From positions 124,001-188,000 of the forward strand of contig CAJNOJ010000086.1 of the NCBI GenBank assembly GCA_905250025.1: a stretch of DNA of 64,000 bases. The letters are read 5' to 3'. Origin of the DNA: Adineta ricciae (lineage: Eukaryota > Rotifera > Eurotatoria > Adinetida > Adinetidae). The notes below the pieces were generated by a model. That model was not told the DNA's origin, did not search any database, and saw nothing but the letters and a program-made list of their open reading frames with translations. The first letter of the stretch is position 1, and every line of letters begins with the position of its first letter. Of this stretch, positions 1-64,000 are shown piece after piece. The translations under genes and the position numbers were made by a program.

Positions 1-1944
1 ACGTATTAATGGACCACCTGAGTCGCCCTGACATGAGTCCGTCCGTGTATCACGACTCATTGCACATATTTGTCTTGCTTGATCCATCGGATTTCCTCGT
101 TTTGCCCATACACCGCATCCTGGACCACCATGGAAATCACTATTCTGATCAAGAATTTCTATAATAGCTTCTTGCAATTGGGGAGCAATGCGCTTTGTCG
201 CACTACTGGTGTAACCCCAGCCAGCTATTTGTACAAGTTGGCCAATTCGGGGGTCTTGAGAATGATCAGCACTGGGTAAACAGATAGGATAAACAGACGA
301 AGTGATTTGTGCTGGTTTACTTAGCTTTATTATAGCAATATCATTGATTAATTTGGTCGAACTGTATTGTTCGTGTCGGAAAACTCGATCGATATTATAT
401 CTTTGAACAGTAGCTAACCGTGATTGACGTAAATTCAATAATCCAGCTACCACTTGGTAGGCACTTGTTGATGAACCTGGTGTATCGAAGCAGTGCGCAG
501 CAGTGACCACATGAAGAGAATCGATCAGAGTGCCGCCACACTAGATTCAAGATATACTACCTGACACTGATTCATTTGCGAATACTTACAAAATGTGATT
601 CACGGTTTTGCACTGAAACAATCCACGGCCACGTGTGACTGTTAACTGGTTGACCATTGACAACCCGATCACCATAGTCAAGGCGAGATTTAATTTCACA
701 GATGCCACAAGTACTCAGCGGTGGTGATGTTGTACTGACAGGGAGGGAATCTAGATGTTATTTAGCATGAAACAGACTAAATAAACTATTTCGATAAACA
801 ATGTACCAGAAAATTGACATCTGGCACCACTGTAACGATATGGACACTCGCATGTGAACTGGTTATGTTTCCTCGTGTAAACACAAGTACCACCATTGAG
901 ACAAGGATTATTTGATAAGCATGGATTCCATGATCGTGGGGCAATGGTGGTCGATGTTGGTCCAGAAGAAATTTGACAATTTTCACCTGAATGTCCAGGA
1001 AAACAGACACAATAATACGTAGCATCGTGACGATAATAGCATAGTCCAGTATTGTTACAAGGCATGCGTAGGCATGGATTAGCTGGCAAAGAATAATAGA
1101 TATATTTTCCGACCATTTAAACAGGAGTACTTACGTAGCGAACAAGTGTTACCCAACCATTGGCCCCAAGAATCACACTGACATTCATATTTATTATCAC
1201 TGAGTGATAAACATTGACCACCATTGTGGCAGACGATTGATCCACAATCTATATTATGAGCAATCATTTATTCAAAGAATAGTTTGAAACACTCTTACTT
1301 ATGTCTGCATTTCGTGTGGGTGGAAGGTAAGGAGCAGGAATCCCATTAGATTGATTCTTATCTGCGTCAAGATTTCTAACATCGTATATGAATTGTACTT
1401 TCACACCTTCAATATGCACATGACTAAATCTTGATGCCGATGAAAATTTCAGTAGATAACATTGAGAGTTCGGTGGATCATTAAAAACTAATGTCGAATC
1501 ACGAGTTTTTCTGGCCTGCAGTGCCAATCGTGGTTGATCAGGTACAGTCAACGTTGCCCTATCGATTGATTGAATTTGATAAACGACAACTGATTTAACT
1601 AGGTACATTGATGGATTTATCGGACAATAGACCGATGATGACGGCGAAGAATAGTTATTATGCACACGATAGCCAGGTATCGAAAACAGTTGTTGTTTAA
1701 CTAATGTGATAGTTTGAATTAGCATATTTACTGCATCTTTTATGCGTTTTCATATGAGTTTACCTGAACTTTTATTATCTTGTCTTGCATGTATACGTGA
1801 CGATCTATGCAATGCACTCAACTGAAGAATAGATAAACAAAAATAGAGAAATGACAAGTTCAAACATGATTGTTAGCTACATACAGTGCTTCTAATAATT
1901 TCCTGATTACTGAAAATGATGATCAAAAGTAACAAACAATTCAT
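1..1944 (-). CDS. Secreted EGF-domain trypsin-like serine protease (3' end cut by window edge)
   Basis: Seven coding exons were read by splicing: 1885-1944, 1764-1821, 1299-1730, 1135-1248, 807-1082, 590-750 and <1-540, with GT-AG introns of about 49-61 nt. The start at 1944 gives a short hydrophobic signal peptide (MNCLLLLIIIFSNQ). Exon 3 encodes about 140 residues that I do not recognise. Three EGF-like modules follow (IVCHNGGQC; MPCNNTGLC; NNPCLNGGTC), then a chymotrypsin-fold domain. The activation site reads R-VVNG, the histidine sits in VTAAHC, the aspartate in NDIAIIKL and the serine in CQGDSGGP near position 20. An Asp six residues before that Ser predicts trypsin-like specificity (family knowledge). 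The protein is probably secreted; its substrate is unknown. It diverges from the channel gene at 2255 across a 310 bp spacer. The C-terminus lies outside the window. Confidence 0.88.
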
Positions 1945-2254
1945 TGTAAACTTGTTTATGGCATGTTCGAAAAAAGTGAAGCCATAGAATCGTATCAATA
2001 TGTTCACTTCTGTTTTTGATTGTATTCAAACAGAATATAAACATGTTTTTCGGATAAAAACTGGCATATGACAATGACATACATGTGGTTATGTTTAATT
2101 GGAACGAACTTTCTCGGAACAAAGTCTCAACTCGACTTGAGTCTATCTAGATTATGAATATCTCTCTTTATCGTTGTTTTTTTCTCGCATCTGTTCGCCT
2201 CCGAATAGATCTGTGCGATTCGCACGAGTTAATTAAAATCTAATTTTCTTCGTA
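1945..2254. promoter_or_regulatory. Divergent intergenic region between protease and channel genes
   Basis: This 310 bp AT-rich spacer separates two start codons on opposite strands, so it should hold both promoters. I see no clear TATA box or other defined element. A minus-strand open frame overlapping 1907-2122 is most likely chance. Confidence 0.4.
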
Positions 2255-3359
2255 ATGTCATCTGCGATTCAGAAAGAAGTCGAAATATACGTTATCTTTT
2301 GTAAATTAACTAGCGTGAACACTTTGCAAGGAAAATTCGAAGGTGAAGTTGATATTGTTTCATCATGGCTAGATAATATTCATGGAAATTACGATCGTGA
2401 TCGACATTGGAATCCTGAACTTGTCTATGAGAATTCCATAGATAAAGACGTTAAGATTCGAACGCGTGTAGAAGTCAAACCGCATAATAACGATGAACAT
2501 CAATCTGTGCGCGTTGTACAATATCAAAAGATCATCGGCACATTTTCCGAATGGCTGCATATCAGACAATTTCCATTTGACGTTCAAAAAATCGGTACAT
2601 AGAAACTGAGAGTTATGCTCGACAAGTATTCTTTACCTTCTAGGTGTTCTAATCACAAGTCTCCATCCGATAACTCGTATTAAATTCATTGGTAAACAAG
2701 AATATTGTTATCTAGCTCAAAAAGCAATCCGTGAAAACGATACGTGGGATTTTAATCAAACTGTATCAATCAATTATAGCACCTACCAAGAACATACTCC
2801 CTACTTACGTTCGCAACAGTATCCATTGATTAAATTAAATGCTTTAATAGCTCGTAAAAGTCAATTCTATCTTACGAATTTAATCTTACCATTATTCTTA
2901 GTAACATCAACTGTATTCGTTTCATTTACGCATGACCCGGCAGCCGTTGGTTCACGTCTTTCAGCATGTGCAACAACACTTCTCACATCCATTAATTTTC
3001 GTTTTGTTATACATAATTACCTTCCCAACATTCCCTATTCCACCTATCTCGACATGTATTCCATGGGTTCCATTGTTTTCATAACTTTGGTCTTCGGTTG
3101 GCATGCGTACAGCATCAGACAATTAAACAAGCTGACCTATGCACTGTTAGATATCTACGTTTTATCTTTATTCGGAGCGACTTATTTGATAGGACATGTG
3201 TTATTCATCATATTTGCATGGGTTCTACCAAAGCGACGGCAACGACTCTTTCTAAAGAAGACACCTCAGACAATGATGACATCCGATGAAAAACAACTAA
3301 TCGAGTTAGAACATCTGCTTGGTTATGAACGTAGTATGGATAAGAAAGTTGTTGATTAG
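2255..3359 (+). CDS. Pentameric ligand-gated ion channel subunit lacking the Cys-loop cysteines
   Basis: Exons 2255-2594 and 2644-3359 join across a 49 nt intron to give 351 aa. The N-terminal half is the beta-sandwich ligand-binding domain, with the channel-family motif FPFDVQ. In this superfamily a Cys should follow that motif; the spliced sequence reads FPFDVQKIGVLITSL, and the partner Cys is also absent. Four hydrophobic segments follow: M1 with its proline (NLILPLFL), a pore-like M2 (PAAVGSRLSACATTLLTS), M3 (MYSMGSIVFITLVFGWHAY) and M4 (LFGATYLIGHVLFIIFAWV). The M3-M4 loop is short, as in bacterial homologues. No obvious signal peptide is present at the chosen ATG, so an upstream exon may be missing. 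Ligand and ion selectivity cannot be read. A Cys-less channel suggests an ancient or bacterial-type lineage (inference). Confidence 0.85.
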
Positions 3360-3418
3360 ATTGAAAATAGAACAGATTTACTTTCTCTTCAGTTATTGTT
3401 CGATCTGTTAGAGAAAAT

Positions 3419-6332
3419 TTACGGATAAAATGTTTTATTCTCTTGAGACATGTTGATTAACAATTGTGTCGGAGCAAAACGGTCACCATACTTCAATTGA
3501 TAGTTGTACATTAAATCGACTATATTAAAAATACCGAAGGTATCCATGAAGTGAAATGGACCTAGAATTAACGACTAGAATATAGTGAAAGGTTTCTCGC
3601 GGATGTGCACGTACCGCCTTTCATTGGAGGAAAACCAAGACCGAATACAGCACCTATGTCACCATCAGTCTAAAATGAGAAGACCAGCGTGATTTAGATT
3701 GATTGTTTTGGCAAGACTTACAGGTGAAGTGATGATATTTTCTTCGAGACAACGGGCAGCTTCATTCAGCAGACGAAGGGCTATACGCCATTGAATATGT
3801 TCCATTGTTGATCTAGTAAAATATTCATTCTAATGAATTTATTGCTCGTATTCTCTTTACCTTTCTTTTTTCTCGATCGAAATATTCTTCAATATCTCTC
3901 TGATCTTCGGATTATTCTCTTTCTTATTATCTTTGAAATAGATATATAGCCCTTGTCCTGATTTTCTACCAAACAGTTTATGTTTTACGAATATTTGTAA
4001 TAGCTGAATGATAGACGAGTCAATAAGAGGTTCGCCAAAAATCTCCCGGAAACGATAAACACAACCAGCAATAATATCAATACCGAACTCATCCAGTAAA
4101 CTCGCTAAACCGATATGAAAACCGAATTTTCTCGTCACGTGATCAATATCTTTTGGTGTTAATCCTTCTTTAAGCAAAGAAAGTATTTCCACGCAGGCGA
4201 ATATCACTAATCTTGTTGTATAAAACCCAGGTCCATCATTAACTACGATCACGAGTTTGCCTTGTTTGAGACCAAGATTGATTGCGGAACAAACCGTGTC
4301 ATCGGATGTTTGTCTAGTTCGAACAATTTCCAGTAATTCAACTTTTTCAACCGGAGAAAAATAATGCATGCCAATAACCTACGACAAGTATTTGTGATAG
4401 AATCCAGTAGAGTACATTGAAACCATGTCTCACCTTCTCCGGACGATGACTCTGTACAGCAATTTCGTGTATCGATATTGTCGATGTGTTCGAAGCATAA
4501 ATGCAATGTTCTGGAATGAGTTGTTCGAGTTGATCAAGAATCTTTTGTTTTAGTCGAGCATCTTCAAAAACTGCTTCAATGACAAAATCGCATTGGTCAA
4601 AACCATCGAATGTTGTTTGACATTTTAAGTGTGACAATATTCGAGAGTAATCAGCTCTAGAATACATAATATAAACAATCGTTCAGAACAGTGTTGTTCT
4701 CTTTAATTTTCACTACTGTGTAGTCCGGTTTCGTTTGACGGAGTTCTGATAAGTGGTTTCTATTTGCGATCGAGCACGAGAAAGGGAATCTGATAATGAG
4801 TCCTGTAGAATCACTTGCAAATCTTTGTCAATAGACACATTTGCGATTCCTGAACCAATTGGGTCAGCGCCAACAATAGCAAATGTCCTAGAAACATTAA
4901 TGATGCATAGTAGTAATCCAGTTGAATCTTACTTGACTTCTCTTTGTGCTTTCCCATATTTGTTCTTTTTACATTCAGTGCGTCCATGAAATAAACTAAT
5001 CAATGCTTTCGACTCGTTGGTCATACCAAGATCCGCAAAAGCCTGTAGAAACACATAAGAGTTTAATTTCTTCCGATGAACGGATTTGAAAGCAATTACT
5101 TCTGCTTCCGCATTGAATCCAACTGTTGTACCACGCTCGAGCGTTTGCTTGATGACCTAAACCAGACATTCTCTATTCTAGCACTGATCACAGTTGAAAT
5201 TGATACAAACATCAAGAATTCTCAACGGTGCAGGATACACGCCTTGAGTTTGTGCTATCACTTTCGCTTGTGCTTGCGATAATATATAATTGCGAACGTG
5301 GCTATTCGATATTATCTTAGACTTAATATCTATTGTAAATACTGACTATTTGTGTCAAAAATTATCCTTTTGATATTCTTACTTTCCATGAGACTAGGTT
5401 GTCGATGACTCAGTCCTTTTGAAATTTGTTGACTGAAACAAATCGAATTATTACAAGTTTACAATGAAAGATTGGATGTATGTTAACAGAAGAATTACTT
5501 GACTTTTTCTATGGCAATTGCACATAAATGCTCGATGTTGTCTTCATCCGTGCCGACAGGTTCGACTAGAACATCGATTAAACCAAGTGCTTTCGCTTGT
5601 TTTGGTTTGATTTCTCTTCCAGTTAACAGAAGATCGAGAGCATCCGTTAACAAAAGTTCTCGTAAAAGTCTTTGTGTACCCCCTGCACCAGGTAATAATC
5701 CTAATTTGACTTCCGGTAGACCAAATGTAGTTCTTTTATCATTCAATGCAACACGATAGTGACACGCCAAAGCGACCTGACAGCAGGAATGCTTTTCACA
5801 AACACAGATTCAGTGTGTAGATACACGTACTTCAAATCCACCGCCCAGACATGAACCAGCGATCGCTGCGACAATCGGTTTTGATGATTGTTCAATTTGA
5901 TCCATAACTTCTTGTCCGCGACGTGACATTTCATAAAGTTCATCACGTGATTTAGCAGATTCAAGCATACTAAAGATCGAAATATGTATTTTGAAGTGTA
6001 GATCATCCTTTCTAACTTGATATCTGCTCCAGCAATAAATGAGCCGGGTTTCGCTGAGATAACAACGATTCCTTGAACATTTTCATCATTTCTCAAATGA
6101 GTAAACAATGGCACAAATTCGTTCATCATCGCTTGTGATAATGTGTTGACCTTAGTTGATAGGAGATGTGAACATGAAACCTTCATTAATTCAAGTTTCT
6201 CACTTTAGCATTTTCTTGATTAAATTCTACAACGGCAATGGTTCCTTGACGTCTAATTTTGAGATTTTTCAAATCAGCTAAATCATTTTCATATTTTGAA
6301 ATAATCAAACATATGCAAAGTAACTCACTCAT
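3419..6332 (-). CDS. HADHA: Trifunctional enzyme alpha-subunit-like: enoyl-CoA hydratase / 3-hydroxyacyl-CoA dehydrogenase
   Basis: Fifteen exons read to about 700 aa: 6329-6332, 6204-6277, 6017-6150, 5831-5969, 5499-5776, 5383-5432, 5211-5266 (or 5272), 5100-5156, 4933-5042, 4717-4887, 4434-4656, 3861-4378, 3722-3812, 3615-3669 and 3419-3561. The hydratase domain shows FIAGADINML, CLGGGFEVALACHYR and LPEVKLGLLPGAGGTQR, keeping the catalytic glutamates. The dehydrogenase domain shows IEAVFED, SNTSTISI, GMHYFSPV (catalytic His) and NDGPGFYTTR, and the C-terminal domain shows GDIGAVFGLGFPP. Order and length match animal HADHA, which acts in fatty-acid beta-oxidation. Two oddities: the NAD motif reads GADPIGSG where GAGLMGAG is usual, and the first coding exon is only four nucleotides, giving no visible mitochondrial presequence. 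An undetected 5' exon would explain the latter. Confidence 0.9.
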
Positions 6333-6981
6333 ATTTGTTCAATCGATTCTATCAAATGCAGCTCTATCTATGGACTTCAAAACGAACTGAAGATAAATTT
6401 TCATGTCTGCAATTTACCCTTACAAACTTACGACTAACCAATGGAAATCTAGATAGACAATTTGTATCAAATTCGAAATAGATCTGTAGCAAAAGTGCTT
6501 CTTTTCATTTGTATTCAACACTTCCTTCCATTGGTAAGTCGAAACAACATTTCAAAACTTTCTCTTCGGATAATTAATGCTTTGAGTTCTTGCAACAACA
6601 GTAATCAGTGAAAAGCAATCGGAATTTGCAAGACAATTTTCACATCCGACATTCGACATTATTCATCTAAGAAATATGTATTTGACTCAAAATCCTCTCT
6701 TCCACGATCCGTATCGGAACGAATTAACTAACAAGCATTTCGAAACTATATGAACTGTGAAATACGAAAACAGTGACATACAATTCTCGAAGTCATATGA
6801 TAATGAAGTGAATAACACGAAAATATTTTCCTAGGTAGTAGACATACATCGTCATTCTTTATTAATTAGAAATCAAATTAAATAAATAATTAAAATAAAA
6901 AAAACAAATTGATGTTACGTAATTGCTGACTAGATTTGCTAGACAAGGAAGAACAGAGACATACGCATAGGTAATTATCAA
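6333..6981. other. Intergenic region, no gene seen
   Basis: About 650 bp of AT-rich sequence lies between the HADHA start and the 3' end of the phosphodiesterase gene. It should contain the HADHA promoter and the upstream gene's 3' UTR. An A-rich run lies near 6890-6905. I see no open frame or repeat structure worth naming. Confidence 0.5.
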
Positions 6982-8573
6982 TTAGTTTAGAAAGAAATCA
7001 TGTTTGAATGACGCTAGATAAGTTTGTAAACGAGTTGGATAATCGGTCATCACCCCGGTGACAGACATTTTCTTGAAAGCATATTCGAATTCTTCGTTGT
7101 TATTCAGTATCCAAACGTAGACCTAGAATTCAAATTCGAAAATAGACTTCTAGTCGGAGAAGAGGAAACAACATACGGGAATACCACGGCGTTGTAGATG
7201 TTTGAACATTTTTCTGTTGTTCAAAGCTCTAAAGCGAACTACAATGAATGTGAATAGCGCAAAGAAGAGACATTACCGTTCCGCAATGTAGTACATAACT
7301 CGGAATTTAAAAGTCAAATTTGCAGTTGTTTTTCTAAAGAGAAATATCGGAATTTCCAACATATCAATCTCAAATGGATTTGTCTTCATACCGGAAAACT
7401 TCACCGGGAATCGGAACCTCAAAAGCACCTGAAAGTACAAGAGAAAACGTCAACTGTTAGACAAACATATTTGATTTTCATTTACCGGCTTGCAATGGAA
7501 TGAAAGGCAGTAATCCAAACCAATAGGATATGACTATACCAGCTGCTTCTTTCATGGAGCAAAAGCGAACAATACGCGGATTCTAGCAGAGGAAATGCTA
7601 ATCATTTGACTGAATGAACAGATTCTAATCCTACTTGAGCAGACAATTTCTTGCATGTAGTATGATTGAAACTTCCCCAATAAGTTAAATGTTCCCGATT
7701 ATAATCTTGAACAAGTTTTGAGATCTAAAATTGATTGATACAAGATCAAATCAATCCTTGTTTCGATATATGTCATGTTCGAATGTGACCTTGATGCACT
7801 TCCTGTTATCTCACTCATTAGAAATGAATACCTGTAAATTTGATATGGGATAATTACCTGTCGTATAAGTTCGTCGTTATTCTCTTTGACATCAATGTTA
7901 ATTGGAGTAGTTGGATAACGCTCGAAGACATCCTTCAGCAATGGTATACGCAATAATCCGTCCGTTTTTGTCACATCATCACAAGTGATAGTTGTACCTG
8001 AATATTGACAATATTGATCCTATCAAAATCATTTATTTGCGTTACTCGGCTCGTAATAGAGTTGTACACTACTGCTTATCACTGGTAAATCCTGAAGGAT
8101 AAAATGTTCGTCAATTGAATTCGTTCATGTACAAGAACTTACGTCATAGTTCATATCTCGAATGAATCCGTTTTGACCCGTTGTTCTGTTTATGGCAAAA
8201 TCGTGATGAACGACGACCTGATCGTCTTTAGTTAAATGACAGTCTAATTCCAGCATCTCTACTCCGTTGCTTAATCCCCTATTAGAGAAAAGCTAATCAT
8301 TTGTAATTCAAAGAGTACTTTCAAAAATACTTGTCAAATGCAAGTAAGGAATTTTCGATGGATTCTGCTGCCCCTGAAAATCAAATAAACAATTCGTGTC
8401 TGTGTATATGTATGTCAATATGCTCTGATTTTACCGCCTCGGTGGGCTATGTTTCGAACAATAAACGCTGGTCGGTGCCGTTTGTGAATCCATACTGGCT
8501 TTCGAAGTAAGATAAACGATACGATTATGTAAACGACGGGAACCGTCAGAAAAGATAGGTACACCAGTGACAT
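6982..8573 (-). CDS. Glycerophosphodiester phosphodiesterase (GDPD1/4-like), N-terminal membrane anchor
   Basis: This intron-rich gene was read exon by exon. Translation starts at 8573 and gives an N-terminal transmembrane helix (LSFLTVPVVYIIVSFILL). The GDPD catalytic signature follows: NIAHRGGAAESIENSLLAFD, then MLELDCHLTKDDQVVVHHDF, which carries the Glu, Asp and His that bind metal and substrate in this family. Further segments are TTITCDDV, PLLKDVFERYP and INIDVKENNDELI, a barrel strand carrying the Asp-Lys pair. The C-terminus VYVWILNNNEEF...GVMTDYPTRLQTYL is typical of animal GDPD1-type enzymes. The reaction hydrolyses glycerophosphodiesters or lysophospholipids at membranes (family knowledge). 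The stop is at 6982. Several introns are about 50 nt, and not every boundary was fixed. The gene diverges from CEP43 across 318 bp. Confidence 0.87.
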
Positions 8574-8891
8574 GAACAAGGACAAGAGCAACCAAATATG
8601 ATATTTTATTTCATCATCTATTCATTGACGTTCTGTTCTGCATGCAGAGTTCTCTCTGATTCATAAAGAAATTCAATTGGTAGTTCGATCTAGTGACATC
8701 TATAAGTTATTTACTAGACGTTGATCAAACAAGTATTCCCTTGATAATACCGGAACTTCTTCACAATCTTCTTATTAACCAAAATAAGAAATCTTTAATT
8801 GTTTTCTCCGTCGTTGTCATGACGGCAGAATGAATTTTAACTAGACGAAAATATCTCGACACGATTACTACAAATAAGCGATTAAGAGGCG
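8574..8891. promoter_or_regulatory. Divergent promoter region between GDPD and CEP43
   Basis: This is a 318 bp spacer between two start codons on opposite strands. It should contain both promoters and 5' UTRs. No specific element could be identified by eye. Confidence 0.4.
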
Positions 8892-10306
8892 ATGACGGAT
8901 GTAATGAATATTCCAACGGGCACTTCCAATAGCGATGATCTCAGTGAACAACGTTTTAGTAACGAATCCGAATTACGAGATTTAGTGTGTCAATCGCTTG
9001 AGAATGATGGCATTTTAACACGCATCAAAGCCGAATTACGTGCAGCTGTTTTTAAAACGATCGAAAAAGCAACGAATTCTACATCGATTAATGTACGTCC
9101 AACTGCCTATGACGGAATAACCGGTCGTATCTGTCGTGCACTTGTTCTCGAGTGGTTGGAACACTCACGTTTATTCTACACAGAAGATGTTTTAAAAACT
9201 GAAACCACAGGTCCGAATCATCCACCACCATTAACCCAAGCTGAACTATTGGAACAATTGCACTTGAAATCGACTCCATCAACGCCACTTTTACATGTGC
9301 TGGTTCATCAAAGTCAAAATCCTGTCAAAGAGGTAATTGTACTAGTAATGTCTCCGAAACAACATGAACAAGTTCTTTCATCTCCTCTAGACTGTTTCAA
9401 CAATCAGTGCTCTTCCTGATTATATTCAACAGTCAATAGATCGTCAATTTCCCAATGAAAAAATCAATGATCTCAGTCGTTTACGCGAACATTTTCGTTC
9501 GCTATTTTCAGCTGCATTTGACAGCACTATCCTAGATGTATTTCTCACCAAACATATTCCCCCATCGTCAACATCATTCTCGAAGCGTGATTACGAAGAG
9601 ATTTGTCTTCAATGGATGCAAGCATGTGCTAAAGCATTAGTACGGCAGACCAATCCACCAAAGCAAGTGTCAGCACTGTAAGCATTTGATTTGAAGAGAA
9701 AAACAAAGTTGACTATCATTCTTTAAACGATTTAGAGTTTTCACTCAAGTGATGAATTCAAAAAATACAGTTGATGAAAGTACGCAACGGATTACTCAGG
9801 CTGCTCGTTCAATGTCACCAGCGCAAGAATCGAAATCAGCATCATCGGCGTCGTCTTCTTCTTCATCGCCACCGCCGGACAATCCTCGTAACAACCCATT
9901 TAATTTTCCATTACCAACCACGATCGACAAAAACAAAAGTACTATTAAAACAATAGTCGATATTATTCCACCGTCACTAGTAAATTTCGATCAAGAAAGT
10001 AACAACGGCGAAGAGGACGAAGAAGACGATACATCAGCTTCGTTTTTCTCCAAACGGAACGCGACGCCGGCTCAGTTGAATAGCTTGAAAACTATTGACC
10101 ATATTGTTCAAGGTGATATTACCCCACGTACTCGAACAACCGTTCAAAACCCGCCGAATAGTGGTGCTAGAAATCTTCCAGTTGAATATGATGATGAAAG
10201 TATGAGTCAAAGTATAAGTCATAGTATCATTAGCAGTGTTGATGATATCACCGTTGACAAGACTTCCGCCAATGCTGCTAATATAGATTTTCTCGAAGAT
10301 TTTTAA
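8892..10306 (+). CDS. CEP43: Centrosomal protein FOP / CEP43 homologue
   Basis: Exons 8892-9332, 9391-9677 and 9736-10306 join in frame to 432 aa. Residues about 27-55 (ELRDLVCQSLENDGILTRIK, then AELRAAVF) closely match the N-terminus of vertebrate FOP, followed by a LisH-type dimerisation region. FOP anchors proteins at centrioles and the ciliary base (family knowledge). The middle is rich in Ser and Pro (a run of serines near 9850-9870). The C-terminal third is acidic and low in predicted structure, with an EEDEEDD cluster and repeats of S-x-S-x-S-H. A second predicted helical region, coded around 9440-9650, is less conserved. The first ATG in the open frame was used, since the FOP homology starts shortly after it. 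An AATAAA at 10507 is a plausible polyadenylation signal. Confidence 0.85.
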
Positions 10307-10845
10307 ATATAAACGAAAAAGTGAATTCTATTGGATGAATCGTTTTCCATTTGTAGCGACTGTGGAATTAAGCATAGTCGATTTTCTTTTTTCTTATAGA
10401 AACAGTGCTTTTTTACGTATATGATGAGCGAATTGCAGACTATCGAATGTTTTGTACTTTGAATTTTTTTATCACGAATGATCTCAGGCTTTAATTAACT
10501 CGGTTGAATAAAATTTTTCAGCAAAAAACGATTTATCGATCTTAGTTACTTATTTGAATGAGATGTCATCTTCAATTTTATATAATGAAAAACAATCTGT
10601 CGTACGGCTTCTCGTTGATCAGAATTCATTATTTATCGTACTTGTTGGACATCCCTGATGTGTTTGAGATGCTAATCCAATGATCACACAATACTTTCTT
10701 TATTGCTTTTTCAGCTAGTAAAAAAATAAAATTTACGAAACAAACGCGAATAATATCAAATATAAAATGAGAGTAGAAAATAATTTAGAGTCATGGAAAA
10801 ATCGAAGAGATTAGCATTGTGAGACACTTATCTATGAAAAATTAT
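10307..10845. other. Convergent 3' intergenic region (CEP43 / OSCP1)
   Basis: This 539 bp AT-rich spacer separates two converging genes and should hold both 3' UTRs. AATAAA is present on the plus strand at 10507. No coding potential or repeat was seen. Confidence 0.5.
10507..10512 (+). terminator. Probable polyadenylation signal of CEP43
   Basis: AATAAA lies about 200 nt after the CEP43 stop codon in an AT-rich stretch. Confidence 0.4.
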
Positions 10846-13029
10846 TTATCGCCGTTTATTTTCAGGATTAGGCAAACGATCCATCATTGCGCATAAATCG
10901 TTGTCATCATCATTGCTATTTTTTCCTCGACGTGCTGGACGCTCGTCAAAGTCCAACTCTTGTAAAACATGTGAGAGACGGGAATTTGGATCACGCTAAA
11001 TAAAGATGCCAATAGAAGATACTAGGGCGAATTCGAACACTTACTTTCGAAACATCAATGCTAATATCTTCATGTTTCGGCCTTTGACTTGTGGCTTTTG
11101 AAGATGATTGTTGAGGATGTGATTGAGGTCTAGGAGATCAAATATATAGCGTAGAGAATAATCAAGCAAATGGAGGAATACGAACGGTGGTGGCCGAAAA
11201 TCGTCCTCATCATCGTCGTCGTCAAATAATGATAATTTGACTAAGCCAGATCGTGATGCATCTTTGTTTGTATTACTTCCTATTAATTGAGAGAGCAAAC
11301 TCAATTGAGTGAGCATCTTCGGATCCGGATTAAGCATTTCCTAGACATTCGAAGATCAAGAGAAATACTCGTGAGCATTTTAACTGATCTAGTTACGATA
11401 TCCGATGCAGCGTTGACCATGGATGTCGCTTGAGGAGTACGATCTTCACTAAGAATTGTTTGCTTCAGACTTCGACTCTTCGAAAAACTTTCAAAAACCA
11501 AACAAACATTTGTTCTTAGTTCGTATTCAATCTCTCTTACATATTTAAACCCAATTGAAAATTACGTGTATCATCCGCCGGTTGATGCTGTTGACCAGCA
11601 TTGAACGCTTGCGTATTACTCAACCGACCTCTTGTGTATGTTCTAAATTTGATCCTTAGAAATGATGAATGTTGATTTGTATTAGGAAACAGACCGAATT
11701 TCACCGGGTGGTTGAAAACCAGTCGGGACAACGCCGTTCGTTTTCATGATGAATTTACCTTCTTGAGTTTGTAAGTCTTCGCGAAGAAACACTGAAACCT
11801 AATCATGCGAGCGCTAAAATAACCAGCAAGTAATTAGAAGTCACGGCATACTCGAATATGAACATCTTGGAAGAAAAACAAAGTTGTATCACGAATTAAC
11901 AACCATTCGGCATCATTCAATCGTTCGTAGAACTGTTCAAAAAAGAAAGTTTCTCGTACTTGCAATTGGAACAATGAAAAATATACTTTATTAAAAGCAA
12001 GAAATGCTTTATCCAGGAGATCAAGCACTGTGAAGCTACGAACTAATTTACGCATTGTATTCACGTGATTGTAAGTCACTTTAACAATATCAGATGCACA
12101 TGGACAAAGCATAATCTGATATTTAACAGTCATGCTCATCAAATCATACAACTAGAACAGAAAACAAATTGTTAAGTCAAATTTCAACGATGGAAATATC
12201 AAAGGAACTTTTTATTTGACTTCATACTGACAAAAAATGCATGATCTACGATACGAGAGGCTTAACAATGAAAACACGCACTTGTATACGTCAGAAAATC
12301 TCATGAGAAATTTTCTTCGACATGTCTGCTCTGATTATACTTTGATCTAACACTCACAGATACGTATTCTCTATTTGTATACAATTCAATGCGATTATTT
12401 TCCGCCGTGAAAACTCAATATCGTTATGTACGAAGGTTAGTTTATTTGTTATACGAGATTATAATCGTCATTTCATAACTATAACGCATTATGATTCTGA
12501 CCTTGTGTATAGAATGCCTGCACATACGAGATCAGTGTGATTTCTATCAGAATTTCTGAATGAGAAAACATATGTCTCGTCTAACTTCATCCCTTTCTCT
12601 CCTGATCCTCTGTATACTACGAATGATAGTAGCTCTTGGATCTTTGACTTCTAGTAAAGCGAATAAGTAATGAATTCTCAAGCTGTAAGTATGTGACATA
12701 CTTTATCCATGCTCGCTTCATTTAATCTCATAATACTTGTATGTGCTACTTTTTCGAAGATATGTTTCACCGCTTTTTTCGGGTACAGTTCTTGTGTCCG
12801 AAAGATTTCTTCCAAAAATCGCGTATTGAACATCGCACCGACGATTTCATTGATTACTGAGAACACAACAAACAAATCATAATCAATTCTTGTTTTTATT
12901 CATAAGCAAATCAATACCTTTCACCGACTTTTGATCCATTACATCCTGAGCAGTCAAACGTTGCTCCAATATATAAATCATTTCCCCGCCCATATTAAAG
13001 AAGATAATTGGAAATGTTTTCAGTGACAT
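10846..13029 (-). CDS. OSCP1: OSCP1 (organic solute carrier partner 1 / NOR1) homologue
   Basis: Translation starts at 13029 with MSLKTFPIIFFNMGGEMIYI, matching the start of vertebrate OSCP1. Further exons encode EQRLTAQDV, VINEIVGAMFNTRFLEEIF, TQELYPKKAVKHIFEKVAHT, SIMRLNEASMDK, LYDLMSMTVKYQIMLCP and LIRDTTLFFFQDVHIRV, in family order. The C-terminus ends DDNDLCAMMDRLPNPENKRR at a stop at 10846. The family is conserved in ciliated organisms and linked to solute transport or ciliary proteins; its biochemical role is not settled. Introns are mostly about 50 nt, but one between MDK and LYDLM (about 12152-12707) is about 550 nt with no gene visible inside. Not every boundary in the C-terminal half was fixed. 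An in-frame upstream extension exists but lacks homology, so the MSLK start was chosen. Confidence 0.9.
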
Positions 13030-13690
13030 TTTCAAAACAATCTTGAAATCAATCAATAATAAAAATCGACTTTTCAGCTTGAACAACCATCAACAAATCT
13101 ACCGTTGTGGCAGTTCCTCTGCTATTGATTATCGATTAGAAAGAGAATTGATCTGATCAAATATTATCTAATCAAAAGTGTCAAGCACTCGATCGAGACT
13201 TCCTTACAAATCGATAGATGATTATTGAACAACTGGCAAGATGGCGCCTTTTAGCATTTAACTTTCAGTTGAAAATGAAAACAAATCTATTGACATATCT
13301 GTTTCGGTTTCCACAAGATAGAGATTCTTTTTTCTCTCATCATAGTATTTCATGTGAAATCATTACATAAGGTGTTCTTGTCTTCATCAAACGAATGAAG
13401 AAGAAGGGAGAGAGAAAGAGAGTGAGAGAAAAACGAACAGAACAGTCTACTGCAAACTCATCTGAAATCGGTAGATGCATTATGAAGGAGAGAAAGAAAA
13501 GAGGAGAAGAAAAAACTACACGTACGACTCAACCAGCATTAGAAAGTCAATGGAAGCATACGTCGAAAAAGATAGAATGTATACATATTCGAGCGTTAAG
13601 ATATCAGCATCGTAGCACAAAGAAAAAGGATTATTCTTTTCTAGATCGATGAAAACATGTCTCAAGCAATGATTTAACACGATATGTACA
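13030..13690. promoter_or_regulatory. Divergent spacer between OSCP1 and fucosyltransferase
   Basis: These 661 bp separate two start codons on opposite strands. The plus strand is strongly purine-rich (GA/AAG runs) from about 13395 to 13520. That creates a Lys/Arg-rich open frame, which I regard as non-coding. Promoters for both genes are expected here. Confidence 0.4.
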
Positions 13691-15387
13691 ATGCGACTAA
13701 CTGTACGCTACTTATGCTCGATAGTACGATATCGAAGACGATTTTCTATCTTACTTCTGATTAGTGCACTTCTTTTTATAATTTTCATTCTATCCATTAT
13801 TGACCGTAATCATCCAGAATTAAATCCATTACCGAATTCTGAACAAGAAATAAAAATAACTACAGCGCAGAAAGTGATCCGTGCAATATCAACTACAGTC
13901 GCACAACAGTAAGATCAATGATGATCGTTATCGAAAGTAGTGTTGGCATCGCTTTTGTTTGTGTTTAGAAATAGACTGTGGCCACTAGATGAGCAGGGTC
14001 GTTCGTTAAAAAACCATTTTTTCGTATTCGATGCAACAGGCTTTTTCGGTTCTGCTGCAAGTGAAGGTGTTGAAGTCAAATGTGAATCATCAAATACAAC
14101 GTTTACATGGACACGGCAACCGAATCAAATGAACAAAGTGGATTTTGCTATTTCACACGATGCACGGCTTCAGCAAGATTTTCCATTTGACAAGCTTCAT
14201 TTGAACAGCGAACGACAGCAGTATTCGATGGCATTTATCATGGAAAGTGAAGCACATTCATCTACAGGAGACGCTTGGGCGAATTACAATTTTAGAATGT
14301 CTTATAATCTCGATGATAGCTATCCTGAACCAGCCACGTACTTCGATGTTAATATACATATTATTGATCTATTAACCCCACCGGTAGTGAAGTTCGAGAA
14401 AAAAGAAACACGAGCGGATGTCGTTTGGATTATTTCGAATTGTGATGTAAGTAAAAAGAACACTTTTCGTTCAGTTTGATTATATAATCGACTATTCGTG
14501 TCATCTTTCCTTCAACATTAATAGCATTTCTGGATTAAGATGAAATTGCGCTTGCATGTAAATGAAAAGGGACTATTCACACTTCGACATAGCATACGAT
14601 AGAAAATTTTTGAGAAATTAGATGTACTTTCTCTATAAACAGAATTTTGAGAAAGGAACTGATCGATAGTTTCACTAAAACAAATTTTAATTTGATCCTG
14701 TTCTAGGCACACAACGGTCGGCAAGGTTTTATTGAACAGCTGATGAAGGAAATCAAAATTGATTCGTACGGGCTATGTCTAAACAATCGTCAAGGTTATG
14801 GAGATCGTATGACTGATAATGTTGAAGCCTATATGAAATATAAATTTGTTATAGCTATTGAAAATTCGAATTGTATTGATTATGTAACCGAAAAGTTGGT
14901 TAAAGCGGTTGAATCCGGTTCTGTTCCTATTGTTGCTGGTCGAAATGGTCGACCAGATTATCGACGGTTTATGCCTGATCATTCCTATATCAATATATTC
15001 GATTATCCAACCGTAAAAGCTCTTGCCGATGATCTAAAACGTATTGCTAACAATAAAACATTGTATGAATCCTATCTCTGGTTTAAAAAGCATAAGATCA
15101 ACCTGAGATTATTTGCTGAACTATCGTTAAATGAAAAAATCAAACAATTCACTGGTATTGTTGGTTCCAATGCCACTATGATCAAAGATGGCATCGTAGC
15201 AAAAGAAAAAAGTGAAAACAAAATTTGCAAGCTGATACGATTCGTTCGGCAAACACCTTGGCAAGAAATAGCAACGCATAAAAGAGCAGCGAGGCCAAAT
15301 GAGAACATAGCTTGTCTACAAAGAGGAAATATACTGGATCATTTTCGATCGTCATTATCTTCAAATGGCAGCTCTGTCAAGAATTAA
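13691..15387 (+). CDS. Alpha-1,3-fucosyltransferase (GT10 family), type II Golgi membrane protein
   Basis: Exons 13691-13908, 13969-14446 and 14707-15387 join to 458 aa. The N-terminus is cytosolic and basic (residues 1-19), followed by a signal-anchor helix (FSILLLISALLFIIFILSII), the Golgi glycosyltransferase topology. The C-terminal donor-binding domain carries the GT10 signature: YKFVIAIENSNCIDYVTEKL, then AVESGSVPIVAG and a Pro-Asp-x-Ser-like segment (MPDHSYINIFDYP). The stem/acceptor half includes FRMSYNLDDSYPEP. The enzyme should transfer fucose from GDP-fucose to N-acetylglucosamine-containing glycans (family knowledge); the linkage is inferred. Intron 2 is 260 nt, longer than most here. 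AATAAA at 15447 is a plausible polyadenylation signal. The gene converges on the B-box array. Confidence 0.88.
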
Positions 15388-15446
15388 TTAGAAAAAAATG
15401 CTCCGTATGTATTTTTTTGTTGTTGCTCAATTTATTATTTTGTTTT

Positions 15447-15452
15447 AATAAA
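15447..15452 (+). terminator. Probable polyadenylation signal of the fucosyltransferase gene
   Basis: AATAAA about 60 nt after the stop, followed by an A-rich stretch. Confidence 0.4.
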
Positions 15453-15668
15453 AAAACAAACAAACAAAATGTCCATTTCAGGATAAATTAGTTGAAGTCG
15501 AAAGAATATGTTGCTATAGAAAGTTTATTCATGTCTAAATTATAGAAAAATAAACTATCTGAATGTTCAAAAAAAGATTCCTAGAAATGTAATGATTGAT
15601 TATCAAATTTCAGTTTCATTACTAAACTACTCTAATATCGGAAACAATCTCTAAAAAAAACTCTCAAT

Positions 15669-16751
15669 TTATGTATTAGGAAGAATTCTGATAGTATCAC
15701 CCGGATTACATAGAACCATCAACAATTGCCAAGGGAATGGCGTCAACTTCGGATCGACTCCAAGAACGCATGTGGTTTTCATGCGTTCATGATATAAGCG
15801 TATTTCCATTTGACTACAATCGAGTGTAATTTGTAGTACATCATTAGGCTGGATCTTATTGCTATTGAACTCTGATTTTTTACAACCTCGACTACACCGT
15901 CCTTGTTCATAAGCTTGATTCGATCCGAACCATCCCACTGAGCTCGGTAAACGAAAAGCATCTTCTTGCAAATTGACTTTCGACGACATACAACCGAAGA
16001 AGATATAATAAGGTTGTTTGCACTTTTCCAAGCGAAAACGAATTGTATGCGAGCCTCTCAAGTAGAGTAATCGACCACGGACGTATGCATAGTCAGATAC
16101 AGGACTGGTGTGTCGAGCGATGAAACCACCTTCTTCGAATCTGACAGGTCCTAAACTTTGTAAAAATCGTTCTTGTAAAGTTGAATTCGACTGATTGGCT
16201 GATCCATCTTTGCGACTGGGCGAATTATTGTTAAGAGAATCATCGATATGCAACTGCATGAGATAAATTGGGTTGTTCTTATCGGGAACGAGTTTTGCTG
16301 CAGGTGGAAAGGTCACTTGCAATTCCAAATCTTTTAGCTGCTTCTTCCAGCGATCGAGATCGTGTTCTGAGAAATCATCTGCTTCACGAGCAGAATGAAG
16401 ATCATCGGTAATGTCATCGTAAATCTTCGACAACGGAGCCTTGGCTTGTTCGAGTAAATCTAATAAACTTCGACGTGCACTTTCCGCAGCGATTTGTATC
16501 TTTAATATTGAATCCTTTTCCCAACGGTCAATCTTTTGTAATAGAGAATTTTTCCTTGCCGATGGTTGTTCGATTTCTTGTTGAAGTAAATCGTGTTCTT
16601 GCATAATGTTATCCAATTTCGCAGCAAGTTCTTGTCGGTGTTCAATAACATGTTTGCCACAGAATGTCTTTCCACATCCATCACAAGTCAAGATGCCACC
16701 GCTTTTATTACATGTAACACATTGTTTCTTACCACCGATGCCCGTACTCAT
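15669..16751 (-). CDS. B-box/coiled-coil/SPRY-like protein, array copy 1
   Basis: Intronless gene of 360 aa. Residues 11-38 form a zinc-binding pattern C-x2-C-x8-C-x2-C-x4-C-x2-H-x3-H (CVTCNKSGG...CDGC...FCGKHVIEH), which fits a B-box. Residues about 40-165 are heptad-like and charged (HDLLQQEIEQ; KIDRWEKDSILKIQIAAE; ADDFSEHDLDRWKKQLKDLE), a likely coiled coil. After a Ser/Asn-rich linker, residues about 210-358 are a SPRY-like beta domain (YVRGRLLYLRGSHTIRFRLE; YIFFGCMSSK; VGWFGSNQAYEQG; TPFPWQLLMVL). With no RING this is a TRIM-like protein without ubiquitin-ligase signature. It is the most downstream member of five head-to-tail copies. The function is unknown; ligand recognition by the SPRY-like domain is an inference. 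Confidence 0.85.
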   Translation of the reverse strand: MSTGIGGKKQCVTCNKSGGILTCDGCGKTFCGKHVIEHRQELAAKLDNIMQEHDLLQQEIEQPSARKNSLLQKIDRWEKDSILKIQIAAESARRSLLDLLEQAKAPLSKIYDDITDDLHSAREADDFSEHDLDRWKKQLKDLELQVTFPPAAKLVPDKNNPIYLMQLHIDDSLNNNSPSRKDGSANQSNSTLQERFLQSLGPVRFEEGGFIARHTSPVSDYAYVRGRLLYLRGSHTIRFRLEKCKQPYYIFFGCMSSKVNLQEDAFRLPSSVGWFGSNQAYEQGRCSRGCKKSEFNSNKIQPNDVLQITLDCSQMEIRLYHERMKTTCVLGVDPKLTPFPWQLLMVLCNPGDTIRILPNT

Positions 16752-17054
16752 TCTTGTGGTTAAAGTATCTCAACAGATATGAATATAACACTTCGAAATG
16801 GCCTTCTTGCCTTGGTTTCTACGGAAAATTAAACAGAACGAAATGAAATATATAGCATTCACCGTAACGAACAGTTGACTACATATAGAAATGACAAAAT
16901 AATCAATATGAAGTTGTATCTGCGGCATCACATGTTTTTCTCTTTTTGTTCAAGGTAAAATAAGAGTGGAACAGATCGTTATTAATGTTTTTGATTTCAA
17001 AACACACTTTCCGTATATTATATTCAATTAAAAAAAACGATGATTTTAAATTAG

Positions 17055-17074
17055 ATATATATATATATATATAT
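17055..17074. repeat. AT dinucleotide microsatellite
   Basis: Ten uninterrupted AT units, embedded in AT-rich intergenic DNA. Confidence 0.9.
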
Positions 17075-17370
17075 GGAAGCGTACAGATCGAATTAAGGCC
17101 TTGGTATTTTAATGCGATCAATTTCACTTGTAATATACTTTGTATTTCGAAACGCTGGACACAGAACGCGCTATGTTATTGAACATCGATTCAGATCATA
17201 TGTTCACACGAGATGTGTGATATTTACCCCAGTAGGGCGTTGTAGGACAACCATTTGAATAAAGATGTTGTCCTTGAACGTATGTAGAGTTCGACATAGA
17301 AGAATCACGTCTGATGTGATAACTATCTTGTTTTAATAGTAATAGGTACTAATATTTGATGAAATCATTC

Positions 17371-17778
17371 TCATATTTTGAGTATTGAAGAGGTAAATAA
17401 GAATACGTGACGGTTGGCAGTAATTGATTGAATATTCAGAGAACGAATTCGGATATCAAGGATAATGGACGTTTGGACTAAAAAGCTCTTTTTTGTTGAG
17501 ATAGATCGTTTAGCAGCATCGTCACCAAAACGATCTTCTAGGATTTTCAGCTGCACTTTCAGTTCTAAGAATTGAATGTCCAGCTGTTGCTGAAATATTT
17601 GACACATATTGTTATACAAATATATACAATCACAAGGGCGATTCATATTCTTGACGGCAGCCTGAAACATGCATTGTGGCATGCCACATTTCAATAATTT
17701 ATTCGTACAACTGTCGAGAAAAGTGAACATGAAAAGCGCATCTTTATTCTTAGATAATATCGTGTGGGCTGATCTCAA
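17371..17778 (-). CDS. Possible small Cys-containing protein or relic, unrecognised
   Basis: A 135-codon frame is open but has no ATG at its 5' end, so a spliced upstream exon would be needed. A candidate acceptor lies just upstream (CAAACAG before 17780) and a candidate donor near 17835. The peptide has six cysteines between residues 24 and 59 (FLDSCTNKLLKCGMPQCMF; NRPCDCIYLYNNMC), then a heptad-like helix (QQQLDIQFLELKVQLKILED). I do not recognise the family. Its setting inside the B-box array could mean a separate small gene or chance. Confidence is low. Confidence 0.25.
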   Translation of the reverse strand: MRSAHTILSKNKDALFMFTFLDSCTNKLLKCGMPQCMFQAAVKNMNRPCDCIYLYNNMCQIFQQQLDIQFLELKVQLKILEDRFGDDAAKRSISTKKSFLVQTSIILDIRIRSLNIQSITANRHVFLFTSSILKI

Positions 17779-17898
17779 TAGGACTGTTTGGTGACGGATA
17801 AGAAAACTTCAATCAAAATCAACATATAATTATACCTTTTGATTGAGAATGAAACCAAGAAAAGTCGAAAAAATTTCTCTTTTTGTAGTATAAGAAGA

Positions 17899-17904
17899 TT
17901 TATT
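17899..17904 (-). terminator. Probable polyadenylation signal of array copy 2
   Basis: AATAAA on the minus strand begins 13 nt after the stop codon of copy 2, implying a very short 3' UTR. Confidence 0.4.
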
Positions 17905-17916
17905 TGCTGTAAATAT

Positions 17917-19032
17917 TCACGAATCGTTCAGCACTTTTACACAATCACCAGAATGAGACAAAACCACTAAAACTTGCCACGGATACGGTGTTTTGCCAAT
18001 GTTGACTTTAAGAGTATGAGTTAACTTCAAACGTTCATGGAATAATTGAATCACTCTTCTATCGCAATCAAATGTAAGACGCACTATGTCATTGATTTCC
18101 ATTTTACTACTATTATACCCATGCTTTTTACAATCGCTAACACATGATCCATGTTCGTACGTTTGATTATGTCCAAACCATCCGACAGCACTGGAAGAGC
18201 GAAAGGCACTTATCTGCAGATCGACCTTGTTTGACATACATCCAAAGAAAATCTGATATTGCTTTTTGAACTTTTCCAGTTTAAATCGCATTGTATGACA
18301 ACCTCCGGAATAGAGTAGTCGGCCACGCACGTAAGCATAGTCCGAAGTTGTTAAACCCATATGTTTTGCACATAGACCGCCGTCTTCGATCAGAACGGGC
18401 CCTAAAATCTCAGCGAATCCAACCTGTAAGCGAGGCTTTGTAGAAAATGTCGATGAAGCAGTCGATGCTGACGATGGGCATGCGGAATTAGTCGTCGTTT
18501 CTGGTGCCTGTGGAGTTGAGCCGGTCTTTTGTAATTTCCTAAGAAAAATAGGTTCATTCTTATCGGCGACAAACGAAGCAATCGATGATGATTTCATTTC
18601 TGTTGTAAGTTCTTTCAATTGTTGTCTCCATCGATCAAGATCATGTTCCGAAAAATCATCAGCTTCACGAGATGCACGAAGCGTTTCCACAATGATAGGA
18701 AATTTTGTAGTAAATTCTTGTTTTGCTTGCTGGAGCATTTCTTCCAAAGCTTTTCGAGCTGTTTCCGCAGCGACCTGAATTTTTTCCACGGAATCTTTTT
18801 CCCATTTGTCAATTTTCTTCAATAAAGAATCTTTTTTCGATGAAGGTTGAAGAAATTCTTGCTGTAATAAATCATGTTCCTGCATAATATTATCCAACTG
18901 TCCAGCGAGCTCCTGTCGATGTTCAATGACGTGTTTACCACAAAATGATCGTTGACATCCATCGCAAGTTAAAACTCCACCGCTTTTATTACAGGTTACA
19001 CATTGTTTTTTGCTTACCGCACTAGCGCTCAT
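17917..19032 (-). CDS. B-box/coiled-coil/SPRY-like protein, array copy 2
   Basis: Intronless, 371 aa from the ATG at 19032. That start (MSASAVSKKQC) aligns with copies 1 and 3, so the longer in-frame extension to 19164 was not used. The B-box (CVTCNKSGGVLTCDGC...FCGKHVIEH) and coiled-coil segment (KIDKWEKDSVEKIQVAAETA; ADDFSEHDLDRWRQQLKELT) are close to copy 1. The linker differs and is Ser/Thr-rich (SACPSSASTASSTFSTKP). The SPRY-like domain keeps YVRGRLLYSGGCHTMRFKLE, YQIFFGCMSNK, VGWFGHNQTYEHG and TPYPWQVLVVL. By eye, copies 1 and 2 are the most similar pair of the array. Confidence 0.85.
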   Translation of the reverse strand: MSASAVSKKQCVTCNKSGGVLTCDGCQRSFCGKHVIEHRQELAGQLDNIMQEHDLLQQEFLQPSSKKDSLLKKIDKWEKDSVEKIQVAAETARKALEEMLQQAKQEFTTKFPIIVETLRASREADDFSEHDLDRWRQQLKELTTEMKSSSIASFVADKNEPIFLRKLQKTGSTPQAPETTTNSACPSSASTASSTFSTKPRLQVGFAEILGPVLIEDGGLCAKHMGLTTSDYAYVRGRLLYSGGCHTMRFKLEKFKKQYQIFFGCMSNKVDLQISAFRSSSAVGWFGHNQTYEHGSCVSDCKKHGYNSSKMEINDIVRLTFDCDRRVIQLFHERLKLTHTLKVNIGKTPYPWQVLVVLSHSGDCVKVLNDS

Positions 19033-19369
19033 TTTTCGACGATTTTTACTTTCCAAATATAAAAAAAACACAGCATAGTAATGTGATAAGGACAATTGAA
19101 TTATTTTCAACCTGCTGGTAGTAAAAACAAAACCATGTGGCATTGCTTGCAATGACATCATCATCGCTTTCAGGTGGCTATCACGCTAAAAGACTGCATT
19201 TTCTCATACGAGTCTAATTCAAATAATCAGATTAAACATTCTCTTAAAAACTATGTGCAACTGCTTTCTTTTCTCTCAGGATTTTTTGTTGTTCGATAGA
19301 TGGAGACGACAAATTCAATTTCAAAGTATTTTACTTTATTCTTTGCAATCAAGAAGACAAAAAAATCTA

Positions 19370-20440
19370 CTAGACACGAAGCATTCTTACACAATCATCT
19401 TTATGAGACAAAATGATCAATAATCGCCAAGGATAAGGTGTGTTATTGACATTAACTTTCAATTTGTTTGTTATATTCAATCGTGAATTAAATAAACACA
19501 TCGTGCGCTCATTACAATCAAAGATAACATGTATTACATCTCCTTGTTGAATTAAATTGCTCTTATATTTATGTTTTTTACAATTACTAGAACATTGTCC
19601 ATGTTCGTATACTTGATTGAATCCAAACCATCCGACGACGTCAACGGATTTTTCCATTTCTCCTTTCAGAACTGTTTCTGATGATTTACATCCGAAAAAA
19701 ATATGATACGGTTGTTTGTATTTTTCAATTTTTATTCGCACCACGTGCCGACCGGTTGAATATAATGATTGACCTTGTATATAACTATGTTTACGACCAG
19801 TGAGCATCTGTTTGGCAAGATGACCTTTGTCTTCGAGTTTAACAGCACCGAGTACATCTAGAAATTTGTCTTGATTTGGCGAGTTGGATGAAGAGGATTG
19901 TTCATTGTTAACTGTTTGTTCCTTATCCGATTTCTTCTTCGGATGTGTGAGTGAATGAACGATAGATTTTTGATTTTCTGTAATGTTAATCGAACATTGA
20001 ATTGAACTTTCTGATTTCAATTGTTCGAGTTGTTCTTTCCAACGAGCTAGTTCATTTTCAGCATAATCATCGGCTGTACGAGATGTACATATGCCAACAG
20101 CTATATCATGGCACGCATTTATCAACTGTTGTTTCGATTGGTCAAATGAATTTTGTAGATTCTTTCTTGAAGTTTCAGCGGCAAGTCGAATCTTTTTCAC
20201 ATATTCTTCTTCCCATTGATTAATCTTCTCGATCGATGAATCATCTAGTGCTAATTCTGAAACGTCATGTTTAAATATATCATAATCTTGTGCAATGCTA
20301 TCCAATTGTGCAGCTAATTCTTGTCGATGTTCAATAACATGTTTCCCACAGAATACACGTTGACATCCATGACAGGTTAAGATACCTGTGCTTTTATTAC
20401 AAGTAACACAAAGGATTTTGTGCACTGCACTTGCACTCAT
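19370..20440 (-). CDS. B-box/coiled-coil/SPRY-like protein, array copy 3
   Basis: Intronless, 356 aa from the ATG at 20440 (MSASAVHKILC), the same start as copy 2. The B-box reads CVTCNKSTGILTCHGC...FCGKHVIEH, with His replacing Asp between the middle cysteines. The coiled coil is more divergent (KINQWEEEYVKKIRLAAETS; ADDYAENELARWKEQLEQLK). The linker is Lys/Ser-rich. The SPRY-like part reads YIQGQSLYSTGRHVVRIKIE, YHIFFGCKSSE, VGWFGFNQVYEHG and TPYPWRLLIIL. The spacing to copy 2 is 337 bp. Full length and intact reading frame argue that it is functional. Confidence 0.85.
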   Translation of the reverse strand: MSASAVHKILCVTCNKSTGILTCHGCQRVFCGKHVIEHRQELAAQLDSIAQDYDIFKHDVSELALDDSSIEKINQWEEEYVKKIRLAAETSRKNLQNSFDQSKQQLINACHDIAVGICTSRTADDYAENELARWKEQLEQLKSESSIQCSINITENQKSIVHSLTHPKKKSDKEQTVNNEQSSSSNSPNQDKFLDVLGAVKLEDKGHLAKQMLTGRKHSYIQGQSLYSTGRHVVRIKIEKYKQPYHIFFGCKSSETVLKGEMEKSVDVVGWFGFNQVYEHGQCSSNCKKHKYKSNLIQQGDVIHVIFDCNERTMCLFNSRLNITNKLKVNVNNTPYPWRLLIILSHKDDCVRMLRV

Positions 20441-20636
20441 ATTCCTTGGGTAACTTTGTTCACTGTTTAGTATCTTGATCGTTATCTTATCTATTCTCAC
20501 AAAGTTTTATTGGAAATGCATGTAGACGAATAAGATTTCTGTCAAATGAATCATCGACATGTTCACAGACAAAACTAAAGTTTCTTTTCTCTGCCTATTT
20601 GTTTTAAAAATACAAGAAAGAACGCGAGAAAAAGCA

Positions 20637-21722
20637 TTAATTATTTGGTAGAACTTTGACAGAATCGCCTTCATTGACTAACACCACTAGAAGCTGCCAA
20701 GGAAATGGTGCTTTATCTGTATTAACTGCCAATTTATATGTTTTGTTCGTTCGCTCATGAAACAATCCAATACTTTTCTTATCACAATCGAATGTTAAAC
20801 ATACAGTGTCATTTGTTTGCATATCATTACTACTATAATCATGTATGCGAACATTATTATTCCAGATGCCATGCTGATAGATTTCATTATGACCAAACCA
20901 TCCGACAGCAAAAGATGAATTGTAGTTCATTATACTCGGTATTCGTTCAGATGATATACAACCGAAAAAGATATTATATGGAGCTGTGCTTCGAAGGATT
21001 TTCAGTCGAATAGTATGACAACCTCGAGAATAGAATTGGGTACCAATAACATGTCCGTAATCCATTTCGTTACCAATATGTTTTGCGATAAGACCATCAT
21101 TATGTATCGAAGCAGGATATGTTGCTTTGAGAAAGCGTTCTTTTGCGAGACTTGAATGAGATGCTTTGTGGTCATGATTAATCAGACCTGGAAGTTTTCT
21201 GTGAGCAATTGTGATAAGAGGAATCGATAATTGTTGATCTTCCATGAGTTGAAGGCAGTTGGATGATTGAATTTCTCTTCGAAGATCATTGAGCTGCGTC
21301 ATCCATCGTTTCAAATCATTTTCTTGAAAATCATCTGCTTTGTAAGATGCCTTTAAATCCAAAGCAATTGCACGAGATATTCTCATGAATCTTTGTTTGT
21401 TTTTAGCAAGGATTTGTCTCACTTCTTCTCGAGCATTTTCTGCAGTCGATCTCACTTTCTGGATTGCATCCTGTTCCCATTCATTGATCCTATGTAAATA
21501 ATTGTATTCATTTGACGATCGTTTAATGTCTTGTCCAAGCAATTCATGATTATGCATCACGTCTTCAAATTGATAGGCCAAATCCTGCCGATGTCGAAGA
21601 AGATGCTTCTGGCAAAATACTGACTGGCAACCGTCACAAGTGTATGTACTGTTGCTTTTACCGCATGTTTTACAACGTCTCTTATCGACAATATCGTTGA
21701 GAATGATTTTCATGACAGGCAT
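20637..21722 (-). CDS. B-box/coiled-coil/SPRY-like protein, array copy 4
   Basis: Intronless, 361 aa from the ATG at 21722 (or from an ATG three codons later). The N-terminus before the B-box is longer than in copies 1-3 (MPVMKIILNDIVDKRRC). The B-box is CKTCGKSNSTYTCDGC...FCQKHLLRH. The coiled coil includes RINEWEQDAIQKVRSTAENA and ADDFQENDLKRWMTQLNDLR. In the SPRY-like domain GWFGHNEIYQHG is kept, but the Cys pair found near this point in copies 1-3 (CSRGCKKS-type) is lost (WNNNVRIHDY). Copy 5 shares that loss, so copies 4 and 5 form a subgroup. The gap to copy 3 is 196 bp. Confidence 0.83.
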   Translation of the reverse strand: MPVMKIILNDIVDKRRCKTCGKSNSTYTCDGCQSVFCQKHLLRHRQDLAYQFEDVMHNHELLGQDIKRSSNEYNYLHRINEWEQDAIQKVRSTAENAREEVRQILAKNKQRFMRISRAIALDLKASYKADDFQENDLKRWMTQLNDLRREIQSSNCLQLMEDQQLSIPLITIAHRKLPGLINHDHKASHSSLAKERFLKATYPASIHNDGLIAKHIGNEMDYGHVIGTQFYSRGCHTIRLKILRSTAPYNIFFGCISSERIPSIMNYNSSFAVGWFGHNEIYQHGIWNNNVRIHDYSSNDMQTNDTVCLTFDCDKKSIGLFHERTNKTYKLAVNTDKAPFPWQLLVVLVNEGDSVKVLPNN

Positions 21723-21906
21723 AATATCGAATTGAAGAGAAAAAGAAACAGTTAAATTTGTACCGTTGTTTGATAAATAATGAAAGATTTTGAAAAGCTT
21801 CTTTTCAATTAATTCATTCGATCTCCTATTTGTTTGTGTACAAGGCATTTTCGACTACTTTTGTTCTGTATTTTATTAAATAAAAAAGAAAACAAATCGA
21901 TCCTGT

Positions 21907-22992
21907 TCATTCCATCACCAACCGCGCATGATTTTGATCACCCGAATGTAGTTTAGATGCCGAAAGAATTCGTACACAATCATCTTTATCAGTCAACATC
22001 ATTAATAACTGCCATGGTAATGGTGCATGTTCAGTTTGCACACTGATCACATGTCGTTTAGTTGTATCTTCATGAAATAGTTCAATTTGTCTCTTATCAC
22101 AATCAAATGTTAAATATAAGATATCATTAACTGATATTTCATTACTATTATAACCGTGTGCACTTGGATTGCCGTTTCGGATGCCATGTTGATAGACTTG
22201 ATTGAAACCGAACCATCCAGCTGTAGATGTGGAATTGATCGATATGCGTTTCTGAACGACTTCCGAGGAAATGCAACCGAAGAATATGTTGTACGGTAAA
22301 CCGCATTCTTCGATTCTGAATAGGATCGTATGTCGACCTTCAGAATAACGTTGTTCGCCAAGAACATATTCGTAATTCCAATCATTGCTCGTATGTTTAG
22401 CAACAAGTCCATCGTCACTCAGCGTGACACTGCCGATAACTTTGGAGAAACGATCTTGGGCAATGAATGTGGGCATGTTTTTCATTGTATTCATGTCTTT
22501 AACGGAAATTAATTTGATAACCGACCATTCATTTTCGACGATATTGGCTTGTACAGGTACAGCAATTTCTGCTTTTAACTGCATAAGTTGTTTCATCCAC
22601 CGATTCAACTCGTTTTCGGAATAATCGTTTGCTTCGAGAGACGAACGCAGAGTCATTGCTAAGTCACGACATGTTTTGACTAATGGTTCTCTAGATTTCT
22701 CAATTAAGTGTCGAAGTTGTTTACGAGCATTTTCCGCTGCTGTTTGAACTTTGCCAATCGTTTCTTTTTCCCATTGATCAATTTTAAGGAATAAATTATG
22801 ATCCTTGAGCGATCTTTCGAAATCACGTTGCAAGACACTCTGCTCCTGTGTGATACTTTCCAATTGTTGAGTTAACTTCTGCCGATGTTCAAACGTGTGT
22901 TTTCCGCAAAATGTTTGCTGACAGCCATTGCAAGTCGTTACATCCGTATTACTCAAACAGGTGATACATTGAGGTTTCAGATCATTAGCCAT
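21907..22992 (-). CDS. B-box/coiled-coil/SPRY-like protein, array copy 5 (array 5' end)
   Basis: Intronless, 361 aa from the ATG at 22992 (MANDLKPQC). The longer frame to 23142 encodes only a Phe-rich stretch and was rejected. The B-box is CITCLSNTDVTTCNGC...FCGKHTFEH. The coiled coil carries KIDQWEKETIGKVQTAAENA and ANDYSENELNRWMKQLMQLK. The SPRY-like domain has YVLGEQRYSEGRHTILFRIE, YNIFFGCISSE, AGWFGFNQVYQHG and APLPWQLLMML. The C-terminus runs about 18 residues past that of the other copies (SASKLHSGDQ...). It is 184 bp from copy 4. Confidence 0.83.
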   Translation of the reverse strand: MANDLKPQCITCLSNTDVTTCNGCQQTFCGKHTFEHRQKLTQQLESITQEQSVLQRDFERSLKDHNLFLKIDQWEKETIGKVQTAAENARKQLRHLIEKSREPLVKTCRDLAMTLRSSLEANDYSENELNRWMKQLMQLKAEIAVPVQANIVENEWSVIKLISVKDMNTMKNMPTFIAQDRFSKVIGSVTLSDDGLVAKHTSNDWNYEYVLGEQRYSEGRHTILFRIEECGLPYNIFFGCISSEVVQKRISINSTSTAGWFGFNQVYQHGIRNGNPSAHGYNSNEISVNDILYLTFDCDKRQIELFHEDTTKRHVISVQTEHAPLPWQLLMMLTDKDDCVRILSASKLHSGDQNHARLVME

Positions 22993-24336
22993 GTTAAATA
23001 TTAAAATCGCGTAATCGTATAGTGAAGATTGAAGAGAAGAATTAGGCTGAAACTCTTTGTACACATGGAGACAAAAGAAAGAAAAAAAGAAAAAAGAAAA
23101 AGAAACGATAAAAAACCGTTCACAGTTTTTGTCTTCTTGCAAGTTGTAAAAAAACAGGGAGAAGAAAGGATGAGGGGAAAGTCATGTGCTTTGAAAACGT
23201 TAAGATGTTCTGTGTCATGTCAATAGAACAGAATTCAAATAGAAAAGACTGGCGGGTGAGGGTGGAGTTTTAAAACAACAAATCAACGCAATAGATATGA
23301 TTATTCATATTCAATAACGATAAGCATAATACAATTTATTTATTCATCTACTAATCTTCAACACGCAACATTCCATTTAGTTTTCACAGAAAAACGAAAA
23401 GTGTTCATATATCCGTTGATTCATTAAGTGGTCCATGGATTAAAAAATATATTTCGCGTAGAAATACGGCATTGTTTATTAAAAATCGTCCAAGGAAACA
23501 TATGGCAACTATGATATGCACAAAGATAATAAAAATTATTTCGTAGGATAGCCAGTGACTTGGTTGTTTCTGCCCTAAAGAAAAACTATAGCAGATATTC
23601 TGTTCAAATCGAACAAACTTGTTGATACAGTTGATTGTTTCTTTGTGTGATGTGTATATTCGCAGATTTGCTAAATAGAAGACAGTTTAATGAAGCTTTC
23701 ATAGCATATCTGCTTACCTGTTCGCGTGCAATGGTATCCGAATACATAATGTCGAGAGCTAAAATGAAATATCAAATAACAAGAAGATTGTCTTTGATGA
23801 TTATTTACGAAGAAGACACAATATCTGTTCCGTTCCCTTCTCCGCCTAATATGCACTATCAAGCATTATTTAAGTAAATAATTGAAGCGGAGAAAACATA
23901 TTCCTCTAGCTATGTAGAGTGCGCACGACTTTTCATATGAAATAAATATAACGTCGTTACTTATACTCTCATATTTCCAGCGACAATAATAGTTTCTACT
24001 CAAGGAACTCGGATCTAATCTTCAGAAGTGTCACACAAAAGTACGCTTCGTAAGTCATACGTTGCATTATTAATCTTTTACATTCAACTAAATTATTAAA
24101 ATGTCTCTTTGGAGACCACAAAGACAAAATTTGATTAAATTTCAAGTGCTTTTTCTTTCATGAGATGTGAACTAATGCTTTCATCCTTTTTCCTTCCAAT
24201 GTAATCGTTTACCGAGTGCTTGATTAGTTTATTTACAATCAATCATCTATGCTAAAATCATATAAGTTACATAAAATCATAAATGTAAAACATGAAGATC
24301 AAATCAAATTTCATCTAATGATGTTTTCCTGTCGAT
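22993..24336. other. Intergenic region, no gene seen
   Basis: About 1.34 kb lies between the 5' end of the B-box array and the CALML4-like gene. It starts with a purine-rich stretch (GAAAAAAAGAAAAAAGAAA-type, about 23075-23110), followed by AT-rich sequence. A plus-strand open frame at 23635-23877 has no family resemblance and no neighbouring splice logic. The promoter of copy 5 should be near 23000-23300. Confidence 0.5.
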
Positions 24337-25010
24337 TTAACGACGACTATTCAATGGCTGAGTAAGCATATGAATAAGATTCTCATAATTAACCCGTCCA
24401 TCCGAACCGATATTCAATTCGCGTAAAATCAAATCGACTAAACAAATTTATCATAGTATTAATCAATCTTCATTGTCAAACTTACCATCTTTATCAGTTA
24501 ATTTTTCTCCCGTATTGGTAAGAAGGTACCTTAACTGCTTCGCATCGATATATCCATGCCGTTGTGTATCATAGAGTTGAAATGCAGCCATGATCTCATT
24601 TGGAGTATTCTCTGTTGATCGATGTTCCAACACGATTTTGAGAAAGTCATCGAATTCAACGACACCAGCATCTACTTGAAACGAATCATCGGTTACGAAA
24701 AAAAGTCAAACTAAAAAATTCTACCTTTTTTGTATTTAGTAAAATATCGCTTCAGTTCCGCGATTGTTGGTGCCATACTTAACGATCGCATTATAAAACA
24801 CAATTTATCCGGCGTATCAACATAGCCTTGTGGAGCAAATAATTGAAAGCATTGACGAAAATCTATTGATGAAAGTACATTAAGTTGTTGTCTTCCTATG
24901 AAATCAAAGATAATTTTTCCTTACTATCAATTTCTTCTTCGCTGAAATTCTTTGACTAAAACACAAATAAGACAATAGTCCATATTACTTCAATTTTTAT
25001 CACCTACCAT
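24337..25010 (-). CDS. CALML4: Calmodulin-like protein 4 (CALML4-like), degenerate EF-hands
   Basis: Five exons (25008-25010, 24925-24955, 24725-24862, 24486-24674, 24337-24437) join to 153 aa, the length of vertebrate CALML4. The protein begins MSKNFSEEEIDNFRQCFQLF and continues DTPDKLCFIMRSLSMAPT, VVEFDDFLKIVLEHR, EIMAAFQLYDTQRHGYIDAK and VDLILRELNIGSDGRVNYEN, i.e. four EF-hand helices and loops. None of the loops keeps the full calcium-ligand set: loop 3 is DTQRHGYIDAKQ and loop 4 NIGSDGRVNYEN. Calcium binding is therefore doubtful and the protein may act as a myosin light chain, as CALML4 does in microvilli (family knowledge). The first coding exon is just the ATG, followed by a donor GTAGGT. 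Confidence 0.82.
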
Positions 25011-25762
25011 AATTCAAATGAATAAGAACTGTTTTACGACGACTCTCTTTTTTCTTCTTGTTCTACTATCTACTGATGTACATAAATCTAATCGAAACAG
25101 ACGCTGTGCGTGTGCTGTACGAAATCAAACAAATAGAAAAAGAACTAGGTCGACAAACAATTAGTGAGCAGTACACAGATTAACATGTTGACAGCGACAT
25201 GACATCGATATGAACGCGAGTTCATTCAGTGAGTTGTTCATTCTTTTCATACAAATAAATATAGAACGGCCTAAGAGGTCGCTATGCGACAAATCTCAGT
25301 ATCATAATCCCACCTTTTTTTTGTTCTTTCGAGATTGTCAGATTTCATTGCAGTGTGATAGAAGATAGTGTCAAACCTTTATGTAACAAAAATGCAAAAT
25401 CAGCATATGAAGATCATAGTCAACTTCTTCTAATTTTAATTGTCAATCATATAGTCAATTATAGCTGTGTGAAGTTATTTGAATTTGTCGTAAACTAAAT
25501 TATATATTGTCATTCTCTCTCTTTCTCGCACGTCTATCCACCTGCGCGTTCACCGAAACGAATAGGAGGAAAAATGTACATTTTCATATTTTTTGTCATG
25601 TGTACAAAGCAAAGAAACGATACACTTGAGTGAATCACACGAGAGAAACGTGTTGTCATGTTGTAATAGTAATACATTGCATATTCGTATTCATTTGAGG
25701 TGACTGTGAATTGATTTTTTCAACAAACAAAACTATTTCTTCAAATCTAATGGTGATTCCAA
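25011..25762. promoter_or_regulatory. Divergent spacer between CALML4-like and GT31 genes
   Basis: These 752 bp separate opposite start codons. There is a TC-rich run near 25512-25530. No coding frame or defined element was seen; promoters of both genes are expected here. Confidence 0.4.
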
Positions 25763-26995
25763 ATGAAGATTTCGATTCTTTTGTTCTTTTGCCTTTTACA
25801 TCTTGCTTATGGTAAACTAGTTACTAAACCTCGCGTTTGTCGGAATTGTACAGGAAAAATTCATACGAAAAGAGAATTAGAATTGGCTAAATTACCGTTA
25901 GTTATCGACAATTCGCAAATTTGTACACGTGGAAAGCGGTATCAATTCGTTATTATCATCAAATCTGGAAGTTTTATCAAACGGAATTTCACTCGATCGA
26001 CATGGGCGAAAGAAATGAAAGAAAACTTCAATATCCCTGTTCTCTACGCCATTGGTTCTCCGAATAACAAGTCAATTCAACAAGATATTGTACTTGAAGA
26101 GCAACAATATCATGATTTGTTACAGTTCGATTTTCTCGATAGTTATTTCAATTTGACGATTAAAACTACCAGTGTCTTGGTTTGGTATGATCAGCATTGT
26201 TCGAACAATAGCGATTATTTGTTCTATGTCGACGATGATCTACTCATATCTGCTGAAAAATTTGTTTTGTATATGATGCGAATGAATTATTCGGATACTC
26301 TCGAAGGTTGGTTTGAGAGCTCGGGTAAAATTCTACGGACAGGCATTGGTGGTGTTACAAAAGAAAATTTCCCTATTGATATCGTACCGGATTATCTCTG
26401 GGGCGCAGCTGTACTATACCCGTCGAATATCATATCGAATAAATTGATTAAAGCGATATATAGTACGAAATTGCCGATATTTTTCCGTGATGATGTCTTT
26501 ATCAATGGTTTTGTGGCGGATGAAGCGAAAATCAAACGACAGCAGATGCAAGGTTTGGTATTATATGATCGAACAGAGGATCGTGTGAAAGACAATATGA
26601 TTGTCATTGATTTTACGACAGAAGAACATCGACATCGGGCGTGGAATTGTTTGAAATATAACGAACAATGTAATCAGAATTTATTATTAACATTATTCAA
26701 GATTATCTCAGGATGCATATTGACCGCAATAATTCTTGTCTATTGTTATAAAATTTTCAAATCAATCGAATTGTTTCAAGTATTAACTAATCATTCATAT
26801 GTGATATTCTATGAAATGAAGGCGTTATGTCAAGACAATATAAACACGATTATGATACTGAGGAGAAGATATTGCCCGACGATAAAATGTCGAAAGATAA
26901 AGTTTGCTATTTATTTGATAGTGCATTCGAAACGAACTTACGTTCGGCTAGGCTTCTTTCTTATGATTGTATTAGTTTTGTGTTATCTTTTTTAA
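25763..26995 (+). CDS. GT31-type beta-1,3-galactosyl/N-acetylglucosaminyltransferase-like protein
   Basis: Single-exon gene of 410 aa. A cleavable signal peptide (MKISILLFFCLLHLAYG) precedes a GT31 fold: FVIIIKSGSFIKRNFTRSTW (the R-x-x-W region of the family), then the metal/UDP-sugar DxD motif in YLFYVDDDLLIS, YLWGAAVLYPSNII and FFRDDVFINGFVADEA, matching the conserved E/D-D-V-x-x-G region. The catalytic domain ends near residue 295. A second hydrophobic helix follows (LFKIISGCILTAIILVYCY), then a basic stretch and a final hydrophobic C-terminus (LGFFLMIVLVLCYLF). Golgi GT31 enzymes are usually type II, so this signal peptide plus C-terminal helices is unusual. The sugar specificity cannot be told. 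Confidence 0.82.
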   Translation: MKISILLFFCLLHLAYGKLVTKPRVCRNCTGKIHTKRELELAKLPLVIDNSQICTRGKRYQFVIIIKSGSFIKRNFTRSTWAKEMKENFNIPVLYAIGSPNNKSIQQDIVLEEQQYHDLLQFDFLDSYFNLTIKTTSVLVWYDQHCSNNSDYLFYVDDDLLISAEKFVLYMMRMNYSDTLEGWFESSGKILRTGIGGVTKENFPIDIVPDYLWGAAVLYPSNIISNKLIKAIYSTKLPIFFRDDVFINGFVADEAKIKRQQMQGLVLYDRTEDRVKDNMIVIDFTTEEHRHRAWNCLKYNEQCNQNLLLTLFKIISGCILTAIILVYCYKIFKSIELFQVLTNHSYVIFYEMKALCQDNINTIMILRRRYCPTIKCRKIKFAIYLIVHSKRTYVRLGFFLMIVLVLCYLF

Positions 26996-27307
26996 GAAAT
27001 AAATTGTTTTGAATTTGTCTCTATTAACAATATTTATTGTCATATCATATACCACAATCTACACAAAAAAAAAGAATAGGAAAATAGAGATGAATGTATC
27101 ATTTTTGAATTCATCTGGTAAATCGTCAATTGAATTGGAATAGAAATGAAAATATCAGTTTCAAAAATAGATAACAATCTTCGAAGAGAAAGAAATTTTC
27201 TATCCCTATCACAATGGTCTCGGGGAAGAACATAAATACACATTTAGAAGTATATTTTCTATGTAAAACTAGAATTCTATCAAAACTACTCTTTGATTTT
27301 ATTCGAA
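26996..27307. other. Convergent 3' intergenic region
   Basis: This 312 bp AT-rich spacer separates the converging GT31 and KEAP1-like genes. An A run lies at about 27064-27073. Only 3' UTR sequence is expected. Confidence 0.5.
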
Positions 27308-29382
27308 TTATGCATCATCTTCTTCTAAGGTTGGCTCAACTGTTAAGGCACTACCGTGTCCACTTCGTTCTCTGGTTAAGGGTGTTCCGTATGTCCATTC
27401 GTCCTTTTCAGGATCGTAAATCTCGACGGTAGATGAAAAGCTTCGCCCATCATAACCACCTAGAGCAAAAAGACGTTTGTCCAACGGCACACAGCTCAGT
27501 GCTGATCGACGACAATTCAATGGTCGAACAAAAGACCATTGTTGAGTCAATGTGTCGTATCGTTCGACAATATCCAGTTGCATGGGCCCTTCGATATTGT
27601 CTGATGCATAACCGCCCACAACGTATATACATTCAGCTAGAGGAGCAGCTGCAGCACCAGATCGAGCACATAGAAGCGGCTGTTCACGCTTCCATATATT
27701 TGTATCAGGATTGTACGATTCTACATCGGCTAATCGTCGATGTCCATCAAAACCAGCAATAGCATATAACAACCGACTGTGTGTGCAAACAGCTAGCCCC
27801 GTACGTGGTATATGCATAGGAGCAACTTCTTCCCAAACGTCTGTATCAGACAGAGGAGTGTACCGTTCAACGGTTGCATGTAATTGTTGACCACATAGAC
27901 CGCCAACAGCATAAATACTATGATCGATAGTACCAACAGCAAGACGATTTCGTGGGTAGATCATCGGTGCAACTGTTGTCCATTTATTCACAAATGGGTC
28001 GTAACGTTCGACGTCACGGCAATCTCGAGTTTCGTTTCTGAAAAATAATCGAGACCAGAATGTCAACATGTTTTCTGTTAGGACAAATGATCGTTTACTT
28101 TGTACTGAATTTCCCACCAATAACATAAACACGCATATGCAGAGAAACAACACCAACTCCACTTCGTGGTATCTGTAAATCTGCACATCGTTTCCATTTC
28201 TGTGTTTCTAAAAAGTAGCATTCCATCGTTTGAATTGGCTTATTGAAATATCCACCAGCACAGTCTAAAATAGAAACATCACTTTGCGACTGAGGACAGT
28301 GTCGACAGAAAATAGCATACAGATAACAAGTGGTTTAATCGGAGCGCGACGCGGCGGTAAACGAAAATATCGATGCGATGTTAGATTTTCGTAGACATTC
28401 GCCAGAAATTCTCGACAACGTTGCATATCCGGTGGAGCAAAATCATCACAGTTGATAACATCTTTCAAAAACAATGGATCGAGAAATTGCAGACGTATAC
28501 ATGGTAAGATTTCCGAGAGTTCAGCGCGTCGATTTGTTACATCATGCCGCACCCATTGCATTGCAGCCTAAAAGATACGGATATGATTTTTCTCAAAACG
28601 AACATAGTGCGTTCATACGTTATAGATAATGGATTCACATTTAACTTTGACTTTGTCATCTTTAATGATTGAATAAACATCTGAAAAGCTAAGCGTAAGA
28701 AATTCTTCGTGCCGCACCACGTCTTCGAAATGTTCGAATATATAATGTAGAGCAGCTTCCGTCAACGGCGGACATTGATACTGTTTACCATAAAGAAATA
28801 GTCCCACACAATTAGATGCATGAAATTGGTCACGAAGATACGCAACACACAATTCAGTTAAATCATCGATTAATAATGGAAGTGAACCTATTAGAACACC
28901 AAGAACCTAAAAGAAATCCTTATGAATCTTCTTTCAATCGAAATCATCCAACTTACACATTTATCATTCAGCTGGACTTGTGACGTGTAGAGAAAATCTA
29001 AGATAATACTCATTGCATTCGAACAGGGCACTGTTTGACTTAAATCAATGTCTTGTAATGTCTGTGATTCGACGTGTCCTCCACTGCCAAACATAGATGA
29101 GAAGTACGGACAAGCTGATGCTAAGACAACCTTGTGTGCTAAGAATCGTTGACCACTGACACATAGGCTAACATCACAAAATAGTCCATCTTTTCGATAC
29201 ATAGCCATCGTATTGGCTAATTGAGCCGCTCGACTAGATTTGATTTGATAGAAACGATCTGAACCTGAGAGAATCTTCATTGTATATTTGCCCATGTCAA
29301 ACTCATTCAACTCATTCATAGAAAGTAAACCATCAAGATCGTCGAGACCATTTGTATCTATTTGGGAGTGCCCGTTTAGCAT
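27308..29382 (-). CDS. KEAP1: KEAP1-like BTB-BACK-kelch protein
   Basis: Exons 28957-29382, 28619-28906, 28321-28567, 28099-28264 and 27308-28037 join to 618 aa. Order: BTB domain (DGLFCDVSLCVSGQRFLAHK; VVLASACPYFSSMF), BACK domain, six kelch blades. Several places follow human KEAP1 more than other KLHL proteins: AGGYF at the start of the propeller, ADLQIPRSG, APMIYPRNRLAVGTID, SIYAVGG, RLLYAIAGFDG, CRRSAL, and the end RERSGHGSALTVEP. KEAP1 is the substrate adaptor that lets CUL3 ubiquitinate NRF2 under low oxidative stress (family knowledge). The Cys in LNDKCVLGVL aligns with human sensor Cys151. The BACK positions matching Cys273 and Cys288 appear to be Val and Leu. A generic KLHL paralogue is the alternative. 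Confidence 0.82.
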
Positions 29383-30118
29383 GACAATGCCTTTTCGTTG
29401 CGAAAAAACACAAGACAGAACAAGAAAATTTTTTTGCAATGCTCATCATGATACTTCCATTACACTATATTCGCTAAGTACGTACTTTTTACTGCGTTTC
29501 ATCACAACCTTATCTATGATTGCCTCGATGTTTTCTACTAATCAGATCTAAACGAATAAATTCATTCACGTCTAATGTCAAGCACTTTTATCAACAAAAG
29601 TCTGTGATGTAAAAACATGTTTTTGCGTCTTATATTTTCAAGCGAGATGTCGCTAGAGTGCAATAAAAATTTACATCGTTTTGGGTAGAAGATGCCTAGA
29701 ACAACAGAGATTCCCATGGTCGGAAATGTATTCTGAAGAATAAAACAATCAGATTCTAGTCGTTTGAAAGATTATTAGGGATAATTAGAGTGCTTCGGGA
29801 TGAGCGATTCAGGATACGTCATTTTGGGTAATTTAAAATAAAAATGATTGATGAAATACATTAGAATTACTGTCTAATTTAAATAGAACTGACACGAGAA
29901 AGATTTGTGAATATTTTCCATGTGTCATCACCGTACGTATGACATCAAATTATAGATTAAAAAAGACAAAAGATAAGAAGACAAACATGAAGATTTTATG
30001 AGTAATAACAAAAAGTAAATAATAATATTGCTATTTCGTTCTCGCAAATCGTCTTCATATTGTTCGTATACGAGTACTAAACAAATTCGTTTAATTACCC
30101 GTTTAGATTAGATTTGTT
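29383..30118. promoter_or_regulatory. Divergent spacer upstream of the KEAP1-like gene
   Basis: These 736 bp separate opposite start codons and should hold both promoters. No defined element or coding frame is supported. I looked for but did not find a clear antioxidant-response element. Confidence 0.4.
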
Positions 30119-30490
30119 ATGAGTAGTGAACGTATTCCTCTTTCTTCGGGTATTGATTCCAGTTTTTATGCTGCTCACGAAGTATCTGCACGAGATTCAG
30201 GTACTAGTGGAATAGCTCGTCGTATTGTTCCTGGTTTGACAATAGTCTGCGTGTTATTTGCTGCCGGTTCAACAATATATGGTTCAGTTCAAGCTGAATC
30301 TGCTGCGATGGTCTTGCCATTTACTGTTGTCCTATGTTGGACGTTTATTCATTGCTTACTTTTGTTTTTCTCGAGAAAAGATCACCATGAATTTCATCCG
30401 CCAGCATGGTTTCTATTCGTTTCAAGTGGTCATATTTTTATACAATCATTGATCGTGATTATTTTAACATTATTCACAAAATCAACTTAA
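30119..30490 (+). CDS. Small three-pass membrane protein, unrecognised
   Basis: Single exon, 123 aa, ATG start. The first about 33 residues are polar (MSSERIPLSSGIDSSFYAAH). Three hydrophobic segments follow, at about residues 36-56 (IVPGLTIVCVLFAAGSTIYG), 63-83 (AMVLPFTVVLCWTFIHCLLL) and 96-119 (WFLFVSSGHIFIQSLIVIIL). A short charged loop, SRKDHHEFHPP, sits between helices 2 and 3. An AATAAA at 30515 lies just past the stop. The clean hydrophobic pattern and poly(A) signal support a real gene. I do not recognise the family. Confidence 0.65.
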   Translation: MSSERIPLSSGIDSSFYAAHEVSARDSGTSGIARRIVPGLTIVCVLFAAGSTIYGSVQAESAAMVLPFTVVLCWTFIHCLLLFFSRKDHHEFHPPAWFLFVSSGHIFIQSLIVIILTLFTKST

Positions 30491-31710
30491 TATGACACAT
30501 GCTTTTCCTATATAAATAAAACATCGACGCGCTTTTTCACCTAGCCTAGCCATCTTAATCCTAAGTGGTTTTTCTATCGAATATCGAGCCATCAGATAGG
30601 AAATTTGATTAGCTATAGCTCATGTCAAGTCGATTAGGGTCATAATATATCAATTAGATCTTGAATTCGCGGAACTCTAAGTTATTTTAAAAACTGTAGG
30701 TACACCAGGAACGAGTTTGCACTAAAATGCTTACTCAAATTCTATTGCAGGTTTTCAATTACATATCTTTGCTAGTAAAGACTACGATGAACGGAAAGAC
30801 AGTTTATAACGGGAAATTGTTTGAGATATACATTACGATGATTCTTTCGAATGTTTGAGGTAACAATTTTTCACAGGAAATGCGAAATAATAGAAGATTT
30901 AGAGAGATTCTGTCGATTCAGGGTAGTACTCAGTGGATGTACGTCTGAAAAGAAATTGAGCGTCGGTTAGGAAAAATAAATTGGACCAGATTGGATATGA
31001 ATCTGAAGTTGATTACTGAATGTAAATGATAGCTGAAGATCAGAATCTAACCTGCAATTTGAGAGGAGACGGGTAGGAATTTTTATTTTGAATTTCAGTT
31101 GAATAAATTTCTGATGTTTAATTATTCAGATAGAAATAAAATCTTCAATCTGAATTATCTATTGATGAAAAATATTGTACTGTGATACAGAATAAGTCTC
31201 TGTTACATGATATAATTTATGACAAAACAATCTCCTCAATTATGTCTTTCTTTTTCTCATTCTATCAAGCAATCATCGGCTTGCTGATTCTTTCTTCTTC
31301 CTTCTAATCTTTGCTTACACGATATTCCAGCCACTCGCGTTGATGGATCGCAACACCGGCTCAGAAACTAAATTTTGTGACCTGTCAATCAACTGGAATC
31401 TTCCTTTTCTTCTTCTTCCTCTTTCTCGACGTTGTTCTCCACATTCTCTGAAGAGTAGTTTGGTTAAATAGATTTAGAAGAACTATTTCATAATTGAATA
31501 AAAGCACCTTCTTTATACTTCAAACAACGTTTGCATGACAAAAATTAATAGGAAATCTTTTTGCGACGTCATAATGGACAAAACTAGCATTGAAATTCTT
31601 TTTTTGTTCGCACTTTCACTCCGTAGGATGTTGGTGTTACTTCTCGTGTTTCTCCACCTGAGAAAAATCACTTTTACTCATGCAACATTATTTTATTTTA
31701 GTAATTTCCA
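30491..31710. other. Intergenic region, no gene seen
   Basis: About 1.2 kb of AT-rich sequence upstream of the peptide-GPCR gene. A plus-strand open frame at 31535-31717 overlaps the likely 5' UTR and shows no family features. A TC-rich run lies near 31400-31430. No inverted repeats or elements were identified. Confidence 0.5.
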
Positions 31711-33588
31711 ATGTTGAACATCACAACACTTTCTCTCATGCTTCATCAGCAATGGTCGATCGATAAATTCCTTCGAATATTCATTCTAAGTGTTATTATT
31801 TGTCTTACAGTGATAGGAAATCTTTATATTGTTTTGTTGTTATCATTTCGTCGACGGCGTACTCGGTTACATCTATTCATATTGAATTTAGCGTTTGGAG
31901 ATTTAGCAATCTGTTGTTGCACGATGACATCTGAATTATTTCTATTAATTTATGATCAAGAATGGATTCTAGGTAATATTGCATGTAAATTAACGTTATA
32001 TATTCAAGTTGTGACAATTGCATCAACGACGTTCATAAATGTTGCCATGACCTATGATCGGTAAGAGAGTTTGTGATGGTGATTGAGATTGATGGATTTG
32101 AATTGCCGAAAATCATCCTTCTAAGCAGTGATTAATGGAAGTATAGGAAAAGTTTCGCTTCCTTGGTTTGATTCAGTTTGCCTTGAATTAATTTGTGAGG
32201 AAGAAATGGAAACTTTGGCTTGCTTACAGCCAATGTGTATGATCAGTGCATACTAAAATGATTCGTTCAGTATCGGTGATCATATTGAAGCGTCTCTATT
32301 TGTCCTAAGATTACTAGCTAGTGCGAAAATAATCCGTTCTCGCTCTCTCCGGAGACATCGGAACCGTCAGCCACTTCTCACTTGCAGAAGAATATTGACA
32401 CATCTGTATTGAACTTGAAAAAATTATTTTAGTCACTACATTCATCGGCATGTGAGAACTAAATATAGATTGTAGGAATAGTGCTTACGAGGAAGTAACC
32501 GACGCAAAAGATTTCATTCTGGAGAATGAGTATCGAGTTGAGACGGAAGTGTGAGAATTGATTATTAGGTTTGAATATGTAATCAGAGTGATCATTAGTC
32601 TTGAAATTGTAGTATTGCACACGGTTTCGCCTTTGATCTAGTTTTTTCCTCTAATTTGAATAACGATACAAATGTGACAAATGAAATTCATAATTAAATC
32701 GAATCGAGTGCAAAGTTTCTTTTCCACAGATGAATCTCAATGATTTCCATTTCAAAAAGGCAAATGAACATGTACCTTTGAACAACAACAACTAACCCTT
32801 CTAATATTTCGTTTAGATATGAAGCTATCTGCTGTCCATTAAGGATTCTTGCAACATTTGGTCGTATATACAGAACTATTCTCTTGTGTTGGATCGCTTC
32901 ATTCATCATTGCTATACCTCAATTATTTATTTTCGAACAAAGTCTCTCTCTCACCAGTCCAACAAAATATCGTTGTGCGAGTACTGGTTATACTGCCGAA
33001 TGGCAACGTCGTGTTTACTTTGCTATTTTCGCTCTTTATGTTTTAATCTTGCCTGTGATCTGCATGACGTATTGGTACATTCGAATCATACGCACAGTGA
33101 ATGCATCATCGAAAGTATGGACAAAAAGCTTGCGCGCTCAATCACCGCCAACGACGTATATTCTCTCCCCATCATCAAAGAAGGTCAGAACAGTGAAATT
33201 AGCGCTTACAATCATCATCGCTTTTGTTGTTTGTTGGACGCCGTACATGGTTCTAACGTTGATCGAAATCTATTCCAATGGTCGTTTTCGTATTCCATCA
33301 TGGTGTGATGGAGTTCTGCAAACTATATGTTTAGTTCAAAGCAGTTTCAATCCGTTTATTTACTTAGGATTCAATCAAAGAAAAAGATCTTCGATAACGC
33401 TGATACTCGCGGCTGCTTCGACGCATTCGCAAAGAAGCAAAATAAAGATTCATGGCAAACTTCGTCAACGAGGTGGTTCAATCTCGCTAGATTCATGGAC
33501 AAAACCATTCTCACGAAACAACACTTTGAATTCATTAAAAATAGATCACGATCAGAGCAGTTCTTCTCGAAATCAAAATTATGATTGA
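31711..33588 (+). CDS. Rhodopsin-class peptide GPCR (vasopressin/GnRH/AKH receptor-like)
   Basis: Exons 31711-32060 and 32817-33588 join to 373 aa with seven hydrophobic segments. Class A landmarks: TM1 GNLYIVLLL, TM2 LNLAFGDLAI (L-x-x-x-D), TM3 ending in MTYDRYEAI (the DRY box), TM6 FVVCWTPYM and TM7 NPFIYLGF (NPxxY). The run KVRTVKLALTIIIAFVVCWTPY resembles vasopressin/oxytocin, GnRH and AKH receptors, so a Gq-coupled neuropeptide receptor is likely (inference). Cysteines before TM3 (IACKL) and in the second outer loop (YRCAST) can form the usual disulphide. The intron splits the DRY motif (DR|Y) and is 756 nt, far longer than most here. AATAAA at 33606 follows the stop by 17 nt. Confidence 0.87.
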
Positions 33589-35008
33589 ATTATTTATCAC
33601 TGATTAATAAAGTTTCGCTGTTCAGAACTTCATTCTACGAAGTATTCCGTACAAAACCCACAGAGATGAACTCGTATGAGGGCAAAAGAAAAGATCACCT
33701 ACATACCCTCGAAAGCGAATCATGCGCACTCGATTAAGTTATTTTGGGTTCTGAAAGTTGTGTGTGAAAAGAGATTAATCAAATCACTCCGATTATCCTC
33801 ATGCAAACAGTGCATCAAGTTTTCTAACAGACCACATCATTTTTCTTTTCGATAAGATCGCCATCTTTGCGTGATTAATTCGTCACAAAGACCAATGGCA
33901 TATGTAATCGAAGATCATCTATAAGATAACGCGTATTCAATATATGAATAATGAGATTCTTATTAGCTCGTATTTCATGACACGATCGTATTTCTATTGA
34001 GTGTATTCCATGTCAAAAAAAAACACATGCTTACGTGGTGAATAATTCCAGCACTGGAAGTGTAGATCTTCTCAGAGAATTAAAGCCATGTTTACCATTC
34101 CATGTCTGACTATCTTTCACATAGAACGACAATCTCATCCGTGATTATCACTATTGATAAAGAAAACAAATGACGAAACAACGGAGACTAAGTTGCTAGA
34201 TACCAGATGTTTCTGTCGGAATCATATAAATCAAAACTGATGATGATTGAATTCCATATATGTATGTGAACTTGTTATAGATCGTGTACTCAATCTAATT
34301 GGAAATTGATTACACCGTTAAGTTTCTACGCATGAAATCTCAATGTTTTCTAACATCTATTTGAAGAGAAACTGTATTAGCAAATTATCTCTTGGCATTT
34401 ATGTTGTCATGTTTGATGACATTTATGCAAGATAATTAGTTTCTATTTTTCAGTATGACAGTCATTAGTTCAGTCAACATATTTTTTCTTCTACTTCTAT
34501 CGATATATGATGTAATCCGACAAATCCTGACATCCCATCAGGTGAGATTAAAACTGATTTTACCATGCTACTATACGTCAGAAATTGACCGAACTAGTAT
34601 GAACTATAAAGCAGTCAATACTACAGAAAACACCTTAAGGTTTCTTTTGAATAAAAAAAAATTAAATGAAATATATAAAATTCAGCTACTTTGATTAGTT
34701 CAGACTATGAAAAAATTTCAATGATTTGATGTACCATATGTCGTTAATTAGTAGTTTAGACTTCAAGGCCTGCAGGTTATTCGCTCATGTGAATTTTTTC
34801 AATGAAAACTTTACGTAAAGTTATTGACCGTATGAAGCAGGTTAATCAACGTCACACAAAGACAATCTCATACAAGACATGCAACTGCAAATAAAATGAC
34901 CGACAAAAAGCATCCACGCTCACTTCCGGCGTCTTTGTCGCCGTGTATTGTTTGAAACATGAAGTAGAATTGCGACGCAGAAAACAGTTTCCACATTCGA
35001 TTATCTTC
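33589..35008. other. Intergenic region, no gene seen
   Basis: About 1.4 kb of AT-rich sequence between two plus-strand genes. It contains the AATAAA at 33606 and the upstream region of the F-box gene. A plus-strand open frame at 34455-34694 lacks family features. No repeats were recognised. Confidence 0.5.
33606..33611 (+). terminator. Probable polyadenylation signal of the peptide GPCR
   Basis: AATAAA 17 nt after the stop codon. Confidence 0.45.
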
Positions 35009-36459
35009 ATGGCAGACAAAGCAGGTCAGTTCGAAAATCTTTCCGATGAACTACTCCTAGAAATCTTTCAATATCTGCACGCTTTGGACCTTTTCACAGC
35101 ATTTTCTTCTCTCAATAATCATTTTACGTCGATTTTATCATCAGTGAAACTTCACGTTGTTATTAATGATCTTCATTCTCATCATCACGTTCAATTTCTC
35201 TCTTCATTTCTTCATCAACATGCTCATCAAGTAATTTCGATTTCCCTTCATGATCAACTTCATAATATGTCGTCAGTTATACATTTTCTTTTCAATCAAC
35301 ATTCTTTCGAAAATCTGCGCCATTGTACATTCAGTTCAATTTCATCGACAACAGAACTTATTACACTCGTTGATCAACTGAAATTATGTACTAAACTGAT
35401 CTCATTTAAAATATTTCAACCATTTGATTTGCCGCTATCTTCTGACATTAAAAAACAGTTAATATCCATTGCTTTACAACACGTTCCTCCAAAATTTCAG
35501 TCAGTTGATTTGTCCTTTTGGTGCTATGCTGCACATTTCCTTGTGAATAATTCAATCAATTCAACATTAACAAGACTCCATGTCCTACTCACAGGATCTA
35601 TTGCTGTCTGCTCGATCTATAGTGTTCTTTATATACTACGTATGTACTACGCATTACGAGTATTTTACATTGACATAAAAGATGACGAGCATGCAAGTGA
35701 TCAACAACTTATGTATGTCTCATTTTCATAATTCTATAATTGTTCACTAACATTACTTTTGTTTTTTGCAATAGAAGACCAAGATTACTGACCTCGTTTG
35801 TTACACATCCGCCAATAGTGTTATCACTGACGTCGTTTTACTTGCATATAATATCATTTTGTGATTTGGAATCGTTACGTGTTGTTTTACGTTGCATGCC
35901 AAATCTTCGTCAATTGGTTCTTACTATTGTTCCTACACCATCAATTCTACCCAGATATGCAGATATATTCAAAGGTGATGAATGGGAAAAATTATTAACA
36001 TCGCTTTTTTCGCAACTGAATCTGTTTGACTTGCTTGTAAGTGTTGAATATCCGACTCTTCCGCTTGATCCAGCAGTTATTGTCAATTCTTTTGACTGTT
36101 TCACTAAGAAATATGATGATTGGCAGTTGCTTTCCCGAGATACAAACAAATTAATCGAACGATTTCCATCGCTTGTTCATTTGGAATTTCAATTGAGCTT
36201 TGGCAAAGAATTGCCACCACTTCTCGATATTTTCCTCGGTGGTCTGCCTGACCTAGTTCACATAAGGGTGCATTTCGATCTGATACGACTAGTTCAAAAT
36301 GAAAAACATTGTATTGATTACATCGCCAAAAAACGTCGCACAGCATTTCCGTGGATTGCCTGCAATGCAGAGGATATTTCTGTTAGAATTGTCAGAAAAA
36401 CTGTGAATATCTATTTGAAAGGTTGTTCAATGTGTACAAACAACGCAAATCATTGCTAG
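35009..36459 (+). CDS. F-box protein with LRR-like C-terminal region
   Basis: Exons 35009-35712 and 35775-36459 join to 462 aa. The ATG at 35009 was chosen because the longer open frame has no ATG. Residues about 8-45 are a clear F-box (FENLSDELLLEIFQYLHALD; LFTAFSSLNNHF), which binds SKP1 in SCF ubiquitin ligases (family knowledge). The rest has irregular Leu-rich segments (LRHCTFSSISS; ESLRVVLRCMPNLRQLVLTI; FPSLVHLEFQLS; LPDLVHIRVHFD), like the degenerate LRRs of F-box substrate receptors. The region at 35150-35300 is rich in His and Ser. The substrate is unknown. I believe such F-box genes form large lineage-specific families in bdelloids (recollection, not seen here). Confidence 0.8.
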
Positions 36460-36736
36460 AAATTCCGTCATAGAAAAGAATCTGTTCCTTTCAAAAGAAG
36501 AAAAACAACGATCTGCATATGTGTACGTATATTTGGTTTTACTTTAAGTGAATACCTCATTTGATGATCCTTTATCGTCTACAAAAAAAACTGATATGAA
36601 TAAAAAAGAAAAAAAATTTCCAAAAAGAAAACAAAAAAAAAACAAAACGTAAATATTTAAACGATGTATGTATATATACACATGAAGAAGGCAACAAACA
36701 AACAAAAAGAGATTTGGTTTCTATTCGAATAAATAA

Positions 36737-38029
36737 TTATTTATGTTTATTCGCTTGTGAACGTGATGCACTTTTATTTCGATTATTGTTTCCATTCAAG
36801 TCCGAACTTAACTGTTGTCTTGCTTGTCCACATGCCTGAGCAAGATCAATATCTGATAGAGGAAGTTTATCCATTTTGATTAGAAGAGTTTCGAATGGAA
36901 GTTGTTTTGCTGTTTGTTTAATGAGTGCAACAAGATCCATAGCATTATCACATTTATGTGCTTTTGAGACGGTATCAGTTGGACCAATTTCAAGTGTTTC
37001 ACGCACAATTACAAGCGCGAGTCGAAATAATACTTTAACACCTTCGCAAAAAAACATATCCCAGATACGAAATAGTTGAGGGGCACGATATGTTCGCGAA
37101 AATAACGTCATATACCAATCGAGTGTATATAATATTGGATCGACATCAAGTTTTTTCTAAATGAAAGAAAGCAATGCAGTGAGGACGAATTCCGATCAAA
37201 CAAGTTAATCTCTTCGACTGAGTGACTTACAAGTAGACGATGACCTTTCGATGTAACTTTTTGTATAAGCAATTCTGTTGCTAATGCATCTTCTTTAACT
37301 GCCATTAGGCCATCACTGAAATATCCTTTTACGTATTCTTCATTAATCTGAACAAAAACCCAAAATGCTTGTTCAGGTGGTAAATGCATTAGGAGGATCG
37401 CAGCAATGGGTGCCTGTGCTTGACAGTAACCAACGTCAGGATCATGTACAGCATATGCTTTCAATACATCATATAAACTCTGTTGTCTGAAATTGAAATC
37501 AGTTCTTTTGATCTTTGCTTTCATTCGATCGTATTTCCTTACCCGCAACCGTCGTCTCGGAACATTTCGTGGTCGGGAAAAGATCGTGCGAGATCTTTTC
37601 GAATATCATCTACTACGTGTGATGCTGGCGTTTGTGTTAAATAGAAACTGAATACACTTCCTGTCGGACAATTTCTGTCCGCATTTTCATGTCGAAATTT
37701 AGCTGCTGATAGATGATACCAAGCTTGACCGCGTACAGATGGTGGTATGCCTTTCCGACATCGTTCTTTGACTTTATCGAAACGTGAATCAATAAACGTC
37801 GCCCATCGAGCAAACATATCCAGCCATTTTTGTTCTCGACGACGCGCTACTGATGCTTTTACTGATTCTTCCATTCTAAAAAAAACAAACAATAAACGAA
37901 ACAAATTCACTAAATCGATTGAACATTTCATTAGTCTTACTCGAGTTCATTGGGTGAAACAAAAAATCCATATGTATTCGGTACTTCATCACGTTCCTGT
38001 TCGCTGTTACGAGAGTAATTATTTACCAT
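36737..38029 (-). CDS. TBC-domain Rab GTPase-activating protein (TBC1D10-like)
   Basis: Exons 37941-38029, 37543-37875, 37231-37486 and 36737-37156 join to 365 aa. The N-terminal NTYGFFVSPNELE and RRREQKWLDMFARW match the TBC1D10 subgroup. The TBC domain follows with the arginine finger in KGIPPSVRGQAWYHLS and the glutamine finger in PDVGYCQAQAPIA. Later family blocks are WVFVQINEEYVKGYFSDGL, LYTLDWYMTLFSR and LFRIWDMFFCEGVKVLFRLA. Both catalytic fingers are kept, so GAP activity is expected; TBC1D10 proteins act on Rab27/Rab35-type GTPases (family knowledge). The C-terminal 25 residues are Asn/Ser/Lys-rich. The gene converges with the F-box gene (277 bp apart). Confidence 0.88.
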
Positions 38030-38217
38030 GTCTTAAACGAAGTACAAGTTCATCTAAAAAATAACAACAAAAAAAACTATCATTTATTCATTTGTTACAA
38101 AACAACATTAGGAAAATACTTCATAATATTCGATTCTATACCGAAAAGAAAAAGATCAATAAAAAAAATATACATATCAAAAACAGAAACGAAAAAACAC
38201 CTAGTTGAGAGATTCTT

Positions 38218-41200
38218 CTAATGATGTCCACCGTCATCATCATCTACTAATAATAGATCTTCCTCGTCGTTGTGATTGGTGTCGTTTAATACATGCTGTG
38301 GATTGGAATTTGACTGCGTATGATAGTATGCATGTAAATGAAAGTCTTCGTTTTCATAAGCCACTAATTCATCGACAATGGATCGAAAAGATATTCGATC
38401 ACCGGGTGAAAACGTCCAACAAGCACGCATCAGTTTATGTCTAAAATCAATGTGAATTACGTGCAAAAATGATAGAGAAATAGAGAGCTCATACAAAATT
38501 TCAGGACAATTTAACGGACGTTCAAGTGTTATATTTCCATAACGAACATAATGTACAACTTCTTCATTGCCATAACCCTGATAGGGTTGTTCAGCTAAAG
38601 TGGCAATTTCCCATAGAAGAACACCAAATGACCTGAAAGACATGTTTTGCTCGAAGAATCAATTGAACGAAGAAAGGACTTTTACCAAACGTCGGAAACG
38701 GTGTCGAATCGTCCATCTCGTAAACTTTCTGGCGCCATCCATCGAATGGGAAGGAAACTTCGACCACCCCGTCGGTAATAATCTGTTTCGTATATGTCAC
38801 GAGTCAAGCCAAAATCTATACGAAAAAAAGAAAGTGATCGCATCGAAGTCACTCCCAATGAACGAATAGAATGTCAGTTTTACCTCCAACTTTACATGTG
38901 TGATTTCCATTCACCAGACAATTTCTGGCCGCTAGATCTCGATGCACAAATTTCTGATCTGATAGATAGTACATTCCGTCGGCTACATCCAAAGCTAGTT
39001 GAATCATTGCGGACTCAGACAGTGTTGAGCTATTTGGCTATAAGAAAACAAAATCAACTAGTTTTGTTTCCTTGAAAGAACAACAAGATATACATTAGCT
39101 TCGTTAGGTCGATGTCGATATAAATAGTTTTTCAAATCTCCGTTTTCCATCAGTTCCATGACCACATACGGTGGTCGAATACGTGAACATATTCCATACA
39201 GTTGTATTACGTGATAACATTGAAATTGTCTACAAACAAAGGAAAGTAATGCAAAATCAACGTCTGAGGAGAGGCGAAAGTGTTCAACGAACTTCATTAT
39301 GGATGCTTCTTGTAATAAATCTGTTGGATGTGTTGTCCGAACCTTTGAAAGAAGAAAAAAAAAACGATCATGAGAATTCATGTCAAGCAATAATAAACAT
39401 GTCTATATTTACTTTGACAGCACATGCAGTTACTGTTCCATTTTGTAATCTGAGAATACCTTGATAAACTTGACCGAAATGACCTTGTCCGATAAGTTTA
39501 TCTAATGTAACAGAATCTTTATCAATTTCCCATTGATCTGGCGTATATAATTCTAAAATGAAGACACACATTGAGAAATTAAACGTTCGCTTGATGTCAA
39601 CAAACCATAGTTGGGATTTTTCGAAATCGATGCTTTATTATCTCCTCGGCCATATCTATAGTAATAAAACGGTGCGCCAATAATAATAATTAGTAGAAGT
39701 AAAATCGAGCCAGTGACTAATACGGTCAATATCATACGATTTTGTCGACTTAACATGTTACCTGAAGTAAAGATTATGATAGAGAGGTGAATTGAAATAG
39801 TTTTCTAGGTACTAACTTGGTAAATCTTCTGTCATGAATCTCAATTGAAAATATAGACTCGTCGAATTTTCTGAGTACTGTTCATCGTTAATCAATTGTC
39901 GATCTTTATATTCATTATCTATTCTAGCAATTGTATAAGTTATAATTCGTAGTCGATAGGCAGTTCGAGGTAAAAGAGTAATGTTAATAGAATTCGTATT
40001 ATGTCCAACACATCGATCTTCTTTCGGTCCATTGGTACTATCTTGTCCAACTGAAACGACGTAAAAATAAATCAAGCCATTTGGTTTCAGCGGCTTTGAC
40101 CACGATATATGATAATTGAAGGATTTCGTGTTCGATGATAATCGATTTGGATCTTCCGGCAGTGTAATCAATTTCACGTTTCGCACAATATCACGTGATG
40201 CTAAACGAGAAGTCAATATTGAGGATGCATGAACAGTTTCAATCCTAATACATACGATCACCCGGCTTCGTTCGAACCGTCAAAGTAATTCCATTGAGAC
40301 TGCATGCATCGGATAAGGACTGATTTGATAGATCATGACATGCATAGACTTGGAACATGTATAACTGTGCTTCTTTCAGTCCATCAATAATTGCTCGCGT
40401 AGTCGATACTGAACGGTTGTAATTATTTATATATGGTTTATGTTCGACAACAGGTTTTTCACGCGAATCCGATTTCGATTGTTCACGAAGTGCACTGCTC
40501 TTGTCTTCAAAATAAATGTCTAAATCATTGATAATGGTGTCTTTCAGTTCGGGACGAATAAACAAAGCTTCTTTTCGTTGACTGACAGAATTGATCAATT
40601 CATATTCAAGTATGGATAAATCAGTGACAACTTGATCGATATCTTGATTTCCTGTGGCATCTTCTTCATTTTCATCGTCACTATTGGAAATAATGCTATT
40701 CTGTCGAGATTTCGGACGTGGACAACGTGTCGATTGAGTGATATTCAGATCATTTCGTCCAACAGTTACTTCTGACAGCCAACGATCTACAGAAATCGAG
40801 AAATTTATTTTTCAAATGGAATCACCTTGTGTTGCTCATTTACCTTTCATCAAACAGAGTAATTTCCAATTATCAACAGGTAACCGATCTTCAATCGGTG
40901 CATAATAGACAAGATACGTTGCTATTATACCGTGAGATTTCGACGGCGGTTGCCAAGTCAGCTCGATGGCTGATTGCAGCAATGACTCCCCACGTAAATT
41001 AACAACTGGTTCTGGCTGTCGTGGTAATGTCGGAAAATAAATGATCGGAGAGAACAAACCGATGGTGTTCACATTCGAAGTTATTGATGCATAGACAGCA
41101 TACCATTCATCACCGTTCAACGATGTTAAATCGGCGTATAATGGTAGTGTTCCACCTAGAAGAGAATCGAATGAGAATGAAACCTCAAATGATATGAATT

Positions 41201-44035
41201 CATCTTGAAAAAGTATTCATATCAATTAGAAAAATATTTCCTATATTGTCATGTTTATTTTGATAAGAGGACTATCATATCGTCGAGACAGGAAGTCTAT
41301 ATCTATTCGATGTTATTTCAGTTGGATATATTACATATACATGCGTACACGTATTCAAGCACAACAGATCATCTCTTCTAGTCTCCTAACGAATGATGAT
41401 CGAATTTTGAAATATCCTACCGGTAGACGCTAGATTATGGCTGACTTTTTCGACCAATCTGAACCATTTATGCGATTGTGTAGCGTCGAAATGTGTTTCG
41501 TTTTTCGTTTTCGTTGGTTTGTAATAAACGGATAGAAATGGTCGACGTAAGTGTTCGGCTTTTCCACTCGAGCGAAAAAATAGTTCCTTAGGCACGGATA
41601 CCATCACTCGAGCAGTCAACGAGCGTATCTTGTCGACAGATATTCGCAACGAATTCGATTCACACGATGCCAAATATCCGTTTGCGTATCCATTGTATGT
41701 ATCCTGTGAGACTTGAAGTTCTAAAGCAGACGGATGAAGTTTCTTTTTCACATAGAATCAAATGAAATGACCAACCTTTGTCACGAGAAGTTGTGAGTTC
41801 AATGAAATCGGTGATATGTTTCAAGCATAAGCGTGCGTTACGCACGATATTTATGCTTCCTTGGACAATAGGTGGTGGCTGACCGATTGGCCAAAGTTCT
41901 GTGAGAAATTCATTTTCTTCGATGGTGATTGTTGCATTCGCCGTTATGCCAATGCGTTGCAGTCGAGAGAACATATTCAAGGTGGAAAATACTTTGACAT
42001 TGTGAATTGTAAATTCATGATCGATCTGTTCGAGACCATCAAATGCCGTAAAAGCTTCATTAAAATGAGTTCCGCGTGCGTCAACTGTTGCAATATTGTA
42101 GATATTCAACGTATGAACACGAGAACAGTATTTCAATGATTGAAAATCCGCTATGGATCGAAGATGTTTCTCCTTGCAAGCTCCATTACAGTAACCATTT
42201 TCCGGCGATGATATACAACGAACGCATCGTGATCCTGTTTCATGTTTAAAGCCGGATGGACATGCGTAAACGCATTCGTTCACTTCATCTAGGATAAAAC
42301 CAGAACCCATGAAAAACGATATACATTCTTGACGAGTGATGCACAAAGAACCGCCAGTCTTAAAAGAAAAGAGAACAACTGAAGCTCTCGAAAGACAATA
42401 GAACAATTCTACCTTTAACATATTTGACGGACATTGCTGTACGCATTTTCCTGTTGCGTAAATTCTCATACTTCTACAAGCATTACAAACTAAACTTGTA
42501 GTATTTGTCGTATTACCATAATAACATCCTCCAACACAATCTGCTGGACAACATGTGTCTTCTGACAAGCAATTTCCTTTGCACTGAATGGGACATCGTT
42601 GTTGACATCGTGAGGGTGACCAACATGCAGACGGACATGTTGGACAGAAAGCACAGTTATCACGATTTTGTCTTGAGATCACTTGTGATGCTTTACTTTC
42701 CATAATATCATTCCACCGTATTGATGTTGTGTAACATAACTGTGCATTTCGAGCAAGGATTATACTTCCACGACGTACACTTATTAAAGATATTAAACCC
42801 AAGTCATCTAAGAGAAAATTATCCATAATTATTAATGAATAACTATGATACAATTCTCGTCCATGAATAATTGACAAGCGTGGAAACATTGTCGAGAATG
42901 AGCGCATGGATGAATAACCCAAGAGTATATATCCATAAACTTCACGAAGATATGGAAAGCGTATTTGAGTTATTGCTGTCGTCGTATTGGCATTTGTCAA
43001 GGAATGCATAGGTGCATATGTCATCGAACCAAGAATAATTTCACAGGCACTCAAAGCTTGAGTATCAAGACCACGGCGTAATTCAAATAATGTAATGCGT
43101 ACATCACCACAGACTAAAATGAAGAAAGTATGTTTGAATTAGTATACATTTCTTTCATCAAAGCGCCATCGACATTTACAGAGTTCCACTTTTCCTGAAG
43201 GACAAAAAGAAGTTTATGTCTTCTGCTGTTGCACTTAATTCTATTTTTATCAACTCAAGTAGCTATACCGTAGAACATCCTTAGATCACATCTAAACAGA
43301 CACTAAATTATTCTTTCTATTAATAAAATGAGTACAACATGTTTCTTATACCCCTCCAACGATTAAAGCGAAAGACATACGTCATCCTTTTTTCCCATTC
43401 TCATCGTCTTGCCAGTATTATAATTAATTTCAAACAATTCATCACGCGTCTCAAAGACTCTCCACAATGTCATTGAAGGAAAAGAATATACGTAAATAGT
43501 ACTTCGTTCAATCTTAATTCATCTTATGATCAATTCAATTTCATAGAAGTACATTATTAATTCTAGTACTCCCAACTTGAATCATCTTGGACTCTAATAG
43601 TAGTAAATGTAACTATATCAGAAAAGTTTTTAAATGAGATTAGCGGTACTGCTACGAGTCTGGGTTAACGTACGATTTTAATGAATCATGTAGAGAAAGG
43701 ATGCGAAGCGGCTATGCCAGAAAGCGGTCTTCAGGATGATACAACAAAAATTTTCAAATTATAGGGTGATTTTCAGATGAGATGAACAACTATATCCAAA
43801 CATAATAGAGTAGTTCATTTATGTCCATAAAAAGTGGAAAACAAAAGATGGTAGTACAAGAGTTAATCGAAGTGAAAGAAATAAAATAGAAAACTAATTG
43901 TTTGAAAGTTAATTTACCTTTTGGATGTGGTTTAGCTATGGCTATTGTTTCAATAGTGGCATTTTTTTCCGCTTGGATCCAGAGAATATATAAGAATAGA
44001 AGAACAATGATCACATATGATTCGCCCTTATTCAT
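38218..44035 (-). CDS. Insulin/IGF receptor-like tyrosine kinase
   Basis: The first exon (43918-44035) encodes a signal peptide ([20 protein letters not shown]). An 804 nt intron follows. Exons from 43113 down encode an L1 domain, a furin-type Cys-rich region ([36 protein letters not shown]), an L2 domain and fibronectin III modules ([39 protein letters not shown]). Next come a TM helix ([19 protein letters not shown]), a juxtamembrane NPNY (NPxY docking site) and the kinase: [86 protein letters not shown] and [20 protein letters not shown]. The activation-loop tyrosines match the insulin receptor. I see no tetrabasic alpha/beta cleavage site. The tail is short and acidic ([12 protein letters not shown]). 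Confidence 0.92.
43114..43917 (-). other. Long first intron of the insulin-receptor-like gene
   Basis: This 804 nt GT-AG intron separates the signal-peptide exon from the rest of the gene. It was deduced from the exon frame: Lys codon plus G, then TC TGT GGT, giving KVCGDV. No nested gene or repeat was recognised. Its length is about fifteen times the usual intron here, so it may hold regulatory sequence. Confidence 0.7.
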
Positions 44036-44239
44036 CTAGAATAAAAATTATCAAATAATCCATTAAATATAGGAAAATAAATAATAATCTCTTTCTTATT
44101 CTTAGCATTGTGATTTTTTTCTTTCTTGTACAAGAAAACAGAAACGCCCAATACCAAATGGTAACATAAGAAAGAACAAGATTTTCTTTTTTTTGTAAAA
44201 TTACACGCGTAAGTATATATAAAGAGATAACAAGTGAAT

Positions 44240-44280
44240 GCGAAGAAGAAAAGAGAAAGAGAGAGAGAGAACAGAAAAAG
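44240..44280. repeat. Purine-rich GA/AAG tract
   Basis: A run of GAAGAAGAAAAGAGAAAGAG type lies in the 269 bp spacer between SCYL1 (3' end) and the insulin-receptor-like gene (5' end), near the latter's presumed promoter. Confidence 0.7.
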
Positions 44281-44304
44281 ATGCTTTCAACACCGGTTGC
44301 CAGT

Positions 44305-47300
44305 TTAGCGTCGTGTTGTTTTCAACTTTGGTTTGCTTGAACTAGTGAGAACATCCTCGAAAAACGCATCACTATCCCAATCATTTTTCGATTGACTGGG
44401 CTTATCCTGCGTCCATGCAGTAGTATTTGTCGTTGTTTTTGTTGTCGTTGACTTAAATGTGCTTGTTGTTGTTGTTGTTGCTGTTGATGGAATTTCAGGT
44501 TTATTTACCGGTGCTGGTGTACTGAAATCTTCCCATTTATCATCACCAATCTCTTGTGTTTCGCCCCAATCATTCGATTTCATGTCATCCCACGGGGTTG
44601 GATTTGCTTCGTCATCCTCGTTAACATCATCCGTTTTATTAAAATATGAAGCTAATGCTGATGCTTGCCGCTGCTTGAAAAAATCAATTTGTTTTTGAAA
44701 TCAAAATATATAATTTGTTATTACTCACTTGTTCCTCCTTTTCCGCTTTTGTTTGTAATTTACTAGGCGCATTAACTTTCACAGGTGATTGTCCATTACT
44801 TGTGTTTCCTGTCGATTTTTCTATATGGTAAATCAAGTGTATAGTAGAGAGAAAGAAAAACGTGTAATGTAAAGGGCTATTACGTTCTTGTTTATGTAGA
44901 GTAAGGAGGAAAACGAGAGTTAAACAAAGACAGAAAGAGAAAAACAAGCTGCTTCTATCGAGTAACAAACGAGCGAGAGAGAGAGAGTGAAAGAAATCTA
45001 TTAACAGAACAGCTTCGGATATCTTAGTAAGCGATCGATCGTAACGAATCAAGCAGTGTCAAGGTGATGTGTATGATTTTGAATACAAATACATTCGTGA
45101 TGAAAAGAATAATATTGTATTACTTGTCTATTGTATAGAAAGACTAAAGTAATGTATGACTGTAGTGTATTGATAGAGCAGTAATAGACTGATAGTTTCG
45201 ATAGGTTTGCTTATGAGTAAGAAAGATTAGAATCCAAAGACGAGCGATAATAAAGATCCAGGGAGTTGTTTTTGTTTTTGTTTGAAATGATGAATGTCTT
45301 TTTATGGAAAGTACTCAAAATATGATGTTTGAACATGAATTATTAAGCTGCTCAGCGTATTTTCATAAAGAAAAAGAAATATTTTTCTCTCACAGATCCT
45401 TTCGTGTAATTGAGATATGTCAGAAGAATTTGTTGATCTCGAGAGGACTAACCTTTGCTTGGTGTGGACATCGCCGATGTATTTGCCAAAGTATTTTGTG
45501 AGTCGCTCTTTGCTAGCGTTAAATTCACCGATGGTTGTTGAGGTTTTGTTGTTAATTTGCCAATATTACTAGAAAGTGATGTCAGAGCCCATGATGTCCA
45601 TGATGTTTCATTTGCTGTGCCACCGACATTGCTCGAATTAACATCTTTTTCTAATTGACAAACGAATCGGCGTTTTGTTGATCACAGCATACAAAAAAAG
45701 TTTTTCTTACCCATCTCAATCGCTAGTTCAGGTTTTTCGGACACTGTTTCTAATTTCTTCAGGAACATTTGAATTGTTTTAAACGCCTATTGAAACTCGA
45801 TAGAACAACAGTACATCCAATATGAAATGTTATACTTGCTGTCGCACATCCAATTCAGGATCGACCGTTGCATGGCAAACAATCGGTAGAATTTTCGAAG
45901 CAATATCTTTCAATGTAAAAAACTTTTCGGAATGATTCAATGCAAAGATCGATGCTTGTCGTGATGGTCCAAATGGATCTTGAGTGCCCCGACCAAACGC
46001 AGATATGAGTAGGCGACCACGTAACTAATCGAAAGAACGAAATTGGTATTTCTTCAAATCGAACGAGACATCACTTACACTTGGATTGAGATGTCCGGCG
46101 ATTTTACCAAGACAAACGATGGTATTCGTTCGTATTACTCCTTGATCGTCGCTTGTTTGTAAACGAGAGAAATGCTTCATTAATTCGATATTTAAATTCT
46201 TATAATTTAATTTCGGTGCCAAGAATAACATAGCCTGTGATTAGAATAAAAGAAAACAATGGATTTTAGGCGGAAATAAGACGATTAATCGATTCTATGA
46301 TAAAAATAGTAAAACATGTTGCTAGTTCGATTGGAATCGATTGCCATCGAGTAAACATTTTCATACAAAACAAACGCAATTGATTACATAGGAATTTAGC
46401 GTCGTTCTTATCTACCTTTACATCAAGGTTGTCTTGCTTATTTCGTCAATAAAAAAGCCATCGTCTTAATTGATGGACATTAATCTTCTCACCCTATTCG
46501 AAATTTCTTCTCGACAACATCAATCAAATATACTTACTTTCACAGTTGCTTCTCGAATTGCTGGTTCTTGATCACTAAAGCCCGTACAGATATGAGTGAA
46601 TATATCATCATTGACAACCGCTGGTGTCAAATGCTCAACATATGTGTCCAACTGAAAATAGAGCGAGTTGAAGAGAACGGAAAACGATGAGATTGTTTTT
46701 CAATCAACCTGTTGTAAGAGTCGAAAACGTGTCATTCGATCTGTTGATGCGAATAATTTCGTAATGATTGGAACGATCCGTTTCTTGTAATCATTATCAG
46801 AGAGCTTTTTCCCTAATTTGAACAACGTTGGTAACACCGCTGAACCCGCTGAACCGAATTCATACGCAGTGAATAGTAAAGGTAGTAATTTTCGTTCATT
46901 GATATGCGATGGAAATTGATCGACTTTGTCAGGTAGTGAATTGAAAAACGTTTGCTTTTCTCCTGGATCTTTTAACTGCAGCAGACAAATATGTAAATAT
47001 AAATATATTTTTCGAAGCATTAGAAAAGACATACTTGAATTTGTTCGAGAAATAGAAGACATTCAACTAACGGATTGTTTTGAATAAAAGGAGACTGATT
47101 TAACTTATCGATCGAAGTTCGAAGAGCTGGATTTATATTCATCAATTCACCATAAGCAGCAGATAATGGACGTGGAATGGAACCTAATTGACGATAGGAT
47201 GCAGCAGATGTAGCACCATTGCCATTAAATATTTCCCAGATCAATGTACCAACTAGCCAAACGTCGCGTGATCTGAAGAGATAGTGAATGTAGAAAAATA

Positions 47301-48177
47301 AAATCGAAGAACTCGAACTCATACCTTTGATTTTCACCACCTTTTTTTCCTGATGCTGGTGGCGGTTCATAACGTTGACAGGCTGGTAAATATCGCGACG
47401 GAACATGAGCTTGTTCTTCGTTAACCGATTGTACGAATTCAAGACAAGCTAATTTCCAATCACATGACTTCGCGTCTACAAATACTGTACTTGTATTGAT
47501 ATTTCCATGTGATAGTTTACAATCGTCATGAAGAAATGCCAAAACACGCTAGAATTCAATCGAGAAACAGCGGGAGTATTGATGCAGTGAGTTTTTCTTC
47601 GTTTGTGCTTACACATAATTGTTGTAAACCCCACGCGATCTCAAGTAAATGTTCGGAATTGAAATTTGCGACGTTATTATTGGATTTCAGCTCATTTAAA
47701 TACGTTTCAAGTGGCATAGCCTTTTCTGTAACGACGTAAACTGCTTTGTCCGACTAAAACTCACGACAAAATTGATTAAATAATCGAGTAAATACGTCTC
47801 TTACTTCGACACCATCGAGATACACAAGAATATTCGGATGTCGTAATGTTTTCATTCGCTTCAATGCTGCTTTTGCTAGTTGTATCTATGAATAGAGATA
47901 CGATGCCTGTAACAATCAAATACAGAGTCGAAACTAGCTTACATAAGCATCGTTTTGACAAGAGAAGATTGTTACTAAATCCCCTGTCGCCTAGAAGATA
48001 AACAAAGAAACCTTAGGATAGTAATTGATGATAATTAGAACAATTTACTTTTTTCTTCCCGTTCAGAATAGTCCAAATCGACCGAGAATTGTTTGATGTT
48101 GGTGAACTGTCCGGAAGAATTTCATAGCCGAGATCTTTTAATGGATCTTTTCCACCAGAAAAAAATGAACCCCACAT
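44305..48177 (-). CDS. SCYL1: SCYL1-like pseudokinase with HEAT repeats
   Basis: The start at 48177 gives [20 protein letters not shown], like SCYL1. A kinase-like N-domain follows ([55 protein letters not shown]). Where an active kinase has HRD and DFG, this has [13 protein letters not shown] and [10 protein letters not shown], so it is a pseudokinase. HEAT-repeat segments match closely: [74 protein letters not shown] and [20 protein letters not shown]. The C-terminal tail is Trp/Asp- and Thr-rich ([17 protein letters not shown]; a Thr run near 44400-44490) and ends KLKTTRR. SCYL1 works in COPI Golgi-ER traffic (family knowledge). The vertebrate C-terminal RKLD coat-binding motif is absent. 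Two introns are long (about 630 and 300 nt). Confidence 0.9.
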
Positions 48178-49864
48178 GAGTTTTCAATCACACGAGTAAA
48201 CAACTAAACAGCTGATAAATGATTACATGTGTTCAGACATTCTTCCAATATATTATACGCTAACGTGTGTCTTTGTCTCATGGAAATTTTATTGGATAAA
48301 AATGAGAATTCAACCAATGTTTCCTGAAAGATTTTCCTTTAAAACCAAAAATCATTCAAGATTATGTTTTCATCGAAGGTTACAGAGATGAAAAACAGAA
48401 AATAATGACATATAGATGGCGATAGTTGCAACTTCAGATGAATCATTGCTATACCAGCAATGACTGGCGATACCGGCAGACATAGACAGATACAGATAGA
48501 CGGATACAACACAATCAATCATCATTATATCATATGGATGCATACATACATCTTCGTCGATCGATATTTGGTACTGAATTAGTTGTGATTGTCTGATAAG
48601 ATAGATTTCGTCATGTATGAACTGAATTCATTCTACGAGAAATAGAATGATAATCTAAGCGTGAAGGTTCTTTGCATAGCTTGAATGTGAGAAAGAGAAT
48701 GTAGGATATTACCATTTCTTTTTCTTACCGCTTTATATGTAAATCATTGTCGTGCATTTCATTTGTAAAACAAATGCTATAGAAGTAATACGATCAAAAG
48801 AATAAAGAGAAGAAAGGCCATTTTACATTCTCTTCGATGAACATCTCACTTTTTTTTTCTTTGAATATAATGGAGTTTGTTCGGATTCCTTTTAGTAATT
48901 GAGTCTGATGTATCGACGAATAACAGGGAATTATTCGAAATTCAAATAAACAATCGTACAGTGTACGTGACCTTTGACATGTTTAGCTTGAAAGAAATGA
49001 TTTCTTATCTATGGTATTGAATAAAACGAAGTTGTTTAACTCTTAGTGCTTTGAGTTTCATGTGAGAAAAAAACAAATCAATGTGTTGTTGTAGTGTCAA
49101 ATTTCTTAGAGAAAACTTACATAACTCCTCGCAAGTAATCGTTCGTCTTAATTCGAACGCAATTGCCATGCATATGTAACTCTTTATATCTTCACATTCG
49201 AGTAATCTCTTTCTGTAGATCAATAACAGAAATCTAAAACACTTTCGGGAACGAATGATTGACTTCAACAATCGACAAATTCAACATCTGATAAAAGTTA
49301 AATCTGTTTGTAATGATCTGTGTTTTTTTTTAAATATTCCTGATGACCTGGATATCTGAACTTCTCCGCTAAAGAATATCATGAACGTTTTTTTCGTTTT
49401 GAGTAGTTCTTATTGTGTTGAAATGTATTTTCTTCGGAATATTCCATTAAAAAACTTTTATAATGACAAAAAATATCTTTTCTTGAAGTATCTACTTGTC
49501 GAATGCCGTGTTTTCGATGCCAATCAACAAAAGCGATATGAACGTTGATAAATTAATTTTCCTCTTGAAAATGAAGGAACTAATTACATTTTCTCACGTC
49601 ATTTTTGCTCTTTTGATGCTAGCAGTAAATCAAATGACAGTTTTATACTGCAACATTATCGTTTTGGTATTGTTTTTTGTTCTTTGAGAACCGGAAAAGC
49701 GCATCTACTTTTCAAGAATCAAATAAGATTTTTATCGAAGAGAAGAAAATTAAAAGTACATAGACTTCCTTTTTATCGTCGGAGAAAAAAGAAAGAAAGG
49801 TTGTTATTCATTTTCAAAAAAGTTTTCAAACGAGATGGTCGCTATTACATCTCAATCGTCGACG
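48178..49864. other. Intergenic region, no gene seen
   Basis: About 1.7 kb lies upstream of SCYL1 and of the mucin/EGF gene (divergent). A stretch at 48440-48515 repeats GACAGATA/CAGATAGA-like words. Open frames at 49005-49271 (-) and 49496-49896 (+) lack an ATG or family features. Promoters of both flanking genes should lie here. Confidence 0.5.
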
Positions 49865-51478
49865 ATGTTCATTGTCTTATTCATCTTCTCAAGTAAATTC
49901 GATTATGCCGTCAACAAAATCTGATTGAAGTTGATTGAATTTCTCTTTTAGCGATAAGTGTGTGCAGTGCAGCGAATAATACAACTCAATTCGATAATTT
50001 CACTATTGTGTGGGAAGATTTTAATTTATTCCAATGCGCCGTACCAACGACTATCCAAGTTTCACTTTTCAGCTGTGCAGCACCTCAAAATTATTCCATG
50101 GACGAAATGAGTTGTCTTCAAGAGACTACAATCGATTTCAATGATACAATGTGCACGGTTGTGACAACTGCAATGGTCTACACAACTACTGTCGCAGCAA
50201 CAACAATGGACAGTACCACTGCATATGCTCAAGTAGATAAAACAAAGATTTACTTTTTATTCTCATTCTCATTATGATTACTCTATTGCTAGACATCCAC
50301 AAGCACAGTAGCAGTTACCACTCATACAAAAACAATGAGTGTAACTGCGACTGGGCAAACTACAACTACTACTGCAGCGATTGCAACAGCCAATCTAGTA
50401 ACCACTATGGCACCTACAATAGCCGGTGCAATGAATCAGACTGCATCAACTGCTGCTCAAACTATCGGTCAAGTCGCCACAAATACAACTCAAGCGGTTA
50501 GTCAAGCAGTCACTGGTGCTGTAACTACTCAATCAATAACACCTGGCGGAAATACAACATCAAATACCTCAACTACTATTACACCGGTAAATGCAAGTAA
50601 TAGCAGCGTTTCAACAACACCATCGGGAGCATCCACGACAATCATATCGACTACACCGTCAGGAGTAGCAGCAACGACAACTGTATCAACTACGCCGTCA
50701 GGAGGAGTAGGAACAACAACAGCAACGACGACTGCATCAAACACATTTGAATGCATGAATGACCTATACATAGGTGTTGACTGCAATGTATCATCGAATG
50801 CTTGCGATATGTCTCAACCATGTCAAAACGGAGCTACTTGTTATCCGAACAACACATATCCATTAGACTATTATTGCAGCTGTAAAACTGATTTTTATGG
50901 TTACAATTGCGAAATTGATCGACGTAGCTGCCGGGATGATACATGTTGGTAAGAGAGTTGTCACTTTTTGAGCAATAATAGAATTCTTCTGAAATATTTC
51001 TAGGCACAATGGAACATGTATTGCGGAAAATTCCACTGTCTATTCGAATAATGGTTCGAATTTTCGATGTGAATGTGTTGTAGGTTACGACGGGAAATAT
51101 TGCGAACTTGAAACGAACCTCTGCGATAATGTCACTTGTGAAAACAAAGGTATTTGTGAAACAGTTCAACTCAAATGGAAATGTGTATGTTTGGACAGTT
51201 CCCTTTATTATGGTGATTATTGTCAATTCAAAACGACTAAATTGATGATTCGAGAAATTCTCAGTAAATCGTTTGCATCGATTGCTATCGCAGTCATTGT
51301 GACTACCTGTGCATTTGTTGTCATTATGGATATACTCAAGTACGCATTTCATATCGATCCAGTTGAATGTGAACGTGAAAGTTATCGAAAACGACGAGAA
51401 GAACGAAGACGAGCAAGACGACCACCGAAAGAAGATCAAATGAAACTTGCGTTACGATTTGAATATGTACCAACATAA
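49865..51478 (+). CDS. Mucin-like, EGF-domain single-pass membrane protein
   Basis: Exons 49865-49892, 49952-50232, 50293-50948 and 51004-51478 join in frame to 479 aa. The short first exon gives a signal peptide across the splice (MFIVLFIFSTISVCSAA). A Cys-containing N-terminal segment follows (about residues 20-100). Then comes a Thr/Ser-rich mucin-like stalk of about 170 residues with STTPSG repeats, then three EGF-like modules (SQPCQNGATCYPN; DTCWHNGTCIAE; NVTCENKGICET). A TM helix (FASIAIAVIVTTCAFVVIM) leads to a basic cytoplasmic tail (KRREERRRARRPPKEDQ). It is likely a heavily O-glycosylated surface protein (inference). AATAAA at 51577 marks the probable 3' end. No named family is recognised. 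Confidence 0.82.
50611..50724 (+). repeat. Coding tandem repeat (STTPSG units) in the mucin stalk
   Basis: Three consecutive units of 36, 39 and 39 nt, each encoding STTPSG plus six or seven variable residues (ASTTII, VAATTTV, GVGTTTA). Length variation between alleles is likely. Confidence 0.8.
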
Positions 51479-52144
51479 AAGAAAACACTCATCGTACTCA
51501 TTTTTGCTTCATACATTCTTGTATTTGATTAATTAAACTCACATATTTTTTTCTCTTCTCTTTCGCTTATTCATTTAATAAAACTTTGATTCATACTCAT
51601 TTTTGCAAGCTATTTCTGTTCATACGGAGAAAATTGCTTCGCAACCAAATGAGAAGGGCAAATCAAAGTCAAACTCATTCATTCCAGTCTACAATTAGAA
51701 CTGTACTTTCTACCCTACCCTACCCTTCAATATCATAAATACCGGCTGCAAAAAAACTCCTGTATTCATTTACTATTCAACTGTGCATAGATTTCATAAA
51801 AAAATATATTGATTTTACCATACATACTATCTCGAAAAGCAATAGATGTGCTATTTATAGATTGTATCTAAACACAGTTGTCAATACATTTAAAATTCAT
51901 TTTTATTTCCTTTTCAACCATTGATTTATTGCCTCATTGAAGGATCTATACATAGACCGATCCAACCCGAGTATATTAGAAGTCTGACAGATTTATAACT
52001 GAAAATATTTATTATGTGGTAATTAAATATGAACACATTTTAAAATGACAGTTGATTGTTAGACGCGCACTTGGTACGAAGCAGATCAAGCCGACAGGAA
52101 GTACAATGATTATTGATCGAAGGAAACATCTTCTGTTGAGTTGA
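51479..52144. other. Intergenic region, no gene seen
   Basis: This 666 bp AT-rich spacer between two plus-strand genes contains AATAAA at 51577 and a short duplicated CTACC word near 51710-51725. Nothing else was seen. Confidence 0.5.
51577..51582 (+). terminator. Probable polyadenylation signal of the mucin/EGF gene
   Basis: AATAAA about 100 nt after the stop codon. Confidence 0.45.
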
Positions 52145-53059
52145 ATGAAGATGCTTCCTGAACTTTTTTACATTATCAATTTTTCTATTTCAATTTCGGC
52201 TGCGATCATTGCGTTAACGACTGCTTTCCTAATTCTAATCACCGTCATTTGTATTCGTTCCTGCCGTACAATTCCCAATCTTCTCATTTGTAACACATCA
52301 GTAGCAACAATACTCTACTATTTACTCAATCTCGTCTCGATTTTCTATGCACTTCAAAACGATTGGGAACAGCATCAACCTGGTTGCGTTTTTCGTGCGT
52401 ATAGTTACACTGCTCTATGTGCTGCTCTTTGTTATTCATATTCGATCCACGCCATAAGTCGTCTACTCTTCACTGTTTTCTACACACATAAATCTCTTCA
52501 AACATGGTTTATTCATTGGATGATGATTATCATCAGTTGGTCAATTAGCATTCTCACACCAACGATACCATTATTTTTCCAGCATGGATATCAATTAGAA
52601 AACGAGTCTCGTATTTGCTTGCCGACAGTGAAAATCTTCTCGACTGCGATATGTTCAGTACTGATTGCTTTTATTATTCCTCTGAATATCGTAGCAAGTG
52701 TCTATAGTAGTATCTTCTTTTATGCATGGAAGTCAACATATCGAATTCGAAGTTTGAATTCTCATGCAACGAATCTGATGATTTCAAGTCACACTCGATT
52801 ACTTAAAGTGAAACGTGAAATAAAACTAATGCAGAAGATTCTAGTGCTAATCTGTCTTGTTCTTTTCGGTGGTACACCTTATTTCATTCTCGTTTTATGG
52901 CATGTTTTGTTGGAAGAATCTCCACCGGAACCATTCTATTTATTAAGCACGAATTGTATAGCCATTTTTATATCACTAAAAATGATCACGTTATTTTGTA
53001 TGTGCAAACAAATAAAAACGAATGTGTTGCATTATCTATTAAAATTGCAACGATATTAA
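52145..53059 (+). CDS. Orphan rhodopsin-like 7TM receptor, intronless
   Basis: Single exon, 304 aa, with seven hydrophobic segments starting at residue about 8 (INFSISISAAIIALTTAFLI). TM2 begins RTIPNLLICNTSVATILYYL. A Cys before TM3 (PGCVFRAYSYTALC) and one in outer loop 2 (SRICLPTV) can form the class A disulphide. TM3 ends HAISRLLFTVFY, so the DRY box is replaced by SRL. TM6 is KILVLICLVLFGGTPYFILV, with Thr-Pro where Trp-x-Pro is usual. TM7 lacks NPxxY (CIAIFISLKMITLFCMC). Short loops and degenerate motifs suggest a lineage-specific chemosensory-type receptor (inference). An AATAAA near 53353 could end the transcript. Confidence 0.78.
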   Translation: MKMLPELFYIINFSISISAAIIALTTAFLILITVICIRSCRTIPNLLICNTSVATILYYLLNLVSIFYALQNDWEQHQPGCVFRAYSYTALCAALCYSYSIHAISRLLFTVFYTHKSLQTWFIHWMMIIISWSISILTPTIPLFFQHGYQLENESRICLPTVKIFSTAICSVLIAFIIPLNIVASVYSSIFFYAWKSTYRIRSLNSHATNLMISSHTRLLKVKREIKLMQKILVLICLVLFGGTPYFILVLWHVLLEESPPEPFYLLSTNCIAIFISLKMITLFCMCKQIKTNVLHYLLKLQRY

Positions 53060-53601
53060 TCGCATGAAAATGTGTTTGTTTTCCTTGAGCAAAGAAAAGA
53101 ATGCCTCACGAATTTCTTTGGTAGAGTCAACCAATGACAGCATTTTCTTCGTAATCGAATCATGAATGTATTTCATAAACGATAAGAAATGAAAAACGAA
53201 ACTCAATTGAATCAATTCAATGAATCATATAAGACATTTTTATCAAGAAGAACTCGTCGATTCTCTGTCGTGCTGTTCGCTTGAGTATTCATATAAAACG
53301 TACATTACTTACATAGTAATTACATTCATACAATAATCTTTCGTTCTATCATAAATAAAGGAGTAAAAAAAACATATCAACATTGATTTCTTCGATATTT
53401 TTCCTTTCTTCATTTATGTTTTTGTATTCTACACTTGTTTGAAGAGAAATCTAATGTGTGTAATATTTTCTTCCATTCTTTTTCGACTGCGTCATCTTTT
53501 CATTGAAGTGCTTGATATAAAAAGAAAAGCTTTTTTTTTGTGGTAAGTATCAAATTTTGATGGTAAATATCTATCTATCGTCGGTCAAACATCATTTGAT
53601 T
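53060..53601. other. Intergenic region, no gene seen
   Basis: About 540 bp of AT-rich sequence between the 7TM gene and the MITE. It holds an ATAAATAAAG near 53350 and a poly-T run near 53532. No coding frame is supported. Confidence 0.5.
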
Positions 53602-53609
53602 GGATAAAC
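53602..53609. repeat. Target-site duplication, left copy
   Basis: GGATAAAC immediately left of the MITE; the identical octamer follows its right end. Eight bp is the duplication length made by hAT transposases. Confidence 0.85.
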
Positions 53610-53738
53610 TAGGGATGTACCGAGACCGAGATTCTCGGGCTTGGTCTGTCTTGGTCTTGGGTGAGATCTCGGTCGAAATCTCGTAGTCTCGCCGAGACAC
53701 CGAGCTTCTCGTTCATCCAAATTTTAGTCACCATACCA

Positions 53739-53753
53739 CTGTTGAGTTTAAAA
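53739..53753. repeat. Internal inverted repeat of the MITE, left arm
   Basis: CTGTTGAGTTTAAAA; its exact reverse complement is at 53888-53902. The arms could form a hairpin with a loop of about 134 nt. Confidence 0.85.
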
Positions 53754-53887
53754 GGAGCTGATTTATAAATGTTTATAATTGCTACACTTTAGTAACGCTA
53801 TTTTGCCTGAAAAAGTGTTTATAAATGATAAATAAACACAGATTTGTTAGTTTTTCGTAAATAGATAATAAATCCTTGCGAATGCTA

Positions 53888-53902
53888 TTTTAAACTCAAC
53901 AG
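53888..53902. repeat. Internal inverted repeat of the MITE, right arm
   Basis: TTTTAAACTCAACAG, the exact reverse complement of 53739-53753. Confidence 0.85.
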
Positions 53903-54010
53903 CGCACCATACGTGAAAAGTTCTAAATTTAATTTTGCACACAGTTGACATTTTTGGAGACCGACTTCATTAAGACCAAGATCTCGCCCGAGACTCTCGG
54001 TACATCCCTA

Positions 54011-54018
54011 GGATAAAC
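54011..54018. repeat. Target-site duplication, right copy
   Basis: GGATAAAC directly after the right end of the MITE, identical to the left copy, which suggests a fairly recent insertion. Confidence 0.85.
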
Positions 54019-54080
54019 GAATATCTAGAACCGTCTTTTTTTTCTATCGAGATTGTATTTTCATCATAAGATCAAACCTT

Positions 54081-55454
54081 ATGGCTTCCGTTGTAACACC
54101 CGAGAAAGAATACGAAGTTTCACCATTTCAAGGATATACAGAACAACCTCTGGTTTCTTTGAAAGAAGCAGTTGAACCATTGTGTGCTGCAGTTCGCGAC
54201 ATCGATAAAATGCTAAGACGTGTCCAACAACAGTGTTCGGAAATACAAGACGATTTGTCGGCTGATGAATTAGGATCGATTTTGCTTTACACATTAGCAT
54301 GGGAAAAACCGCAGTCTTCGTTTCGTTCCATTCTGAATCGTACAATTCGTTCGCTAGTTCAAGAAAGTCTACGTCCTTGGTTTCTTTATCTTCGTTTGTT
54401 TATCAATGCACTTTCGAAATTGCCATCGATCCCATTTCATACAGTTTATCGTGGGTCAACGGAGAATTTGCTTGATGATTACTCGGACGGTGAGCGAATC
54501 ATCTGGTGGAATTTTGTTTCATGTAAAGCTTCACTCAAACTAGTGAAAGAATCGTGCAGTGAAGATGATCTTCGAACAATTTTAATTATCGAGTGCGACA
54601 TGGCGAAAGACATAAGTAAATATTCGGAAAAAGAGAACGAAATTTTACTTTATCCAGCGCGGCAATTTCAAGTTATCTCGACATTACAATCGAACGATCG
54701 ACTTCGTCTTATTCAATTATGTGAAATACAATCACAACGTCCACTTATCGAAATCGCGAGCGTCATTGTCAATGAGCAACCAAAATTACTACCTTCGAAA
54801 AGTCGCTTAGAATATTTAATTAATCAATATCCTGGACAAGATCAAATCACCTTAATCAAACAAAAAGTTACTGATGCTGATATGCCTATGATTGTAAAAG
54901 ATGCGATCAAGAAGAAGAAATGTCGAGCATTACTACTCTCAGAAAATTCTATCACAGCAGCTGGCCTATTGGTTCTCAATACAGAATTAAAAACGAACAA
55001 GTCACTAGAATTTCTTAGTCTTTCATGCAATCGCCTCTGTGATAAAGGCGTCATATCCTTAGCAAATGTATTAGCTGCTAATGTTAGTCGTATTACTGCA
55101 CTTAGTCTACACTCGACTAATATTACAGATAAAAGTGTGCAACATCTCTGTGATATGTTGGAAATAAATAAATGTCTAACTTGGCTTCATCTCGGTATGA
55201 ATAAGATTAGTAATGAAGGTGTGAAACTTATAGCGAACACATTGGCTCATCGTAATAAGACTCTAGAAGCATTGGATCTATCAAAGAACGCCGCGATCGA
55301 TGATTCATGTATTGATTTTCTTGAAGAAATGTTCAAGAATGAAATTACCTTGAACACATTGTGGATTCATCATTGTAAATTAACTCCAGACGGAAACAAC
55401 AGACTACATAAAATTGTTAGATCATGTAGACGCTTTTTTATTCTCACAGTGTAG
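54081..55454 (+). CDS. Mono-ADP-ribosyltransferase (ART) fused to leucine-rich repeats
   Basis: Intronless, 457 aa, no signal peptide or membrane helix, so probably cytosolic. Residues about 60-200 show the R-S-E-x-E arrangement of arginine-type ARTs: Arg124 in FHTVYRGST, Ser147 in IIWWNFVSCKAS, and Glu185-x-Glu187 in YSEKENEILLYPARQFQVIS. These residues bind NAD and catalyse transfer of ADP-ribose in the family (established knowledge). Residues about 270-455 are LRRs of the ribonuclease-inhibitor/NLRC type (ALLLSENSITAAGLLVL; LEFLSLSCNRLCDKGVISLA; LTWLHLGMNKISNEGVKLIA; LEALDLSKNAAIDDSCIDFL). The LRR may recruit a target or sense a ligand (inference). The hAT-like MITE ends 70 bp upstream of the ATG. 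Confidence 0.85.
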   Translation: MASVVTPEKEYEVSPFQGYTEQPLVSLKEAVEPLCAAVRDIDKMLRRVQQQCSEIQDDLSADELGSILLYTLAWEKPQSSFRSILNRTIRSLVQESLRPWFLYLRLFINALSKLPSIPFHTVYRGSTENLLDDYSDGERIIWWNFVSCKASLKLVKESCSEDDLRTILIIECDMAKDISKYSEKENEILLYPARQFQVISTLQSNDRLRLIQLCEIQSQRPLIEIASVIVNEQPKLLPSKSRLEYLINQYPGQDQITLIKQKVTDADMPMIVKDAIKKKKCRALLLSENSITAAGLLVLNTELKTNKSLEFLSLSCNRLCDKGVISLANVLAANVSRITALSLHSTNITDKSVQHLCDMLEINKCLTWLHLGMNKISNEGVKLIANTLAHRNKTLEALDLSKNAAIDDSCIDFLEEMFKNEITLNTLWIHHCKLTPDGNNRLHKIVRSCRRFFILTV

Positions 55455-55547
55455 CGAACAATCGATCGACTCTACTATGTGCGCAAAAAAAATTATTTTT
55501 TAATATACGTTATAAACCCAGAGGAAAAAAGTGTACTCGACTGACAG

Positions 55548-56999
55548 TTAATACAGTGCACAAAGCGCATGTCCTTTGTCAAAGGCAGTATTTCCTTCGA
55601 AGAGCATAGTTTTATCGTATGTTGAAACAATCTGTAAGGCATACACATATGTTGCATAAACTGATGCTAACGAGTAAGATATATAGGTATTCCAATTTGA
55701 TTGATTATTTGGAAAAACATTATTCACATAGGTGGAATTACCCAGTGACGTTTGTATGTTAACCCACAGACGATATGTTGAATATATTTGAGCAATAACG
55801 GTCACATCCGACGCAAAGATCGGACTGATCAATTGCCAACCTATTCCAATACACGCCATTTGACTCGCTGAATACGTCATTAATGACGAATTCATCAGTC
55901 GTGTACAAACCCATTGAGATGAATACTGGATCAGAATATAACCTGCGGATTCGCAAGGAAGACATTCATTTGAAGTTGAAGACCAAAACCATAGAGGAAT
56001 CTTACAAGCGCAAGCACCATCTATGAAGTATCAAACTAAGTCGATTGGGTTATGTAGAGATGCTTTAAACTTACTAATACAGACGAGATGCAATGCTTGT
56101 GGACATTGACTGTCGCTAGTACAGTTACCGTTATAGGTTCCTTGGCTAGTACACGATGATGTGCCGTTTACACCAGATGCTATCACCCATGTTTGTCCTT
56201 GATAACAATCACATGTGTATAATTTCGATTGTTGAGGACAATCACATGAAGGATATGGACCAGGTAGACGGCAGAAAAGTCCAGCTTGCGTGTTGCAACT
56301 AGAGTTTTGTTCACAATAGCTACCATATGTTGAGACTGGTTCGCATCGAGTAGACGACCAATATGTGCCAGATGGGCAAAGACATACGAGTGTGCCTGGA
56401 TCACATACAAGATCAAGTTGTATATTGCATGGCAATGTACCTGACAATGTACATGAAGCACCAAATAATTTATAAGCTATCAATACTCGTATGTTAGAAT
56501 ATGATTATTAGATTTTGAGTGACTTACTGGTACAACCAGATGTTGTATGGTAAGTATTCGAAGGACACTGACAAGTTCCATTTGTGTAACAGATTAAACC
56601 TTTGTTCGTTGCACATTCATCATTTCTCGAACATATCGCATTGATACTTTTAACAGTTGAACACTTTTTAGAGCTATAATCCCAATAGTTTTCCTCAGCA
56701 CACAGACAAATCAATGCTGTTGAACTGCATATTAAACCAGCACTCGATGAACACTGTCCTTTTCCACTAGAACACGATTCTAGGTAAGATGCTGTTTGAC
56801 GAAGTCGAACAAGTCCGGCTATGAGCCAAGCAACCGCTAACGTAAGAAAAATGATGACAAAAAATGAAATAATGAATCGTCGAGGATGTGTTGAATGTTC
56901 GTAGTGAAAGAATGTATACAAGCGTTTCGAACGTGATCGTTCAGTGATTCGTTTCGTTTCATTCCATTGAGTTAGAAATGGTATATTCGCCGATGTCAT
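55548..56999 (-). CDS. Cys-rich type II membrane protein with EB-like modules
   Basis: Three main exons, starting at 56999, spliced by short GT-AG introns near 56472-56528 and 56022-56066. The N-terminus is cytosolic and basic (KRITERSRSKRLYTFFHYEH), then one TM helix (FIISFFVIIFLTLAVAWLIA). Outside follow repeated modules of the form C-x-x-x-x-x-C-x(5-7)-G-L-x-C-x-x-x-x-x-x-C-x-C, e.g. CSSSAGLICSSTALICLC, CATNKGLICYTNGTCQC and CNTQAGLFCRLPGPYPSCDC, resembling invertebrate EB/dickkopf-type modules. The last about 150 residues are Cys-poor and rich in Tyr, Ser and Asn (MNSSLMTYSASQMACIGIGW; NVFPNNQSNWNTYISYSLAS). They contain W and G positions reminiscent of a lectin-like fold, but I cannot assign it. 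Function unknown; a surface receptor or matrix protein is likely. Confidence 0.75.
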
Positions 57000-57192
57000 G
57001 AGTGAAATTTTTAATCAAATGAGAAAAAATACAAGGTTTCTCTTTGTTTTGTATTGTCGCAATGTAAATAAGTTCACTTTTCCAGTGCAGTTTATGTTGA
57101 TACTAAGCAATTGATTTTATTATTATTGGAATGAAAGAAAAATTACTATCAAAAAGCTAAGAATTAAAATTGACTGAAGAAAAAAAACATAT

Positions 57193-59903
57193 CTAAAACG
57201 AATTTTCGATGATAATCTCAAATGCGCGTGGCTCATAACGAATGTATTTGTCACGATTTTTTGTAAAATCTTTATGTGCAAATTTACTGTAATACCGTTT
57301 GTACAAATCAATGATAGCTGCTTTGCCTTCGCTTCGTAGACGATCACGTAGATCCACGTCACTAATAATGAACTGACTGAACTGTTGCCGAATGGAATCA
57401 ATAGCGGCATTGACTGCGGCAAAACTTTCTTTCAACTGTTCACGATCACGATCGCGTAACTAATAGAGCATATAGAACAATCAAAAGTCATTCTTAAGCT
57501 AAAAGTACAAACTTTGCCATCGGGAATGTGATGGTTATTATCGTATTCAAGCATTTGTTGAATAGGAAGTACCAACGGTGTATAACTAGAAAACAGAGAA
57601 ACGAACGAATGGTGTTCGAACTGATTGACGCAAGTTCTACTGACCACTTAGTAAAATCTCGTAGACTCGTTTGAAAATCGGCTTCGTATTTCGATTTCAG
57701 ATCTGGTTGACATCGTTGTAGAAGAGCCAAAAGGGGCGAACTAAACAATGATTTTGATTGATAGTGAGATCAATGTTAGATATTCATACTTTTCTAGTCG
57801 TTTAAGCAAATAATTGACATTATTAAGTAAAAATACTGCTCTCATTGTTGCATCATTACGTACATTGTGATCGTCACTTTTCTTTGATAAAGTCACGTGA
57901 AGCGCACGAACCAACTGGGCTAAACAATACAAATACATTCCAAATCGTTCGTTCGTGCTCAAAGCATACATACCAAAGTATGTTCCTAAGTCATAGAGAC
58001 CTTTGTCTGTTCCTGATGCACCGCCACTACTCGAACCTAAACAAACAATTTCGGTATGTCTGAAGATTTCAGCAAGTTTCTTTTGTTGCGCGTACGTTGC
58101 TGTTGCTGTTCAACATAGCGCGAAGCAATAATTGTCGCTGTATCTTCATAGGCTAATAAACCCTCCATAAACGCTAAGACATGGGATGTTAATGGATGAA
58201 CATTTCCACCTTGGCTTCGTGGTGATGAATCTGTTGTAATCTCTTCTAATATTCCTCGAAGACAATTGACTGCCTGCAAAATAGCAATGATTTCTTCTAA
58301 TTTCAAAGTAATGTAACTGTTTTCTTACTGATTGTTCGAATGTAGCAGACAGTGTGGTAAACTGTTGTCGACGTGCAACATCACTTTCCTGAAAATGATT
58401 GATCAGAAGAATACGATTCGATTCAATAGGCGATACTCACTTGATAGAGTTTAGCGAACACAGGTCTTGATCGTAGAAACCACCTCAGAATGGAAAATAT
58501 GCCATAAATGGCGAACTTTCCCATGTCTATTTTGCGTGGTGATCGTTCGATAGATTCACATAAACTTTGAGCTTCTTCGCGCATATAAACCAACGGTAAT
58601 TCGATTAGTTTTGTAAATACTAATGACTGCAAATCGGTCATAAACACATAATTAAGTAAATCACGGTCACGTTGCAAAAGTACAATAAATGCGTCTAGTA
58701 ATAGCTTGTAGTTATTCGTTTCCCGATCATCATTCGAATCGAATACAGTGTTTTCTTCAAGAGTTGTCGTCGATGCCGAAAGAGATGAATTGGTACCGCG
58801 AGATCCAGTACTATGTGCTGACGTACGCATCAAACGACGGCCCATGTCACTAATGATCGTTAATAATGCAAAAATTTGAAATGAATCAAAATTGCGCTTT
58901 ACCTAATTTTTGTTCCTTGTCGTTTCAATGTTTCGTTATTATGTGTACTTTTCTGAGATAAACTTGGACTAGATGTAGCAACAGTTGAAATACGCCGAAC
59001 AGATGTTTTTCCTAAATGTTCTGCCAAACTAAAGGAAACAAGAGTTATCACAATTTTCTTCTTCAAAAATTTCATTGAGTTCCTACAGTTGCAGAGATCG
59101 TCGAATCATTGTTCCTCGTTTAGTTGCATATGAATCAATCAAACCTTGTTTAAAACCATGCGAATTGAACCATTCAATAATACTTTGTAATATACGCATA
59201 TCAGCTTCTGAAAAAAAAAGACCGATTCTTTTGATGTTGAGCAATGACATCTCATCTCACCCTGCATGGCATGGAGATCAGTTGTATTTTTTGCATATGT
59301 TTCAACTAAATCAAGTGTTTCTTTCGGTTGCAACGGATTAGCATATCTTAGAATGAGTTTGTCTGTTTCCTCTACTAAACGTTTTCTTCCAAGATCGAAT
59401 AATCGTAAAACACGTTCGCGTTCACGTGTTGCTTCTGTGCGTTTAAAATACCTCACTGCATCTTCTAAACGACCTAATTCTCCGAGATAATCTGCTAAAT
59501 TTCCACCAGGTCCGGATGAAACCGTCGTTGTTAATTCTTCACAAATGTCGTAGTAATGAAGGACGGAATCAACTAACGTTAAACTTTGATCGACATTATT
59601 TAAAAGTAAATGCAATTCGTTCGTAGCTTCATAGACAGGTGTGACTAATTCATCGAGAGATTGTAGTTTTCGTTCGAAGTTATCTAATGTGGACACCATA
59701 CCACTTGTTAACGCATTTGACCGTGATAACGATTCTTGTAGTAATTCTAGTCGACGTTTTTCCTGAGAAAAACAAAAACAGATGAATCAAAAGTTGATCA
59801 AACTATTTCAAAATTATCTTTCTCATTGAGCACCAATTCTCACCTCTTGTAATTTTACTTCTGACGATCGTGTATTCGTCTTGATATTCGATCCACCTGT
59901 CAT
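57193..59903 (-). CDS. EXOC7: Exocyst complex component 7 (EXO70)
   Basis: Translation starts at 59903 (MTGGSNIKTNTRSSEVKLQE), followed by the N-terminal coiled coil typical of EXO70 (EKRRLELLQESLSRSNALTS; GMVSTLDNFERKLQSLDELV; VYEATNELHLLLNNVDQSL). Later landmarks are GPGGNLADYLGELGRLEDAV, LRLFDLGRKRLVEE, a basic linker, RAVFLLNNVNYLLKRLEKS and FTKWSYTPLVLPIQQMLEYD. The C-terminal membrane-binding helix bundle has DRDREQLKESFAAVNAAID and FAHKDFTKNRDKYIRYEPRA. It tethers secretory vesicles to the plasma membrane within the exocyst, binding PI(4,5)P2 and Rho-family GTPases (family knowledge). Introns are about 50-60 nt. The next gene, 194 bp upstream, is Rac on the same strand. Confidence 0.9.
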
Positions 59904-60097
59904 CTTTGACTTTACCAAACAGAAATCTGAAAAAAGAATTTACTTTTGCGTTAAACGACAGATAAATGTATGTGTATTTATATATATATGTATAAACCAA
60001 ATATATCTTACAAAAAAAAAAGAGGACAGAGAAAGAGAGAGATACATCAATCAGATCATCTATCATGCAGAAGTAAGAGAAGAATTGATCGTATTAT

Positions 60098-60999
<902 letters not shown>

Positions 61000-62298
61000 T
61001 TTGTTTAATCAGGCAATAAAAAAACCAGCGAGACAGAGAGAAGGGATCTTTTGTTATTCTTATCTATATGTCCTGTATTAACTGCCGAGCTACTAGTGTC
61101 ATCATTGCATCTAGAAAGAGGGAAAAACTAAACATTTTCGAACAGATTGAATGCAAAGAAAAAAAATATAACGACGGTGAATTGAAGCAAACAAAGAAAA
61201 GAAAGAAAAAACGTGTATGAATCATCTTAACAGTCACTTATTCATTTAAAAAATCCAATAATGGACTAAAGGAATAACCACTCAAGATAGAGACAGAGGT
61301 CGCATCGGAAAGAAAATAAATTTGATGACTATGTCTACATTAGTCATTCGACAAAATGAAGTTTATTTGAAGAAATCCGATCGTTCATGTGATTCCGATT
61401 TACTTTACTTTATTAAATCTTATGTCCACAGAATATGATTTCGACATTCATAGCGACGAGAAAGTGTTTGTCTACAGTTACATAAAAGTAGCCGGAGACG
61501 AACTTCGAAAGTGAGATCTTTTAATTGCAACATGACACGCGACCATGTACTTGAAAATTGTTTCGTAAAAGGATAATTGACACGTCGTCGTTTAAACTAC
61601 TCGACGATATTTTGTATGTCTGTTAGCAAAATTGGATTAGCTTTTCACAAGTCATTTGAAAACAACAATTTATGATTATTCGTCCTGTTCGCTTTGAAAC
61701 CATTGACAATAAAGTGTTTGTGTTTTGATTCATTTTCACGAGCAACAAAAACTACTACAAGAGGATACTTTCAACATCGATCAAAAAAGAAAAAATGGAA
61801 CAAAAATTACACATTGTGAAAGCATCGCTTTTCTTCCTATCGCAAAACTACTTCTGAATCGAGCTGATATATAGATGATTTGTTTCTCTTCTTCTTTGTT
61901 CTCTCCTTTCTATATATGATGGATAATAGATGCGCGACTTAGACGTTCGCGATATTTCTATTGTGTCCTACGTAGAATATTTCAAACATTGTCTCGTAAT
62001 GTCGATTATACATTTGTTCACCATTCTTCTCTGGTATTGCTGCTCCTTTTTTCCAGCTAACAAATTCGTTCTCACCCATCGTTTCTCTATTAAACTATAG
62101 ACGTGCCGGGAATGAACAACGGCCATCATCTGTCAATGCGCACGGTAGGAATGTTTTATGAGAATCGATTCAGGTGAGAAATGACGATGTCTGCGAGAGA
62201 ACATGTCATATGTTTGATATTTTAAAGTTGAAAGAACTGTTTTATTCTGTAGATGTCACATTCATATCGATTGACGATCGGTGAAATAAAATTCGCCA
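61000..62298. promoter_or_regulatory. Divergent region between Rac and SLC35D-like genes
   Basis: About 1.3 kb separates opposite start codons. It should contain both promoters and 5' UTR exons. Purine-rich runs occur near 61150-61215. No open frame or defined element could be supported. Confidence 0.4.
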
Positions 62299-63825
62299 AT
62301 GAGTGACTCTCCTGTCATAAACAGTAATCATAGCATCTGGTCTATTATTACTCGAGCGTTTGATTGTTTTTTTTCAGCTGCCACAATAATGACAAGGAAG
62401 ACTTATTTCGGTTGTCCTTGTCCACCAACAGTCTCATTTCTCCGGCGACTAGGTTCAGCTCTATTCTATGCTACTTGTTCAAGTCTCATTACAATTGTTA
62501 ACAAACTTGTACTCACAACCTATGGGTATGTTCTTTATCCATATGAGTTTCGTTGTTGTCTCTAGCAGTTTCATGTCCCTATCATAAAAACAGGTTTCCC
62601 TCATTTCAATTACTTGCTGTCGGACAGGTAGGCGATGATCTTGAATCCAGAATAACTTCTAACTCACCACCCGCATGATGTGTTAACTTCTACTAAATTT
62701 TTTCTAACACTTCGTTTTTTTCCCTATTAATGAAAAGATTATAGATTGATTGTGATACTTTTTATTTTACTGTAGCTAACTGTAACTGTTTTTGTATTAT
62801 ACTTGGCACGGTCGTTCAATCTCATTCGATTTCCTCATTTTTCCGAAAATGTTGTCAATAAAGTAGGCACACTTGACTTTTCCTTTCTCAAAATAAACTT
62901 TTTATTCGATGTGCACATTCAGATTATGCCTTTACCAATCTTTTTCTTTGGTAATCTTCTCTTCGGTCTTGCTAGTACACAAGCCATCAGGTAGAGTTTT
63001 GTTTATCAATTCTAATTATCTCGTAATTAATAATTAGTCTACCAATGTTTACTGTTTTACGTCGATTTTCCATTTGGTTAACAATGATCGGCGAACAATT
63101 GATACTTCGGTAGTCATCGAAATCTTTGATTTTGAGTTTGTTTCATTTTGCTTTTCTCTCTTAGACAAACACAATCATTATCTGCACAAGCCAGTGTTTA
63201 TTTGATGTTACTTGGCGCTGTGATTGCTGTTAGTGACGATCTAACATTCAATTGGTCTGGTTATATTTTTCTTATTATGAATAATTTCTCCACCGCTGCA
63301 CAGGGGATTGTTATAAAACGCAAATTAGTTAATAAAGTAGATTGAAAACGACGATTCAACGAGTACGCTCAATTAGAATCTATGTTTCTAGGATTTCAAT
63401 CAAAATGGTCTTTTATTCTACAATTCATTTGTTGTTCTCGGACCCGCTGTTATTCTCACTTTTTTGACAGAGGATCTCACAAAAGTAAAGTCATTCGTAA
63501 TCCAGATCGTACGAGAGTAAAATTCATACTTATCTTTTCAGGTTTGGAATTATGATCGTTATTCAGATATGGGTTTTATCATTGCATTTCTTTTTTCATC
63601 ACTAATGGGATTTCTACTCAATTATTCCACAATGCTCTGTACAAATTATAATTCACCTTTGACAACAACAGTTGTCGGTGCATGTAAAGTAAGTTAAAAT
63701 ATGTGATTATTGAAAGAGTTGTTTGACTGTCGACAAATTCAGAATATGTTCGTGACATATTTGGGTATGCTAATTGGTGGTGATTATATATATTCCCATG
63801 TGAATTTTATTGGTCTCAATATCAG
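62299..63825 (+). CDS. SLC35D-type nucleotide-sugar transporter (3' end beyond window)
   Basis: Exons read by splicing encode [178 protein letters not shown] and [20 protein letters not shown]. These follow SLC35D2 in order, including the T-T-x-V-V-G-A-x-K-N motif. The protein should be a multi-pass Golgi carrier exchanging UDP-sugars for UMP (family knowledge; which sugar is not determined). The last visible exon ends at 63825 with a GTAAGA donor, and the rest of the window is intron. Introns are 50-180 nt. Confidence 0.88.
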
Positions 63826-64000
63826 GTAAGAGATCGTTAGAGTTGTTTCTAATAATTGTGAATATAGAGGTACAAAACAAAAACACTTGATTGTCATGTT
63901 TACTAACGAATAAAAGTTTTCATCTCGAGAAAAAAACAACAGAATAATGATTGAAGACGTTGAAATGCTTCGCTTCAAGGTAGAAAGAGTTTTTCTCATC
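63826..64000 (+). other. Partial intron of the SLC35D-like gene
   Basis: It begins with donor GTAAGAG directly after the exon ending LNI. No acceptor followed by a SLC35D-like frame was found before the window edge. Confidence 0.6.

Follow-up and report, generated by a model that had tools for sequence, protein, structure and literature searches.

Transposons of the hAT superfamily, as far as the consulted part of the work on Tgf2 describes them (PMC4890040), are bounded by TIRs, flanked by 8-bp TSDs and equipped at either end with subterminal repeats, to which the BED zinc finger of the transposase binds. The PF05699 domain is located at the C-terminus of hAT transposases, according to the sections consulted of a study on hAT MITEs in viruses and their hosts (PMC6004678). 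In the portion considered here, the report on Mar of Drosophila (PMC3517528) presents a hAT MITE as a short, non-coding element with TIRs and 8-bp TSDs, the ends of which are common to hAT transposase-coding DNA.

In this study, we analysed a 401-bp element in a 64,000-nucleotide stretch of Adineta ricciae DNA, hereafter called the window. It is very probably a composite non-autonomous transposon, consisting of an outer hAT-type MITE and an inserted unrelated MITE, that was later moved in trans. In plants, nested MITEs are known in which one MITE is located within another and is flanked by its own TSD; in contrast to these, the composite itself is found here at two sites with different TSDs. 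The element is short, non-coding and bounded by TIRs, but its copies are neither numerous nor of uniform length. The term MITE is therefore used for its structure and not for its abundance, because the low copy number is unlike that of typical MITEs.

The likeness to the cited systems is considerable, within the parts of these sources that were consulted. With Mar, the element has in common its shortness, lack of coding sequence, TIRs, 8-bp TSDs and, apparently, ends shared with hAT transposase-coding DNA, but it differs by its low copy number and by the second, nested MITE that is carried along (PMC3517528). With Tgf2, it shares the combination of TIRs, two-ended subterminal repeats and an 8-bp TSD, and the candidate partner on contig C623 contains a BED and a hAT dimerisation domain; in contrast to Tgf2, the repeat motif is CCGAG/CCGAGA, its binding by the BED domain is a prediction and no complete autonomous copy was found (PMC4890040). 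The hAT MITEs of viruses and hosts likewise have TIRs in common, 8-bp TSDs, a putative autonomous partner with PF05699 and paralogous empty sites, whereas the empty site observed here is that of the inner element and is located within another MITE (PMC6004678). The outer MITE family is not described in the consulted part of a survey of bdelloid DNA transposons (PMC7943196), and none of the titles and beginnings of abstracts listed for bdelloid transposons, rotifer hAT elements and MITEs, and nested or composite MITEs describes it.

Structure and surroundings of the element

The outer element spans window positions 53610-54010 (401 bp). Its parts and the adjacent gene are listed below, with the strand where one applies and the basis in brackets.

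53602..53609, no strand: left TSD of the outer element, GGATAAAC (sequence, inverted-repeat scan)
53610..53625, plus strand: left TIR, TAGGGATGTACCGAGA (inverted-repeat scan)
53626..53728, plus strand: left subterminal region of the outer MITE, containing CCGAG/CTCGG motifs (motif count; alignment to C147 and C486)
53729..53736, no strand: left TSD of the inner element, CACCATAC (present once in the empty-site paralogue C294:59133-59283)
53737..53904, plus strand: inner 168-bp MITE, ends CRCTGTTGAGTTTAAAA, paired at 16/17 positions (further copies at C311 and C100 lack the outer ends)
53905..53912, no strand: right TSD of the inner element, CACCATAC (sequence)
53913..53994, plus strand: right part of the outer MITE; its CCGAG array is shorter than that of the C147 copy (alignment)
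53995..54010, minus strand: right TIR of the outer element (inverted-repeat scan)
54011..54018, no strand: right TSD, GGATAAAC; a TAG at 54009-54011 is in frame with the gene downstream (sequence)
54081..55454, plus strand: neighbouring ORF of 457 amino acids, outside the element (Pfam ART and LRR_6)

A scan for inverted repeats with arms of at least 9 bp, a spacing of up to 3 kb and a perfect 8-bp flanking duplication returned the outer element alone in the 64-kb window, and none in each of 20 simulated first-order Markov sequences. The TIRs pair at 16/16 positions and the two flanking copies of GGATAAAC are identical at 8/8, which bears out the perfect 16-bp TIRs and 8-bp TSD claimed by an initial annotation of the window. 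Its claim of subterminal CCGAG motifs agrees with the count as well: CCGAG or CTCGG occurs six times on the left (53610-53736), twice on the right (53905-54010) and not at all in between (53737-53904), with 36 occurrences in the whole window. The element lacks coding capacity, as no listed ORF of at least 80 amino acids is contained in 53610-54010. When folded as single-stranded DNA, it reaches -69.1 kcal/mol, compared to a mean of -36.1 kcal/mol for shuffled sequences (z -8.0), and none of 100 shuffles folds as well; such a strong fold is expected given the nested inverted repeats. The G+C content of the window is 0.35-0.37.

The element is indeed located 70 bp upstream of an ART-LRR gene, as had been noted before, with 54011-54080 (70 nt) separating it from the ATG at 54081. 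The ORF scores 25.1 bits for Pfam ART (cut-off 22.3) and 42.2 bits for LRR_6 (cut-off 23.4). At the junction (54009-54011), the final two bases of the element together with the initial base of the TSD make up an in-frame TAG, and the element is therefore outside the ART-LRR reading frame. A literature search returned no paper on bdelloid ART-LRR genes.

This arrangement raises the possibility that the ART-LRR gene acquired an altered promoter or transcription start through the insertion, which would have been retained for this effect. Such a reading is favoured by the short distance to the ATG and by the gene itself, which by sequence comparison is without a close paralogue: the genome search lists 99 ART-like matches, one of which is the gene, and the second in score shows 40% identity over the whole length, whereas matches restricted to the ART part reach up to 48%. 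A different short element with related ends, on C253, also precedes an ART match (C253:48019), by about 2.5 kb, a proximity that was noticed post hoc and may be due to chance. In contrast, for the other copies of the family, none of the listed ART matches is found on C486, C294, C311, C100 or C623, and on C147 about 141 kb separate the nearest one from the element. Trans-splicing may furthermore cut the upstream sequence from the mRNA. A pyrimidine run at 54034-54045, followed by an AG at 54050-54051, is present between the element and the ATG (identified by eye) and would fit trans-splicing of the ART-LRR gene; according to the consulted part of an earlier report (PMC1925144), trans-splicing affects more than half of the transcripts in bdelloids. 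A retained promoter effect is improbable. A scan for bacterial promoters and terminators is uninformative for an animal gene.

The upstream neighbour of the element is a GPCR gene (Pfam 7tm_1), and the interval 51500-57100 contains this gene, the MITE, the ART-LRR gene and an EB-like gene, the EB match of which is below the Pfam cut-off. Further downstream, an Exo70-like exon scores 23.2 bits, just below the Pfam cut-off of 23.9, and its nearest relative, with 75% amino acid identity, is located on C4. The region C4:911400-919400 is colinear with the window on both sides of the interval (about 57.1-59.8 kb and 49.9-51.5 kb), and identity and gene order suggest that it is a probable homeologue. 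None of the window ORFs of at least 45 amino acids from 51.5-57.1 kb matched C4:911400-919400 at E 1e-4; the interval is missing from this region, and consequently no empty outer site is readable there. GGATAAAC, looked for on either strand, occurs twice in the region (L079:410 and L079:2469), but both occurrences are inside the Exo70-side alignment and not at the corresponding place.

Copies of the composite and the nested inner element

The genome searched comprises 130.46 Mb in 1033 contigs. The smallest contig seen has 10,150 bases; short contigs may be absent and copies on them missed, and all copy counts are lower bounds. The 401-bp element is not a single-copy sequence, and relatives of both the element and its TIRs were detected. 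At least five outer copies are present; the following five, of 151-488 bp, were compared by alignment:

C86 (window element): 401 bp, inner element present, TSD GGATAAAC 8/8
C147:246906-247393: 488 bp, inner element present, TSD GTTCTCGC 8/8
C486:40678-40962: 285 bp, without inner element, TSD 6/8 by eye
C294:59133-59283: 151 bp, without inner element, TSD 7/8
C294:32716-32919: 204 bp, without inner element, TSD GTTGTTCA 8/8

The two C294 copies are 26.4 kb apart on one contig and have common flanks (90% over 3.0 kb). They therefore count as one insertion, and the three copies without the inner element represent two insertions. Many matches to genes and elements occur as equally oriented pairs on a single contig, about 12-84 kb apart (C182, C205, C162, C377 and also C294), which may reflect true duplication or alleles joined in the assembly. 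A 7-kb query around the element matched only itself and relatives of the element in this assembly, and hence yielded no second allele.

The composites on C86 and C147 agree to the base in the insertion point of the inner element, and in both it has the same orientation with respect to the outer element. The flanks of the C147 copy, about 1-1.5 kb on each side, gave no blastn match to the C86 flanks at E 0.01. The shared insertion point, the different but perfect TSDs and the non-aligning flanks most likely indicate that the composite transposed as a unit after nesting. The alternative is that no joint move took place: either there were two separate insertions of the inner element, or segmental duplication or gene conversion produced the second copy. 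In its favour, only two composites are known, and the inner TSD on C147 is preserved at 7/8 positions; against it stand the identical insertion base and orientation, the different outer TSDs (GGATAAAC and GTTCTCGC), each 8/8, and the flanks of about 1-1.5 kb that do not align. We consider it quite improbable.

In aligned columns, the two composites are identical at 215/225 positions of the outer element, 161/168 of the inner element and 381/401 overall. This corresponds to a difference of 4-5%, besides gaps that are mostly in the CCGAG arrays, which are longer in the C147 copy than in the C86 copy. The genome search gave 89% identity over query positions 6-380, a figure that is presumably lower because gaps are counted. 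The initial annotation had taken the perfect TIRs and TSD as a sign of recent movement. These ends are real and lean in that direction, but their 24 identical paired positions (16 TIR, 8 TSD) bound the pairwise divergence at less than about 12% at 95%, and the composites differ by 4-5%. Thus, perfect ends alone do not demonstrate recent movement.

The second, 15-bp internal inverted repeat and the nested architecture proposed in the initial annotation are also real, and the repeat is part of a distinct element of 168 bp (53737-53904), which has a TSD of its own, CACCATAC, identical at 8/8 positions. The C294:59133 copy reads TTTTAGTCACCATACGTCAAAAG, i.e., the left flank, one CACCATAC and the right flank, and is a paralogous empty site for the inner element. 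In addition, the inner element is found without outer ends on C311 and C100. The C100 copy is flanked by the near-duplication ATACGAAT/ATAAGAAT (7/8) and the C311 copy by one of 6/8 (counted by eye). These loci can be aligned with each other in two stretches, of 1.9 and 1.2 kb, at about 84%, and therefore look like one old insertion with decayed duplications.

It is highly improbable that the 401-bp element is a single MITE with the internal inverted repeat as its own and the inner-less copies as internal deletions, even though internal deletion is a common origin of short elements and the segment occupies the same place in both composites, because an exact 8-bp duplication encloses the segment in the window, one paralogue contains this 8-mer exactly once, two further outer copies lack the segment, and it occurs without outer ends on C311 and C100.

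The 16-mer end of the inner element has 28 sites with up to one mismatch, compared to 12 for the reversed pattern. One such one-mismatch end (C407:44047-44062, minus strand) is located 93 nt before a plus-strand hAT dimerisation domain (C407:44155). Its orientation is that of a right end, which is the wrong way round for the left end of that gene's own element, and the match is probably due to chance. The inner element has TIRs and an 8-bp TSD and may belong to hAT, but 8-bp duplications can also be produced by other superfamilies, and no clear link of its ends to a transposase was found.

Related ends beside hAT genes and a candidate partner

The core 14-mer of the outer TIR has 31 sites in the genome with up to one mismatch, 24 of them with one mismatch. 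The reversed pattern has 14, and some, possibly a good part, of the one-mismatch sites are thus chance matches. A longer 22-mer of the end is more specific, with 11 matches versus none for the reversed control. The genome contains at least 144 matches to the hAT dimerisation domain, and 5/31 TIR-core sites (on C623, C513, C548, C574 and C819) follow the 3' end of one of these domains at a distance of 252-677 nt and are directed inwards. The expected number is 0.03 if the sites are spread evenly, which is untrue of transposons. Together with the TSD, the TIRs and the subterminal motifs, these end cores near hAT domains support the earlier proposal of a hAT-type MITE, and the assignment of the outer element to hAT appears well supported on sequence grounds.

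The closest candidate partner is on C623, where an exact 16-mer of the right TIR and a CCGAGA array are found 677 nt beyond the PF05699 domain. Two of the five gene pieces scanned at this locus matched Pfam, one as zf-BED and one as Dimer_Tnp_hAT. A left end was not found there by the criteria used (28600 to the contig end, 7.8 kb read), and the genome search revealed no autonomous copy that is complete with both ends. C635, C446, C220 and C391 show single ends, with no clear partner in the pieces examined. Upstream of the C623 transposase gene (L078, last third), stretches with repeated units like GGATTCGCCTATAGGTTAGACCAA were observed by eye.

Among the loci compared, the domains closest to that of C623 are those of the four other loci with a TIR core. 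In the genome-wide ranking against the C623 domain, C548 is 12th, C819 14th, C513 16th and C574 40th among 66 matches. Six other top-ranking relatives, sampled over 701 nt at the 3' side, carry the core with two (C1032, C134), three (C466), four (C375), five (C516) or six (C576) mismatches, and among the 30 best-scoring hAT loci the core was present with two mismatches in L050 and with at least four in 29/30. As C375, C516 and C576 are not above background and the TIR-bearing loci rank low, the end type appears to be enriched beside related hAT genes without being the mark of one tight clade.

Two further short elements have related ends. The one on C253 (C253:45329-45489; L018:1501-1661) measures 161 bp and is flanked by a TSD of GGAGGCGT (8/8). 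The one on C241 (L017:1257-1514) measures 258 bp, has a TSD of GTTAATAG/GTTAATAA (7/8) and contains CCGAAT/CCGAAC repeats in place of CCGAGA.

Proposed history and implications

The preferred explanation, a composite that was moved in trans, can be described as a series of events. An outer hAT-type MITE, 225 bp long when counted without the insert and one copy of the duplication, would have been entered by a second, unrelated 168-bp MITE at CACCATAC. A hAT transposase would then have mobilised the composite in trans by recognising TAGGSATGYACCGA-type ends and CCGAG-type subterminal repeats, so that it landed at GGATAAAC in the window and at GTTCTCGC on C147. The transposase responsible and the order and age of these events are inferred, and the element is presumably dispensable for the adjacent ART-LRR gene. 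A more far-reaching proposal, namely that the composite is now a mobile unit in an apparently asexual lineage, with arrays that expand and contract (401 versus 488 bp) and with one copy placed to set transcription or trans-splicing of the ART-LRR gene, is unlikely.

The nested, low-copy hAT-type MITE is genuine and ordinary in kind; a putative effect on the ART-LRR gene would matter only if transcript data revealed it. The order of events is readable from the sequence, from the outer element via the inner insertion to the movement of the composite, and the empty site proves the nesting. The composite can thus serve as a marker of the activity of DNA transposons in a bdelloid genome.
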